A DNA stretch of 64,000 nucleotides from NCBI RefSeq assembly GCF_027923555.1, contig NZ_AP025523.1:2050484-2114483 (forward strand). The letters run 5' to 3'. This DNA comes from Vulcanimicrobium alpinum. GTDB taxonomy: Bacteria > Vulcanimicrobiota > Vulcanimicrobiia > Vulcanimicrobiales > Vulcanimicrobiaceae. Below are positions 1 through 64,000 of this stretch, in pieces; within the stretch, counting starts at the first letter, position 1; the number at the start of each line of letters is the position of its first letter. A program made the translations under genes and the position numbers. The notes beneath the pieces were generated by a model. That model did no database searches, was not told the origin of the DNA, and worked only from the letters and a program-made list of their open reading frames with translations.

Positions 1-998
1 CGCTAAGAGCTGAAGTGCTCCCGCGTCCGCGCGCAGCGAGCCCAGGCGCGTGCGCCACGTCGCGACGAGCGCTTCGATGCGGTCCTCGAATGCGACGGCG
101 TCATGAGCGGCACGCGTACATGCACCGGCAAACATCGCGATCCACGCCTCCATTGCGGCGTTAGCGACGGGTCCTTCAGGCGGTCCGTCGTAACGGGTTG
201 CGTTCAACGCGTGCACATATGCGCCGGCGCTCGTCGCAAGGATGAGCGATACCGGAGGCACCGTCCTGAGTGCAAGGCCCCGTCGACGGAGCACCATTGC
301 GATGAGCGCGCGGCCGGTGCGTCCGTTGCCATCGATGAAGGGGTGGATCGTTTCGAACTGCGCGTGCGCGATCGCAGCTTGCACGACCGGCGAAACACTG
401 TCGCCGTTGCAGAAACCGCAGAGGTCCTCGAGCAGTTCAGGAACGAGTTCGGGAGGCGGAGGGACAAAATCTGCCCCGTTCGGCGAGTTGTCGTGTCGCC
501 CGATCCAATTCTGCACGTGCCGAAGCCCCGTACGATCCGCCAAGGTTGTCGGACGCAATAGCGCCTCTTGCACGTCGACCAACCGCGCGGTGGTAATCGG
601 CTCCGCGGCATTCCGCAGTGCGCGCATCATCGCGTCGACGTTTCCGAGCACCTCGTCGGCTGTCGGATTCGGCGCGGGTCGACACCGGCTGCCGCTCTGA
701 GCACACGCGCCGGAGCGATTCTCAGGCCCTCGATATGCGACGACGCAACGGACTCTGCGCGCAACAGCAGGCGCGCAAGCGCCTCGGTGTCGGCAAGGGC
801 ACGCGCGCGCGCATCGAGACGCGCAATTGCCAGTTCGGCATCGGAGACATCTGCCGCGATGTCCGCTGACAGAATGAAGCGTCGGCCGGCAAGCTGATCA
901 GGGATGTAGGCCTGGTAGCGCCCGCTCCACCGCTCGCGGCGAGGAACCCCGATCCCCGCCTGCGGGGCGGTCCAAAGATGCGTTACATAGGTCCCCAC
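1..998 (-). pseudogene. Fic family protein, frame-broken, C-terminus outside window
   Basis: Fic/DOC proteins usually transfer AMP or another nucleotide moiety to a target hydroxyl. The N-terminal part (998 down to about 680) has the Fic N-terminal motif with AESVASSHIEGL. The rest continues in another frame (VLGNVDAMMRALRNA, then the full catalytic motif HPFIDGNGRTGR near 310-345) and stays open to the window edge. One single-base change near 680 joins the two halves, where the expected protein would read VDPAPNPTADEVLGN. The active-site His and the nucleotide-binding DGNGR residues are intact, so the break is recent or a sequence error. Family assignment is secure; functional state is unknown. 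Confidence 0.8.
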
Positions 999-1069
999 GC
1001 GTTCATATTATCATTTCTCATCATAAATGGGAGTAAGGACGCGTTGTGTTCCTGGTATCGCGCCGCGCG

Positions 1070-1318
1070 CTACCAGGTCAGCTCGTCGTCACCAGTGTTG
1101 GCAAACTCCGGCCAGGCGAGAGCGTCATCTTCAGCCGCCGCGAACTCGCGGCTCGCCGACGCCCAGCCGTCGCGCGAATGCCCTTCCGGCTTTCAAAATA
1201 CGACCGCGCCGCCCTCGACCGCCATGTCGATGTCCCGCTCGAAGCCGACCTCCGCCAAGATCGCCTTGGGAAGAACGACGCCTTGCGCGTTGCCGATGCG
1301 CCGCAGCGTGATACGCAT
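1070..1318 (-). pseudogene. MazE/AbrB-like antitoxin with in-frame TGA
   Basis: The product is a SpoVT/AbrB-fold antitoxin. It begins MRITLRRIGNAQGVVLPKAI and aligns along its whole length with the intact antitoxin at 9195-9443, including the tail AWPEFANTGDDELTW. Codon 42 (1195-1193) is TGA where the intact copy has Arg. No toxin follows: after the stop only a VARG start-like stub remains, which loses homology and ends within about 20 codons. This is therefore the ghost of a MazEF-type pair. The adjacent Fic gene lies downstream on the same strand. Misread CGA is a possible alternative to a true nonsense mutation. Confidence 0.7.
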
Positions 1319-1391
1319 GGGGAAACAATGATGTAACAGCGAGATGTTCAAGTCAAACAGTGCGACCCGCCGCGGTTTCGACCCGACCGTG

Positions 1392-1673
1392 CTAAGCGGC
1401 CCGGCGGCGCACCCAGGCAACCGGTACGGCGTCGCAGGGGGCGAGCCGCTTGTGCTTCGTCGCGCGGTGCCACTGGGCGCAGAATCCGCAGCGATAGGCC
1501 GTTTCATGCTTCGGGCAGCCGGAGCGCGCCGCCGTCCGCGAAGCATACGCGATCTTGGCGGTGCCGTCGAGCCGGACGCAGGCGCGCGGTACGATCGCGC
1601 GCGGCATGAGGGCCTGCGCCCCGTTGCGGAGCGGATACGCGACGATCACGACGTTGTCGGCAAGCACGGCCAT
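1392..1673 (-). CDS. Small Cys/His-containing hypothetical protein
   Basis: A 93-residue protein of unknown function. The start ATG is preceded by an AGAAGGAG ribosome-binding site at good spacing, which is the main reason to accept it. The middle contains CPKHETAYRCGFCAQWH, a Cys/His cluster that could bind a metal ion, within a basic, Ala/Arg-rich chain. No signal peptide or membrane segment is visible. It lies upstream of the dead antitoxin on the same strand. I do not recognise the family. Confidence 0.45.
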   Translation of the reverse strand: MAVLADNVVIVAYPLRNGAQALMPRAIVPRACVRLDGTAKIAYASRTAARSGCPKHETAYRCGFCAQWHRATKHKRLAPCDAVPVAWVRRRAA

Positions 1674-1790
1674 GGCGAAACTCCTTCTGTTTCCTCCATG
1701 GAATCACGGCCGTGTGCCACACGGGTGGCGCACAGCTGCAGCCGTTTCTCTCCGACCAATTCGCACAGAGTCGCGCCGGTGCGCGATTAG

Positions 1791-2180
1791 GGCGGGCTCG
1801 GCGCGATCGACGACAACCCGACGCCCGGCGAGTACTTCTCCTTCATTTCCGGGGCCTACAACGCGACTGCGACGGCTACGATCGATTCCGTCGGCGGAAC
1901 ACAGCCGTACCAGAACACGACGCTCACGAACGTCGCACTCACGACGCTCTCGTCGCCGGCGATCACGCCGATCAACGTCGGCTTCGCCCAAGGCGTGGGT
2001 TTCGCGAGCGTCTCGCTTCAGGGTCAAACGACGAAGCTCGTCTCCTTCTCGGTGAGCCGTGCGTCGCGGGATCACGGACGAGCGACGGAGTCGCTGCGCG
2101 CAGCGCCGAGCACCCCCGCCCAAACACGCGCCGCCGTGGACGCGGTCGTCCGCGGCTTCTTCGGAACGAACGCGCCGTAG
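1791..2180 (+). pseudogene. Possible remnant of a secreted beta-rich protein
   Basis: The frame from 1791 to the TAG at 2178-2180 reads like the C-terminal part of an exported protein, rich in Thr, Ser, Val and Gly (for example GEYFSFISGAYNATATAT). A stop at 1788-1790 closes the frame upstream and there is no credible start before an internal GTG/ATG near 1995. The composition differs from the Arg-rich shadow frames around it, which suggests former coding. No family is assigned. Confidence 0.3.
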
Positions 2181-2247
2181 CAACGAATCAAGCGGGGACG
2201 CGCCACCACGCCAACCATGTGGCACTCCCGGCCGCTAGGCTTCGCGC

Positions 2248-3013
2248 ATGTGGACGCACGTGCGCGAAGCCACCTACGCCGTCGTCGATGTGGAGACGAC
2301 CGGCTTCGACCGGATGAGCGACCGGGTCGTCGAAGTCGCCTGCGTCCTCATTCGAGGCGGACGGGAAGTGGATGCGTTCTCGACCCTCGTCGACCCGGGC
2401 CGTCCCATCCCGGAGCGCGCGACCGCCGTGCACGGGATTACCGATGCGCATGTCCGCAGCAAGCCCTACCTGGAGGTGCTCTCGCCGGAGCTGCAGCGCA
2501 TCTGTGAAGGCGCGATCGTCGTCGCGCACAACGCCGCATTCGATCGCTACATTTCTGCCGATGCTCGGGGATCGCCCCGGGATCTGCACGATGCGGCTCG
2601 CGCGCCACGCATTCCCGAAACTTCACGGCCATGCGCTCCAAGCGCTGCGGCGCGCGCTCGATCTCGATGTGGCCGATGACGTCGGCGTCGCGCATCGCGC
2701 CCTCGGCGACGCCCGCGCGACGGCGGCCCTGCTCAACGTGCTGATCCGGCGATACCTGCACCTCGGTTATCCCGCCGACACCGCATCGCTCGTGGCGGTC
2801 GCGCAGGCGAGGATCCGCTTCCCGCGCTTCCCGTTCGGAAGGTTCCGCGGCGTCCCGATCGCGCGCGTTCCGGACGATTATCTGGAGTGGATGATGCGCT
2901 GCGCCGATCCGCCGTTCGATGCCGACATCCGCGGGACGGCGAGCGCCGAACTCGCTCGCCGCACTGCAGAACGCGCCCGGGATCTGCGTCCATCGTTACG
3001 GCCGGCGTCGTAG
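2248..3013 (+). pseudogene. DnaQ-like 3'-5' exonuclease with DUF3820-like tail, one frame break
   Basis: The N-terminal half (YAVVDVETTGFDRMSDRVVE, then HGITDAHV and VAHNAAFDR) is the DEDDh exonuclease fold, with the D-E of ExoI, the ExoII Asn/Asp region and later the ExoIII H-x-x-x-D (AHRALGDA). The frame changes near 2550-2556; downstream FLPMLGDRPGICTMRLARH continues the same domain to the TAG at 3011-3013. The C-terminal segment (FPFGRFRGVPIARVPDDYLEWM) resembles the short DUF3820 module often attached to such exonucleases. One base restores a protein of about 255 residues. The SNF2 helicase follows on the same strand, suggesting a DNA-processing pair. Confidence 0.75.
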
Positions 3014-3171
3014 ATCGCTGCTCGCGTGCGCTGGAACTGCAGCTCAATCGCGCCGCGCGCCGCCGGTCGCCTTTTCCGGATAGCCCGGTTTTCTTTGCGG
3101 CGAGCCGAGACTCGCGTCGCCTGGGTCGGCGCATACGGGTCCGTCGGCACACCGATGCGAACCTCCCCGGC

Positions 3172-6100
3172 GTGGCGGAACTGACGCTTTGCGACGCGGT
3201 CGGGCTGCGCGACATCGAGCGGGAATTCGGCGCCGTCACCTACCGCCGCGGCCTCCGATACGCGCACGACGGCCGCGTGGCGCAAATCGACACACCCGAC
3301 GAGCACACCGTACGCGGCCGGGTGTCGGGCGGTGCGCGCGCGCCCTACGAAACCGTGGTTCGCGTCCATCACGACGGCCGCCGCCGCCTGCGCATCGAGA
3401 GCACGTGCACCTGCCCCGTCGACGATCGCTGCAAACACGGCGCGGCGCTGCTCGCCGTCGCCCTCGGCGCGCAAGACGACGACGACACCATCGAGACCGA
3501 CGACGCGCCCGATCCGGCGCTCGCGCGCTGGCTGCAGAACCTGCAGCGCGAACACCGCGCACCCGACACCGTTCCCGAATTTCTCGCCTATCAACTCTCC
3601 ATCCGTGAACGCCGGCGCCTGACCGTCGACATCGCGATCGCACGTCGCGAGGAATCCGGCGCGGTCCGCACCGTGCGCGCGATGTCGCGCGCCGATGCGC
3701 TGGTCTCGACGGCGCGCGCGATCGGCCCCGACGACATGATGGCGCTCAAACTGCTCACCGCCGAAGGATCACCGAACCTCGCGGTGCGTGCGCGGCTCGT
3801 CTCCGCCGCGGTGGAGCTGATGGTCGCGAGCGGCAATGCGACCTTCGCCGGAACGCCGCTCACTGCGGGCGCGTCTGCGCGGGGCACGATCGCCTGGCGC
3901 ATCGGCGACGACGGCCGTCAACACCTCGCAACGCTCGTTGGCGGCGACGACGTGACCGTCTTCCTCACCCCGGAACCGTGGTACGTCCGCGCGGACGGCG
4001 CGTGCGGACGTTTCGACCTCGGCCTCGACCCGCGGGCGGCGGCGACGATCCTCGAGGCGCCGCCGTTGCGCGACGCCGACGCCGCCGACGCCGCGGTGCA
4101 TTTGGCGCGCTTCGGCATCGCCGTCCCGCAGAGCACGATCGCGACGCAGCGTGTCGCCGAACCGCCCGTCGCCGTCCTGCGGCTGGAATGCGACGAACTT
4201 CCGCCGCGCTATCGCTACCAGCGCCCGCGCGCCGCGGACGCCGTCGCGAAGCTCGCGTTCCGCTACGGCCCGCACGAAACACCCGCGGGGACGAAGACGA
4301 CGTCGTTCAAACGCAACGCCGACGGCGCGATCGTCGTGCACGAACGTGACCGCGACGCGGAGCGCGCCGCGATCGCGCAGCTCGCCGCCTACGGTCTCGC
4401 CCGCCGCGACGGCGACACCTTCGGCTTCGTCCCGTGGGACCCGGAACGCAACTGGATGCAGTTTCTGCTGAACGGCGTGCCGGAACTGCAGGCCCGCGGC
4501 TGGCGGGTGACGACCGCGCACGACTTCCCGGTGACGCTCGTCGAGCCCACCGCGCCGATCGACGTGCAGCTCAACGACGCCGGCGCCGGCAGCTTCGCGG
4601 TCGACGTCACGGTCGACGTCGACGGGAAACCCGTGCGGCTCGTCCCGCTCATCGTCGCGGCGCTGCACAACACGCCGGGTCTGCTCGATCGCGACGGTCG
4701 CGTCGCGATCGGGACGCTGCCCGGCGGCCGTCACCTCGCGCTCCCTGCGGAGCGGTTGCGCGCCGTGGTGAGCACGCTCGTCGAACTCTTCGACGCGCGC
4801 GGCACCGGCGACGCGCGCCTGACGCTGCCGCGCGCGCTGGCGCTGGAGGACGTCGACGGCGTTCTCCGCCTGCGCGGGTCGGGGACGGAGCGCGTGCGCG
4901 GCGCGGCTCGCTCGCTCGCGGCGCCATCGTCGCTCGCACCGGTCCCCGCGTCGCTGCGCGCGACGCTGCGCTCCTATCAGCACGAGGGCTTTGCCTGGCT
5001 GCAGCGGCTGCGCGTTTGCGGCTTCGGCGGGATCCTCGCCGACTCGATGGGCCTCGGCAAGACCGTGCAGACGCTGGCGCATCTGCTCGCCGAACAGAAA
5101 GCGGGCCGTCTCGACGTACCGGCGCTGGTGATCGCGCCGACCAGCGTCGTGCCGAACTGGGCCGCCGAGGCGGAACGCTTCGCGCCGTCGCTGCGCGTCC
5201 TGGTGCTGAACGGCCCGCAGCGCGCCGCGCATTTTCCCGAGATACCCCGCGCCGACGTGGTAGTGACGAGCTACGCTCTGCTCGCGCGTGATGCCGACAC
5301 GCTGCTCGCGCAGCGCTGGCACATCGCGGTCCTCGACGAAGCGCAGAACATCAAGAACCCTGCCGCGAAGGTGACGCAGACCGCGTACCGCATCGACGCA
5401 CGCCAACGGATCGCGCTGACCGGCACGCCGGTCGAGAACCACCTCGGCGAACTATGGTCGCTCTTCTCGTACGTCGACCCGTCGGTGCTCGGCGAACGCC
5501 TGCACTTCAATCGCCACTTCCGCACGCCGATCGAGAAAAACGACGACGCGTCGCGCCGCACCGCGCTCGCCGCGCGCATCGCGCCCTTCCTGCTGCGCCG
5601 CACGAAGGAGCGCGTCGCACCGGAACTACCGCCGAAGACGGAAATCGTCCGCAGCATCGAGATGGGGGCGGCGCAGCGCGACGTATACGAAACGATCCGC
5701 GCCGCGATGCACGAGCGCGTCCGCCGCGCAATCGCCGCGAAGGGCCTCGCGAAGAGTCAGATCGTAGTGCTCGACGCACTCCTGAAGATGCGCCAGGCCT
5801 GCTGCGATCCGCGTCTGGTAAAGGCCGACGCCGCAAAGGCCGCTGGAGCAGGCGCGAAGCTCGCGACGTTGCTCGAGATGCTCGACGAATTGCTCGAGGA
5901 CGGCCGCCGCATTCTGCTCTTCTCGCAATTCACGAGCATGCTCGCGCTGGTCGAAGCGGCGCTGGACGAGCGTGCGATCCCGTACGTGCTGCTGACCGGC
6001 GACACGCGCGAGCGCGCCGAGCCGATCCGGCGCTTTCAAGCCGGCGAGGTCCCGCTGTTCCTGATCAGCCTGAAGGCCGGCGGCACCGGGCTCAACCTGA

Positions 6101-6354
6101 CCGCCGCCGACACGGTGATCCACTTCGACCCGTGGTGGAACCCGGCGACGGAACGCCAGGCGACGGACCGCGCGCATCGGATTGGTCAGACGAAACCGGT
6201 CTTCGTGTACAAGCTGGTCTGCGAACGGACGGTCGAGGAGCGCATCCTGGAGCTGCACGAGCGCAAGGCCGCGCTGGCCGACGCGATTCTCGACGGCGAT
6301 GTGGGTGCGGCTGCCCTCGATGCGGAGACGATCGCGGCGCTGTTCGCGGAGTGA
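3172..6354 (+). CDS. SNF2-family helicase with SWIM zinc finger
   Basis: A DNA-dependent ATPase of the Swi2/Snf2 group, about 1060 residues, predicted to remodel or translocate along DNA in the cytoplasm. Residues about 80-90 hold a SWIM finger (CTCPVDDRCKH). A long middle region leads to the helicase core: Walker A DSMGLGKT near residue 624, the DEAQ box in VLDEAQNIK near 720, GGTGLNLT near 970 and DRAHRIGQT near 1000. The reading frame is open from 2887, but that would overlap the exonuclease by more than 100 bases, so I chose the GTG at 3172, just before the domain begins. Family is certain; substrate is unknown. Confidence 0.92.
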   Translation: MAELTLCDAVGLRDIEREFGAVTYRRGLRYAHDGRVAQIDTPDEHTVRGRVSGGARAPYETVVRVHHDGRRRLRIESTCTCPVDDRCKHGAALLAVALGAQDDDDTIETDDAPDPALARWLQNLQREHRAPDTVPEFLAYQLSIRERRRLTVDIAIARREESGAVRTVRAMSRADALVSTARAIGPDDMMALKLLTAEGSPNLAVRARLVSAAVELMVASGNATFAGTPLTAGASARGTIAWRIGDDGRQHLATLVGGDDVTVFLTPEPWYVRADGACGRFDLGLDPRAAATILEAPPLRDADAADAAVHLARFGIAVPQSTIATQRVAEPPVAVLRLECDELPPRYRYQRPRAADAVAKLAFRYGPHETPAGTKTTSFKRNADGAIVVHERDRDAERAAIAQLAAYGLARRDGDTFGFVPWDPERNWMQFLLNGVPELQARGWRVTTAHDFPVTLVEPTAPIDVQLNDAGAGSFAVDVTVDVDGKPVRLVPLIVAALHNTPGLLDRDGRVAIGTLPGGRHLALPAERLRAVVSTLVELFDARGTGDARLTLPRALALEDVDGVLRLRGSGTERVRGAARSLAAPSSLAPVPASLRATLRSYQHEGFAWLQRLRVCGFGGILADSMGLGKTVQTLAHLLAEQKAGRLDVPALVIAPTSVVPNWAAEAERFAPSLRVLVLNGPQRAAHFPEIPRADVVVTSYALLARDADTLLAQRWHIAVLDEAQNIKNPAAKVTQTAYRIDARQRIALTGTPVENHLGELWSLFSYVDPSVLGERLHFNRHFRTPIEKNDDASRRTALAARIAPFLLRRTKERVAPELPPKTEIVRSIEMGAAQRDVYETIRAAMHERVRRAIAAKGLAKSQIVVLDALLKMRQACCDPRLVKADAAKAAGAGAKLATLLEMLDELLEDGRRILLFSQFTSMLALVEAALDERAIPYVLLTGDTRERAEPIRRFQAGEVPLFLISLKAGGTGLNLTAADTVIHFDPWWNPATERQATDRAHRIGQTKPVFVYKLVCERTVEERILELHERKAALADAILDGDVGAAALDAETIAALFAE

Positions 6355-6412
6355 TCGCTGCCCGCAGCCACGAAGCGATCACGTCCAGGACACATCAGGC
6401 AGGGACGCTCCG
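6182..6412 (+). other. Helicase tail and short spacer before Uma2
   Basis: The Uma2 frame is open upstream to 6182, but 6182-6354 is the C-terminal part of the SNF2 gene in another frame, so the upstream extension is not coding. The true spacer is 6355-6412, with no promoter that stands out; the Uma2 gene is probably cotranscribed with the helicase. Confidence 0.5.
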
Positions 6413-7015
6413 ATGAGTGACATGCGAAGCACGACCGAATTCCGGCGCATCCGGCCGCTCAGCGTCGCCGACTACGACCGTATGGGCGAAGCCGGCATCA
6501 TCGACCCGGATGAACGCGTCGAACTCCTGAACGGCGAGCTGCTGCAAATGCCGCCGATCGGCCCCGCGCACTCGAAGGCCACCGTGACGTTGTACGACGA
6601 GTTTCGCGATCGATTTCGCGATCGCGCGGTGATGCGGCCGCAGCAGCCGATCACCCTGAGCGACGAAAGCGAACCGGAACCGGAAGTGGTCTTACCGCGG
6701 CAGCCGGCGGAGCGATACGACGACGCGCATCCGACGCCGGCCGACGTGCTCTTGGTCGTCGAAGTCGCCGACGCGACGCTCGCGTTCGATCGATCCGAGA
6801 AGCTGCAGGCGTATGCGCGCGCGGGCATTGGCGAGTACTGGATCGTGAATGTTCAGCGACGCGCCGTGGAGCGGTACCGCGAGCCCTCCTGCGCGGAGTA
6901 CCAGTCGGTCGAGGTCTTCGGCGTCGACGCGTTGGTCGCCACCGGCAGCCTTCACGGACGACGCGTTTCCGGTTCGGCGGCTTTTCACGGCGCGATAGCG
7001 GCTCGAACGCGGTGA
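6413..7015 (+). CDS. Uma2 family endonuclease
   Basis: A 200-residue protein of the Uma2/DUF820 family, which has a PD-(D/E)XK restriction-endonuclease-like fold. The signature is visible: VADYDRMGEAGIIDPDERVELLNGEL at the front, then VLLVVEVADATLAFDRSEKL, and AYARAGIGEYWIVN. The usual P-D of the motif appears as PEPEVVLPR, so one catalytic aspartate position may be altered. The start ATG lies behind an AGGGACG-type site, 58 bases after the helicase stop. Physiological role of the family is poorly known. Confidence 0.85.
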   Translation: MSDMRSTTEFRRIRPLSVADYDRMGEAGIIDPDERVELLNGELLQMPPIGPAHSKATVTLYDEFRDRFRDRAVMRPQQPITLSDESEPEPEVVLPRQPAERYDDAHPTPADVLLVVEVADATLAFDRSEKLQAYARAGIGEYWIVNVQRRAVERYREPSCAEYQSVEVFGVDALVATGSLHGRRVSGSAAFHGAIAARTR

Positions 7016-7022
7016 GGGGGCG

Positions 7023-8030
7023 TCAGCCGGCGGACGCGTAGACGGCGGCGATCGCGTCGGCCGTCCGGCGTGCCGCGGCGACGGCCGCCTCGGGCGCGAC
7101 GACCTTCGCCTGCGCGCCGAAGCCGAACGTCCAGCGCACGACCTCGTCGACGTCCACGACGCGCACGGCGATGCGCACGCGGCCGTCGGGCAGATGCGTC
7201 ACCTCCTGACCGCGATGCCACACGCGGCTCGCCGCCGCAGCGGCGACGACGGGTGTGAACTCGACGGTCACCGCGACCGGCGTCTCGTCGCCCTGCATGA
7301 AGCCCAGCACGTCGGGGTTCGCATAGCCTTCGGGGATCGTGCGCCGGCGTGCGGCCGTGCCGCTGCGCGTGGGAAGTCCGACGATGGCGTCGAGCGCGAA
7401 GAACCGCCATTTCTTCTTGCCGAGATCGTAGCCGACGAGGTAGTAGCGGCCCGATCGAACGACGACGCGATACGGTTCGACCTCCCGGTCCGTCGCCTCG
7501 GCGGCCCGCGCGCTGCGGTACCGGAAGCGCACCTGCGCGCGGCCGTCCCGCGACGCCCACGCGCTCTTCAGCTTCTCGTAGACCTGCGCGACGCGCGAAC
7601 CCTCGACGAGCCGCGGCGCCTGCAAGTGCAGAAACGTCTCGCCTTCCGGCGCGCGGTCGGCCATCGCGCCGAGTTCGTCATGAAACGGCTCACCGAGCGT
7701 GCGCGCGATCTCTGCGATCAGCGCGAGGAACGGCGGCCGGTCTTCGTCGAGCCGGCGCAACGAGGTGTCGAGCGACTCCAGCCCGATCGCCCCGTCCTTG
7801 ATCTTCGCCGCAATGCGAAAGCCCGAGCTCTTGCCGATGGCGCGCAATTGCTGCAGGTCGCGCTGAAAGCTGCGCTTATCGACCTCGTGCAGGCGCTGAT
7901 AGTCGTCGAGCCGCACCCGCTTGTGCCGCAAGAGCTCGAGGAGCAGCCAGATCTTGCGCGCGACGGATTCCGGCGCCTCGCCCGTGTCCCGCCGCCCCGC
8001 ATCGTCGAGATCCTCAAATCGTTTCGACAC
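7023..8030 (-). CDS. WYL-domain transcriptional regulator
   Basis: A regulator of about 335 residues. The N-terminal part (KIWLLLELLRHKRVRLDDYQ, then SFQRDLQQLRAIG) is an HTH domain of the DeoR/HTH_11 type. The C-terminal half contains the WYL core (VEPYRVVVRSGRYYLVGYDL) and a WCX-like tail. WYL proteins sense ligands such as nucleotides and often control DNA-damage or defence genes. I chose the GTG at 8030, since the frame further upstream loses family character. It converges on the Uma2 gene, leaving only 7 bases between stops. Confidence 0.85.
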   Translation of the reverse strand: MSKRFEDLDDAGRRDTGEAPESVARKIWLLLELLRHKRVRLDDYQRLHEVDKRSFQRDLQQLRAIGKSSGFRIAAKIKDGAIGLESLDTSLRRLDEDRPPFLALIAEIARTLGEPFHDELGAMADRAPEGETFLHLQAPRLVEGSRVAQVYEKLKSAWASRDGRAQVRFRYRSARAAEATDREVEPYRVVVRSGRYYLVGYDLGKKKWRFFALDAIVGLPTRSGTAARRRTIPEGYANPDVLGFMQGDETPVAVTVEFTPVVAAAAASRVWHRGQEVTHLPDGRVRIAVRVVDVDEVVRWTFGFGAQAKVVAPEAAVAAARRTADAIAAVYASAG

Positions 8031-8074
8031 CGCACGATGCGGTTCGGCTCGCGTGCGTCCACGCCCCGCGTGCC

Positions 8075-8635
8075 TCAGTGGTCGGCAGTCCGGATCGCGC
8101 CAGCGGGGATCGGTGCGGGCGTCGCCGTGGTGGGAACGCCGCAGACCCGCTGCGCCCGCGACGTCAGCGGCACGTACATCTGCCCCCTCACGACCGTCAC
8201 GTCTTTGTTGCTGCCGAAAAAGCCCTGACGACGACGGTATTCGCTGCGGTCGAAACGGACCGCGAGCGTATCGCCGCAAAACGAATGGACCTCATCGACG
8301 CCCACGCGCAGATTCGCCCCGCGATACACGAACAGGTCGTCGCGCCCTTGCTGCGCCTCGGCGACGCCGCCCTCCGCGTCGTCGCCCGCGCGCGCGACGA
8401 CGTAGCCGTCCACGATCACGTCGTTCACGAGCTCGAAGTGCCAGTGCTGCCCGGTCTGCGCGGAGTACGAGTTGTGGCCTTCGAGCGTCCGCACGACGAT
8501 CGGCACGCCGCGCGGTACGAGAACGGTCACGGTCGCGGGTGCCGGCGACTCGATCGCGGCCGGCGTTTCGGCCGCAACCGCGCCTGCCGGGATCAGCGCC
8601 AGCGCGAGCGCGAGCGCGCGAAATTGCGTTTGCAT
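8075..8635 (-). CDS. Secreted hypothetical protein with signal peptide
   Basis: A protein of about 186 residues from the ATG at 8635. It opens with a clear signal peptide (MQTQFRALALALALIPAGAVAA, cleavage after AVAA). The mature part begins with Pro/Ala-rich sequence and then a compact domain (VLVPRGVPIVVRTLE, a DGYVVARAGDDAEG segment, and two cysteines about 60 residues apart). It may be a periplasmic beta-sandwich. It sits 44 bases upstream of the WYL regulator on the same strand and could share its transcript. No family recognised. Confidence 0.65.
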   Translation of the reverse strand: MQTQFRALALALALIPAGAVAAETPAAIESPAPATVTVLVPRGVPIVVRTLEGHNSYSAQTGQHWHFELVNDVIVDGYVVARAGDDAEGGVAEAQQGRDDLFVYRGANLRVGVDEVHSFCGDTLAVRFDRSEYRRRQGFFGSNKDVTVVRGQMYVPLTSRAQRVCGVPTTATPAPIPAGAIRTADH

Positions 8636-8880
8636 GCGCGCATCATGCTGGATCGACGCGACACAGGTGCGTCGCATCGCCTCGCGTCAGATCTCCGCGG
8701 ACGTTTCGACGCCATTTGCCGTCCCGAACGGACCCACGCGCCACCGTACGGCATCACGGGGTCGTACGCTTCACCTTGACGGGCAGCGGCTGCCAGAAGT
8801 TTCCCTAGCTCGTACCGTGGTTCCGAAGCCGCTGAAACCAGGCCGGGTCGGTGACGGCAACGTACGCGCGCATCAGACCT

Positions 8881-9201
8881 TTATTGAACGAACAGCTCTT
8901 GCAAGGCGGAGAGCGTGCTCGACAGCGTTTTCTTCGGGACGGCGCCCAACTTCTTGACGAGCCGAGCCTTATCGATCGTTCGTATTTGATCGAGGAGAAC
9001 AAGACCGGACTTTCCGCCGAAAGTCACCGGGACGCGGAACGGAGCGGGGCGACTGCCGGTGGTCATCGGCGCGACGATGACCGTACGCAAAAAGTCATGG
9101 AGCTCAGCGGGCGACATGACCACGCAGGGGCGCGTTTTCCGTATCTCACTGCCGATCGTAGGATCGAGCGCAGCGAGCCAGACCTCGCCTCGCGCTACCA
9201 C
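8881..9201 (-). CDS. MazF-like type II toxin (endoribonuclease)
   Basis: A 107-residue PemK/MazF-fold toxin, a family that cleaves mRNA at short sequences. Family features are RGEVWLAALDPTIGSEIRKTRPCVVMS at the start and VAPMTT, followed by GLVLLDQIRTIDKARL. I chose the GTG at 9201, which overlaps the antitoxin stop by a few bases (antitoxin TAG at 9197-9195); this is the usual translational coupling of antitoxin then toxin. The frame extends upstream to 9291 but that would read through the antitoxin tail. Confidence 0.85.
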   Translation of the reverse strand: MVARGEVWLAALDPTIGSEIRKTRPCVVMSPAELHDFLRTVIVAPMTTGSRPAPFRVPVTFGGKSGLVLLDQIRTIDKARLVKKLGAVPKKTLSSTLSALQELFVQ

Positions 9202-9443
9202 GTCAACTCGGAATCGCCGGCGTTGCCGAACTCGGGCCACACAAGGGCGTCGTCGTTCGCGTCGGCGATCGCTCGACTCGCAGACGCCCAACCCTCACGA
9301 GGCCGGCGCGTCGGCTTCCGAAGAACGATGGCGCCGTCCTCGACGTCGATGTCGACGTCGCGTTCAAGCCCGACCTGCGCAAGAAGCGGCTTCGGGATGA
9401 TGACGCCTTGCGAGTTTCCTACTCGCTTCAACGTGGTCCGCAT
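9195..9443 (-). CDS. MazE/AbrB-like antitoxin
   Basis: An 82-residue antitoxin with an N-terminal swapped-hairpin AbrB fold (MRTTLKRVGNSQGVIIPKPL) for DNA binding and an acidic, Trp-containing C-terminal tail (DDALVWPEFGNAGDSELTW) that would wrap the toxin. It starts at 9443 and overlaps the toxin start by seven bases, so the two are a coupled operon that is probably autoregulated. Its closest visible relative is the nonsense-broken copy at 1070-1318, which lacks its toxin. Confidence 0.85.
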   Translation of the reverse strand: MRTTLKRVGNSQGVIIPKPLLAQVGLERDVDIDVEDGAIVLRKPTRRPREGWASASRAIADANDDALVWPEFGNAGDSELTW

Positions 9444-9531
9444 GTACTAACAATGGTATAACACTCGGGAAAGGGCGTCAATCCTTCAGGCTCACGTGAC
9501 TGCATGCATGTCCCGCTAGCACTCGTTGGAT

Positions 9532-9874
9532 TCAAAGACGATCGGAACGCTTGGAAGCACCAGCGACGAATTCCGGCGCGACGATGTTCAACTTTTGCCA
9601 GTAGGGCACGTGCACGGTCATCAGCGTTCGGAAGAGCTTGCCGTGATTGTGCACTCGTAAATGTAGGAGCTCGTGGACGATCACGACGTCCTGCACGCGA
9701 GAGTCGCACCCGGCGAGATCCGAGGCCAAAGTGATGATGCCGCTAGTCGAGCACGAGCCCCATTTTTGGTGCATCGCCTGAAACGCGAATCACGCGCGGG
9801 CGTAGCGAGAGGCGCTTTGCCCAATAAACAGCGCGCTCACGCAGGCGCGCTACATCGTCAGATCGGATACCCAT
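9532..9874 (-). pseudogene. YgjP-like (DUF45) metallopeptidase-type protein, frame-broken
   Basis: The C-terminal part has the gluzincin-type motif HELLHLRVHNHGKLF preceded by HQKWGSCST, matching the YgjP/WSS-like DUF45 family (zinc metallopeptidase fold). Upstream, in a different frame, SDDVARLRERAVYWAKRL and RPRVIRVSG supply the expected preceding helix. A GAGGGAGA site lies before an ATG at 9874. A single-base change near 9765 joins the two. Even when repaired it is shorter than the usual 200-odd residues. It lies just beyond the rpoC terminator. Confidence 0.6.
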
Positions 9875-9959
9875 ACGGGATGAATCTCCCTCGATCAGCG
9901 CCGTGAATCCTGAAGCGAGACGGCGTCTTTCTGGAAATAACGGGTTTTCTGCGGACCAA

Positions 9960-10002
9960 TTAAAATAGCGGGCCAGACAAACTAGTCGGACCCGCTATCT
10001 TG
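9960..10002 (-). terminator. Rho-independent terminator of rpoC
   Basis: About 20 bases beyond the rpoC stop, the minus strand reads ATAGCGGGTCC, a loop of about 15 bases, then GGCCCGCTAT and TTTTAATT. The stem is nearly perfect and is followed directly by the U-rich tract, as expected for intrinsic termination. It closes the rpoC transcript before the YgjP-like remnant. Confidence 0.8.
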
Positions 10003-10020
10003 ATATCTCAGACTCGCGCT

Positions 10021-13818
<3,798 letters not shown>

Positions 13819-13907
13819 CGATTCCTTTGCACTCAGCGCGTCGGCGAGACAGAGGCGGCCGGGGTGACGTCGTGGAGGCCGGAGTAGCCTGAGGAAGCGT
13901 TGCTCTC

Positions 13908-13930
13908 GTCACGCTGAGCCTGTCGAAGCG
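13908..13930 (+). repeat. Dispersed intergenic repeat, copy in rpoC leader
   Basis: Core CTGAGCCTGTCGAAG, flanked by GTCACG. Related copies lie at 46846-46868 (rpoB leader), 59078-59100 and, as a half copy, 31575-31591. All are intergenic. This copy lies inside the predicted rpoC 5' untranslated region, about 90 bases before the start codon. Confidence 0.75.
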
Positions 13931-14003
13931 CCGCCGGCGCCGTGACATCTCAGGAAAAGCAAGACGGCCCCAGGGGACGCCCGGTGCGACGTTCCTTGGG
14001 TCC

Positions 14004-14061
14004 GCGTTATCGGCCGAAGGGCATAGGGACGTAGAATAGCACATCCGCGCCAGAATGTCCA
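14004..14061 (-). promoter_or_regulatory. rpoC promoter and conserved transcript start
   Basis: On the minus strand there is a -35 box TGGACA (14061-14056), exactly 17 bases of spacer, and a -10 box TATTCT (14038-14033). Six bases later comes CTATGCCCTTCGGCCGATA, almost identical to the sequence at the same distance from the rpoB -10 box. The motif could form a small hairpin, GCC-CTTC-GGC. The predicted leader is about 200 bases. The call rests on consensus match and on the parallel with rpoB. Confidence 0.7.
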
Positions 14062-14106
14062 CGCAGGCGCTCGCCCCCGGAGGAGCGAGCGCCCACCCGC
14101 CCAGGG

Positions 14107-15468
14107 CTAGAGGGCCGCTAGGCCGTTTGCCACGGCGGTGACGTCCGGCGTCCCTCTGCCGGTCGGGACGTCGAATCCCGACTTGGCCGAGAAGTCCGGC
14201 CCGAAGTAGGCGTTGTCGCCTTGCGTGATGTCGTGAAACTCGGTCGCGGGGAGCGCGTAGAGCTTCGGGTTGAGATAGCCGATCGGACCGCCCTTCTTCT
14301 GCGCCGCCAGGGCGACGATGCCGGGCCCACTGCGGCACGCCCTCGCTGGTGCCGCCGGTCAAGAAGAACTCCGGCTGGCCCGGGAACGATGCGATCACGA
14401 GGATCGTGGTGTACACGGACGCGCTGTAGGCGACGTCCGCATCGGTGCGTTGCGTGTTGCCCAGAGACGCCTGGAACGCGGGCACCGGGAAGATCGCGCT
14501 GGGCGCGCCGCCGCTCGCGTACACAGGTGTCCGTAGAGGCAGCCGAACGGGCAGGCGTCGTCGTCGTTCCACCCGACTCGCTGCCGTAGGTGCCGTCGTC
14601 CGCCGCGAAGATCGCGGTGCCGCCCACGCCGGTGACCAGCGGATCCGACGCCGGGAAGAGCGCGTTGACCCCGGCCGGTGCCTTGGTGATGCCGTGGTTG
14701 GTTGCGCCCCAGTCGCCGGCTGCCGCCACCACGCTGATGTTCGCGGCCTTTGCGGCTCGGAACGCGAGGTCGGCCTGCTGCACCAGCAGGTTGTTGCCGC
14801 CGCCCGCGATGTTTGCTTCGGGCGATCCAAAGCTCTGCGAGATCACGTCGCCCAAGTGATGGTCGACGGCATAGCGCACGGCGTTCTTCAGGACGTCGCC
14901 GCCGTTGTTCGCTGCGACGACGAGCACGATGTTGGCACCCGGCTCGACTGCATGGGCCCACTCGACATCGAGCGTGGTCTCGCCCGCCCAGCCTTCCTCG
15001 TTGTGGTGCTGAAGCGGGTTGTAGACCGGCGCGCCGCCCGGATAGACAACCGAAAACGACGGCGGATCGGGCAGCCCGAAGTACCGGTCGAACAATTTCA
15101 AGTCTGCGTCGATCGTCGGCGAACCGTAGGCATCGACGATCACGATCGTCCGTCCGGCGCCGGTCAGGTTCGCCGGCACGTTATAAGCGCGGCGAATCTC
15201 TTGCGGTGTATAGCACGCGAGACCGATCAGCGCGACGCACTGCGACGGCGTGTAGGGAAACGTCGCGGGCGTCTTCACCGCGACCGACGGCAGCGCCGTG
15301 AGGTGCGGATCCGCGAAGTACGAGAACGCGCTGTCGGCGCGGGACAACGATTGCGTTCCGCGCGTACCGGGACTGCCCGGGACGGACGAAATGGCGCCAC
15401 CGCCGCCGCAACCCGCAAGTACGAACGCCGCCGCCGTAACGGCGGCGACGCGAAGAGAAAAGCCTCAT
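14107..15468 (-). pseudogene. S53 (sedolisin) peptidase, lipoprotein, multiply frame-broken
   Basis: A paralogue of the intact S53 peptidase next door. A lipoprotein signal (VLAGC), prodomain-like region, ETTLDVEW (Glu and Asp of the Ser-Glu-Asp triad), AAAGDWG and GGTSEGVPQWA (the Ser) are all present, but in three frames. The joins are near 15458 (a T4 run just after the ATG at 15468), 14572, 14530 and 14325. Repaired, the chain ends GFDVPTGRGTPDVTAVAN at the TAG at 14107. Sedolisins are acid-acting secreted serine-carboxyl peptidases. Four breaks in one gene suggest real decay unless the assembly is poor here. Confidence 0.8.
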
Positions 15469-15557
15469 CAAAATGGCAACTCCCTCGATGTACGGCGGGC
15501 GGCCCGTGATGCCACGGACCACCCGCATATGCTGCCAGTGTGTCGGAGTAACGGCGA

Positions 15558-16901
15558 TCAGTGACCGATCGCTGAGATGATCTTCGCGGCGTCGGGACTG
15601 CCGAGACCCGTCGGCACGTCGAAGCCGGCCGTTGCGGAGAAGCCCGGGCTGCCGAAGCTGTTGTTTCCAACGGTAACGTCGTGGAACGCAGTCGCCGAAG
15701 CTGCGTAGAGCTTCGGGTTCAGGTAGCCGATGGAATGGCCGGCCTGTTGCCCTGCGAGCGCGACAATGCCCGCCCACTGTGGCGCGCCTTCACTCGTTCC
15801 GCCGAAGAAGTACAGGCCGTTCTTGCCGGGGCCGAGGAACCCGAGATACGTGAGGACCGCGGTGTAAACCGAGGCGTTGTACGACACGTCGGCGCTGGTG
15901 CGTTTCGTGGCGCCCAGGGCCGCCTGGAACGACGGCACCGGGAAGAGCACGCTGGGCGCGCCGCCGGAGGCGCCGAAGATGCCGTCTTTGCAGGTGAACG
16001 GGCAGCCGGTCTTATCGTTCCACACCGTTTCGTTCGTGTAAACGCCGGTGTCGCTCATGAAGAGGTTCGTGCCGCCGACGCCCGTGACCAGCGGGTCCGA
16101 CGCCGGGAAGAGGGCGTTGTCGAACGTCGCGCCGTTGCCGGCACCGCTGTCGCCTGCCGAGGCGAGGACACTGATCCCCGCGTTCGCGGCCGCGACGAAA
16201 TTCGCGTGCGCCTGTTGATCTTGCAGATTGTTGCCATTCCCGCGAATCGCCGCTTCCGGTGCGCCGTAGCTTTGCGAGATGACGTCTCCGAGCTTGTGGG
16301 CGACGGCGTACTTGACGGCGTTGTCGAGCACATCGCCGCCGTTGTTGGCCGCGACCACCAGCACGATGTTGGCCCCCGGCGCGATCGCGTGCGACCACTC
16401 GACGTCGAGACTCGTCTCTTCCGCCCAGCCGGTTTCTCCGTGATGCTGCAGCGGGTTATACGTCGGCGATCCGCCGGGATAGACGATCGAGAACGAGGGC
16501 GGATCTGGTAGACCGAAGATGAGATCAAAGGTGTGCAAATCGCTTTTGATCGTCGGCGAACCGTACGCGTCGACGATCACGATCGTGCGGCCGGCGCCGG
16601 TCAGCGTCGATGGAACATCATAGGCGCTCCGGATCAACTGCGGCGTGTAGCACGCCAATCCGAACGCCGCAACGCACTGCGACGGTTTCAGCGGAAACGC
16701 ATCGGGTGTGTCCTGCGCGTTTGCGAGCAGAACGTGCGGATTAACGTCGTAGACGAAACCGCCGGTGCTCGTCGTTGCAGACGCCGTTGTGCGACCGCCG
16801 CCGGCCGATGCGCTGGGCAGCGTATATCCGCCGGCTCCGCAGCCGGCTAGCATCGCAGCGAGCAACGCGAATGCAAGAATACGCGTACGCGAAAACTTCA
16901 A
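15558..16901 (-). CDS. S53 (sedolisin) family peptidase, lipoprotein
   Basis: An intact serine-carboxyl peptidase of about 447 residues. The TTG at 16901 is preferred because AAGAGGG precedes it and a lipoprotein signal follows (ILAFALLAAMLAGC, lipobox LAGC). The triad is visible as EETSLDVEW (Glu, Asp) and GGTSEGAPQWAG (Ser); SAGDSG supplies the oxyanion Asp, and the C-terminal Ca-site region is DVPTGLGSPD. It likely degrades protein outside the cell or at the envelope, optimally at low pH by family knowledge. There is no long N-terminal prodomain of the pro-kumamolisin type, only about 60 residues before the catalytic fold. Confidence 0.9.
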   Translation of the reverse strand: MKFSRTRILAFALLAAMLAGCGAGGYTLPSASAGGGRTTASATTSTGGFVYDVNPHVLLANAQDTPDAFPLKPSQCVAAFGLACYTPQLIRSAYDVPSTLTGAGRTIVIVDAYGSPTIKSDLHTFDLIFGLPDPPSFSIVYPGGSPTYNPLQHHGETGWAEETSLDVEWSHAIAPGANIVLVVAANNGGDVLDNAVKYAVAHKLGDVISQSYGAPEAAIRGNGNNLQDQQAHANFVAAANAGISVLASAGDSGAGNGATFDNALFPASDPLVTGVGGTNLFMSDTGVYTNETVWNDKTGCPFTCKDGIFGASGGAPSVLFPVPSFQAALGATKRTSADVSYNASVYTAVLTYLGFLGPGKNGLYFFGGTSEGAPQWAGIVALAGQQAGHSIGYLNPKLYAASATAFHDVTVGNNSFGSPGFSATAGFDVPTGLGSPDAAKIISAIGH

Positions 16902-17015
16902 AACCGAGACCCTCTTTCGGGTTAGCACCCAGAACCCGCGCACCCGTGGAGCCTCCTACGCGGTGGCGCACGTTTCGTGACGCGGCGTCGGGGGCCTTCC
17001 ACCGCACCGCGTACA

Positions 17016-19358
17016 ATGTTCGCGTTCGTGCGCACACTGCTTCGCCGATCGGTTGCGATCGTTGGCATCGTTGTCGCCGTCGTCGTCTTGATCGCGGTGG
17101 GCTATGTTGCTTGGGTCTTATGGACTACGTCCGCGGGTATCGCGCGCGTTGACGGAACGCAAGGCGGAATGCCGGTGGATGGGCCGGTGACGATCGCTCG
17201 CGACGACCGCGGTGTCCCGCACGTGCGCGCCGGTTCGGTACACGATCTGTTTGTCGCCGAAGGCTATGCGATGGCGAGCGACCGGCTCTTTCAGATGGAT
17301 ACGACGCGTCGCTTTGTGTACGGACAGCTCGCGGAAGAACTCGGCGGGCGGCTCGTGCGCGTCGATCGCCGCATGCGACGATACGACATCCGCCGCCTCG
17401 CCACGGATGTGTACGCGCACGCTTCGCCCGATGAGCGCGCGCTGCTCTCGGCGTTCGCGGACGGTGTCAACGCGGCCGCGCGTACGCAGCCGACGCCGCC
17501 CGAGTATCGCGCGCTCTTCCGCAATTTCGAGCCCTGGCAGCCGCAGGATGCGCTCGCGGTCGGCTTCGCGACGGTGCTGGATCTCGACGACGTCCCCGAT
17601 GATGTCGTCATTCGCGATTGGGTGCGCCGCGAAGTCGGCGATCGCGCACTCGAGGCGTTCTATCCGCTGACCGACCCGCGTTACGACGTGCCGACCGACG
17701 GGGCTTCACCGGGACCGATCGCAGCGCTGCCAGCACTCGGCGGTGCGATGGGCGGCTTCGCCGACGCCGACATCATGCCGGCGGAAGAGCGCGCGCCGGT
17801 CGGCAGCAACGGCTGGGTGGTCGGCGCCGACCGCACCACCGTCCGCCGCGCCCTGCTTGCGAACGATCCGCATCTCGATCTCGGAATCCCCGGCATCTGG
17901 TGGCTCTTCGAAGGAAGCGCGCCGGGGATGCACATCGCGGGTGCGGCACTTGCCGGGACGCCCGGCGTCACGCTCGGGCATAACGAGCATCTCGCATGGG
18001 GCGTGACCGCCGGCGAGACCGCCGCGATGCGCGTGCTCAAGGAACGTCGCGACGGCGACCGCGTCTTCGAGCACGGCCGCTGGGCCCCGCTGCGGCATCG
18101 AATCGAGACGATCACCGTCCGCTTCGGCGCCGACGTGCGTGCGGATATTCGCGAGAACGATCGCGGCGTCGTGATCGCGGACGATCAGAAGAACCACGTC
18201 GCCTACATCATGCAGTGGCGGATGCGCACGCATCCGGTCTCGACGCTCGCGCCATTTTTCCACCTGCTGACCGCGCGCACCGCCGCCGACGGCGTCGCGG
18301 CGATGCGCGCCTTGCCGGAACCTGCGCTCAACACGTTCTTCGCCGACGACGACGGAAACGTTGCGTATCACTTCGCCGGCGGCGTGCCGATGGAACCGGC
18401 GTGGGGCCGCTGGGCCGTGGACGGCGACGCGCCCGAACCGGCGTTTCTGTCCTACGACGCGGCACCGCACGTCGCGCCGTCGCGTTCGGCGATCGTAGTG
18501 ACGAGCAACAATCGCAGCAGCGGCGCCGGCTCGCCGAGGCTCGCGCCGTTCTGGCCGCCGCCGTACCGCGCCTACGAAGTGGAGCGGGCGTTACGAAGTG
18601 CCGCCGACCCGCAAGGCAAACTGACGCCCGACGCGATCGCCGCCGTGCAGCGCGACGCGACGTCCCCGGCAGAAGCCGAATTTGCATCGCTCGTCCTTGC
18701 GTCGGCAGCCCGGTCACATGCCGCCGACGACGCTTCGCTCGCCCCGATCGTGAACGCCCTGCGCTCGTTCGATGGATCGCTCGTCCCCGAGTCGCGCGGC
18801 GCAACCGCAGTGGTAGCGCTGCGGCTCGATATGCTCGGTGCACTCGCGAAAACGCACCTCGACCCGACCCTCGCCGGCGAATATCCCGCGACAGGCCCCG
18901 GCTTCGAGGTCGTCTTGCGCGCGTTGCGGGAACGTCCGCACGGCTGGGTGACGCGCGACGACTATGACGCGTTCGTGCGCGCCTCGCTGCAGCGCACGCA
19001 GCAACGGCTCGGCGGCGACATCCCAGCGTTCGGAAGCTACGCGGCGCAGCCGATCACGCACAATCTCGCCGCGTTCGGCTTCACCTTGTGGAACGGGCCG
19101 ACGTATCCGGGCCGCGGCGGCAGCTTCGCGCCCGCCGTGCAGTGGCGCAATCACGCGCAGTCGTTCCGTGCGGTGTGGATCGCCGGCGATTGGGACAACG
19201 GCACGATCGACATCGGCAACGGCGAGTCGGGCGAACCGGGCTCGCCGCACTACACGGACCAGGCCGCAGCCTGGGTGCAGTTCGCGCGCACGCCGTTGCC
19301 GTTCACCGACAAAGCGGTGCAGGACGCAACCCGCGCAACGCTCACGTTGACGCACTGA
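17016..19358 (+). CDS. Penicillin acylase family (S45) Ntn hydrolase
   Basis: About 780 residues from the ATG at 17016. An N-terminal membrane anchor or signal (residues about 8-34, VAIVGIVVAVVVLIAVGY) exports it. The alpha-chain region begins VTIARDDRGVPHVRA and contains AEGYAMASDRLFQMD, typical of the family. The self-processing site is GSNGWVVG, with Ser about residue 264 as the expected N-terminal nucleophile of the beta chain, followed by ALLANDPHLDLGIPGIWW. Family members cleave amide bonds in penicillins, acyl-homoserine lactones or acylated peptides; the substrate here cannot be told. It diverges from the S53 gene. Confidence 0.92.
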   Translation: MFAFVRTLLRRSVAIVGIVVAVVVLIAVGYVAWVLWTTSAGIARVDGTQGGMPVDGPVTIARDDRGVPHVRAGSVHDLFVAEGYAMASDRLFQMDTTRRFVYGQLAEELGGRLVRVDRRMRRYDIRRLATDVYAHASPDERALLSAFADGVNAAARTQPTPPEYRALFRNFEPWQPQDALAVGFATVLDLDDVPDDVVIRDWVRREVGDRALEAFYPLTDPRYDVPTDGASPGPIAALPALGGAMGGFADADIMPAEERAPVGSNGWVVGADRTTVRRALLANDPHLDLGIPGIWWLFEGSAPGMHIAGAALAGTPGVTLGHNEHLAWGVTAGETAAMRVLKERRDGDRVFEHGRWAPLRHRIETITVRFGADVRADIRENDRGVVIADDQKNHVAYIMQWRMRTHPVSTLAPFFHLLTARTAADGVAAMRALPEPALNTFFADDDGNVAYHFAGGVPMEPAWGRWAVDGDAPEPAFLSYDAAPHVAPSRSAIVVTSNNRSSGAGSPRLAPFWPPPYRAYEVERALRSAADPQGKLTPDAIAAVQRDATSPAEAEFASLVLASAARSHAADDASLAPIVNALRSFDGSLVPESRGATAVVALRLDMLGALAKTHLDPTLAGEYPATGPGFEVVLRALRERPHGWVTRDDYDAFVRASLQRTQQRLGGDIPAFGSYAAQPITHNLAAFGFTLWNGPTYPGRGGSFAPAVQWRNHAQSFRAVWIAGDWDNGTIDIGNGESGEPGSPHYTDQAAAWVQFARTPLPFTDKAVQDATRATLTLTH

Positions 19359-19410
19359 CCGAATCTCGGCGCCGGAATAGCGCTCCTGGCGCCGGGGCAC
19401 CGCCGCCAGG

Positions 19411-20631
19411 GTGGAACACGAACGCGGCTTCACGCTGATTGAAGTCCTCATTGCCGTGGGCATCGTCGCGTTGGTGGCGCTCGGCGCCGTCGGCGCTGGC
19501 GCATCGGCGCGCTCGATGGCCGTCACGTCGGCCGCCGATCGGTTCGACCAGCTGCTCGACGCCGCTCGCACCGAGGCGCGAGAGTTCCCGCACGGCGTCA
19601 CGATCACGTTCACGCCGGATGCGTACGGCGACGGTTTCGTCGCGCGACTCTATCACAGCCGGCCCGGCACCGAGCCGCTCGCGGCAACGACGATCCCGCC
19701 GCTCCAGGCACGCGTGTCGCTTCGAGAAACCGACGAACTCGGGGCGCCCGCCTTCGCGATCGCGATCCACGCAAACGGAACGATCGGCGGCTTACCGGGC
19801 GACGTCACGCGCGGAGCGAGCTCCGAGCTGAACTGCCCGGACTCACAGCGCTTTCACTTCACATTCGCGTACGCCGGCTTTGTCGTGGACCGCTATCTCC
19901 CATGCCGCATCCAACTCGCGGCAACGGGACCAGTATCACTGATAACGTACGCTACCGCGACCCCGCAGCCGTCGCCGAGCATCGACGTCTGCTCCTCGGC
20001 GTCGTGCACGTTAACCGCGCCCCCGCAGCCGGCCGTCACTGCGACATGCCCGCCGAATTATACTCAAACTACGGGCGGACAATGCCTGGCCAACTTCGTC
20101 GTGTGCTCGAGTTCACCGGCGGGCACAATTCTGGGACCTGACGCGGACGGCATCCACGAAGACATCTCAAGCGGCGCATCATGCGCTACTCCGACGCCTA
20201 CGAGCGCAGCAGCAACACCGACGCCGCCCACGGTTATTCCAACGCCCACGCAGATCGGTTGCGTTGGGTCGAATTGCTTTGGAGGGCCCGGCACGTCTTC
20301 TCCAACGCCGACTGCAGGACAGATCGTTGAAGTGCAAATATGGGCGGTTTTTTCTGGGCCGCACGAGTTCGCCACGCAAACTGACGGTGAGACGTTCATC
20401 CTGTACAGCGACGGCTCTGAATCGGACGGTGCGGCCCCGGCGGGTGCTACTTGGGCGTGTTCCGTACGGGAGCCGGTAATCGCGCCTTCCGGCGGCACAG
20501 TGTGGGGCGGATTTTACAAGAAACCGGGTGACGTCACGTTTCAGCCGCAATACGATCGAATGTATCAAGAGGCAAATAATACCGGCGGAGACGGGTACCT
20601 TGCTGAGACCTCGGATCTAGCCTGTATTTAG
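19411..20631 (+). CDS. Type IV prepilin-like protein with Thr/Pro-rich linker
   Basis: A 406-residue protein that begins MEHERGFTLIEVLIAVGIVAL, the class III prepilin signature: cleavage after Gly, methylated Phe, Glu5, then a hydrophobic helix. The globular pilin-like domain runs to about residue 175, then an unusual low-complexity linker rich in Thr, Pro, Ser and Cys (about 180-300), and a distinct C-terminal domain. It resembles a minor pseudopilin or an adhesive tip subunit. The stop codon TAG (20629-20631) lies within the 7-base target duplication of the following IS481, so the insertion left the coding sequence complete. Confidence 0.85.
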   Translation: MEHERGFTLIEVLIAVGIVALVALGAVGAGASARSMAVTSAADRFDQLLDAARTEAREFPHGVTITFTPDAYGDGFVARLYHSRPGTEPLAATTIPPLQARVSLRETDELGAPAFAIAIHANGTIGGLPGDVTRGASSELNCPDSQRFHFTFAYAGFVVDRYLPCRIQLAATGPVSLITYATATPQPSPSIDVCSSASCTLTAPPQPAVTATCPPNYTQTTGGQCLANFVVCSSSPAGTILGPDADGIHEDISSGASCATPTPTSAAATPTPPTVIPTPTQIGCVGSNCFGGPGTSSPTPTAGQIVEVQIWAVFSGPHEFATQTDGETFILYSDGSESDGAAPAGATWACSVREPVIAPSGGTVWGGFYKKPGDVTFQPQYDRMYQEANNTGGDGYLAETSDLACI

Positions 20632-20699
20632 TTGTAGAAGTCAGGATTTGATCTGACGGTTATCGAATACCGGTGGTGAATCCTCCTGAGGAGCCATCC

Positions 20700-21728
20700 A
20701 TGAACAGCGACCGAAAAGTCATCAAGGCGAAAGTGGGCCTACTCCAGCTCGGCAAGCAGCTCGGAAATGTGACTGAAGCCTGCCGCGTGATGGGTTACAG
20801 CCGTGATAGCTTCTACCGTTTCAAAGACCTCTACGAGACGGGCGGCGATCTAGCCTTGGCCGAGATCACCAAGCGAAAGCCGAACCTCAAGAACCGCATT
20901 GCTCCCGAAGTCGAGGATGCGATTGTCGATCTTGCGATCGAGTTCCCTGCGTACGGTCAAGTGCGCGCAGCGAACGAGCTCGCCAAGCGTGGGATGCGTA
21001 TGTCGCCGGCGGGACTTCGCGGGGTGTGGCTGCGACACGATCTTGAGACGATGAAGAAACGGCTCAAAGCGCTGGAAGCAAAGAGCGCCCAAGATGGGCT
21101 CGTCCTGACTGAGGCGCAAGTCGTCGCGCTGGAGCGTGCCAAGCTCGAGAAAGAAGCGCACGGCGAGTTCGAGAGTGAGTGCCCCGGCTACTGCGGCGCG
21201 CAGGACACCTTCTTCGTTGGGACGATGAAGGGCGTCGGCCGCATCTACCAGCAGACCTTCATCGACACCTATGCGAAGGTGGGCGTCGCGAAGCTCTATT
21301 TGGACAAGACACCAATCACTGCGGCCGACCTGCTCAACGATCGCGTGTTACCGCTATACGAAGAGTACGGGATTACGTTGCAACGGATCCTGACCGACCG
21401 CGGCACGGAGTTTTGCGGGCGTGAGGGACATCCGTACGAGCTCTACCTGGCGATCGAAGACATCGACCACACCCGAACGAAGGCACGCCATCCGCAGACC
21501 AACGGCATCGTCGAGCGTTTTCACAAAACGATGCTTGATGAGTTTTATCGGATCGCGTTTCGCAAGACGATCTACACGTCGCTCGAGCAACTGCAGCGGG
21601 ACCTCGATGCGTGGACCGAGGAGTACAACACGCAGCGTCCGCATCAAGGACGCTGGTGCTACGGCAAGACGCCGATGCAGACATTCGTCGACAGTGTCTC
21701 CCTTGCGAAAGAGAAACAGATCGCTTAG
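20700..21728 (+). CDS. IS481-family transposase, copy 1
   Basis: A DDE transposase of 342 residues from the ATG at 20700, behind a CCTGAGGAG site. The N-terminal helix-turn-helix region contains [18 protein letters not shown]. The catalytic domain includes [23 protein letters not shown] and [14 protein letters not shown], with the conserved second Asp and final Glu of the rve-type core. The second copy at 33605-34633 translates identically. An IS5 element is inserted immediately after its stop codon, so the transposase itself is intact. Confidence 0.95.
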
Positions 21729-23045
21729 CAGCCCCGTGAAAAAATCGGCGCGTGGTTGGCGAACTGCCCGTTCAGCACGGTTTTCGGGAGGTCGGCGGAC
21801 CTCTCGAAGCCCGTTGCCGAGCGGTTCATCTCGAAAACGCCCCTCGGGTCAGCATCACTTCGCATCATGTCGCGGCCCTCAGATTGCGTATCCTGATCAA
21901 GTTGTACGCCGCGGCCGTCCAGCGCACAATGTCGCCGACCAGATCAAGCCCGCGGAAATGCACCTTGCGCAATCGGCCGATCGTCTTGCCCCACCCGAAG
22001 CTCTCCTCGATCAACTTGCGCCTGCGTTGACTCACCGTGTAGCCCGGATGGCGGACGGTTCGGCGGTCGATCGCGCTGCGGCGACGGGTCGTATTTTGAG
22101 CAACGTGCGGCGTCACGTTGAGCGCTCGCAACGCCTCGACAAAGTCTTTGGTATCGTACGCCTTGTCGGCGCCGAGCGTGATTCGGTTGCTTCCGCTGAC
22201 CCCGCGAATCAATTCCAGCGCTGCTTCGCGTTCGGCGATCCCGGTCGCGCGAGTGGTCTTCACGCCGACGATCAAGCCGTTGCGATTCTCCATCAGAGCA
22301 TGTCCGAGATAGCCGAGAATCGCCGGCGCGCCGCTGCTCTTGCGGTACAACCGCGCGTCCGGATCGGTACTCGAGACGTGCGTCTCGTTGCTGCGCGGCC
22401 GGCCACGAAAGTTCACGCCCTCGTTGCGACCGCCGCTCGAGGTCGGCGGTTCGTCGTCCGACTTGGGCCGAAAGCTCTTGTGGCTGGCCCACGCCTCGAT
22501 TAGCGTCCCATCGACGGTGAAATGCTCGTTCGAGAGCAGTTCGTCGGCACGCGCCCGCTCGACCACGGCGGCGAAGAACCGCTCGGAGATTTCGCCATTC
22601 AAGAACCGATCGCGGTTCTTGCTGAACGTCGAGGGGTCCCAGATCTTGTCGTCCATGCTCAAGCCCACGAACCAACGAAAGAGCAAATTGTAACGCAACT
22701 GCTCCAGCAGCATCGGCTCGCTGCGGATCGAGTAGAACATTTGCAACAGCAAGGCTCGCAGCAGCTTCTCCGGCGCGATCGATGGCCGGCCCCGTCGGGA
22801 GTAGAGCTTGGGAAACTCCGGCGAGAGTTCGCGCAGAATTTTGTTGACCATCACGCGCATCGGGCGCAACGGATGATCGCCGGGCACGGTGTCTTCCGGC
22901 TGCAACGTCGTCCAAACGGATGCACGCTGCTCATCATGAGTCCGCATCGGCCGCAACCTCACCAAGGTATGAGGAGACTTGCTCTTATAATACGCGAAAA
23001 ACGCCGTCACGCCAACATCAACTCGGCCGATTTTTCATCGGCCTG
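21729..23045 (-). mobile_element. IS5-family element nested in IS481 copy 1
   Basis: 1317 bp with inverted ends (CAGCCCCGTGAAAAAATCGG and CAGGCCGATGAAAAATCGGC). It is flanked by the 4-base duplication TTAG (21725-21728 and 23046-23049), which fits the YTAR target preference of the IS5 subgroup. The uninterrupted site is visible in IS481 copy 2, where TTAG is followed directly by ACTGAAAC. Confidence 0.93.
21865..22947 (-). CDS. IS5-family transposase
   Basis: About 360 residues from the ATG at 22947 (a GTG at 23010 would add 21). It begins MRTHDEQRASVWTTLQPEDT and continues with VPGDHPLRPMR, the usual IS5-group opening. The DDE parts are FTVDGTLIEAWASHKS (first Asp), TLGADKAYDTKDF (second Asp) and RKLIEESFGWGKTIGRLR (Glu within the Y-type signature). 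It appears full length and intact. Only one copy of this element is in the window. Confidence 0.93.
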   Translation of the reverse strand: MRTHDEQRASVWTTLQPEDTVPGDHPLRPMRVMVNKILRELSPEFPKLYSRRGRPSIAPEKLLRALLLQMFYSIRSEPMLLEQLRYNLLFRWFVGLSMDDKIWDPSTFSKNRDRFLNGEISERFFAAVVERARADELLSNEHFTVDGTLIEAWASHKSFRPKSDDEPPTSSGGRNEGVNFRGRPRSNETHVSSTDPDARLYRKSSGAPAILGYLGHALMENRNGLIVGVKTTRATGIAEREAALELIRGVSGSNRITLGADKAYDTKDFVEALRALNVTPHVAQNTTRRRSAIDRRTVRHPGYTVSQRRRKLIEESFGWGKTIGRLRKVHFRGLDLVGDIVRWTAAAYNLIRIRNLRAAT

Positions 23046-23118
23046 TTAGACTGAAACCCAACCTATCTGACACTACCGCAAGATCGTACGACTGTCAGAT
23101 CACATAGTAGCTAGTACA

Positions 23119-23287
23119 ATTTAGTAGTCGACGGCGTTCACGCAGTACCGTCGAGTTTTGTCCCTTACTTTTTCTCATCGGTCGCGCATGCGTCAAAATC
23201 GAAGCTCAGATGCCGACCGGTGAGTAGAATTCCTGCGAGAACACATCCCACGGCGTACCGCGTTGGGCACCGTCCCCTGGAACGCTG
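23119..23287. other. Short single-copy spacer between two IS elements
   Basis: 169 bases of unique sequence between IS481 copy 1 and IS3-A. No complete gene is seen. On the minus strand one frame ends with GTPWDVFSQEFYSPVGI and a stop, which could be the original tail of the lipoprotein gene cut by IS3-A (24853-25234), but the frame does not join cleanly across the insertion. Confidence 0.35.
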
Positions 23288-23362
23288 CCCCATGTGTCAG
23301 GATGATGTGGTACCAGCTCCCTCGGAAAAGTTCTGTTAAGCTGGGGCTGTCAGGAGCATACC

Positions 23363-23797
23363 ATGAACCCACCCTCAAACGGTTCGCCGCCGTCGATTGA
23401 GCGTCGGCTCTCGATTGTCGAGACGCCGGTTCAGCGGCCGACGCGACGTCGCTTCTCGGTCGCCGAAAAGGCGCGTATTGTGAACGATGCTGATGCCTGC
23501 GAGTCGGGTACGGTCGGTGCGTTCTTGCGCCGCGAAGGCATCTACTCTTCGCAGCTGTACGCATGGCGCAAGGAGCGCGATCGCGGCGATTACGATCCAA
23601 AGGAAATTAAGGCCCGAGCTCTCGATCGTAAGGAAGCCGAATCGCTCAAGAAAACGAACCACGAGCAAGACATTGAGATACGCAGGTTGCAACGCAAGAT
23701 CGCGCGCTTGGAGCTTCTCGAAGACATCCGAAAAAAAGCAGCGGGGCTCTTGAACATCGAGTACAAGAGCCCCGAGTTCGACGACCTGGACGACTGA
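23363..23797 (+). CDS. IS3-A OrfA (HTH protein)
   Basis: A 144-residue OrfA with a transposase-8 type HTH (RRRFSVAEKARIVNDADAC, then FLRREGIYSSQLYAWRKERD) followed by a leucine-zipper-like coiled coil (EIRRLQRKIARLELLEDIRKK). It binds the terminal repeats and forms the N-terminal part of the OrfAB transposase. The slippery site lies at codon 123 (see 23731-23773). The copy at 34987-35421 is identical in translation. Confidence 0.93.
   Translation: MNPPSNGSPPSIERRLSIVETPVQRPTRRRFSVAEKARIVNDADACESGTVGAFLRREGIYSSQLYAWRKERDRGDYDPKEIKARALDRKEAESLKKTNHEQDIEIRRLQRKIARLELLEDIRKKAAGLLNIEYKSPEFDDLDD
23731..23773 (+). promoter_or_regulatory. -1 programmed frameshift signal in IS3-A
   Basis: An A7 run (23731-23737) in phase A-AAA-AAA is followed six bases later by a perfect 10-bp stem, GGGGCTCTTG (23743-23752) and CAAGAGCCCC (23764-23773), with an 11-base loop. 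OrfB lies in the -1 frame and that frame is open from the slip site onward. This is the standard IS3 mechanism for making the OrfAB transposase. Confidence 0.88.
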
Positions 23798-23859
23798 TCG
23801 ATGTTGCGCTCGAGCTGTGCGCAACGGCACCCGAACGCGCGACGTGCCTTGCGCTCGGC

Positions 23860-24795
23860 GTGAGCCGCTCGACGTTACGTCGGCGGCGCAAACCCGCAGG
23901 CGAGCGCGCGCTGCTCAAGACGATCGCGCGCCGCAACGCATTGAGCGAAGCCGAGCGCCGGTATGTCGCGGCGGTGTTGTGCTGCGAGCGATTTGCAGAC
24001 CTTGCCGTGCCGCAAGTCTTCACGCGCCTGCTCGACGAGGGAACGTATCTGTGTTCGGTAAGCACGATGTATCGCATCCTACGAGCAAACGCGCAAGTCC
24101 GCGAACGGCGGCGTCTTGCGCGCCATCCCGCGCATGAGAAGCCACGCCTGGTTGCTAACGCGCCGCGACAAGTCTTGACGTGGGATATCACCAAGTTGCC
24201 GAGTTCCGTCAAGGGCGTGTACTTTTCGTTGCTCGTGATGATCGACATCTTCAGCCGATACGTCGTCGGCTGGACCATCGTGCGGCGTGCCAACGCCGAG
24301 ATCGCGGCGGAATTCATTCGTGCGACGCTCCTGCGCGAAGGAATCGAGCCGCGACAAGCCGTCGTTCACAGCGATCGCGGAACCGAGATGACCGCGCAGC
24401 CAGTGTGTGATCTTCTCGACAAGATGGGCGTCGCGCGATCCTATAGCCGCCCGCGCGTGAGCGACGACAATCCGTTCATCGAATCGTCGTTCAAGACGCT
24501 GAAGTACCAGCCGACGTTTCCATCGGCGTTCGGATCGCTTGAGGACTCGTACGCGTTCTGCTCGCCGTACTTTATGTGGTACAACAACGAGCATCGCCAT
24601 TCGGGAATTGCGATGTTGACGCCGGCGGCGGTACACTTCGATCAGGGCGAAGCCATCCTCGCCGCGCGTCACAAGACGATGATCGCTGCTTATGCGTTGC
24701 AGCCGCATCGCTTTGCCGCTGGCGCGCCAAAACTCGCAACAATTCCGAGCCAAGTCTGGATCAACGAGTCGAAGGCTGCCGACATCGCCGCATGA
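23860..24795 (+). CDS. IS3-A OrfB (DDE integrase domain)
   Basis: A 311-residue OrfB. It has no good start of its own; GTG 23860 is the first candidate, but the frame is open back to the slippery site at 23737, so it is probably translated as the OrfAB fusion. The catalytic core shows WDITKLPSSVKGVYFSLLVM (first Asp), HSDRGTEMTAQPV (second Asp) and DDNPFIESSFKTLKY (Glu). Translation ends at 24795, within sight of the right terminal repeat. Confidence 0.93.
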   Translation: MSRSTLRRRRKPAGERALLKTIARRNALSEAERRYVAAVLCCERFADLAVPQVFTRLLDEGTYLCSVSTMYRILRANAQVRERRRLARHPAHEKPRLVANAPRQVLTWDITKLPSSVKGVYFSLLVMIDIFSRYVVGWTIVRRANAEIAAEFIRATLLREGIEPRQAVVHSDRGTEMTAQPVCDLLDKMGVARSYSRPRVSDDNPFIESSFKTLKYQPTFPSAFGSLEDSYAFCSPYFMWYNNEHRHSGIAMLTPAAVHFDQGEAILAARHKTMIAAYALQPHRFAAGAPKLATIPSQVWINESKAADIAA

Positions 24796-24852
24796 CCAAG
24801 ATGCTCACAAACTCCCGCAACCTGCTGGTATCAAATTACTTGACAAGTTCCG

Positions 24853-25234
24853 CTCCGGCCGGCGGAAAGACCATCGCGTACGTCGGCGTGCCGACCGCGT
24901 AGCCGGAAACGCGATACGATCCGTCGGCGGCCGTTACGGCCTGCGCGTCGCCGGCCGGCAGCGTCGGCGGCGGCGTTGCGCCCAGGATCAGTGTCGGTCC
25001 CACAACCACGGTCGCACCTGCGATCGCCGGTCCTGCGGCGTTGCCGTCGCCCGCGAAGCGCTGCGCGCCGAGGTCGCGCACCGAGCCCTGCACCGTGAGC
25101 GGCACCGGCGTTGCTGTGGCGGTCGGTGCCGCCGTCGGCGGCGAGACGCTCGCACCGGACGACGACGACGCGTTCCCTCCGCCTCCTCCGCACGCCGCAA
25201 GCCCAGCGGTCGCGGCTACGCAAAGCACACCCAT
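24853..25234 (-). pseudogene. Lipoprotein with regulatory-like domain, truncated by IS3-A
   Basis: It begins [20 protein letters not shown], a lipoprotein signal with lipobox LAAC. A Ser/Pro/Thr-rich spacer leads into a domain with AVTAADGSYRVSGYAVGTPT, like the carboxypeptidase-regulatory/CarboxypepD fold found in envelope proteins. The gene runs straight into the right end of IS3-A at 24852, where a few IS codons and a stop finish the frame. The missing C-terminus may lie beyond the element (23119-23287). The AUG-proximal signals look intact, so a truncated lipoprotein could still be made. Confidence 0.65.
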
Positions 25235-25533
25235 TCCGAGTAGACGGTCGCATGAACTCCTTTCGTTCGTACACCGCGAGTCGAACGTCTGCGCGACGTT
25301 GCGCTCCCTCGCTAACGCGTCCCGATGTGCGCCGCAGCCTCGCTCGCATCCTCTCGCCTTTGCGCGGACGACCTCCGCGCCATTCGGGTTCCGGTTCGCG
25401 CATCTCGCGCAGCCAATGTCACCGCTCGCGTCCGGGCTTGGTACGCCATGCGCCGCCCGCGACTATACTCGGCAAAAGCCGTCCATTGGCGATCACGCTC
25501 CCATCCAATGCGACTTTTGTAGGAGGCGCCCCG

Positions 25534-26829
25534 GTGTTCGAACAGCCCTCGTCCCGCACCAACGGTCACTCGAACGGACACGTCACGGCGGCGACCGATC
25601 CGGACCGGCCGTACTCGGCGGACGATGTCGCACGCCTTCGCGGGTCGGTGCGCATCGAGCATACGCTCGCGCGCCGCGGCGCGGAGAAACTCCGCGCGCT
25701 CCTCGCGGAAAACGAGCCCGTCGCCGCACTCGGGTGCCTCACCGGCGGCCAAGCCGTCGAAGCCGTGAAAGCCGGCCTGAAGGCGATCTACCTCTCCGGC
25801 TGGCAAGTTGCCGCCGACGCGAACACCGCCGGTCAGATCTATCCCGACCAATCGCTGTATCCGTACGACTCGGTGCCGAAGGTCGTCGAGCGCATCAACA
25901 ACGCGTTCCAGCGCGCCGACCAGATCGACAGCGTCGAAGGCCGCAGCGGCAACGATTGGTTCGCGCCGATCGTCGCCGATATGGAAGCCGGCTTCGGCGG
26001 TCCGCTCAACGTCTTCGAACTCACCAAGGCGATGATCGCCTCCGGCGCTGCCGGCGTGCACCTCGAAGATCAGCTCGCCTCGGAGAAGAAATGCGGGCAC
26101 CTCGGAGGCAAAGTGCTGATCCCCACGCAGCAGGCGATCCGCAACCTGATCGCCGCGCGGCTCGCGATGGACGTGCTCGACGTCCCGACCGTCCTCGTCG
26201 CGCGCACCGACGCCGACGCAGCGAACCTTCTGCTCTCCGACATCGACGATCGCGACAAGCCGTTCCTCACCGGCGAACGCACCGCCGAAGGCTTTTACCG
26301 CGTGAAGCCCGGCATCGATCAGGCGATCGCGCGCGGCATCGCGTACGCGCCGTACTGCGATCTGATCTGGTGCGAAACTTCCCATCCGTCGCTCGAAGAA
26401 GCGAAGGCGTTCGCCGACGGCATCCACGCCAAGTTCCCGGGCAAGATGCTCGCGTACAATTGCTCGCCGTCATTCAACTGGAAGCTCAAGATCGACGAAG
26501 ACACGATCGCGTCGTTCCGACAAACCCTCTACTCGTACGGCTACCGCTTCCAGTTCATCACGCTCGCAGGCTGGCACGCACTCAACCACTCGATGTTCGA
26601 ACTCGCCTACGACTACCGCGAGCGCGGGATGTCGGCGTACGCGGACTTCCAGCAGCGCGAGTTCGCCAGCGAAAGCAAGGGCTACACGGCGACGCGCCAT
26701 CAGCGCGAAGTCGGGACGGGCTACTTTGACGCGGTGACCAACGTGATCAGCGGCGGCACGTCGTCGACGACCGCGCTGACCGGCTCGACCGAAGAAGCGC
26801 AGTTCCAGCCGGCAGCGGCGGTCGCGTAG
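25534..26829 (+). CDS. aceA: Isocitrate lyase
   Basis: A 431-residue isocitrate lyase, which splits isocitrate into glyoxylate and succinate in the glyoxylate shunt for growth on acetate or fatty acids. The GTG start has a strong AGGAGG eight bases upstream. Family hallmarks: [20 protein letters not shown], the metal-binding [19 protein letters not shown], the catalytic KKCGHLGGK (Cys about residue 187) and [10 protein letters not shown]. It is of the standard bacterial length. No malate synthase lies in the window. Confidence 0.97.
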
Positions 26830-26853
26830 CACACGCGAACGCGGACGACGCGG

Positions 26854-27534
26854 TCAGCGCAGCGACGCGATCGCGTCGTCCGCATACGCGAGCAACTCGG
26901 ACGCGGACGGCATCTCGCCGTCGCGCGCGCGATGCTGGCGGAACGTCACGTTGAGACGTTCGCCGGTGCTCCGCGGGTCGCGCGGAACGCGGTGCTCCCA
27001 GTACAGTTGGGTGTCGCCGCGCATGATCACCAGATCGCCGTGGGTCACCTCGACGCTCACCGGATCGTGGCGCAAGCCGCTGTCTTTCTTCGGCCGCAGT
27101 TGGAATGTGCGCGTCGCGCCCAGCGAAAGCGACGCGACGATCAGCCGCGCGTCGCGCGATCCGTCACGGTCACCATGCCATGCAACCGCATCGCGTCCGT
27201 CGCGATAGCGGTTGAGGAAGCAGTAGTCGTAGCGCGTCCCCGTGTAGCGTTCGACCGCGGCGCGGACGCGCTCGAGCGTCGGCGTCCACGGCTGCGGCAT
27301 CTTCTCCCCGCGACCCGCCGTCTCGCGCGGCACCATCACCCGCTTTCCGTACATCAGCCGCGAATCGGCACGCCACCGCGTATCCGCGCTCAGCTCTCGT
27401 ACCAACGCGTCGGCGATCTCACGGTCGAGGAACTCCGGGATATACGTGACGTCGCCGCGGTCGCCGACCAGGATCGTCGGACTGGCGGCGGAGGCGAAGA
27501 GCGCGAGCTGGCGGGCCATGGCGGATACGAACAT
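26854..27534 (-). CDS. AlkB-like 2-oxoglutarate/Fe(II) dioxygenase
   Basis: A 226-residue protein of the AlkB family, which removes alkyl groups from DNA or RNA bases by oxidation. The iron site is WHGDRDG (His-x-Asp, near residue 118) with the distal His in YWEHRVPRD (near 180) and the 2-oxoglutarate-binding Arg in RLNVTFRQHR. The nucleotide-recognition region includes YGKRVMVPRETAG. Length fits AlkB2/ALKBH-like members. Either the first ATG (27534) or the sixth codon could be the start. It converges on isocitrate lyase. Confidence 0.9.
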   Translation of the reverse strand: MFVSAMARQLALFASAASPTILVGDRGDVTYIPEFLDREIADALVRELSADTRWRADSRLMYGKRVMVPRETAGRGEKMPQPWTPTLERVRAAVERYTGTRYDYCFLNRYRDGRDAVAWHGDRDGSRDARLIVASLSLGATRTFQLRPKKDSGLRHDPVSVEVTHGDLVIMRGDTQLYWEHRVPRDPRSTGERLNVTFRQHRARDGEMPSASELLAYADDAIASLR

Positions 27535-27560
27535 ACGTTCGCATCCGCGTCCTCAAAACC

Positions 27561-30218
27561 CTAGCGGGCCGCCCCCGGGGGGCGGCCGGCGAGGATCGCG
27601 TGCATTTGCTCGCCGAGACGCTTGCTCACCGCGACGTCAAACCGAGCCCTTGCGATCGACCGGGCGATGTACGGTGCCGCCTGTGACGGGAGCTTCGCCG
27701 TGAGCCACGCGTTGAGCTCGTCCGGCGACGCGGCACGCCAATACGTCGCCGCCACGCCCCGCGCGATGCCGATCATCGCCTCGAACGATGACTGCTTCCG
27801 CCGGAGCTTGTCGCTGTTGGCTCGATAGAACGCCCACGCCGCTTGCGGATTCCAGTTCGCGACGGTTCCCACGTAGCGCGCTCGAAGCCCGAACTCTTGC
27901 GGCGGGATCTCATCGCTCAGGGTCAGCGCGAGCGCGCGCTGCGCAAGCTGCGGGTCGCGCACGCTCATCAGCGCCGTGAGATATCGACGGGCGACCACCG
28001 GGTCCGTCGCGCTCGTGGCGAGCGTGTGGATTCGCTCCCATGTCGCCGCATCGGCGTTCGTCGCAACGATGGCCAGCACGAGGCGCTGTTCTTCCGGCGT
28101 CGCCGTTGCGTTCGGCGCCTGCATCGCCGCAAACCGGCGTCGCGCTTCCGCGACGGTCGCGGGATCGTTCCAATCGCCGAGCGCATCGAGCACCGTCGAG
28201 CGCAGATCGACGAGCGCCGGCGATTCGCCCGGCACGGCATCCCACGTGAGCGCCGCCGCGAGCGGGCTCACCAGGGCGCGCCCATAGGCCGCCACCGCGT
28301 CGTGATCGGGCGTGCCGCGCGCGTCGCGTTCGAGTGCCGCGAGCGCGCCGACGATCTGCTCCCACGCCCGCGCATCGCGCTCGCTCCCCATCGATCGCGC
28401 GAGCCCGAGATACCCCGTCAGCGGAACGCGGCCGGATCGCGCGAGCGCCCACTGATCGTCGAGCATCGCAATCTTGTCGGCGGCGGGAAGCGCTCCGAAC
28501 GCGCGGCGGTTCACCTCGAACGTCGCTGCGTCGTAGGCGACGCGATAGTAGCCGACGTTCCCCGCGTTGACGCGCAGCGGTTCGCCGCAGCGTCCGGCGG
28601 GGATCCCGCTCTGCGACGCCGTCGCGAGCACGACGTACTCCGGCGTGCCGGCTGCTCCCGACGCAATCGCGACCGGAATGTTCCAGAGTTCGTTGGCCGG
28701 GTCGTCGCCGTCGAGCAGAAAACGATGCTGCGCAAGGGTGACGGTTCGATTTCCCGACGACGCGTCGCATACAGACGTTACGGAGACGAGCGGGAATCCC
28801 GGTTGCTCCGTCCACGCGCTCGCAAGCGCGGCGACGTCCTTGCGGCTCGCACCGCTGAGGCTGTTCCAGAGATCCGCGGTCGTGGCGTTCGAGTATTTGT
28901 GCGCCTGCATGTACGCGCGCACGCCGGCCTGGAACGTCTGCGGTCCGAGATACGCCTCGAGCATGCGCAGGAACGCTTGACCCTTGTCGTAGGTGATCTC
29001 TGAGTCGAACGAGGCTCCGGCCTGCAGTTCGTCGGTGACGTGCTGCTGGATCGCATGTGCCGCGAGCCGTGCGTCGGCGTTCATCGCCGATTCCTTGGAA
29101 GCGTCTTCGCGCTGAGCCCACTGCCACGACGGGTTGAAATGCTCGGTCGCCTTCGCCGACATCCACGACGCGAAGCTTTCGTTGAGCCAGATGTCGTCCC
29201 ACCAGCCCATCGTGACCAGGTCGCCGTTCCATTGGTGCGCCATCTCGTGGGCGACGACGCTGAAGCCGTCCTCACGCTGTCCGACCGTCGCGCTGGGCGG
29301 ATGCAGGATGATGTCCTGGTTGTAGGTGATGCCGCCCCAGTTTTCCATCGCGCCACCGAAGCCGCCGGGGATCGCGATGTGGTCGAGTTTCGGCAACGGA
29401 AACTTCACGCCGAAGTAGTCGTCATAGTAGGTGAGAATCCGTTCGGCGCTCTCGAGCGTGTAGCGGCCCTGCTCCTCGCTGCCGCGCACCGCCCACACGT
29501 TCTGTTTCACGCCGTCGGGCCCGGCGCCGCCGATCGACGCGAGATCGCCCGCCGAGAGCACGACGAGATACGACGGCATTCGCGGAGTGCGTGCGAACGT
29601 CGTCGTCGAGACGGCGCCGTGCACGCGACGAGCGACCGGCGGCGTGTTCGACACGGCGTTCCACGCCGCGGGGAGCGTCACCGTGAGCTGAAACGTCGCG
29701 CGGAACGCGGGCTCGTCCCAACTGGGGAACATGCGGCGCGCGTCGGTGGCTTCGAACTGCGTCGAGAGCATGCGCGCCGTCGTGCCGTCGCGACGGCGAT
29801 AGTCTTGCGCGAACAGGCCCGCCGGCGCCTCGCCGATCGCTCCCGCGTACTGCACCGCGAGGACGTGCGCGCCCGCCCGCATGGGTGCGTGCAGCGCGAA
29901 CGTGGTGAGCTGCTTGTCGTTTTCCGTGCGTACCGTCAGCGGCCGTCCGTCGAGCGTCGCCTTCGCGATGGTGAGGTCGAGCGTGTTGAGCACGATGCGG
30001 TCGGTGGGCGTGCGCGCGTCGAGCACAACGGATTCGGTGCCGGTGAAGCGCTTGGCGCTCGCATCGGGGACAATCGTGATGGTGTAGTCTTTCGGGACGA
30101 TCGTCTTGGGCAAGCGCCCGGGCGTCGTGTCGAAGGCGAACGGCGCGACCGCCCCGGCCGGCGCGGTCGGGGCAAGCACGAGCGCGGCGGCAACCAATGG
30201 AAGAATACGGAGGAACAT
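27561..30218 (-). CDS. M1 family aminopeptidase, exported
   Basis: About 885 residues from the ATG at 30218, which opens a signal peptide (LPLVAAALVLAPTAPAGAVA). The substrate-anchoring motif GGAMENWGGITY is near residue 288 and the zinc site HEMAHQWNGDLVTMGWW with LNESFASW supplies HExxH and the third Glu 18 residues later. The C-terminal half is the ERAP1-like helical domain. It would trim N-terminal residues from peptides in the periplasm or outside, in keeping with the S53 and S45 hydrolases nearby. The frame stays open far upstream, but without family character. Confidence 0.95.
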   Translation of the reverse strand: MFLRILPLVAAALVLAPTAPAGAVAPFAFDTTPGRLPKTIVPKDYTITIVPDASAKRFTGTESVVLDARTPTDRIVLNTLDLTIAKATLDGRPLTVRTENDKQLTTFALHAPMRAGAHVLAVQYAGAIGEAPAGLFAQDYRRRDGTTARMLSTQFEATDARRMFPSWDEPAFRATFQLTVTLPAAWNAVSNTPPVARRVHGAVSTTTFARTPRMPSYLVVLSAGDLASIGGAGPDGVKQNVWAVRGSEEQGRYTLESAERILTYYDDYFGVKFPLPKLDHIAIPGGFGGAMENWGGITYNQDIILHPPSATVGQREDGFSVVAHEMAHQWNGDLVTMGWWDDIWLNESFASWMSAKATEHFNPSWQWAQREDASKESAMNADARLAAHAIQQHVTDELQAGASFDSEITYDKGQAFLRMLEAYLGPQTFQAGVRAYMQAHKYSNATTADLWNSLSGASRKDVAALASAWTEQPGFPLVSVTSVCDASSGNRTVTLAQHRFLLDGDDPANELWNIPVAIASGAAGTPEYVVLATASQSGIPAGRCGEPLRVNAGNVGYYRVAYDAATFEVNRRAFGALPAADKIAMLDDQWALARSGRVPLTGYLGLARSMGSERDARAWEQIVGALAALERDARGTPDHDAVAAYGRALVSPLAAALTWDAVPGESPALVDLRSTVLDALGDWNDPATVAEARRRFAAMQAPNATATPEEQRLVLAIVATNADAATWERIHTLATSATDPVVARRYLTALMSVRDPQLAQRALALTLSDEIPPQEFGLRARYVGTVANWNPQAAWAFYRANSDKLRRKQSSFEAMIGIARGVAATYWRAASPDELNAWLTAKLPSQAAPYIARSIARARFDVAVSKRLGEQMHAILAGRPPGAAR

Positions 30219-30241
30219 CGCGGCCCGCAATTCCGGACGCG

Positions 30242-30671
30242 TTACGATCGCTCCCGCCGCTTGCGATCCTGGCGATGGATCGCTTTCGCGATCGTGTCGG
30301 CGATCTCGGCTTTCGTCATGTGCGAGGTGGGCTGCGCGCCGAGTTCGCGCGCTTCGGCCAGGAGCTGCTCCTTCGTCTTGCCCTCCATGTCCACGCCGCC
30401 GAACGCCGGAGCGTCGGCATCGGGGCCGCCCTGCTCGGCGCGCGGGTCGGAAGGACCGCGTTCGGCCTTCGCTTCCCAGTGGTCGCCGACGCGCTCGAAC
30501 GAGTGCTTCACCGCCGACCAGGCAACGCGATGTGCGCGTTCCTCGTCGCCGCCGTACTCGGCTTCGGCGTGCTCGAGCGTTTTCTCGTAGGTGTTCTGCG
30601 CTTTGCGCGGCGAGCGTTTCAGCGTCGACGGCAACCGGGGCGAAGTCGCCCTGGTCTCCCTTGTCCGGCAT
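30242..30671 (-). pseudogene. ChaB-like / Rho N-terminal-like protein, one frame break
   Basis: The ATG at 30671 follows GGGGAGG at five bases and reads MPDKGDQGDFAP. The rest of the protein is in the next frame: RLPSTLKRSPRKAQNTYEKT then ERAHRVAWSAVKHSFERVGD is a ChaB domain, and EQLLAEARELGAQPTSHMTKAEIADTI resembles a SAP/Rho-N fold. The change lies at the C4 run (30637-30640). The longer unbroken reading from 30715 lacks the good ribosome site. ChaB is a small protein of uncertain role once linked to cation transport. Combined ChaB plus Rho-N proteins suggest nucleic-acid binding. Confidence 0.65.
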
Positions 30672-30732
30672 TGCGGCCTCCCCGGAGCGCGTTGCTCCGG
30701 TTCGGTCGTACCCATCGGGGAACAGAGACCGT

Positions 30733-30879
30733 ATGAACGACGACAGGACGCCGGATCCCGGCGACGACCACGACGACGCCGTCATCGCGGCCGACGACAC
30801 GGGGATGCTCTCCGGAGAGCGGTTGATCACCAACGCGGAATTACTTGAAGGCGGCCCGGGCCTCGCAGGTGACGTGTAA
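30733..30879 (+). CDS. Small acidic hypothetical protein (48 aa)
   Basis: A short, strongly acidic protein (MNDDRTPDPGDDHDDAVIAA, then LITNAELLEGGPGLAGDV). It diverges from the ChaB-like gene, sharing an intergenic space of about 60 bases. Composition differs from non-coding frames nearby, but the ribosome-binding site is weak, so the call is tentative. No family is known to me. Confidence 0.4.
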   Translation: MNDDRTPDPGDDHDDAVIAADDTGMLSGERLITNAELLEGGPGLAGDV

Positions 30880-30947
30880 CCGTTAACGTAACTCCGGAGG
30901 AGGTGAACGCAACTCGAAGCGCACGCGCCGGGCTCTGGGAGAAAGCG

Positions 30948-31523
30948 ATGAGTCTCCCGCCGGCACGTGACGAAGATTTTCACGGCCAGCACCGTCGTCC
31001 GATCGGGGTCGACCCGCAGCATCTGCGGGTGATCAACGATACGGCACTACGGTCGCGACTGATCATGGCCGGGATCGCCGAGGGGCTGCAGTCACCCAAA
31101 GGGCCTCAGCGCATCAAGTCAATCATCCGCCTCTATCCCGACTTCGACGCGCCGCGCCCCACCAACAAACCGCGCACGATCCGCGCCGCTGCTCCCCCCA
31201 GCCACGAGCCTTCGCGCGCCGCGTTCGGCCTGCCGACCGTCGAAGAACTCAACGCGCTTCTCAACCGGATCCACCAAACCGAGCGCGAGGTCAGTCAGCA
31301 GCTGCAGGGTCAACTCGGCAACCAGATCGATCGGCTGAAAAAGCAGATCGCCGCGCTCGACGGCGACGAGTTCGAACGCGCCTTCCGCGAACTCGAAGCG
31401 GCGATGAAGCAGCGCCGCGAACTCGCCGGCGCAATCCGCGAGGAAGCGTTTCGTCGCATCGACGCCGACGGGTCGTTCGAGCCGCGCCGCTACCTGCGCC
31501 TCGTCTCGCGCGAACGCAGCTGA
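30948..31523 (+). CDS. Hypothetical protein with coiled-coil region
   Basis: A protein of about 191 residues. The ATG at 30948 has GGGAGA five bases upstream; a GTG at 30903 would sit too close to its own GGAGGAG. The first half includes DFHGQHRRPIGVDPQHL and RIKSIIRLYPDFDAPRP. The second half is helical with heptad-like pattern (LLNRIHQTEREVSQQLQGQL, then IDRLKKQIAAL and FRELEAAMKQRRELAGAI). It ends in a strong intrinsic terminator. It looks cytoplasmic. I do not recognise the family. Confidence 0.65.
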   Translation: MSLPPARDEDFHGQHRRPIGVDPQHLRVINDTALRSRLIMAGIAEGLQSPKGPQRIKSIIRLYPDFDAPRPTNKPRTIRAAAPPSHEPSRAAFGLPTVEELNALLNRIHQTEREVSQQLQGQLGNQIDRLKKQIAALDGDEFERAFRELEAAMKQRRELAGAIREEAFRRIDADGSFEPRRYLRLVSRERS

Positions 31524-31536
31524 AACACATGACAAA

Positions 31537-31570
31537 AGAGCCCGGAGCAAACGCTCCGGGCTCTCTTTTT
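31537..31570 (+). terminator. Rho-independent terminator
   Basis: Perfect 11-bp stem GAGCCCGGAGC / GCTCCGGGCTC (31538-31548 and 31553-31563) with a 4-base loop, followed by TCTTTTT. It ends the transcript of the gene at 30948-31523, just before the IS110 insertion. Confidence 0.92.
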
Positions 31571-31574
31571 GCTG

Positions 31575-31591
31575 CGCTTCGACAAGCTCAG
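31575..31591 (-). repeat. Half copy of the dispersed repeat at the IS110 left end
   Basis: CGCTTCGACAAGCTCAG matches the inverse of the repeat at 13908, 46846 and 59078, then similarity stops where IS110 sequence begins. A matching continuation, CGTGACG, is found at about 42766, on the far side of the element. The repeat therefore looks like the IS110 target. Confidence 0.65.
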
Positions 31592-31606
31592 ATTCCGTGT
31601 CCGCCG

Positions 31607-31848
31607 TCAAGCCGATACCGGTTGATAGGGCCGCTGATTCTTGAGTAGCGAGTAAGCCAGGCGCACGAGCTTGTGCATCACCGCCACGATGATTTGCTTG
31701 CCGCTCTTACCGCGCGCTTCGAGGCGATCGGCGAGCTCCTTGAAGGCCGGGACTTTGCGCTTTGCCGTCAGGGCAGCCATGTAGAGTGCCCGCCGGAGCT
31801 TCGCGTTGCCTGTCTTGCAAATGCGCGGCTTGCCCTTCACCGAGGTCC
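31607..31848 (-). pseudogene. IS110 transposase, C-terminal fragment
   Basis: This encodes TSVKGKPRICKTGNAKLRRA through YSLLKNQRPYQPVSA, the transposase-20 domain of IS110 proteins, in which a conserved Ser normally acts in recombination. It belongs to the same gene as 41905-42616 and was cut off by IS3-beta. Reading from the IS3 side gives a short hybrid frame without function. Confidence 0.9.
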
Positions 31849-32070
31849 CGGAACTTGTCAAGTAATTTGATACCAGCAGGTTGCGGGAGTTTGTGAGCAT
31901 CTTGGTCATGCGGCGATGTCGGCAGCCTTCGACTCGTTGATCCAGACTTGGCTCGGAATTGTTGCGAGTTTTGGCGCGCCAGCGGCAAAGCGATGCGGCT
32001 GCAACGCATAAGCAGCGATCATCGTCTTGTGACGCGCGGCGAGGATGGCTTCGCCCTGACCGAAGTGTAC

Positions 32071-33435
32071 GGCAGAGTCCCTATAATTGATGTAAATTCA
32101 GCGGGCGGGTAGCCACCGCTCCGGTTCGAAGATTGACGTTGACAACACTTCAATCGAAAGGACCGGAACGGTGGCCGATTACGATCTTACCCTATCCCGC
32201 GACGCGATTCCAGCGTTGCTCGATCAACCTGCGGCGCTCGGGAAGCTCGTCGAAACGATTTTGAACCAAGTGCTCGAGGCGCAGATGCGCGATCATCTGG
32301 GCGCCGAGCGGTACGAACGCTGTCAAGAACGGGAGGGCTATCGGAATGGGTATCGCGATCGACAGCTCTCGACCCGCGTCGGATCGCTGGTCCTGCGCGT
32401 GCCGCAGACGCGCGACGGCAGCTTCTCAACCGACATCTTTGAGCGTTATCGCCGCAGCGAACAAGCCTTTGTCGTGGGCCTGATGGAGATGGTCGTCAAC
32501 GGCGTCTCGACGCGGAAGGTCACGCGGATAACCGAAGGTCTGTGTGGGACGTCGTTTTCGAAGTCGACGGTCAGTCGCCTCGCGAAGGCCCTTGACGAGC
32601 CGGTCGCGGGATTCTTGAATCGCCGGCTCGACGCGGCGTACCCGTTCATCATCGTTGACGCGCTCTTCACGAAGGTGCGCACCGACAAGAGCGTCGTCAG
32701 CAAAGCGCTGCTCATCGCGAGCGGCATTCGTGCTGACGGATACCGCGAGATCCTTGGTCTTTCGATCGGCGATTCGGAGAGCTTTGCGACGTGGAACGAG
32801 TTCTTTCGCGGCCTCAAAGCACGCGGCTTGCACGGCGTCGACGTTGCCGTCTCCGACAATCACTCGGGCTTACGCGAGGCGATCGCCAAGCAATTCGTCG
32901 GCGCGACATGGCAGCGTTGCCAGTTCCACGTGATGAAGAACTTGCTCGATCACGCGCCCAAGAAAGAACGCGAAAACGTAACCGCTGCAGCTCGGCTGAT
33001 CTTCCTCGCAACTGATCGCAAAGAGGCCGAGCGTCGATATGCGGAATTCATGGCCCGCTTCGCAGAAACGGCGCCCAAGTCGTGCGTGTGCTTGGAAGGA
33101 GCGTTCGAAGACATGTTTGCGATCTTGCCGCTGCCGGAGAAATATCGTCGGCGACTGCGCACGAGCAACATGCAAGAGCGGCTCAATGAAGAGATTCGTC
33201 GCCGGGAGAAAGTCATTCGCATTTTCCCAAACGACGCCGCAGCGATTCGCATGGTCGGCGCGTTACTCTCCGAGCAAAACGACGAATGGTTAAGCCGAGC
33301 CTACTTCGACATGACCGAATACTTCGAATGGAAAGCAACGACGGTGGCCAAGCCGGCCGCCGTAAAACGAGACAGACGAGCAGCCTAACTTACGCGATCG
33401 ACGAACCGGAATTACAGCAGATTTGGGACTTGACT
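32071..33435 (+). mobile_element. IS256-family element, copy I
   Basis: 1365 bp. The left end GGCAGAGTCCCTATAATTGA and the inverse of the right end AGTCAAGTCCCAAATCTGCT share AGTCCC and AATT blocks as imperfect inverted repeats. The duplicated target is GAAGTGTAC (32062-32070 and 33436-33444), in the 8-9 base range for IS256. It is inserted in IS3-beta. Confidence 0.92.
32171..33388 (+). CDS. IS256-family transposase, copy I
   Basis: A mutator-type transposase of 405 residues starting at GTG 32171 (ADYDLTLSRDAIPALLDQ). The DDE core shows PFIIVDALFTKVRTD (first Asp), VAVSDNHSGLREAIAKQF (second Asp, with the downstream W-x-R-C-Q-x-H-x-x-K motif as WQRCQFHVMKN) and a late Glu in NMQERLNEEIRRREKVIRIF. 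It looks intact and is nearly identical to copy III. Confidence 0.95.
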   Translation: MADYDLTLSRDAIPALLDQPAALGKLVETILNQVLEAQMRDHLGAERYERCQEREGYRNGYRDRQLSTRVGSLVLRVPQTRDGSFSTDIFERYRRSEQAFVVGLMEMVVNGVSTRKVTRITEGLCGTSFSKSTVSRLAKALDEPVAGFLNRRLDAAYPFIIVDALFTKVRTDKSVVSKALLIASGIRADGYREILGLSIGDSESFATWNEFFRGLKARGLHGVDVAVSDNHSGLREAIAKQFVGATWQRCQFHVMKNLLDHAPKKERENVTAAARLIFLATDRKEAERRYAEFMARFAETAPKSCVCLEGAFEDMFAILPLPEKYRRRLRTSNMQERLNEEIRRREKVIRIFPNDAAAIRMVGALLSEQNDEWLSRAYFDMTEYFEWKATTVAKPAAVKRDRRAA

Positions 33436-33537
33436 GAAGTGTACCGCCGCCGGCGTCAACATCGCAATTCCCGAATGGCGATGCTCGTTGTTGTACCACA
33501 TAAAGTACGGCGAGCAGAACGCGTACGAGTCCTCAAG

Positions 33538-34702
33538 TGTAGAAGTCAGGATTTGATCTGACGGTTGTCGAATACCGGTGGTGAATCCTCCTGAGGAGCC
33601 ATCCATGAACAGCGACCGAAAAGTCATCAAGGCGAAAGTGGGCCTACTCCAGCTCGGCAAGCAGCTCGGAAATGTGACTGAAGCCTGCCGCGTGATGGGT
33701 TACAGCCGTGATAGCTTCTACCGTTTCAAAGACCTCTACGAGACGGGCGGCGATCTGGCCTTGGCCGAGATCACCAAGCGAAAGCCGAACCTCAAGAACC
33801 GCATTGCTCCCGAAGTCGAGGATGCGATTGTCGATCTTGCGATCGAGTTCCCTGCGTACGGTCAAGTGCGCGCAGCGAACGAGCTCGCCAAGCGTGGGAT
33901 GCGTATGTCGCCGGCGGGACTTCGCGGGGTGTGGCTGCGACACGATCTTGAGACGATGAAGAAACGGCTCAAAGCGCTGGAAGCAAAGAGCGCCCAAGAT
34001 GGGCTCGTCCTGACTGAGGCGCAAGTCGTCGCGCTGGAGCGTGCCAAGCTCGAGAAAGAAGCGCACGGCGAGTTCGAGAGTGAGTGCCCCGGCTACTGCG
34101 GCGCGCAGGACACCTTCTTCGTTGGGACGATGAAGGGCGTCGGCCGCATCTACCAGCAGACCTTCATCGACACCTATGCGAAGGTGGGCGTCGCGAAGCT
34201 CTATTTGGACAAGACACCAATCACTGCGGCCGACCTGCTCAACGATCGCGTGTTACCGCTATACGAAGAGTACGGGATTACGTTGCAACGGATCCTGACC
34301 GACCGCGGCACGGAGTTTTGCGGGCGTGAGGGACATCCGTACGAGCTCTACCTGGCGATCGAAGACATCGACCACACCCGAACGAAGGCACGCCATCCGC
34401 AGACCAACGGCATCGTCGAGCGTTTTCACAAAACGATGCTTGATGAGTTTTATCGGATCGCGTTTCGCAAGACGATCTACACGTCGCTCGAGCAACTGCA
34501 GCGGGACCTCGATGCGTGGACCGAGGAGTACAACACGCAGCGTCCGCATCAAGGACGCTGGTGCTACGGCAAGACGCCGATGCAGACATTCGTCGACAGT
34601 GTCTCCCTTGCGAAAGAGAAACAGATCGCTTAGACTGAAACCCAACCTATCTGACACTACCGCAAGATCGTACGACTGTCAGATCACATAGTAGCTAGTA
34701 CA
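33538..34702 (+). mobile_element. IS481-family element, copy 2, intact
   Basis: 1165 bp with the same ends as copy 1 and a perfect 7-base duplication CCTCAAG (33531-33537 and 34703-34709). It is inserted in the OrfB part of IS3-beta. Only a couple of base differences from copy 1 are visible (for example in the leader near 33568), so the two copies diverged recently. Confidence 0.95.
33605..34633 (+). CDS. IS481-family transposase, copy 2
   Basis: The 342-residue product is identical to that of copy 1 (20700-21728): HTH region [15 protein letters not shown], catalytic [10 protein letters not shown] and GIVERFHKT. The ATG is again behind the CCTGAGGAG site. Here the right end follows the stop directly (TTAGACTGAAAC), which shows the empty site of the IS5 found in copy 1. 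Confidence 0.95.
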
Positions 34703-34986
34703 CCTCAAGCGATCCGAACGCCGATGGAAACGTCGGCTGGTACTTCAGCGTCTTGAACGACGATTCGATGAACGGATTGTCGTCGCTCACGCGCGGGCGG
34801 CTATAGGATCGCGCGACGCCCATCTTGTCGAGAAGATCACACACTGGCTGCGCGGTCATCTCGGTTCCGCGATCGCTGTGAACGACGGCTTGTCGCGGCT
34901 CGATTCCTTCGCCCCATGTGTCAGGATGATGTGGTACCAGCTCCCTCGGAAAAGTTCTGTTAAGCTGGGGCTGTCAGGAGCATACC

Positions 34987-35421
34987 ATGAACCCACCCTC
35001 AAACGGTTCGCCGCCGTCGATTGAGCGTCGGCTCTCGATTGTCGAGACGCCGGTTCAGCGGCCGACGCGACGTCGCTTCTCGGTCGCCGAAAAGGCGCGT
35101 ATTGTGAACGATGCTGATGCCTGCGAGTCGGGTACGGTCGGTGCGTTCTTGCGCCGCGAAGGCATCTACTCTTCGCAGCTGTACGCATGGCGCAAGGAGC
35201 GCGATCGCGGCGATTACGATCCAAAGGAAATTAAGGCCCGAGCTCTCGATCGTAAGGAAGCCGAATCGCTCAAGAAAACGAACCACGAGCAAGACATTGA
35301 GATACGCAGGTTGCAACGCAAGATCGCGCGCTTGGAGCTTCTCGAAGACATCCGAAAAAAAGCAGCGGGGCTCTTGAACATCGAGTACAAGAGCCCCGAG
35401 TTCGACGACCTGGACGACTGA
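34987..35421 (+). CDS. IS3-gamma OrfA
   Basis: 144 residues, same translation as IS3-A OrfA: HTH with RRRFSVAEKARIVNDADAC and a C-terminal coiled coil. The slippery A7 and stem-loop are preserved near 35355-35397. OrfA could still be made, but the downstream OrfB is interrupted, so any OrfAB product would be truncated and might act as an inhibitor. Confidence 0.92.
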   Translation: MNPPSNGSPPSIERRLSIVETPVQRPTRRRFSVAEKARIVNDADACESGTVGAFLRREGIYSSQLYAWRKERDRGDYDPKEIKARALDRKEAESLKKTNHEQDIEIRRLQRKIARLELLEDIRKKAAGLLNIEYKSPEFDDLDD

Positions 35422-37112
35422 TCGATGTTGCGCTCGAGCTGTGCGCAACGGCACCCGAACGCGCGACGTGCCTTGCGCTCGGCGTGAGCCGCTCGACGTT
35501 ACGTCGGCGGCGCAAACCCGCAGGCGAGCGCGCGCTGCTCAAGACGATCGCGCGCCGCAACGCATTGAGCGAAGCCGAGCGCCGGTATGTCGCGGCGGTG
35601 TTGTGCTGCGAGCGATTTGCAGACCTTGCCGTGCCGCAAGTCTTCACGCGCCTGCTCGACGAGGGAACGTATCTGTGTTCGGTAAGCACGATGTATCGCA
35701 TCCTACGAGCAAACGCGCAAGTCCGCGAACGGCGGCGTCTTGCGCGCCATCCCGCGCATGAGAAGCCACGCCTGGTTGCTAACGCGCCGCGACAAGTCTT
35801 GACGTGGGATATCACCAAGTTGCCGAGTTCCGTCAAGGGCGTGTACTTTTCGTTGCTCGTGATGATCGACATCTTCAGCCGATACGTCGTCGGCTGGACC
35901 ATCGTGCGGCGTGCCAACGCCGAGATCGCGGCGGAATTCATTCGTGCGACGCTCCTGCGCGAAGGAATCGAGCCGCGACAAGCCGTCGTTCACAGCGATC
36001 GCGGAACCGAGATGACCGCGCAGCCAGTGTGTGATCTTCTCGACAAGATGGGCGTCGCGCGATCCTATAGCCGCCCGCGCGTGAGCGACGACAATCCGTT
36101 CATCGAATCGTCGTTCAAGACGCTGAAGTACCAGCCGACGTTTCCATCGGCGTTCGGATCGCTTGAGGACTCGTACGCGTTCTGCTCGCCGTACTTTATG
36201 TGGTACAACAACGAGCATCGCCATTCGGGAATTGCGATGTTGACGCCGGCGGCGGTACACTTCGATCAGGGCGAAGCCATCCTCGCCGCGCGTCACGGCC
36301 GAGTCCGTATAATTGATGTAAATTGAGCGGGCGGGTAGCCACCGCCCCGGTTCGAAGATTGACGTTGTTCAACACCTCAATCGAAAGGACCGAAACGGTG
36401 GCCGATTACGATCTTACCCTATCCCGCGACGCGATTCCAGCTTTGCTTGATCAGCCGGCGGCGCTCGGCAAACTCGTCGAAGTGATTCTCAACCAAGTGC
36501 TCGAGGCACAGATGCGCGATCATCTGGGCGCCGAGCGGTACGAGCGCTGTGAAGAACGGGAGGGCTATCGAAATGGGTATCGCGATCGACAGCTCTCGAC
36601 CCGCGTCGGCTCGCTGGTCCTGCGCGTGCCGCAGACGCGCGACGGCAGCTTCTCAACCGACATCTTCGAGCGTTATCGCCGCAGCGAACAAGCCTTCGTC
36701 GTGGGCCTGATGGAGATGGTCGTCAACGGCGTCTCGACGCGGAAGGTCACGCGGATAACCGAAGGTCTGTGTGGGACGTCGTTTTCGAAATCGACGGTAA
36801 GTCGCCTTACGAAGGCACTCGACGAGCCGGTCGCGGGATTCTTGAATCGCCGGCTCGACGCAGCGTACCCATTCATCATCGTTGACGCGCTCTTTACGAA
36901 GGTGCGCACCGACAAGAGCGTCGTCAGCAAAGCGCTGCTCATCGCGAGCGGCATTCGTGCTGACGGATACCGAGAAATCCTTGGTCTTTCGATCGGCGAT
37001 TCGGAGAGCTTTGCGACGTGGAACGAGTTCTTTTGCGGCCTCAAAGCACGCGGCTTGCACGGCGTCGACGTTGCCGTCTCCGACAATCACTCGGGCTTAC
37101 GCGAGGCGATCG

Positions 37113-38479
37113 GAGTCAAGTCCCAAATCTGCTGTAATTCCGGTTCGTCGATCGCGTTAGTTAGGCTGCTCGTCTGTCTCGTTTTACGGCGGCCGGCTTG
37201 GCCACCGTCGTTGCTTTCCATTCGAAGTATTCGGTCATGTCGAAGTAGGCTCGGCTTAACCATTCGTCGTTTTGCTCGGAGAGTAGCGCGCCGACCATGC
37301 GAATCGCCGCGGCGTCGTTTGGGAAGATGCGAATGACTTTCTCCCGGCGACGAATCTCTTCATTGAGCCGCTCTTGCATGTTGCTCGTGCGCAGTCGCCG
37401 GCGATATTTCTCCGGCAGCGGCAAGATCGCAAACATGTCTTCGAACGCTCCTTCCAAGCACACGCACGACTTCGGCGCTGTTTCTGCGAAGCGGGCCATG
37501 AATTCCGCATATCGACGCTCAGCCTCTTTGCGATCAGTTGCGAGAAAGATCAGCCGAGCTGCAGCGGTTACGTTTTCGCGTTCTTTCTTGGGCGCGTGAT
37601 CGAGCAAGTTCTTCATCACGTGGAACTGGCAGCGCTGCCATGTCGCGCCGACGAATTGCTTGGCGATCGCCTCGCGTAAGCCCGAGTGATTGTCGGAGAC
37701 GGCAACGTCGACGCCGTGCAAGCCGCGTGCTTTGAGGCCGCGAAAGAACTCGTTCCACGTCGCAAAGCTCTCCGAATCGCCGATCGAAAGACCAAGGATC
37801 TCGCGGTATCCGTCAGCACGAATGCCGCTCGCGATGAGCAGCGCTTTGCTGACGACGCTCTTGTCGGTGCGCACCTTCGTGAAGAGCGCGTCAACGATGA
37901 TGAATGGGTACGCTGCGTCGAGCCGGCGATTCAAGAATCCCGCGACCGGTTCGTTGAGTGCCTTCGTAAGGCGACTTACCGTCGATTTCGAAAACGACGT
38001 CCCGCAGAGGCCTTCGGTTATCCGCGTGACCTTCCGCGTCGAGACGCCGTTGACGACCATCTCCATCAGGCCCACGACAAAGGCTTGTTCGCTGCGGCGA
38101 TAACGCTCAAAGATGTCGGTTGAGAAGCTGCCGTCGCGCGTTTGCGGCACGCGCAGGACCAGCGATCCGACGCGGGTCGAGAGCTGTCGATCGCGATACC
38201 CATTCCGATAGCCCTCCCGTTCTTGACAGCGTTCGTACCGCTCGGCGCCCAGATGATCGCGCATCTGTGCCTCGAGCACTTGGTTGAGAATCACTTCGAC
38301 GAGTTTGCCGAGCGCTGCCGGCTGATCGAGCAAAGCTGGAATCGCGTCGCGGGATAGGGTAAGATCGTAATCGGCCACCGTTCCGGTCCTTTCGATTGAG
38401 GTGTTGAACAACGTCAATCTTCGAACCGGGGCGGTGGCTACCCGCCCGCTCAATTTACATCAATTATAGGGACTCGGCC
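37113..38479 (-). mobile_element. IS256-family element, copy III, inside copy II
   Basis: About 1366 bp in minus orientation, flanked by the 8-base duplication GGCGATCG (37105-37112 and 38480-38487). Ends match copies I and II. It is the innermost and therefore the youngest element along its branch of the nest. Confidence 0.93.
37161..38378 (-). CDS. IS256-family transposase, copy III
   Basis: 405 residues, GTG start at 38378 (ADYDLTLSRDAIPALLDQ). It carries the whole mutator-type core: PFIIVDALFTKVRTD, VAVSDNHSGLREAIAKQF, WQRCQFHVMKN and NMQERLNEEIRRREK. It appears functional, so together with copy I the nest retains two working IS256 transposases. Confidence 0.95.
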   Translation of the reverse strand: MADYDLTLSRDAIPALLDQPAALGKLVEVILNQVLEAQMRDHLGAERYERCQEREGYRNGYRDRQLSTRVGSLVLRVPQTRDGSFSTDIFERYRRSEQAFVVGLMEMVVNGVSTRKVTRITEGLCGTSFSKSTVSRLTKALNEPVAGFLNRRLDAAYPFIIVDALFTKVRTDKSVVSKALLIASGIRADGYREILGLSIGDSESFATWNEFFRGLKARGLHGVDVAVSDNHSGLREAIAKQFVGATWQRCQFHVMKNLLDHAPKKERENVTAAARLIFLATDRKEAERRYAEFMARFAETAPKSCVCLEGAFEDMFAILPLPEKYRRRLRTSNMQERLNEEIRRREKVIRIFPNDAAAIRMVGALLSEQNDEWLSRAYFDMTEYFEWKATTVAKPAAVKRDRRAA

Positions 38480-39133
38480 GGCGATCGCCAAGCAATTCGT
38501 CGGCGCGACGTGGCAGCGTTGCCAGTTCCACGTGATGAAGAACTTGCTCGATCACGCGCCCAAGAAAGAACGGGAAAACGTAACCGCTGCAGCTCGGCTG
38601 ATCTTCCTCGCAACTGATCGCAAAGAGGCCGAGCGTCGATATGCGGAATTCATGGCCCGCTTCGCAGAAACGGCGCCCAAGTCGTGCGTGTGCTTGGAAG
38701 GAGCGTTCGAAGACATGCTTGCGATCTTGCCGCTGCCGGAGAAATATCGCCGGCGACTGCGCACGAGCAACATGCAAGAGCGGCTCAATGAAGAGATTCG
38801 TCGCCGGGAGAAAGTCATTCGCATTTTCCCAAACGACGCCGCAGCGATTCGCATGGTCGGCGCGTTACTCTCCGAGCAAAACGACGAATGGTTAGGCCGA
38901 GCCTACTTCGACATGACCGAATACTTCGAATGGAAAGCAACGACGGTGGCCAAGCCGGCCGCCGTAAAACGAGACAGACGAGCAGCCTAACTTACGCGAT
39001 CGACGAACCGGAATTACAGCAGATTTGGGACTTGACTCGCGTCACAAGACGATGATCGCTGCTTATGCGTTGCAGCCGCATCGGAATCTGTCAAGGTGTT
39101 TGGTCCTGTTAGTCATCTGCTTTTTGTGAGCGC

Positions 39134-40138
39134 CTACACGGCGACCCCGTCGTGAGCGGGCGGATTTATCCACACCGCGGGCGGTAACACGATCCGCTTT
39201 GGCGATCCGCCGATGAATCGTTCCGGTTTGGCGCGGTAAGCCGCGAGCATCACGTCGTGTCTGGCGGCGAGCACGCGGTCCGCCTGGCCGTGATGCACCA
39301 TTGCCGGCGTCAGCATCGCGATTCCGGAGTGCCGGTGCTCGTTGTTGTACCAGGTCATGAACTCACCAACGAAATCGTGCCCGTGCTCAAACGACCCAAA
39401 TCGATCGGGGAATTCGGGATGGTACTTCAGCGTGCGGAACTGGGACTCCGAGAAGGGGTTATCGTCGCTAACGTGCGGACGGCTGTGCGAACGTACGACG
39501 CCGAGCTTGTCCATCAGGGCGCACACGGGTTGCGCCGTCATCTCCGCGCCGCGATCGGCGTGAACGATCGCGTGCCCGGGCTGGATGCCTTCACGTTCCA
39601 GCGTCTGCGCGATGAAGTGCCGTGCGAGTTCGGCGTTGGCCCGATGCACGAGCATCCAGCCGACGACAAACCGGCTGAAGATGTCGAGCATCACCAGCAG
39701 CGAGAACCACTCACCCGGGTGCGGGCCGCGCAGCTTCGTGATATCCCACGAGAAAACTTGACGCGGACCGGTGGCCACCAGTTCGGGCTTACGGTACTCC
39801 GGATGACGTGCAATACGGCGACGTTCGCGCACCTCCGCGTTTGCTCGCAGCAGGCGGTACATCGTGCTCACCGAGCACAGGTAGATACCTTCGTCCAGCA
39901 AGGTCGCGTGGATCGTCGCCGGCGCGCGATCGGCAAACCGCTCGCCATGCAGCACCGCGAGCACCTCAGCTTGCTCGTGTTCGCTCAGTGCTCTTCTCGA
40001 GCGCCGGCGCGAGATCACGGACGGAAGTCGTTCCGGCGTGCCGTTTAGGCGGCGCCGCAGCGTCGAGCGGCTGATGCCCGCTGCAGTGCACAACGCGCGC
40101 TGCGGAATCTCGTGGGCAAGTTCCAGCGCCGCACTCAT
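39134..40138 (-). CDS. IS3-epsilon OrfB (DDE integrase domain)
   Basis: 334 residues. Catalytic parts: FSWDITKLRGPHPGEWFSLL (first Asp), HADRGAEMTAQPV (second Asp), DDNPFSESQFRTLKYHPEFP (Glu). Its ATG overlaps the OrfA stop (ATGA at 40138-40135), allowing coupled translation, and its frame is also open back to the A8 slippery run, allowing an OrfAB fusion. It is intact. Confidence 0.94.
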   Translation of the reverse strand: MSAALELAHEIPQRALCTAAGISRSTLRRRLNGTPERLPSVISRRRSRRALSEHEQAEVLAVLHGERFADRAPATIHATLLDEGIYLCSVSTMYRLLRANAEVRERRRIARHPEYRKPELVATGPRQVFSWDITKLRGPHPGEWFSLLVMLDIFSRFVVGWMLVHRANAELARHFIAQTLEREGIQPGHAIVHADRGAEMTAQPVCALMDKLGVVRSHSRPHVSDDNPFSESQFRTLKYHPEFPDRFGSFEHGHDFVGEFMTWYNNEHRHSGIAMLTPAMVHHGQADRVLAARHDVMLAAYRAKPERFIGGSPKRIVLPPAVWINPPAHDGVAV

Positions 40139-40554
40139 TCTGCGTTCTCGTTCGTCTCGGGGCTCTCCAGATCGACGCCCAGGAGCCCCGCAAATTTTTT
40201 TTGGATATCGTTTATGAGCTCGGCGCGCGCCAACTGGCGACGGAGTTTCCGGTTTTCCCGCTCGAGTTCTTTGAGCCGCTGCGCAACCTCGTCGGCTTGC
40301 ATTTTGGCTTTTGCACGTTGGCGCACCGCACCTGGATCGAGGTCGCCTTGATCGCGCTGCCTTCGCCAGGCATAGAGCTGCGATGAGTAAATACCTTCGC
40401 GCCGGAGAAACGCTCCGATCGTGCCGGCTGGACGCGCATCAGCCTCGCGCACGATGCGCAGCTTCTCGGCGGCGGAGAACCGACGTCGCTGAGGTTTTTG
40501 GGGTGAACTGGTTGCCTTGATTTCCGTTGAAACGGTTCCGTTCGAGGACTGCAT
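40135..40554 (-). CDS. IS3-epsilon OrfA (HTH protein)
   Basis: 139 residues with the transposase-8 HTH (RRRFSAAEKLRIVREADARP, then FLRREGIYSSQLYAWRRQRD) and a leucine-zipper segment (AQRLKELERENRKLRRQLAR). It ends AGLLGVDLESPETNENAE and overlaps OrfB by four bases. The A8 run lies at codons for QKKF. Confidence 0.93.
   Translation of the reverse strand: MQSSNGTVSTEIKATSSPQKPQRRRFSAAEKLRIVREADARPAGTIGAFLRREGIYSSQLYAWRRQRDQGDLDPGAVRQRAKAKMQADEVAQRLKELERENRKLRRQLARAELINDIQKKFAGLLGVDLESPETNENAE
40159..40202 (-). promoter_or_regulatory. -1 programmed frameshift signal in IS3-epsilon
   Basis: On the minus strand an A8 run (40202-40195) precedes a 7-bp stem, GGGGCTC (40189-40183) and GAGCCCC (40165-40159). 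OrfB is in the -1 frame, which has no stop between the run and the OrfB start. It is the same design as in IS3-A, though the sequences have diverged. Confidence 0.8.
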
Positions 40555-41391
40555 CTGTTGCAGGACTTTCTCGCCCCCGCGTGCTTTGCATCGTTCCGGA
40601 TGTTTTCCACAGTATCCCCGTTATCCACAGCTCTGCTGCTGCGACGAACGTTGTACAAAAAACTCCCTATGCTACCGGTACCACTCTATCTTGACACGGG
40701 GGGCATCGCTTTGCCGCTGGCGCGCCAAAACTCGCAACAATTCCGAGCCAAGTCTGGATCAACGAGTCGAAGGCTGCCGACATCGCCGCATGACCAAGAT
40801 GCTCACAAACTCCCGCAACCTGCTGGTATCAAATTACTTGACAAGTTCCGTCGCGCAGGAGCGTCGCACGAATGAATTCCGCCGCGATCTCGGCGTTGGC
40901 ACGCCGCACGATGGTCCAGCCGACGACGTATCGGCTGAAGATGTCGATCATCACGAGCAACGAAAAGTACACGCCCTTGACGGAACTCGGCAACTTGGTG
41001 ATATCCCACGTCAAGACTTGTCGCGGCGCGTTAGCAACCAGGCGTGGCTTCTCATGCGCGGGATGGCGCACAAGACGCCGCCGTTCGCGGACTTGCGCGT
41101 TTGCTCGTAGGATGCGATACATCGTGCTTACCGAACACATATACGTTCCCTCGTCGAGCAGGCGCGTGAAGACTTGCGGCACGGCAAGGTCTGCAAATCG
41201 CTCGCAGCACAACACCGCCGCGACATACCGGCGCTCGGCTTCGCTCAATGCGTTGCGGCGCGCGATCATCTTGAGCAGCGCGCGCTCGCCTGCGGGTTTG
41301 CGCCGCCGACGTAACGTCGAGCGGCTCACGCCGAGCGCAAGGCACGTCGCGCGTTCGGGTGCCGTTGCGCACAGCTCGAGCGCAACATCGA

Positions 41392-41826
41392 TCAGTCGTC
41401 CAGGTCGTCGAACTCGGGGCTCTTGTACTCGATGTTCAAGAGCCCCGCTGCTTTTTTTCGGATGTCTTCGAGAAGCTCCAAGCGCGCGATCTTGCGTTGC
41501 AACCTGCGTATCTCAATGTCTTGCTCGTGGTTCGTTTTCTTGAGCGATTCGGCTTCCTTACGATCGAGAGCTCGGGCCTTAATTTCCTTTGGATCGTAAT
41601 CGCCGCGATCGCGCTCCTTGCGCCATGCGTACAGCTGCGAAGAGTAGATGCCTTCGCGGCGCAAGAACGCACCGACCGTACCCGACTCGCAGGCATCAGC
41701 ATCGTTCACAATACGCGCCTTTTCGGCGACCGAGAAGCGACGTCGCGTCGGCCGCTGAACCGGCGTCTCGACAATCGAGAGCCGACGCTCAATCGACGGC
41801 GGCGAACCGTTTGAGGGTGGGTTCAT
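41392..41826 (-). CDS. IS3-beta OrfA
   Basis: 144 residues, same translation as the other two copies. The A7 run and GGGGCTCTTG/CAAGAGCCCC stem are preserved near 41416-41458. The gene is intact, but its OrfB is cut just downstream by IS3-gamma. Confidence 0.92.
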   Translation of the reverse strand: MNPPSNGSPPSIERRLSIVETPVQRPTRRRFSVAEKARIVNDADACESGTVGAFLRREGIYSSQLYAWRKERDRGDYDPKEIKARALDRKEAESLKKTNHEQDIEIRRLQRKIARLELLEDIRKKAAGLLNIEYKSPEFDDLDD

Positions 41827-41904
41827 GGTATGCTCCTGACAGCCCCAGCTTAACAGAACTTTTCCGAGGGAGCTGGTACCACATCATCCTGACACATGGG
41901 GTCC

Positions 41905-42616
41905 CGGACTGCCGCTCTGCCGGCGTAAGGCCGGCATACGCCGCTGCGGCTTTGGCACTATGGAGCCGATGCACCGGCAACTCCGCAAGCACGTTTGCCG
42001 CTGTCAAGGACGCGACGCCTGGTATGGTCTGAAGAAGCTGCGCGTTCCGGCTTAGCGTGACATCCGAGCAAAGAACACCTTGGATCTGCGACTCGATCTG
42101 CTTGACCATCTCCGCGATACCGACCAGATGCGTTTCGTTCATTTTGAGCAGCGTTGCTCCGACGGCGACGGATTGCACGATCTGCGTAAGGGCAATACGC
42201 TGCGCGATGAGCTGGTCGCGATACGCCAGCAAACCGCGCAGGGACAGGATTTCGTCGCTATCAGGCTCCCAGAGCGCGGGGCGCTCGGAGGCGCAGAATT
42301 GGGCCAGCATTCGAGCGTCGACCGCATCGGTCTTGGTCCGCAGCAAACGGCTCTTCGCAAAATATGCCGTACGCGTCGGGTTCACCACGCTCACCCGGAT
42401 TTTCGCTTTGTGCAAGTTCGCCGCTAAGTGGCGCCAATACGGCCCGGTTGACTCCATGCACACATGAACCTCGTGGGCGCGATGCGTGCGCAACCAACTG
42501 CGAAGCTTTCTGAAGCCGGTTCGCGTGTTCTCAAAACTCGCCTCACTGCGCTTCTCGCCGCGTTGCAAGCAGCAGTGGAACGTGTCCTTAGAGATATCGA
42601 CGCCCAACATGCTCAT
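41905..42616 (-). pseudogene. IS110 transposase, N-terminal fragment
   Basis: It begins MSMLGVDISKDTFHCCLQRG, the DEDD (RuvC-like) domain of IS110 transposases: first Asp in GVDISK, Glu in VHVCMESTGPYW, then KTDAVDARMLAQF. It continues into the transposase-20 domain (QTIPGVASLTAANVLAEL, AAAYAGLTPAERQSG) where IS3-beta cuts it. The remainder is at 31607-31848. Joined, the protein is about 318 residues. Confidence 0.92.
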
Positions 42617-42765
42617 CGCAGGATTTCCCTCTAGGTTCCGGCGTAGCGATCATCTTACCAGGCTCATGCATACGGGCTCGTCGCAGACGGCCCACGATTC
42701 CGTTCGGCTGATCGCTTGGAGGTTGGTGCGAGCGCCAATCTGAGCTACGGGCTCTTGGGCCCAGG
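42617..42765 (-). ncRNA. Candidate IS110 bridge RNA region
   Basis: The non-coding end upstream of the IS110 transposase, about 150 bases. IS110-subgroup elements such as IS621 encode in this position a bridge RNA whose two loops pair with target and donor DNA. Here the target looks like the dispersed repeat CTTCGACAAGCTCAG. The position and length fit; I did not fold the RNA or define loops, so this is inference from family architecture. Confidence 0.35.
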
Positions 42766-42790
42766 CGTGACGACGGCGCTCGACACCGCG

Positions 42791-42822
42791 TAGGGGGATG
42801 ATTCGTTCGAGTCATCCCCCTA
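42791..42822 (-). terminator. Strong hairpin after rpoB, no U tract
   Basis: A perfect 11-bp stem, TAGGGGGATGA / TCATCCCCCTA, with a 10-base loop, starting 38 bases beyond the rpoB stop. Neither strand has a T-run after it. It may end or stabilise the rpoB transcript, alone or with Rho. Confidence 0.5.
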
Positions 42823-42859
42823 CCCCATCATATGAGCGTGACGACGGGGTCGGCGCGAC

Positions 42860-46768
<3,909 letters not shown>

Positions 46769-46845
46769 TCTGTCTCTGGGGTTCTTCCTGCGTAGCTCAC
46801 GCGCGGTCGGGGCCGATCAACGCGAAAAGGCAAGGACCGCCTCCC

Positions 46846-46868
46846 GTCACCCTGAGCTTGTCGAAGGG
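46846..46868 (+). repeat. Dispersed intergenic repeat, copy in rpoB leader
   Basis: Core CTGAGCTTGTCGAAG with GTCACC before and GG after. It lies inside the predicted rpoB 5' untranslated region, about 80 bases before the start codon, the same placement as the copy in the rpoC leader (13908-13930). Confidence 0.75.
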
Positions 46869-46900
46869 TGGAGTGAGGGGTCCTCGCTCGTTCGATATGC

Positions 46901-46958
46901 CGCTATCCGCCGAGGGGCATAGGGCGGTATCGTACTACGCCACGTCCACTCAGGTCAA
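46901..46958 (-). promoter_or_regulatory. rpoB promoter and conserved transcript start
   Basis: On the minus strand a -35 box TTGACC (46958-46953), 18 bases of spacer and a -10 box TACGAT (46934-46929). Six bases later comes CTATGCCCCTCGGCGGATA, matching the rpoC leader motif with a few differences that keep the potential GCC/GGC stem. The predicted leader is about 155 bases. A divergent gene (47028) starts on the other side. Confidence 0.7.
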
Positions 46959-47027
46959 CCCCGGGAGCGGAACTTCCGAAAACCCGGAGCTGACGGAGCC
47001 GGGACGCCGGGGCCGGAAGGAAGCGCT

Positions 47028-48677
47028 ATGTCCGAGGCCCCCGTGGAGTCGAGCGCAATCGACTTGCGGCTTGTTGTCGATTCCCTTCCCTTCCCATCCT
47101 GGTTCGCGAACGCCGCCGGGGCGGTCGTGGGCGCCAACGCGCGCTGGGGCGCCTTCACCGGCCAGCCGGTCGCCGCGGTGCTGGGTTCTGGCTGGATCAA
47201 CGCCCTCGCCCCCGAAGAGCGCAACCGGGCGACGGCGGCCTTCGGCGCCGCGACGGCCGCCGGAACGACCGAGATCTTCGTCACCCGCCTCATCCGGCAC
47301 GATAACCAGATCCGCTGGATGCGCGCCCGGCTGATCCCGATCCGCGACGCCGGCGGGGCGATCGGGCAGTGGTTGGCGACCTGGTCGGACGTCGACGACG
47401 AGGTCCGCACCGCCGAGCGCCTGCGCGTCGCTGCCGCCGCGAACGCGGCGCTGGTGCGCAGCACCGGGCTCGACGCGACCTTCGCGGCGCTCGACCGGCT
47501 GATCGTCCCGGCGCTCGCCGACTGGTACTCGCTCCACCGCGTCGAGGACGACGGGCTGCTGCGGATCGTCCACGCGCGCCACCGCGACCCCGAGCGTGCC
47601 GGGGCGAGCGCGACGATGAGCGGCACGCCGATGCGCGTCACCCAAGGCAACAACTACGAAGCGTTCCGCACCGGGCGCCCGGTACTCAACGTGACGACCG
47701 ACCTCGACCGCGCGCTCGCAAACCACATCGCCAACGGAGCGTCGCCCGCGTTCGTCGACGCCGTGCGTTCGATGGGCTACCGTTGCGGGATCGCGCTCCC
47801 GCTCCAACACCGCGGCCGGATCGTGGGCACGCTGCACGTCGTGCGCTCCGAGCCGGGGAGCGGCGCCTACGACGCGCGCGACATCCCGCTCTTCACGGAG
47901 ATCGCCGCGACCACCGCCGCCTCAATCGTGCAGGCGCAGACGTACGACGCACTGGTCGCATCCTACGAACGCGAACACCGCGTCGCCACGGTGATGCAGG
48001 AAGGCGCGCTGCCCACCACCCTGCCGCAGGTGCCGGGGATGCAGTTCGATGCGTACTACGCGCCGGCGCGCAGCGAAGCGCTCATCGGCGGCGACTGGTA
48101 CGACGCGCTGCAGCTGCGCGACGGACGGATCGTGCTCTCGATCGGCGACGTCGTCGGCAGCGGTCTGGACGCCGCGGTGACGATGAGCAACGTGCGCCAA
48201 GTGATCCGCGGCGTCGCGCACGTCCACCCGAATCCGATGACGCTCCTCGACGCCGCCGACGGAACGCTGCGCGCCGAACGCCCCGACCGCATCGTCACCG
48301 CGTTCGTCGCCATCTACGATCCCGCGACGCGGATCCTCACCTACGCGTCGGCCGGACATTCGCCGCCGCTGCTGCGCGAGCCGGACGGGACGCTCCACGA
48401 ACTGCGCGCCGACGCGCTCCCGCTCGGTTTGCGCCGGCCGGACGAAGGCGCGGAGCAGAAGGTGCGCATCCCGCCCGGATCGCTGCTCTTGCTCTATACC
48501 GACGGCCTCGTCGAATCGACGCGCGATCTCCTCGCCGGCGAAGCGCGCGTACGCGCCGCGCTCGACGATCCGGCCGTTCGCGACGTCGAGCATCCAGCGC
48601 GCGCGTTGCACGACGCGGTGCTCTACGACGGATCGTTCGACGACGTCGCGATTTTGACGGTCGCCATTACGCGCTGA
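47028..48677 (+). CDS. PAS-GAF-SpoIIE serine phosphatase
   Basis: 549 residues, ATG behind GGAAGGAAG. Domain order: PAS (about 15-130, DSLPFPSWFANAAGAVVGAN), GAF (about 145-305, GYRCGIALPLQHRGRIVGTL), short coiled linker, then a SpoIIE/PP2C phosphatase (about 325-549; LIGGDWYDALQLRDGRIVLS, IGDVVGSGLDAA, YASAGHSPPLL, YTDGLVESTRD, SFDDVAILTV), with the metal-binding aspartates in place. Such proteins dephosphorylate anti-sigma-factor antagonists in partner-switching stress pathways. No membrane segment. Divergent from rpoB. Confidence 0.93.
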   Translation: MSEAPVESSAIDLRLVVDSLPFPSWFANAAGAVVGANARWGAFTGQPVAAVLGSGWINALAPEERNRATAAFGAATAAGTTEIFVTRLIRHDNQIRWMRARLIPIRDAGGAIGQWLATWSDVDDEVRTAERLRVAAAANAALVRSTGLDATFAALDRLIVPALADWYSLHRVEDDGLLRIVHARHRDPERAGASATMSGTPMRVTQGNNYEAFRTGRPVLNVTTDLDRALANHIANGASPAFVDAVRSMGYRCGIALPLQHRGRIVGTLHVVRSEPGSGAYDARDIPLFTEIAATTAASIVQAQTYDALVASYEREHRVATVMQEGALPTTLPQVPGMQFDAYYAPARSEALIGGDWYDALQLRDGRIVLSIGDVVGSGLDAAVTMSNVRQVIRGVAHVHPNPMTLLDAADGTLRAERPDRIVTAFVAIYDPATRILTYASAGHSPPLLREPDGTLHELRADALPLGLRRPDEGAEQKVRIPPGSLLLLYTDGLVESTRDLLAGEARVRAALDDPAVRDVEHPARALHDAVLYDGSFDDVAILTVAITR

Positions 48678-48686
48678 AGGGTTGGC

Positions 48687-48848
48687 TTACGCGACGGCCG
48701 GCTTCTTCTGCACGCGGTCGACCGCGGCTTCGAGCGCGGCGTGCTTGTCGCGCGGGCACGGGCAACGACGCAGCCGTTCGCCGTTGCAGCCTTCGAAGTC
48801 GTGATTGCTCAGCGGGTGACCGCAGGGGCAAGAGACGAGGTTTTCCAC
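48687..48848 (-). CDS. Small zinc-ribbon-like protein (53 aa)
   Basis: From GTG 48848, with AAAGG upstream. The chain has CPCGHPLSNHDFEGC and CPCPRDKHAAL, a compact Cys/His set that could bind zinc. Short proteins with a CGHPLSNH-type motif occur in several high-GC bacteria; function unknown. It lies between the converging phosphatase gene and the Crp-like regulator. Confidence 0.6.
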   Translation of the reverse strand: MENLVSCPCGHPLSNHDFEGCNGERLRRCPCPRDKHAALEAAVDRVQKKPAVA

Positions 48849-48927
48849 GGCGTTGCCTTTCGCAGGGTGCGCGTACCTGCTGTCTACCACCGGACGCCGG
48901 CTTGCAAACCTGCTTCGCCGGCGAGCA

Positions 48928-49626
48928 CTACGACACGCCGCGGCGCAGCAGCTCCACCGAGCGCTCGTAGCACAGGCACGCGATCGAGGCCAGGCGCGCG
49001 TCGTCGAGCATCCGCACCCGCGCGTAGCCGTGCGCGACCAGGCCGTCATCGACGAAACGTCCGAGCACCGTGACGACGCTCGCCCGCCGCACCCCGAGCA
49101 TCATCGCGATCACGTCCTGGGTAATCTGGATATCGTCGCCGACGCGGTCGCGCGTTGCCAGTAGCCACTTCGCCAGGCGCTGTTCGATGGTGTGGCGGGC
49201 GTTGCACGCGACCCACTGCCCGCGCAGCGTGAGCACCGCACCAACGTAACGCATCACCGCCTCGCGCAGCGCCGGGTCGGGTTCCAGCAGGTCGAGGAAC
49301 ACGCGCGTATCGAGCCGGCCGAACCGGCCCGGCGACTGCACGAGCCAGGTGTCCGCGCTCACGCGCGCGCCGAGCAGCGCCTCGATTCCGAGGAACCCTT
49401 CCGGACCAGCTGCATCCACTTCGACGTTCGTGTCGTTCTCGAGGCCGCGCAGCGTCGAGACGACGCCAGAGAGCGGAAACCAGATCGCATCGATCCGCTC
49501 GTTCACCCGCTGCAGCACGTCCCCGATCGCTCCACCGTGCACGGTCATGCGCGACTCGACGAGCGTGCGGGTCGCCGGTGCGAGGGTGCCCAGGAAGCGA
49601 TTGTTCTCTGCGGGAGCGACGGCCAT
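48928..49626 (-). CDS. Crp/Fnr family transcriptional regulator
   Basis: 232 residues. The N-terminal part is a cyclic-nucleotide-binding-like beta roll (GDVLQRVNERIDAIWFPLSG, then SADTWLVQSPGRFGRLD), lacking a clear cAMP phosphate-binding cassette. The C-terminal part is a Crp HTH (ITQDVIAMMLGVRRASVVTV, LGRFVDDGLV). This variant, with WFPLSGVVS, is typical of regulators that do not bind cAMP. It is downstream of the RsbW-like gene on the same strand and may belong to that transcript. Confidence 0.88.
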   Translation of the reverse strand: MAVAPAENNRFLGTLAPATRTLVESRMTVHGGAIGDVLQRVNERIDAIWFPLSGVVSTLRGLENDTNVEVDAAGPEGFLGIEALLGARVSADTWLVQSPGRFGRLDTRVFLDLLEPDPALREAVMRYVGAVLTLRGQWVACNARHTIEQRLAKWLLATRDRVGDDIQITQDVIAMMLGVRRASVVTVLGRFVDDGLVAHGYARVRMLDDARLASIACLCYERSVELLRRGVS

Positions 49627-49646
49627 CCCGACTCATGTACCCGCCT

Positions 49647-50078
49647 TCAGCGCGGAACGATGAAGCGAACGCGCGTCCTTGAAGCCGAGCGCTCAATCGA
49701 CGCCTCGGCGCTCAGCGTGGGCAGCAGAAAGAGGCCGCGGCCGCGCTCGGAGAGATGCGTCAAGCCGTCGGCCGCATCGGAAGAGGGTCGATGATGTCGG
49801 CGCCTGCCAGCGGCCGTCCTCCTCGATCTCCACGCGCACGCGGTCGTCGAAGTCGCGGCGCGCAACCGGAACGCCCCGGCCGCCTGCCGGTAGGCGTGTT
49901 CGATCGCGTCGGCGATCGCTTCACCGGCGGCACCGATGGCGGCGTCGACGCGGTCGGACGCGACACCGCCGAGGAGCAGGAAGCCGCGCAGCGTGCCGCG
50001 CGCGATCGCTGCCGACCCTGCGGCGGCAACGAACGTTTCGTCGTACTCCGACCGCGGGCGCTGATCAGGCGCTGACAC
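49647..50078 (-). CDS. RsbW-like anti-sigma kinase, probably with a local frame slip
   Basis: 143 residues from GTG 50078, overlapping the upstream phosphatase stop by 14 bases. It has HATPase_c features: GEAIADAIEHAYR (N-box) and HLSERGRGLFLLPTLS (G2-type). Between about codons 68 and 95 the sequence is Arg/Ala-rich and unlike the family; the neighbouring frame there reads DFDDRVRVEIEEDGRWQAPT, the expected segment. Two compensating single-base changes (about 49870 and 49800) would restore it. The role would be a serine kinase for an anti-sigma antagonist. Confidence 0.7.
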   Translation of the reverse strand: MSAPDQRPRSEYDETFVAAAGSAAIARGTLRGFLLLGGVASDRVDAAIGAAGEAIADAIEHAYRQAAGAFRLRAATSTTACAWRSRRTAAGRRRHHRPSSDAADGLTHLSERGRGLFLLPTLSAEASIERSASRTRVRFIVPR

Positions 50079-51546
50079 GGCCTTCCCGCAGCTCCATCGT
50101 GAGCCGCACCTGGGTGCGCGTTTGGTGCGTGCGGATCTCGACGGCGTCCATCAGCGCGCGCATCAGCGGGAGACCGCGGCCGCGCTCCTCGCGCCGCTGC
50201 ACCGGTTTCCAGCGTCCGTCGTCGTCGACAGTGAGCACCAGCGTCGAATCGGTCACGCTCCCGTGGACGCGCACCGCGCCGCGGTTCGCGCCGTAGGCGT
50301 GTTCGACGGCGTTGGCGAGCGCTTCGCCCGCCGCGGTCAACACGCGGAAGGTCTCGTCCTCGTCGAAGCCGAGCCGCTCGACGTAACGCTGCAGACTGCG
50401 CCGTACGAGCGGCACCGCCATCGGAATCGCACTGAACATGAACGCGAAGGTCGAACCGCCGACGTCGGCGCTGCGCATCACCAGCGCCGCAACGTCGTCG
50501 GTGTTGGTGCGCTCGTTGAAGATGCGGCGCAGGAGTGCGTGCGCGGGATCGGCATCGCCGGTGACGACGCCGTGACGCAGCGCGTCGAGCAGCCGCTTTT
50601 CACCGTCGAGGACGTCGCGCGAGTATTCGATCAGCCCGTCGGTGTAGAGCGCGAAGATCCCGCCCGGGGGGATCGTGAACGACCAGTCGGTCGCGCCGAC
50701 TTCGTCGATGATTCCGAGCGGCACGCCGTCTTTGGGGAGCATCACCGCGTTGCCGTCGGGCAGGGCGAGGATCGGCGCCGGATGTCCCGCCGTCGCGTAG
50801 GTGATCGTCCGTTCGCCCGGATCGACGATCCCGAACAGCGCCGTGACCATCACCGGGTTGGGGCGCATGTTGACGATCGTGTTGGCGCGTTCGAGGACGA
50901 GCGACGGCGAGTTGGGGTTAAGGGCCGCGGCACGGAACGCCTGGCGCACCTCGCCCATCACGATAGCGGCGCGCAAACCGTGCCCGGCGACGTCGCCGAT
51001 CGAGACCGCGATCCGCCCATCGGGAAGCCGGAACGCGTCGTACCAGTCGCCTCCGACCGCCGCTTCCTCCGCGCCCGGGAGGTATGCCGCGTCGAAGACC
51101 AGCCGGTCGTCGACCGGGAGGCGCTCGGGGAGGAGCGCGCGCTGCAGAGTGTCGGCGACGTGGTGCTCGCGCGCGTACACCTGCGCGGCATCGACGGCGA
51201 CCGCGATGCGCAGCGCGAGCTCTTCCCACATCGGGAGTTCGAGCGCGTCGTATTCGAACCGGGTCTCCCCGACGCGCATTGTGCCGAGCGCGTTGCCGCG
51301 CGAGACCAGCGGGAACGAACGGGCGTCGTGTTCGACGCGCCCGGCGCGGGCAAGCATGGTGCGGATCTCCCCCTCGTCGAGCTCGACGCTGATGCCGGCG
51401 GCAAATTCGGGGACGACGAGAGCCGCCACGGCAGCAAGCGTCTGCGCGTAGTCGAAACTCGTCGCTAATTCCCGGCTGGCCGCTACGAGAAGCCGGAGCG
51501 GTGCCGAAAGAGATCGCTCGTCGATTGTCTTTACCGGTCCATCCAT
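50065..51546 (-). CDS. GAF-SpoIIE phosphatase fused to HATPase_c kinase domain
   Basis: About 493 residues. A GAF-like region (to about 130), a PP2C/SpoIIE domain (AVGGDWYDAFRLPDGRIAVS, IGDVAGHGLRAA, YATAGHPAPIL, YTDGLIEYSRD, RTNTDDVAALV), then an RsbW-type HATPase_c (AAGEALANAVEHAYGANRGA, VDDDGRWKP, ERGRGLPLMRALMD). One chain thus holds both the phosphatase and the opposing kinase of a partner switch. It is the first gene of a coupled set with the RsbW-like and Crp-like genes. Confidence 0.93.
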   Translation of the reverse strand: MDGPVKTIDERSLSAPLRLLVAASRELATSFDYAQTLAAVAALVVPEFAAGISVELDEGEIRTMLARAGRVEHDARSFPLVSRGNALGTMRVGETRFEYDALELPMWEELALRIAVAVDAAQVYAREHHVADTLQRALLPERLPVDDRLVFDAAYLPGAEEAAVGGDWYDAFRLPDGRIAVSIGDVAGHGLRAAIVMGEVRQAFRAAALNPNSPSLVLERANTIVNMRPNPVMVTALFGIVDPGERTITYATAGHPAPILALPDGNAVMLPKDGVPLGIIDEVGATDWSFTIPPGGIFALYTDGLIEYSRDVLDGEKRLLDALRHGVVTGDADPAHALLRRIFNERTNTDDVAALVMRSADVGGSTFAFMFSAIPMAVPLVRRSLQRYVERLGFDEDETFRVLTAAGEALANAVEHAYGANRGAVRVHGSVTDSTLVLTVDDDGRWKPVQRREERGRGLPLMRALMDAVEIRTHQTRTQVRLTMELREGRVSA

Positions 51547-51859
51547 GTGCAAAGGGCCCGGATCCTCCCCCGGGGTGTTACCCTTGGTTGCTCGTTTTCA
51601 AACGTCGCGACGTGTTCCGCCCGGGAATTGCGCGCTTCACGACAGTGCGGGAGCGCCGCGGCTCGTAGGGCGACGATGCCGCCCCCTCGCTCGACCGGTG
51701 ACGCGGAATCGCACGCCCGCGTACGATACAGCATCTAAGCCCGTTTGACGAAATTTGACGACGGGTAGCTTGCTCGCATGACCCGGAACGGGACTCGTCG
51801 CACTTCGGCGCGACGGCGTCCGCGTTGCGGGCGTTCGTTCGTTCCGAGGAGACCCGCGC
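51547..51859. other. Divergent intergenic region
   Basis: About 310 bases between the phosphatase-kinase gene (minus) and the giant kinase (plus). No gene, hairpin terminator or repeat is seen. It must hold both promoters; near 51738-51775 a less GC-rich stretch (GTTTGACGAAATTTGACGAC) has two TTGAC-like boxes and is the best candidate. Confidence 0.4.
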
Positions 51860-54800
51860 ATGCCTGCGACCACCGCCGTGAAGGCCAAGTCGAACGGAAA
51901 ACGCGCCGGCGGCGCCGCCGCGCCGCGCACCGGCGCCGGAAGTTCGGACGTCGCGAAGCGGCAATTGCTCTCCGCGCTGCGGGCCCTCTCGCGCGGCGAT
52001 TTCACGGTAAAGCTGCCTTCGAGCTGGGACGGGATCGACGCCGACATCGCCGAGGCGTACAACGAACTCGTCGCCACCGAATCGCGGATGCTGCGCGAGA
52101 TCGATCGCATCTCGACCGTCGTCGGCCATGATGGACGGCTCGGTCAGCGCGCCGACCTGCAAGCGCCGGGGTCGTGGGGCGAAAACTGCTGGCGGTCAAC
52201 CGGCTCATCGACGATCTCACCCATCCGATCGCCGAGACGAGCCGCGTGCTCGGTGCGGTCGCGCGCGGCGACCTCTCGCAGCAGATGGCGCTCGAAGTCG
52301 ACGGACGTCCGCTCAAGGGCGAGTTCCTCCGCAGCGCGCGCACCATCAACGCGATGGTCGATCAGCTCAACGCGTTCGCCGGTGAAGTCACCCGCGTCGC
52401 GCGCGAAGTCGGTTCCGAAGGGATCCTCGGCGGCCAAGCCCACGTGCGCGGCGTCGCCGGCACGTGGAAAGACCTCACCGACTCGGTCAACTCGATGGCC
52501 GGCACGCTGACGAACCAGATCCGCAACATCGCCGACGTCACCACCGCCGTCGCCAACGGCAACCTCTCGAAGAAGATCACCGTCGACGCGCGCGGTGAGA
52601 TCCTGCAGCTCAAAGAGACCATCAACACGATGGTCGACCAGTTGAACACCTTCGCCGGCGAGGTGACGCGCGTTGCGCGCGAAGTCGGTTCCGAAGGGCG
52701 GCTCGGCGGCCAGGCCGACGTGCGCGGCGTCGCCGGGACGTGGAAAGATCTCACCGACTCGGTCAACACGATGGCCGGCAACCTGACCTCGCAGGTGCGC
52801 AACATCGCCGACGTCACCACCGCCGTCGCCAAAGGCGATCTCTCGAAGAAGATCACCGTCGACGTGAAGGGCGAGGTGCTCGAGCTCAAGGGCACGATCA
52901 ACACGATGGTCGACCAGCTCAACACCTTCGCCGGCGAGGTCACGCGCGTCGCGCGCGAGGTCGGCACCGACGGCCGACTCGGCGGTCAGGCGCAGGTCGA
53001 GGGCGTCGCCGGGACGTGGAAAGACTTGACCGACTCGGTGAACACGATGGCCGGCAACCTGACCGCGCAGGTCCGCAACATCGCCGAAGTGACCACCGCC
53101 GTTGCGAAGGGCGATCTGTCGAAGAAGATCACGGTCGACGTCAAGGGCGAAGTGCTCGAGCTCAAGGGCACGATCAACACGATGGTCGATCAGCTCAACG
53201 CGTTCGCCGGCGAGGTGACGCGCGTCGCGCGCGAGGTCGGCACCGAAGGCCGCCTCGGCGGTCAGGCGCAGGTCGAAGGCGTCGCCGGGACGTGGAAAGA
53301 CTTGACCGACTCGGTCAACACGATGGCCGGCAACCTGACGGCGCAGGTCCGCAACATCGCCGAAGTGACGACCGCCGTCGCCAACGGCGACCTCTCGAAG
53401 AAGATCACCGTCAGCGTGCGCGGCGAAGTGCTCGAGCTGAAGACGACGATCAACACGATGGTCGACCAGCTCAACTCCTTCGCCGCCGAGGTCACCCCCG
53501 TCGCGCGCGAGGTCGGCACCGACGGCCGTCTGGGCGGACAGGCCGACGTCCGCGGCGTCGCCGGGACGTGGAAGGATCTCACCGACTCGGTGAACTCGAT
53601 GGCCGGCAACCTGACGAACCAGGTCCGCAACATCGCCGCCGTCACCACCGCCGTCGCGCGCGGCGACCTCTCGAAGAAGATCACCGTCGACGTGAAGGGC
53701 GAGATGCTCGAGCTGAAGGCGACCGTCAACACGATGGTCGACCAGCTCAACGCGTTCGCCGGCGAGGTGACGCGCGTCGCGCGCGAAGTCGGCACCGACG
53801 GAAAACTCGGCGGTCAGGCGCAGGTCGAAGGCGTCGCCGGCACCTGGAAAGATCTCACCGACTCGGTCAACTCGATGGCCGCGAATCTGACGAATCAGGT
53901 CCGCAACATCGCCGACGTCACCACCGCCGTCGCCAACGGCGACCTCTCGAAGAAGATCACCGTCGACGTGCGCGGCGAGATGGCCGAACTCAAGGGCACG
54001 GTCAACACGATGGTCGACCAGCTCAACGCGTTCGCGTCGGAGGTCACGCGCGTCGCGCGCGAAGTCGGCTCCGAAGGGCGTCTGGGCGGTCAGGCCTACG
54101 TGCAGGGCGTCGCCGGAACGTGGAAAGACCTCACCGACAACGTCAACTTCATGGCCTCGAACCTGACCTCGCAGGTGCGCAACATCGCCGACGTCACCAC
54201 CGCCGTCGCGAAGGGCGATCTCTCGAAGAAGATCACCGTCGACGTCAAGGGCGAGATGCTCGAGCTCAAGGCGACCGTCAACACGATGGTCGACCAGCTC
54301 AACGCGTTCGCCGCCGAAGTCACGCGCGTCGCGCGCGAAGTCGGAACCGACGGGAAACTCGGCGGCCAGGCCGTCGTGCCGGGCGTCGGCAGGACGTGGA
54401 AGGACCTCACCGATTCGGTGAACTCGATGGCGTCGTCGCTGACCGCGCAGGTCCGCAACATCGCCGACGTCACCACCGCCGTCGCGCGCGGCGATCTTTC
54501 GAAGAAGATCACCGTCGACGCGCGCGGCGAGATCCTCGAACTCAAGGGCACCGTCAACACGATGGTCGACCAGCTCAACGCGTTCGCCGGCGAAGTCACG
54601 CGCGTCGCGCGCGAGGTCGGATCCGAAGGGACGCTCGGCGGTCAGGCCCAGGTGCAGGGCGTCGCGGGCACGTGGAAAGACCTCACCGACTCGGTGAACT
54701 CGATGGCCGCGAACCTGACGAACCAGGTCCGCAACATCGCGAAGGTGACGACCGCCGTCGCCAACGGCGACCTCTCGAAGAAGGTCACCGTCGACGTGCG

Positions 54801-57800
54801 CGGCGAGATGCTCGAGCTCAAAGACACCATCAACACGATGGTCGACCAGCTCAACGCGTTCGCCGGCGAAGTCACGCGCGTCGCGCGCGAGGTCGGCTCC
54901 GAAGGGATCTTCGGCGGACGGGCCGCCGTCCCCGGCGTCGCCGGCACGTGGAAAGACCTTACCGACTCGGTGAACCGGATGGCCGGCAACCTGACGAATC
55001 AGGTGCGCGGGATCGCGAAGGTCGTCACCGCGGTCGCCAACGGCGACCTGCAGCGCAAACTCGTCCTCGACGCGAAGGGCGAGATCGCGCAGCTCGCCGA
55101 CACGATCAACGGGATGATCGACACGCTCGCGATCTTCGCCGATCAGGTGACGTCGGTCGCGCGCGAAGTCGGCTTCGAAGGGAAGCTCGGCGGTCAGGCC
55201 GAGGTCCCGGGCGCCGCGGGCCTGTGGCGCGACCTCACCGACTCGGTGAACCAGCTCGCCGCGCAGCTCACCTCGCAGATCCGCGCGATCGGCGAGGTCG
55301 CAACGGCCGTCACCAAGGGCGATCTCTCGCGCACGATCGAGGTCGGCGCTCAGGGCGAGGTCGGACAGTTGACGGAAAACGTCAACGAGATGATCCGCAA
55401 CCTGCGCGACACGACGCGCGAGAACAAAGAGCAGGATTGGCTCAAGTCCAACCTGGCGCGCTTTTCGGGGATGCTGCAGGGTCAGAAAGACATCAAGACC
55501 GTCGCGAAGCTCATCATGACTGAGCTCGCGCCGCTGGTGAACGCGCAGGTCGGCATCTTCTACCTCAACGAGCCGACCGACGATCGTCCGCTGCTGCGCT
55601 ACACGGCCGGGTATGCCGCGCCGCGCCGCCGCGGGACGCTGCAGTTCGGCCCCGGCGAGGGGCTCGTCGGTCAGTGCGTGATCGAGAAGAACCGCATCAA
55701 CATCACCAACGTCCCGCCCGAGTATCTCGAACTGACCTCGGGGTCCGGGCGGGCGCAGCCGCTCAACGTCGTCGTGCTGCCGGTGCTCTTCGAAGGCGAC
55801 ATCAAAGCCGTCATCGAGCTGGCGTCGTTCGAAACGTTCAGCGACAACCACTTGCTCTTCCTCGACCAGTTGACGCAGTCGATCGGCATCGTCCTCAACA
55901 CGATCGCCGCCAACATGCGCACCGAGGAACTGCTCAAGCAGTCGCAGTCGCTGACGACCGAACTGCAGTCCCAGCAGGACGAGCTCCAGCAGACCAACGA
56001 GGAGCTCGAAGAGAAAGCGCGTCTGCTCGCCGAGCAGAACGAAGAGGTCGAGAAGCGCACGCGCGAGATCGAAGAAGCACGCCGCGCCCTCGAACAGAAA
56101 GCCGAACAGCTGGCGCTCACCTCGAAATACAAGTCGCAGTTCCTCGCCAACATGTCGCACGAGCTGCGCACCCCGCTCAACTCGCTGCTCATCCTCTCCA
56201 AACAGCTCAGCGACAACAAGGAACAGAACCTCTCAGGCCGTCAGGTTGAGATGGCGCGGACGATCCGCCGCGCCGGCACCGATCTGCTCACGCTGATCAA
56301 CGACATCCTCGACCTCTCGAAGATCGAGTCGGGGACGACCTCGGTCGACATCGCCGAACAGCGCGTCGCCGACATCGCCGACGACATCGAAAGCACGTTC
56401 CGCGGCGTCGCGCAAGAACGCGGCCTGCTCTTCGCGATCCAGGTCGATGAAGACGTCCCGGAGACGTTCGATACCGACCAGACGCGCTTGATGCAGATCC
56501 TCAAGAACCTGCTCTCCAACGCGTTCAAGTTCACCTCGCACGGCTCGGTCGAGCTCGGGGTGAGCCGGGTTCTGCGCAACGTCGACGGGCTCCATGTCGC
56601 GCCGTTCATCGCGTTCGCCGTCCACGACACCGGGATCGGGATCCCGGCGGACAAGCACAACGTCATCTTCGAAGCGTTCCAGCAAGCCGACATGTCGACC
56701 GCGCGCAAGTACGGCGGCACGGGCCTCGGCCTTGCGATCTCGCGCGAGATCGCCGGACTGCTGGGCGGCGACATGACCGTCGAATCCGAGCCGGGCGCCG
56801 GATCGACGTTCACCTTCTATCACCCGCTCGAGCGGAGCGCGCGGACGGCGCCGTACGAATCCGTCCCCGTCCCGCCGCGGATGACGCGGCGGCCCGAACC
56901 GCCGACGCTGCCGGCGGCGCCGCCGACGCTCCCCGCCGTCCTGCTCGGCGACGCCGACGACGACCGCGCGAACGTCCGTCCGCAGGACCACGTCGTGCTG
57001 ATCGTCGAGGACGACGCGACGTTCGCGCGGATCCTGCTCGGCCTTGCGCGCGACCGCGGCTTCAAGGGGCTGATGGCGCGCACGGGCGCCGACGGGCTCG
57101 CGCTCGCGCGGCAGTTCGTTCCCGACGCGATCACGCTCGACATCGGGCTCCCCGACGTCGACGGCTGGGTGCTGCTCGATCAGCTCAAGAAAGATCCCGC
57201 CACCAAGGGGATCCCGGTGCACGTGATCTCGGGCGAGGAGCAGTGGCAGAAGGCGCTCGACTCGGGGGCATTCGCGCACCTGAAGAAACCGGCGAGCGAA
57301 GACGCGCTCACCCAGGCCTTCGACAATCTGCTCGGTTTCGCCGACTCCGCATCGCGCAACGTGCTGGTCGTCGAGGACGACATCACGCAGCTCTCGGCGA
57401 TGGCAAACCTGATCGAGAGCGGCGAGGTCAGCGTCACCGCGGTCTCGACCGGCGCGCAGGCGCTGGCGGCGTTGGATCAGGCGAAGTTCGACTGCATCGT
57501 GATCGATCTCGGGCTCCCCGACATGGACGGGACCGAAGCGATCGAGAAGATCAAGGCGCATCCCGCGCACGTGCGCGTCCCGGTCATCGTCTACACCGGG
57601 CGCGTATTGAGCGAGCGCGAGGAAGCCGCGATTCGGCACCTCACCGAGTCGGTGATCGTGAAGGACGCGATGTCGCCCGAGCGGCTGATCGAGGAGACCT
57701 CGTACCTCCTCAACCAGGTCGAGGCGCGGCTCCCCGAAGCGAAGCGCCCGCCGGCGGCGACGTCGTCGATCGCGTCGCTCGAAGGCCGCACGATCCTCAT

Positions 57801-58158
57801 CACCGACGACGACACGCGCAACATCTTCGCCCTGCGCAGCGCGCTCGAGGAGTTCCGCATCAACGTCCTGACCGCCGAGTCGGGCTTGGAGGCGATCGCG
57901 CTCCTGCGGTCGCATCCGGAGATCGACGCGGTCTTGATGGACATCATGATGCCGGAGATGGACGGCTACGAGACCATCCGGCGGATCCGCGCACGCGAGG
58001 AGTGGCAGACCCTGCCGATCATCGCGCTCACGGCGAAGGCGATGAAGGGCGATCGCGAGCAGTGCCTCGCGGCCGGCGCCTCGGAGTACATCTCGAAGCC
58101 GGTCGACATCGAACAGCTCGTCGCGCTGATCCGCGTCTGGCTCAACGTGGCCGCATGA
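51860..58158 (+). CDS. Giant soluble hybrid histidine kinase with HAMP array
   Basis: About 2100 residues if one frame break near the G4 run at 52174 is repaired; from 52174 the frame is open for 1994 codons. The N-terminal part (ATG 51860, GGAG upstream) reads [20 protein letters not shown], a first HAMP-like unit. Eleven 92-residue units follow, each with [10 protein letters not shown], then a GAF domain ([13 protein letters not shown]), coiled coil, HisKA ([17 protein letters not shown], His about 1325 from 52174), HATPase ([14 protein letters not shown]) and three receiver domains ([24 protein letters not shown]). No membrane segment: a cytoplasmic sensor with long HAMP relay and internal phosphotransfer. 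Confidence 0.92.
52380..55400 (+). repeat. Tandem 276-bp HAMP-coding repeats (11 units)
   Basis: The codons for [11 protein letters not shown] recur at about 52461, 52737, 53013, 53289, 53565, 53841, 54117, 54393, 54669, 54945 and 55221, exactly 276 bp apart. Units are very similar at the DNA level in the centre and diverge at the last two. Each encodes one HAMP plus connector. Confidence 0.93.
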
Positions 58159-59070
58159 TCGGCTTTCTCGGTCAAAGCGGGGGCCGCTTTGTCCGCTAAA
58201 GCCGCGCCGGAGCCGGGGACTCCGGCGCAGGCGGGCGGAAACGGCGCGCCGAGCGCGTCGCCGGCGATTGCCGATCTCGAGCTGAACCTTCTGCTCGAGG
58301 CGGTCTATCGGGTGTCGGGATTCGACTTTCGCGAGTACGCACCGGCGACGCTGAAGCGGCGCGTCGCCGAGCGGGTGCGCGCGGAGGGGGCGGCGACGAC
58401 GACCGGGCTGCTCGAGCGGGTGCTGCACGACGAGGGCGCGATGGCGCGCTTCATCGACGCGCTCACGCACAACCCAAGCTCGCCGTTCCGCGAACCGCAG
58501 TTCTTCACCGCATTCCTGGAACGCGTCGTGCCCCGCCTGCGCACGTTCCCCCACAGCCGCATCTGGGTGATCGGCTCGGGTGACGACGCCTACGCGCTCG
58601 CGATCCTGCTCCGCGAGGCCGAGTTTTTCCAGCGCACGCGCATCTACGCGACGGATGCCGGCGAGGCCGCGATCGACCGCGCCAAGGCCGGGACGTTCCC
58701 GAGCGATCAGCTCGAAGAATACGATCACCGCTACCGCGAGGCCGGCGGCACGCGGCGCTTCGCCGACTACGTCGACGTGCGCGACGGCGTCGCCGCGTAC
58801 AAGCCCGCACTGCGCGAGCACATCGTCTTCGCCCAGCACAACCTCGCCGGCGACTCTTCGTTCAACGAGTTCCACGTCGTCGCCGCGCGCAACGTCCTGA
58901 GCCACTTCAATCGCACCCTCGCCTATCGCGCGCATCAAGTGATCTACGAGAGCCTGGTGCGTCTAGGCTACCTCGGCCTCTCCGCCAAAGAGACGCTCCA
59001 GTACACGCCGCACCAGCGCGCCTACGAAGAGCTCGACGGCACGGAACGGTTCTACCGCCGCCTGCGCTGA
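58155..59070 (+). CDS. CheR-like methyltransferase with altered SAM motif
   Basis: About 300 residues. The unbroken frame starts at TTG 58189, but an ATG at 58155 overlaps the kinase stop (ATGA) and would join after one base is removed from the G5 run near 58180 (IGFLGQSG then [12 protein letters not shown]). The CheR fold is clear: [69 protein letters not shown]. The usual SAM loop (GCSTGEEPYS) is replaced by [10 protein letters not shown]. It may modify, or only bind, a partner of the kinase. Confidence 0.8.
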
Positions 59071-59077
59071 CGTCCCC

Positions 59078-59100
59078 GTCACCCTGAGCTCGTCGAAGGG
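59078..59100 (+). repeat. Dispersed intergenic repeat, copy before kdp
   Basis: Core CTGAGCTCGTCGAAG with GTCACC before and GG after, in the gap between the CheR-like gene and the kdp operon. Same family as 13908, 46846 and the half copy at 31575. Confidence 0.75.
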
Positions 59101-59160
59101 CCGTTCGGATCGTCCGTTCGGCGGCTCCCGCTCGGCGCTCCGACGCGGTAGCGTCGGGGC

Positions 59161-59256
59161 ATGAACCCATTTCTGCTCGAGGCGGGCCTCGTCGCGCTCA
59201 GCGCGCTGTGCTTTTGGCTCCTCGACCGCTACGTCGTCGGGTGCGGCCGGATATGA
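59161..59256 (+). CDS. Small membrane protein upstream of kdpF (31 aa)
   Basis: Reads MNPFLLEAGLVALSALCFWL then LDRYVVGCGRI, a single membrane helix with a short basic end. Its TGA overlaps the kdpF ATG (ATGA at 59253-59256), the same coupling used at kdpB-kdpC. That overlap is the main support; the ribosome-binding site is weak. It may be an extra small Kdp-associated peptide. Confidence 0.5.
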   Translation: MNPFLLEAGLVALSALCFWLLDRYVVGCGRI

Positions 59257-59342
59257 CCGCCGACCTCACCGTCGGCCTGCTGCTCGCGATCGCCGCGCTC
59301 GCGTATCTGACGTACGCGATGTTGCGGCCCGAACAGTTCTGA
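59253..59342 (+). CDS. kdpF: KdpF, small subunit of the K+ pump
   Basis: 29 residues: MTADLTVGLLLAIAALAYLT then YAMLRPEQF, the one-helix KdpF pattern ending in E-x-F. KdpF stabilises the KdpFABC complex in the inner membrane. It is 17 bases ahead of kdpA and coupled to the preceding small open frame. Confidence 0.88.
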   Translation: MTADLTVGLLLAIAALAYLTYAMLRPEQF

Positions 59343-59359
59343 GCAAGGGGAGCACGCGG

Positions 59360-61060
59360 ATGACCCTCATCGGATGGCTGCAGGCCGCCCTCGTCTTTGC
59401 GCTCGTGTGGCTGTGCGTCAAGCCGCTCGGCACCTACATGGCGGTGACGTTCGAAGGCGGACGGACGTGGATGACGCCGGTCCTCGGTCCGCTCGAACGC
59501 ACGATCTACCGCATCTCCCGGGTCGACGCGGGGCGCGAGATGAGCTGGAAGGCGTATGCGTTCAGCGTCGTCGCGTTCAGCCTCGTCAGCCTCGTCTATC
59601 TCTACCTGCTGCTGCGAACGCAGGCGTTCTTGCCGCTCAACCCGCAAGGCTTCGGCAACCTCGCGCCCGACCTCGCGTGGAACACCGCCGTGTCGTTCAT
59701 GACGAACACGAACTGGCAGTTCTATTCCGGCGAGTCGACGCTGAGCTACCTCAGCCAGATGGCGGGGCTCGCGTGGCACATGTTCGTCTCCGCAGGCACC
59801 GGGATCGCGATCGCGATCGCGTTCGTTCGCGGCGTCGCGCGCGCGAACGTCGCCACGATCGGCAACTTCTGGGTCGATCTGACTCGCGCGGTGCTGTACA
59901 TCCTGCTGCCGATCTCGGTGGTGGGTGCGCTGATCTTCGCCTGGCAGGGGATGCCGCAGAACTTCAGCGCGTACACTCCTGTGAAGACGCTCGAGGGCGC
60001 AACGCAGTCGATCCCGCAAGGCCCGATGGCTTCGATGGAGCTCATCAAGGAGCTCGGAACGAACGGCGGCGGCTTTGTCGGCGCCAACTCGGCGGCGACC
60101 TGGGAGAACCCGAACGGGTTCACCAACCTGCTCGAGCTCTTCTGCATCCTGCTGATCGGCGCGGCGCTCACGTTCACCTACGGGCGCTACGTGAAGAACC
60201 AGCGCCAAGGCTGGGCGCTGTTCGCAGCGATGAGCATCATCCTCGCGCTGGGCTGGACCGCCGCGTACGCAGCGGAGGCGGCGGGGAATCCGATCGTCCA
60301 CGCGCTCGGCGTGAGCGGCGGCAACATGGAAGGGAAAGAGACGCGCTTCGGGATCGCCGCGTCAGCGCTCTTCGCGGTGATCACGACGGCCACGTCGTGT
60401 GGTGCGGTCAACGCGATGCATGACTCGTTCACAGCGCTCGGCGGGCTGATCCCACTGGTGAACATGCAGCTCGGCGAGGTGGTCTTCGGCGGCGTCGGCA
60501 GCGGGCTCTACGGGATGCTTGCGTTCGTCGTGCTGACCGTGTTCGTCGCCGGCCTCATGGTCGGGCGCACGCCGGAGTTTCTCGGTAAGAAGATCGAGCG
60601 GCGCGAAGTGCAGTACGCGATCCTCGCGATACTCGTCGTCCCGGCGTTCTCGCTGATCCCGGCGTCGATCGCGTCGATTCTCCCCGCCGGCACGGCGACG
60701 CTCGGCAACGCCGGACCGCACGGCTTCAGCGAGATTCTCTACGCCTACACCTCGGGCGTCAACAACAACGGGAGCGCGTTCGGCGGCCTCGGCCCCAACG
60801 CGTACTGGAACGTGTCGATGGGGATCTCGATGCTGTTCGGTCGCCTCGCGGAGGCGATCCCCGCCCTCGCGCTCGCCGGCGCGCTCGCCGGCAAGAAATC
60901 GATCCCGCCGACCGCCGGCACCTTCACCACGACCTCGCCGATCTTCGTCGTGCTCCTGATCGGCGTGATCCTGATCGTCGGCGCGCTGACGTTCTTCCCG
61001 GCCGACGCGCTCGGCCCGATCGTCGAACACCTGCTGGCGGCGCAAGGAAAGGACTTCTGA
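59360..61060 (+). CDS. kdpA: KdpA, K+-translocating subunit
   Basis: 566 residues, ATG behind AAGGGGAG. A membrane protein with four pore regions of the superfamily of K+ transporters: [40 protein letters not shown] and [13 protein letters not shown], which hold the selectivity-filter glycines. It brings K+ into the tunnel to KdpB. Length is normal. The kdpB ATG begins two bases after its stop. Confidence 0.97.
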
Positions 61061-61061
61061 G

Positions 61062-63143
61062 ATGGTATCGCCTCGTCAACGTTCGCTGTTCGATCGCGAG
61101 ATCGTCTTCCCGGCGATCCGGGACTCGTTCGTCAAGCTCGACCCGCGCGTCCAACTCAAGAACCCGGTCATGTTCGTCGTCGAAGTCGGCGCGGTCGCGT
61201 CGCTGCTGTACGCGTCTCACGACGTGCGCAACGGCCAGGCCGGCTTCGACGTCGCGATCTCGCTGTGGCTGTGGTTCACGGTGCTCTTCGCGAACTTCGC
61301 CGAAGCCGTCGCCGAGGGACGCGGCAAGGCGCAAGCCGACTTTCTGCGCCGCACCAAATCCGACACCTATGCGCGCCGGCTCATCGCAGACGGCCCTTCG
61401 AGCGGCTTGGGTCAGGCGCGCGAAGAGCGCGTCATCTCGTCGAGCCTGCGCCAGGGCGATCGGATCGTCGCCGAGACGAACGACATTATCGCCGCCGACG
61501 GCGAGATCGTCGAAGGCGCGGCGACCGTCGACGAGTCGGCGATCACGGGTGAGTCGGCCCCGGTGATCCGCGAAGCCGGCGGCGACCGCAGTTCGGTCAC
61601 CGGCGGGACGCGCGTCCTCTCCGACCGCATCGTCTTCGTCGTCCGCGCGAACCCCGGCGAGTCGTTCATCGACCGGATGATCTCGCTGGTCGAGGGCGCG
61701 AAGCGCCAGAAGACGCCCAACGAAATCGCGCTCTCGATCCTGCTGGCCGGCCTGACGATCATCTTCGTCATTGCGGTCGCGACGCTCGCGCCGTTCTCGC
61801 TCTATGCGGGCGCCGTCCCCAGCGTCGTGGTGCTGATCGCCCTGCTGGTCTGCCTGATCCCGACGACGATCGGCGGACTGCTCTCTGCGATCGGGATCGC
61901 GGGGATGGACCGCGTCCTGCAGCGCAACGTGCTCGCGATGAGCGGGCGCGCCGTCGAAGCCGCGGGCGACGTCGACACGCTGCTCCTCGACAAGACCGGG
62001 ACGATCACGCTGGGCAACCGCCAAGCCACTGAGATCATCCTCGCCGCCGGCGTCGATGGCCGCGACGCTCATCGCGCCGCATACATGGCGTCGCTCGCCG
62101 ACGAGACGCCGGAGGGGCGCTCGATCGTCACCCTGGCCGCTCCGCTCGCCGGGATCGACCCGAGCACGAAAGGGAAACTCCCCGCCGATGCGACGATCGT
62201 CCCGTTCAGCGCGTACACGCGCATGAGCGGCGTCGACTTCCCCGGCGGCCCGTCGTTGCGCAAGGGCGCGCCCGATGCGGTGCGCGCGTGGGTGGCGTCC
62301 CAACCCAGCGGCACCATGTCGAACGAACTCGTCGGCGACGTCGAGCGGATCGCGCGCGCCGGAGGCACGCCGCTGCTGCTCGCCGAGAACAATCGCATCA
62401 TCGGTGCGATCGCCTTGCGCGACATCCTCAAGCCGAACATGAAGGAACGCTTCGACCGCCTGCGCGCGATGGGGATCCGCACCGTGATGATCACCGGCGA
62501 CAACCCGCTTACCGCGAGCGCGATCGCGCGCGAATCAGGCGTCGACGACTTCCTCGCCGAAGCGACGCCGGAGACGAAAATGGCGCTGATCAAGCGCGAG
62601 CAGACCGCGGGCCGGCTCGTCGCGATGACCGGCGACGGCACCAACGACGCACCGGCGCTCGCGCAAGCCGACGTCGGCCTCGCGATGAACAGCGGGACGC
62701 AGGCCGCCAAAGAGGCCGGCAACATGGTCGACCTCGACTCCGATCCCACCAAGCTCATCGAAGTCGTCGAGGTCGGCAAGCAACTGCTGATGACGCGCGG
62801 CGCGCTCACGACCTTCTCGATCGCGAACGACGTCGCGAAGTACTTCGCGATCCTGCCCGCGATGTTCATGACTGCGTATCCCGCGATGGACGCGCTCAAC
62901 ATCATGCGGCTCGCCACGCCGGCGAGCGCGATCCTCTCAGCGATCATCTTCAACGCGATCATCATCATCGCGCTGATCCCGCTCGCCCTGCGCGGCGTGC
63001 GCTACCGCCCGCGCGGTGCCAACGCCGTGCTTCGCGAGAACGTACTCGTCTACGGGCTCGGCGGCATTATCGTCCCGTTCATCGGGATCAAGGCGATCGA
63101 CCTGATCCTGGTCGCCTTGCATCTCACCGGAGCGCACGCATGA
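61062..63143 (+). CDS. kdpB: KdpB, P-type ATPase subunit
   Basis: 693 residues. The phosphorylated Asp is in [15 protein letters not shown] (about residue 310); the actuator loop is [10 protein letters not shown]; the hinge is [20 protein letters not shown]. KdpB hydrolyses ATP to drive K+ uptake. Ser162-type inhibition (TGES Ser) is preserved. Its stop overlaps the kdpC start by ATGA. All domains are complete. Confidence 0.98.
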
Positions 63144-63733
63144 TCGTCACGCAACGCCATATCGTGACCTCGGTGCTGTACACGATCGTCACGGTCGTGC
63201 TGCTCGGCGTGCTGTATCCGGTCGCGATCTGGGCGATCAGCGTCGTGCTGTTTCCGCATCAGGCCGCGGGTTCGCTGATCACCGTGAACGGCACCGTGAT
63301 CGGCTCCGAACTCGTCGGCCAAAACTTCAGCAAGCCCACGTATTTTCACCCGCGCCCGTCGGCTGCCGGGAAAGGGTACGATCCGACGTCGACGGGCGGC
63401 ACCAACCTCGGACCCACGTCGAAGAAACTGATCGACGCGACGAAGGCCGCCGTGGCGGCGCTTCGTAAAGAGAACCCGGATGCGACGGGCCCGATTCCGA
63501 TGGATCTCGTGACCTCAAGCGGGAGCGGGATCGACCCCGACATCTCGCCCGAGGGCGCGTACTATCAAGCGCCGCGCGTCGCGAAGGCGCGCGGGAGCAC
63601 CGTCGCGGCCGTGCGCGCGCTGATCGGCGCGCACGTCACTCCTCGTACGCTCGGCATCCTCGGCGAACCGCGCGTGAACGTCCTCGAACTCAATCGCGCG
63701 CTTGACGCGCAAGGAGCCCCCCCGTCCAAGTGA
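63140..63733 (+). CDS. kdpC: KdpC, K+ pump accessory subunit
   Basis: 197 residues with one N-terminal membrane helix ([20 protein letters not shown]) and a periplasmic domain containing [40 protein letters not shown] and [14 protein letters not shown]. These are the KdpC signatures. No kdpD or kdpE follows in the window; the next gene overlaps its stop by GTGA. Confidence 0.96.
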
Positions 63734-64000
63734 TTCGCACCATCGTCGCGGCAGCGCTCGTCGCGCTGCCGTCGGCCGCTCTCGCGCAGACCGCGCCGTC
63801 CCCGGCTGCGTCGCCGTCCGCATCGCCCGCAGCGAACGACATCTGCTCGAGCGGCCTCAACGCCGTCGTCAGCCGACCGACGCAAACGACGTCGGCCTGC
63901 GTCGTCAAACCGAACCGGATTCTGATCGAAACCGGATATCAAACGCAGACCGCCGACGTCTCCGGCGGCGGTTCCTACACGTATCAGTCCGTGCCGAACG
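63730..64000 (+). CDS. Exported protein, 3' end outside window
   Basis: Starts at GTG 63730, overlapping the kdpC stop. A signal peptide ([19 protein letters not shown]) is followed by a Pro/Ala/Ser spacer and then [20 protein letters not shown] and [14 protein letters not shown]. The last part resembles the first strand of an outer-membrane beta-barrel of the phenol-degradation/MetA type, which often begins with a LxxETGYQ-like strand, but too little is visible to be sure. Coupling to kdpC suggests it is made with the K+ pump. Confidence 0.6.

What the first reader, a model, noticed from the sequence alone, without database searches (positions are those of the whole stretch)
46846..46958. 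Dispersed repeat placed inside the rpoB 5' leader
A copy of the CTGAGCTTGTCGAAG repeat lies between the rpoB transcript start and start codon, matching its placement in the rpoC leader. Such repeats usually sit between genes; two of the three full copies in this window are in RNA polymerase leaders. They might act in RNA folding, as a protein-binding site or just be tolerated there. It also offers an alternative explanation for leader similarity: a larger mobile intergenic repeat that includes both motifs.
Basis: partly seen in the sequence, partly recalled or inferred. Interest (0 to 1): 0.6.

Follow-up and report, generated by a model that had tools for sequence, protein, structure and literature searches.

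The report
Repeat inside rpoB mini-ORF leader
The repeat is an ordinary scattered palindrome that landed in the loop of a hairpin ahead of an RNA-polymerase gene, but checking it showed that the messages for both large RNA-polymerase subunits in this bacterial family begin with a conserved five-codon mini-gene, usually followed by a terminator-like hairpin, which looks like an undescribed control switch for making RNA polymerase.

Summary
The window is from Vulcanimicrobium alpinum WC8-2 (Eremiobacterota/Vulcanimicrobiota; genome length matches exactly). The repeat is real at 46852-46866. It is one of about 139 copies of a REP-like palindrome, mostly between genes and often in inverted pairs. 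No Y1 (RAYT-type) transposase gene was found. CCCTATGCCC occurs only three times genome-wide, so it is not part of the repeat, and the 'larger mobile repeat' idea is rejected. In rpoB the repeat is unique to this species among ten genus members and sits in the loop of a leader hairpin. In rpoC it lies after the hairpin and is shared by five of nine. The repeat is best read as tolerated. The leader is the interesting part. CTATGCCC is the start of a near-leaderless five-codon ORF (rpoB MPLGG*, rpoC MPFGR*), 8 nt after the -10 box. Across the family, 23 of 28 genera with a full rpoB leader have a stop at exactly codon 6, using all three stop codons. It is usually followed by a co-evolving hairpin plus U-run. 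The promoter-plus-motif is essentially specific to rpoB and rpoC. I propose a mini-ORF-controlled transcription attenuator; the anatomy is well supported, the mechanism inferred. No Rfam match or earlier description found.

The parts
42860..46768 (-). rpoB, RNA polymerase beta subunit, 1302 aa
   Evidence: ORF; Pfam RNA_pol_Rpb2 domains 1-7
46929..46958 (-). rpoB promoter: -35 TTGACC, 18 nt spacer, -10 TACGAT
   Evidence: consensus scan, 1 found against 0.1 in shuffles; same -35/-10 arrangement and 8-nt distance to RTG in nearly all family members
46903..46920 (-). rpoB mini-ORF ATG CCC CTC GGC GGA TAG (MPLGG*), with 8 nt between the -10 and the ATG
   Evidence: sequence; conserved start and stop across the family
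46830..46887 (-). rpoB leader hairpin, outer arms GCGAGGACC / GGTCCTTGC
   Evidence: folds at about -33 kcal/mol; 64-nt fold z -2.5; arms co-evolve across genera
46825..46828 (-). U-run (UUUU) directly after the hairpin: attenuator-like
   Evidence: sequence; hairpin plus U-run found in most genera with a mini-ORF
46846..46870 (+). REP-like repeat (core 46852-46866) inserted in the apical part of the rpoB leader hairpin
   Evidence: absent from 9 other genus members' rpoB leaders
10021..13818 (-). rpoC, RNA polymerase beta' subunit, 1265 aa; start codons of rpoB and rpoC about 33 kb apart
   Evidence: ORF; Pfam RNA_pol_Rpb1 domains
14007..14024 (-). rpoC mini-ORF ATG CCC TTC GGC CGA TAA (MPFGR*)
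   Evidence: sequence; relatives MPFGR/MPLGR/MPHGR/MPRGK/MPRGQ
13955..14003 (-). rpoC leader hairpin (approx. 13966-14003) followed by U-run 13955-13958
   Evidence: sequence; hairpin plus U-run in most ATG-type rpoC leaders
13908..13931 (+). REP-like repeat (1 mismatch, core 13914-13928) between the rpoC U-run and the rpoC start
   Evidence: a repeat in the rpoC leader of 5 of 9 genus members
31577..31591 (-). repeat copy cut by an IS110-family element end (junction CGGCGGACACGGAAT|CTGAGC...)
   Evidence: IS110 domains in the element at sibling junctions
59084..59098 (+). further repeat copy, 1 mismatch, intergenic

Best explanation
Two independent things overlap here. (1) The repeat is one copy of a REP-like palindrome present in about 139 copies. 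It inserted recently, and probably neutrally, into the loop of a hairpin in the rpoB 5' leader, extending the stem without touching the outer arms or the U-run. (2) The leader is a conserved, lineage-specific regulatory leader of the RNA polymerase genes. An extended -10 promoter starts the RNA at or within a few bases of an ATG; that ATG opens a five-codon ORF (consensus M-P-x-G-x-stop), followed by a terminator-like hairpin and U-run ahead of rpoB, and in many lineages ahead of rpoC too. Most likely mechanism: transcription attenuation of RNA polymerase synthesis governed by a ribosome on the near-leaderless mini-ORF. Shown by comparison: promoter, start, stop, hairpin, specificity for rpoB/rpoC, co-occurrence of mini-ORF and hairpin. 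Inferred: that the ORF is translated, that the hairpin terminates transcription, and that a ribosome on the mini-ORF changes the outcome (for example by blocking pairing of the mini-ORF RNA with the hairpin's 3' arm).
For: Repeat: 139 copies, control 0; 28 of 30 close neighbours are +- inverted pairs; of 47 sampled copies 22 convergent, 13 tandem, 5 divergent, 5 inside predicted genes; in the rpoB leader of 1 of 10 genus members. Leader: TGNTANNNTNNNNNYCTRTGCC has 103 listed matches in 99 family genomes; 97 lie directly upstream of rpoB or rpoC, and about 9 reversed-control matches set the chance level (two of the 97, in G081 and G116, assigned by hand from coordinates). Stop triplets at nt 16-18: 23 of 28 genera with a full rpoB leader, at most 4 of 28 at any other offset from 7 to 40. 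Frame 0 stops at codon 6 in about two thirds of genera, other frames scattered. TAA, TAG and TGA all used and exchanged within genera g9 and g18; silent changes such as CCC>CCT, CAG>CAA, GCA>GCT, and G120 against G000 CTC>CTG, GGC>GGT, TAG>TAA. Arm-arm co-evolution z -5.3, 0 of 5000 shuffles, one row per genus. Mini-ORF and hairpin+U-run co-occur, pooled Fisher p about 1e-7, not corrected for phylogeny. Mini-ORF against the 3' arm z about -3, suggestive only.
Against: No RNA or ribosome data: start site, translation and termination are all inferred. Many rpoC leaders of other genera keep YCTGTGCCC with GTG and no conserved short ORF, so RTGCC must have a further role or be tolerated without the ORF. 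Six genera (short rpoB leaders g4, g8, g14, g45, g51, and g21) lack both mini-ORF and hairpin. The codons show no run of one amino acid as in trp-type leader peptides. The alignment-based tests failed: RNAalifold found only 3 trivial pairs and a fixed-column pair count did no better than shuffles. In V. alpinum the U-run is only four U, and the consensus terminator scan does not report it.
Confidence: 0.6

Rival explanations
1. The conserved YCTRTGCC is a promoter or initially transcribed DNA/RNA signal (start-site choice, promoter escape, initiating-nucleotide sensing) and the short ORF is incidental.
For: GTG-type rpoC leaders keep YCTGTGCCC at the same 8-nt distance without a conserved stop; the motif is specific to rpoB and rpoC promoters.
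Against: It does not explain a stop triplet at exactly codon 6 in 23 of 28 genera, exchange among TAA, TAG and TGA, or silent changes in the ORF. The two may coexist.
Confidence: 0.25
2. The mini-ORF and hairpin form an mRNA-protection or processing device (5'-end shielding by a ribosome, RNase site), not a transcription attenuator.
For: The hairpin often pairs on through the U-run in single-sequence folds, unusual for a plain terminator; ribosomes at a 5' end can protect mRNA (general knowledge).
Against: The U-run directly after the hairpin is kept in most genera.
Confidence: 0.2
3. The repeat is a functional, selected part of the polymerase leaders (protein-binding site or RNA switch).
For: Present in both leaders of this genome; the rpoB copy has the longest arm pairing among 51 copies examined; a repeat recurs in the rpoC leader of 5 of 9 genus members.
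Against: Absent from the rpoB leader of the other 9 genus members; in different positions relative to the hairpin; in opposite orientation in one relative's rpoC leader; about 137 other copies elsewhere.
Confidence: 0.07
4. A larger mobile intergenic repeat carries both the repeat and CTATGCCC and explains the leader similarity.
For: Both motifs are near each other in the two leaders.
Against: CCCTATGCCC only 3 times genome-wide against >=136 repeats; relatives carry the leader motif without the repeat.
Confidence: 0.01

Closest known systems
REP / REPIN elements, including the GTAG and CGTC superfamilies (PMC3733652, PMC3116915)
   Same: High copy number, short imperfect palindrome, mostly between convergent or tandem genes, inverted pairs; like CGTC elements, no dedicated transposase gene known
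   Different: Foot is GTCAC, not GTAG; preceded by C (CGTC) in only 25 of 46 copies not cut by an IS (counted); short outer stem and an 11-nt core rather than an 8-9 bp stem opening with A-T pairs
IS110-family elements that target REP sequences (IS621 type; PMC11208160, PMC1525189)
   Same: IS110-type element joined exactly to the repeat at 5 places
   Different: Only the junctions were examined; bridge RNA not looked for
Leaderless short-ORF attenuators of mycobacteria (Canestrari 2020, as cited in PMC13236596)
   Same: A short ORF at the 5' end of the mRNA ahead of the regulated gene
   Different: There poly-cysteine codons and cysteine-responsive operons; here M-P-x-G-x-stop without repeated codons, and RNA polymerase genes
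Classical leader-peptide transcription attenuators (trp, ilvB1, whiB7 type)
   Same: Short ORF, then terminator-like hairpin with U-run, then gene
   Different: ORF of only five codons at or near the 5' end, no regulatory codon run; an antiterminator is only weakly indicated

Membership tests
REP (repetitive extragenic palindrome) | Short palindromic repeat in high copy number | tested here: met
   139 copies at <=1 mismatch, reversed control 0; 43 of 51 copies pair at least 1, mostly 2, flanking bases beyond the CT/AG ends
REP (repetitive extragenic palindrome) | Mostly outside genes, often in inverted pairs | tested here: met
   5 of 47 sampled copies inside predicted genes; 28 of 30 close neighbours inverted, 33-77 bp apart
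GTAG REP mobilised by a RAYT | GTAG foot and a Y1 transposase gene in the genome | tested here: not met
   Foot is GTCAC; no PF01797 match in this genome, one in 11 genus genomes, control genomes positive
CGTC REP superfamily | CGTC tag, 8-9 bp stem opening with A-T pairs, 4-5 nt loop, CCA tail | tested here: not met
   CGTC in 25 of 46 uncut copies; stem opens with S-C-T, not A-T (family definition PMC3733652)
Leader-peptide transcription attenuator | Short translated leader ORF | tested here: inconclusive
   Conserved start and stop and silent changes; translation itself not testable here
Leader-peptide transcription attenuator | Terminator-like hairpin plus U-run between ORF and gene | tested here: met
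   24 of 34 rpoB genera by a fixed rule; arms co-evolve
Leader-peptide transcription attenuator | Mutually exclusive antiterminator | tested here: inconclusive
   Mini-ORF with 3' arm z -2.1 to -3.5 in several windows, many tests
Leader-peptide transcription attenuator | Run of regulatory codons for one amino acid | tested here: not met
   Codons 3 and 5 vary freely among genera
Any Rfam family | Match to a covariance model | tested here: not met
   No match at gathering score in the window or 15 leader loci; only insignificant matches at E up to 5

The most novel reading that the evidence does not exclude
In Vulcanimicrobiota the two large RNA polymerase subunits are each controlled by a transcription attenuator whose sensor is the ribosome itself: a near-leaderless five-codon ORF at the very 5' end of the mRNA. 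The element was copied to rpoC when rpoC separated from rpoB, so the two genes stay co-regulated and polymerase level is tied to translation capacity.
Probability: 0.3. Interest if true: 0.82.

Novelty: new variant of a known kind. Interest (0 to 1): 0.6.

Why it matters
How bacteria set RNA polymerase amounts is understood mainly from E. coli, where rpoBC lies behind ribosomal protein genes (general knowledge). A dedicated mini-ORF leader on rpoB and rpoC would be a direct link from ribosomes to polymerase synthesis, in a phylum with a cultured member in which it can be tested. It also shows two subunit genes of one complex keeping a shared leader after separating. The repeat itself matters little, except as a natural perturbation: a stem inserted in the hairpin loop.

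Tried and rejected
RNAalifold on the MAFFT leader alignment gave 3 trivial pairs, and pair counts on fixed columns equalled shuffles, probably because the arms drift by 1-2 columns; replaced by a segment permutation test that needs no base-level alignment. (pattern with mismatches, own genome) did not list the two exact window copies that one search finds, so its list was not used; one search replaced it. A Y1/RAYT transposase as the repeat's mobiliser: none in this genome. The larger mobile repeat: rejected. Gene calls there come from a simple codon-usage script, not a standard gene finder. No covariance model was built. Text searches for the repeat sequence and for rpoB leader ORFs found nothing relevant.

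Full report
WHAT THE WINDOW IS. The window is bases 2050484-2114483 of a single 3,508,363-base contig. That length is identical to the published chromosome of Vulcanimicrobium alpinum WC8-2, the first cultured member of Eremiobacterota (PMC9758169). rpoB lies at 42860-46768 and rpoC at 10021-13818, both on the minus strand, identified by Pfam domains.

THE REPEAT. CTGAGCTTGTCGAAG is at 46852-46866. Genome-wide there are 139 copies at up to one mismatch and none of the reversed control; CTGAGCNNGTCGAAG has 136. Close neighbours are nearly always inverted pairs 33-77 bp apart (28 of 30). Of 47 sampled copies, 22 lie between convergent genes, 13 between tandem genes, 5 between divergent genes and 5 inside predicted genes. 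The usual form is GTCAC-S-CTGAGCNNGTCGAAG-S, with flanking bases that often pair. Copy number differs widely inside the genus, from 1 to 202. This is a REP-like family. It is not a RAYT-type GTAG REP: the foot is GTCAC and no Y1 transposase is found in this genome. It resembles the CGTC superfamily in lacking a transposase, but not in its stem (PMC3733652). At five places, one of them window 31577, an IS110-family element joins the repeat precisely, as known for IS110 elements that target REPs (PMC11208160, PMC1525189).

IS THE REPEAT PART OF THE LEADER? No. CCCTATGCCC occurs three times in the genome: the rpoB leader, the rpoC leader, and one place about 21 kb from the nearest listed repeat. 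In the rpoB leader the repeat is found in this species only, out of ten genus members. The nine others have GCGAGGACCCCTCACTCC-GGTGGG..GGTCSTTGCCTTTT or a close variant; here about 28 bases with the repeat replace the loop. The hairpin keeps its outer arms and U-run and becomes longer (about -33 against -17 kcal/mol in a relative). In rpoC a repeat occurs in 5 of 9 genus members, after the U-run, once in the opposite orientation.

WHAT THE SHARED LEADER MOTIF IS. Comparing leaders from 99 family genomes shows a constant layout: TTGAC, about 17 nt, TGnTAnnnT, 8 nt, then RTGCC. In V. alpinum the ATG opens ATG CCC CTC GGC GGA TAG before rpoB and ATG CCC TTC GGC CGA TAA before rpoC. Sixty-four genomes in 23 genera have a stop at exactly codon 6 in the rpoB leader. 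Among 28 genera with a full-length leader, a stop triplet stands at nt 16-18 in 23, and at no other offset from 7 to 40 in more than 4. All three stop codons are used, with exchanges inside genera g9 and g18, and several changes are silent. The consensus peptide is M-P-x-G-x. In rpoC, leaders beginning ATG have the same kind of ORF (MPFGR, MPLGR, MPHGR, MPRGK, MPRGQ), whereas many other genera have YCTGTGCCC with no conserved stop. The strict promoter-plus-motif pattern has 103 listed matches in the family, of which 97 are rpoB or rpoC leaders; the reversed control gives about 9. In the related order-level group (f2) the peptide is MPPG, and in the class-level group (f3) two genera share a 20-codon ORF, M-P/S-x-W-D-D-C-A...G-S-P, with silent differences.

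THE HAIRPIN. Most full-length leaders fold a hairpin that ends at a U-run. A permutation test that pairs the 5' segment of one genus with the 3' segment of another shows that true partners pair better: arms z -5.3 (0 of 5000), inner part z -2.4 (50 of 5000), one row per genus. The mini-ORF has no comparable partner; a weaker signal links it to the 3' arm (z about -3), which would fit an antiterminator but rests on several tests of related sequences. Mini-ORF and hairpin+U-run occur together: rpoB 24 genera with both, 6 with neither, 4 with the ORF only; pooled with rpoC, Fisher p about 1e-7, without correction for shared descent.

HOW IT MOST LIKELY WORKS. The RNA begins at or just before the ATG; a ribosome starts there, reads five codons and stops; the hairpin and U-run beyond form a conditional terminator in front of the polymerase gene. 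Ribosome presence on the first 18-30 nt probably changes whether the terminator forms. The layout is shown by comparison; translation, termination and the link between them are inferred.

RELATION TO WHAT IS KNOWN. Leader-peptide attenuators and leaderless short-ORF attenuators are known kinds. I found none on rpoB or rpoC in the open-access papers searched, and no Rfam family matches. Subscription papers were mostly not searchable, so 'undescribed' is provisional.

Noticed in passing
family-wide; window 10021-13818 and 42860-46768: rpoB and rpoC lie apart throughout the family members checked (about 33 kb between their starts here, a few to about 23 kb in relatives with both on one contig) but are adjacent in the sister order and class members.
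   Followed up: partly
rpoC leaders of 17 genera, e.g. L134 and L126: Most GTG-type rpoC leaders carry a strongly conserved motif GCAACGGTGGG..CTTACGTGACNACGTGAG..CCCTGCGTAAGC with a predicted consensus structure (RNAalifold -11.4 kcal/mol) and no Rfam match: a second, different candidate RNA element.
   Followed up: partly
window 31577-31591 and L002, L010, L012, L014: An IS110-family element is joined exactly to the repeat at five places, as for REP-targeting IS110 elements.
   Followed up: partly
window 41789-42616: IS110-family transposase ORF directly downstream of rpoB.
   Followed up: no
G013 contig C32:19246-20669: A second copy of an rpoC promoter and leader, identical in the compared stretch to that of G001 (another genus), plus a 24-codon rpoC start fragment, stands about 1 kb before the genome's own rpoC; transfer or a chimeric assembly.
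   Followed up: no
rpoB leaders of class-level relatives G047, G048, G053 (L233, L232, L234): A 20-codon ORF starting at the same place (M-P/S-x-W-D-D-C-A...G-S-P) is shared by two genera with silent differences.
   Followed up: partly
genus-wide (genomes G000-G010): Repeat copy number ranges from 1 to 202 among species of one genus without a matching Y1 transposase.
   Followed up: no
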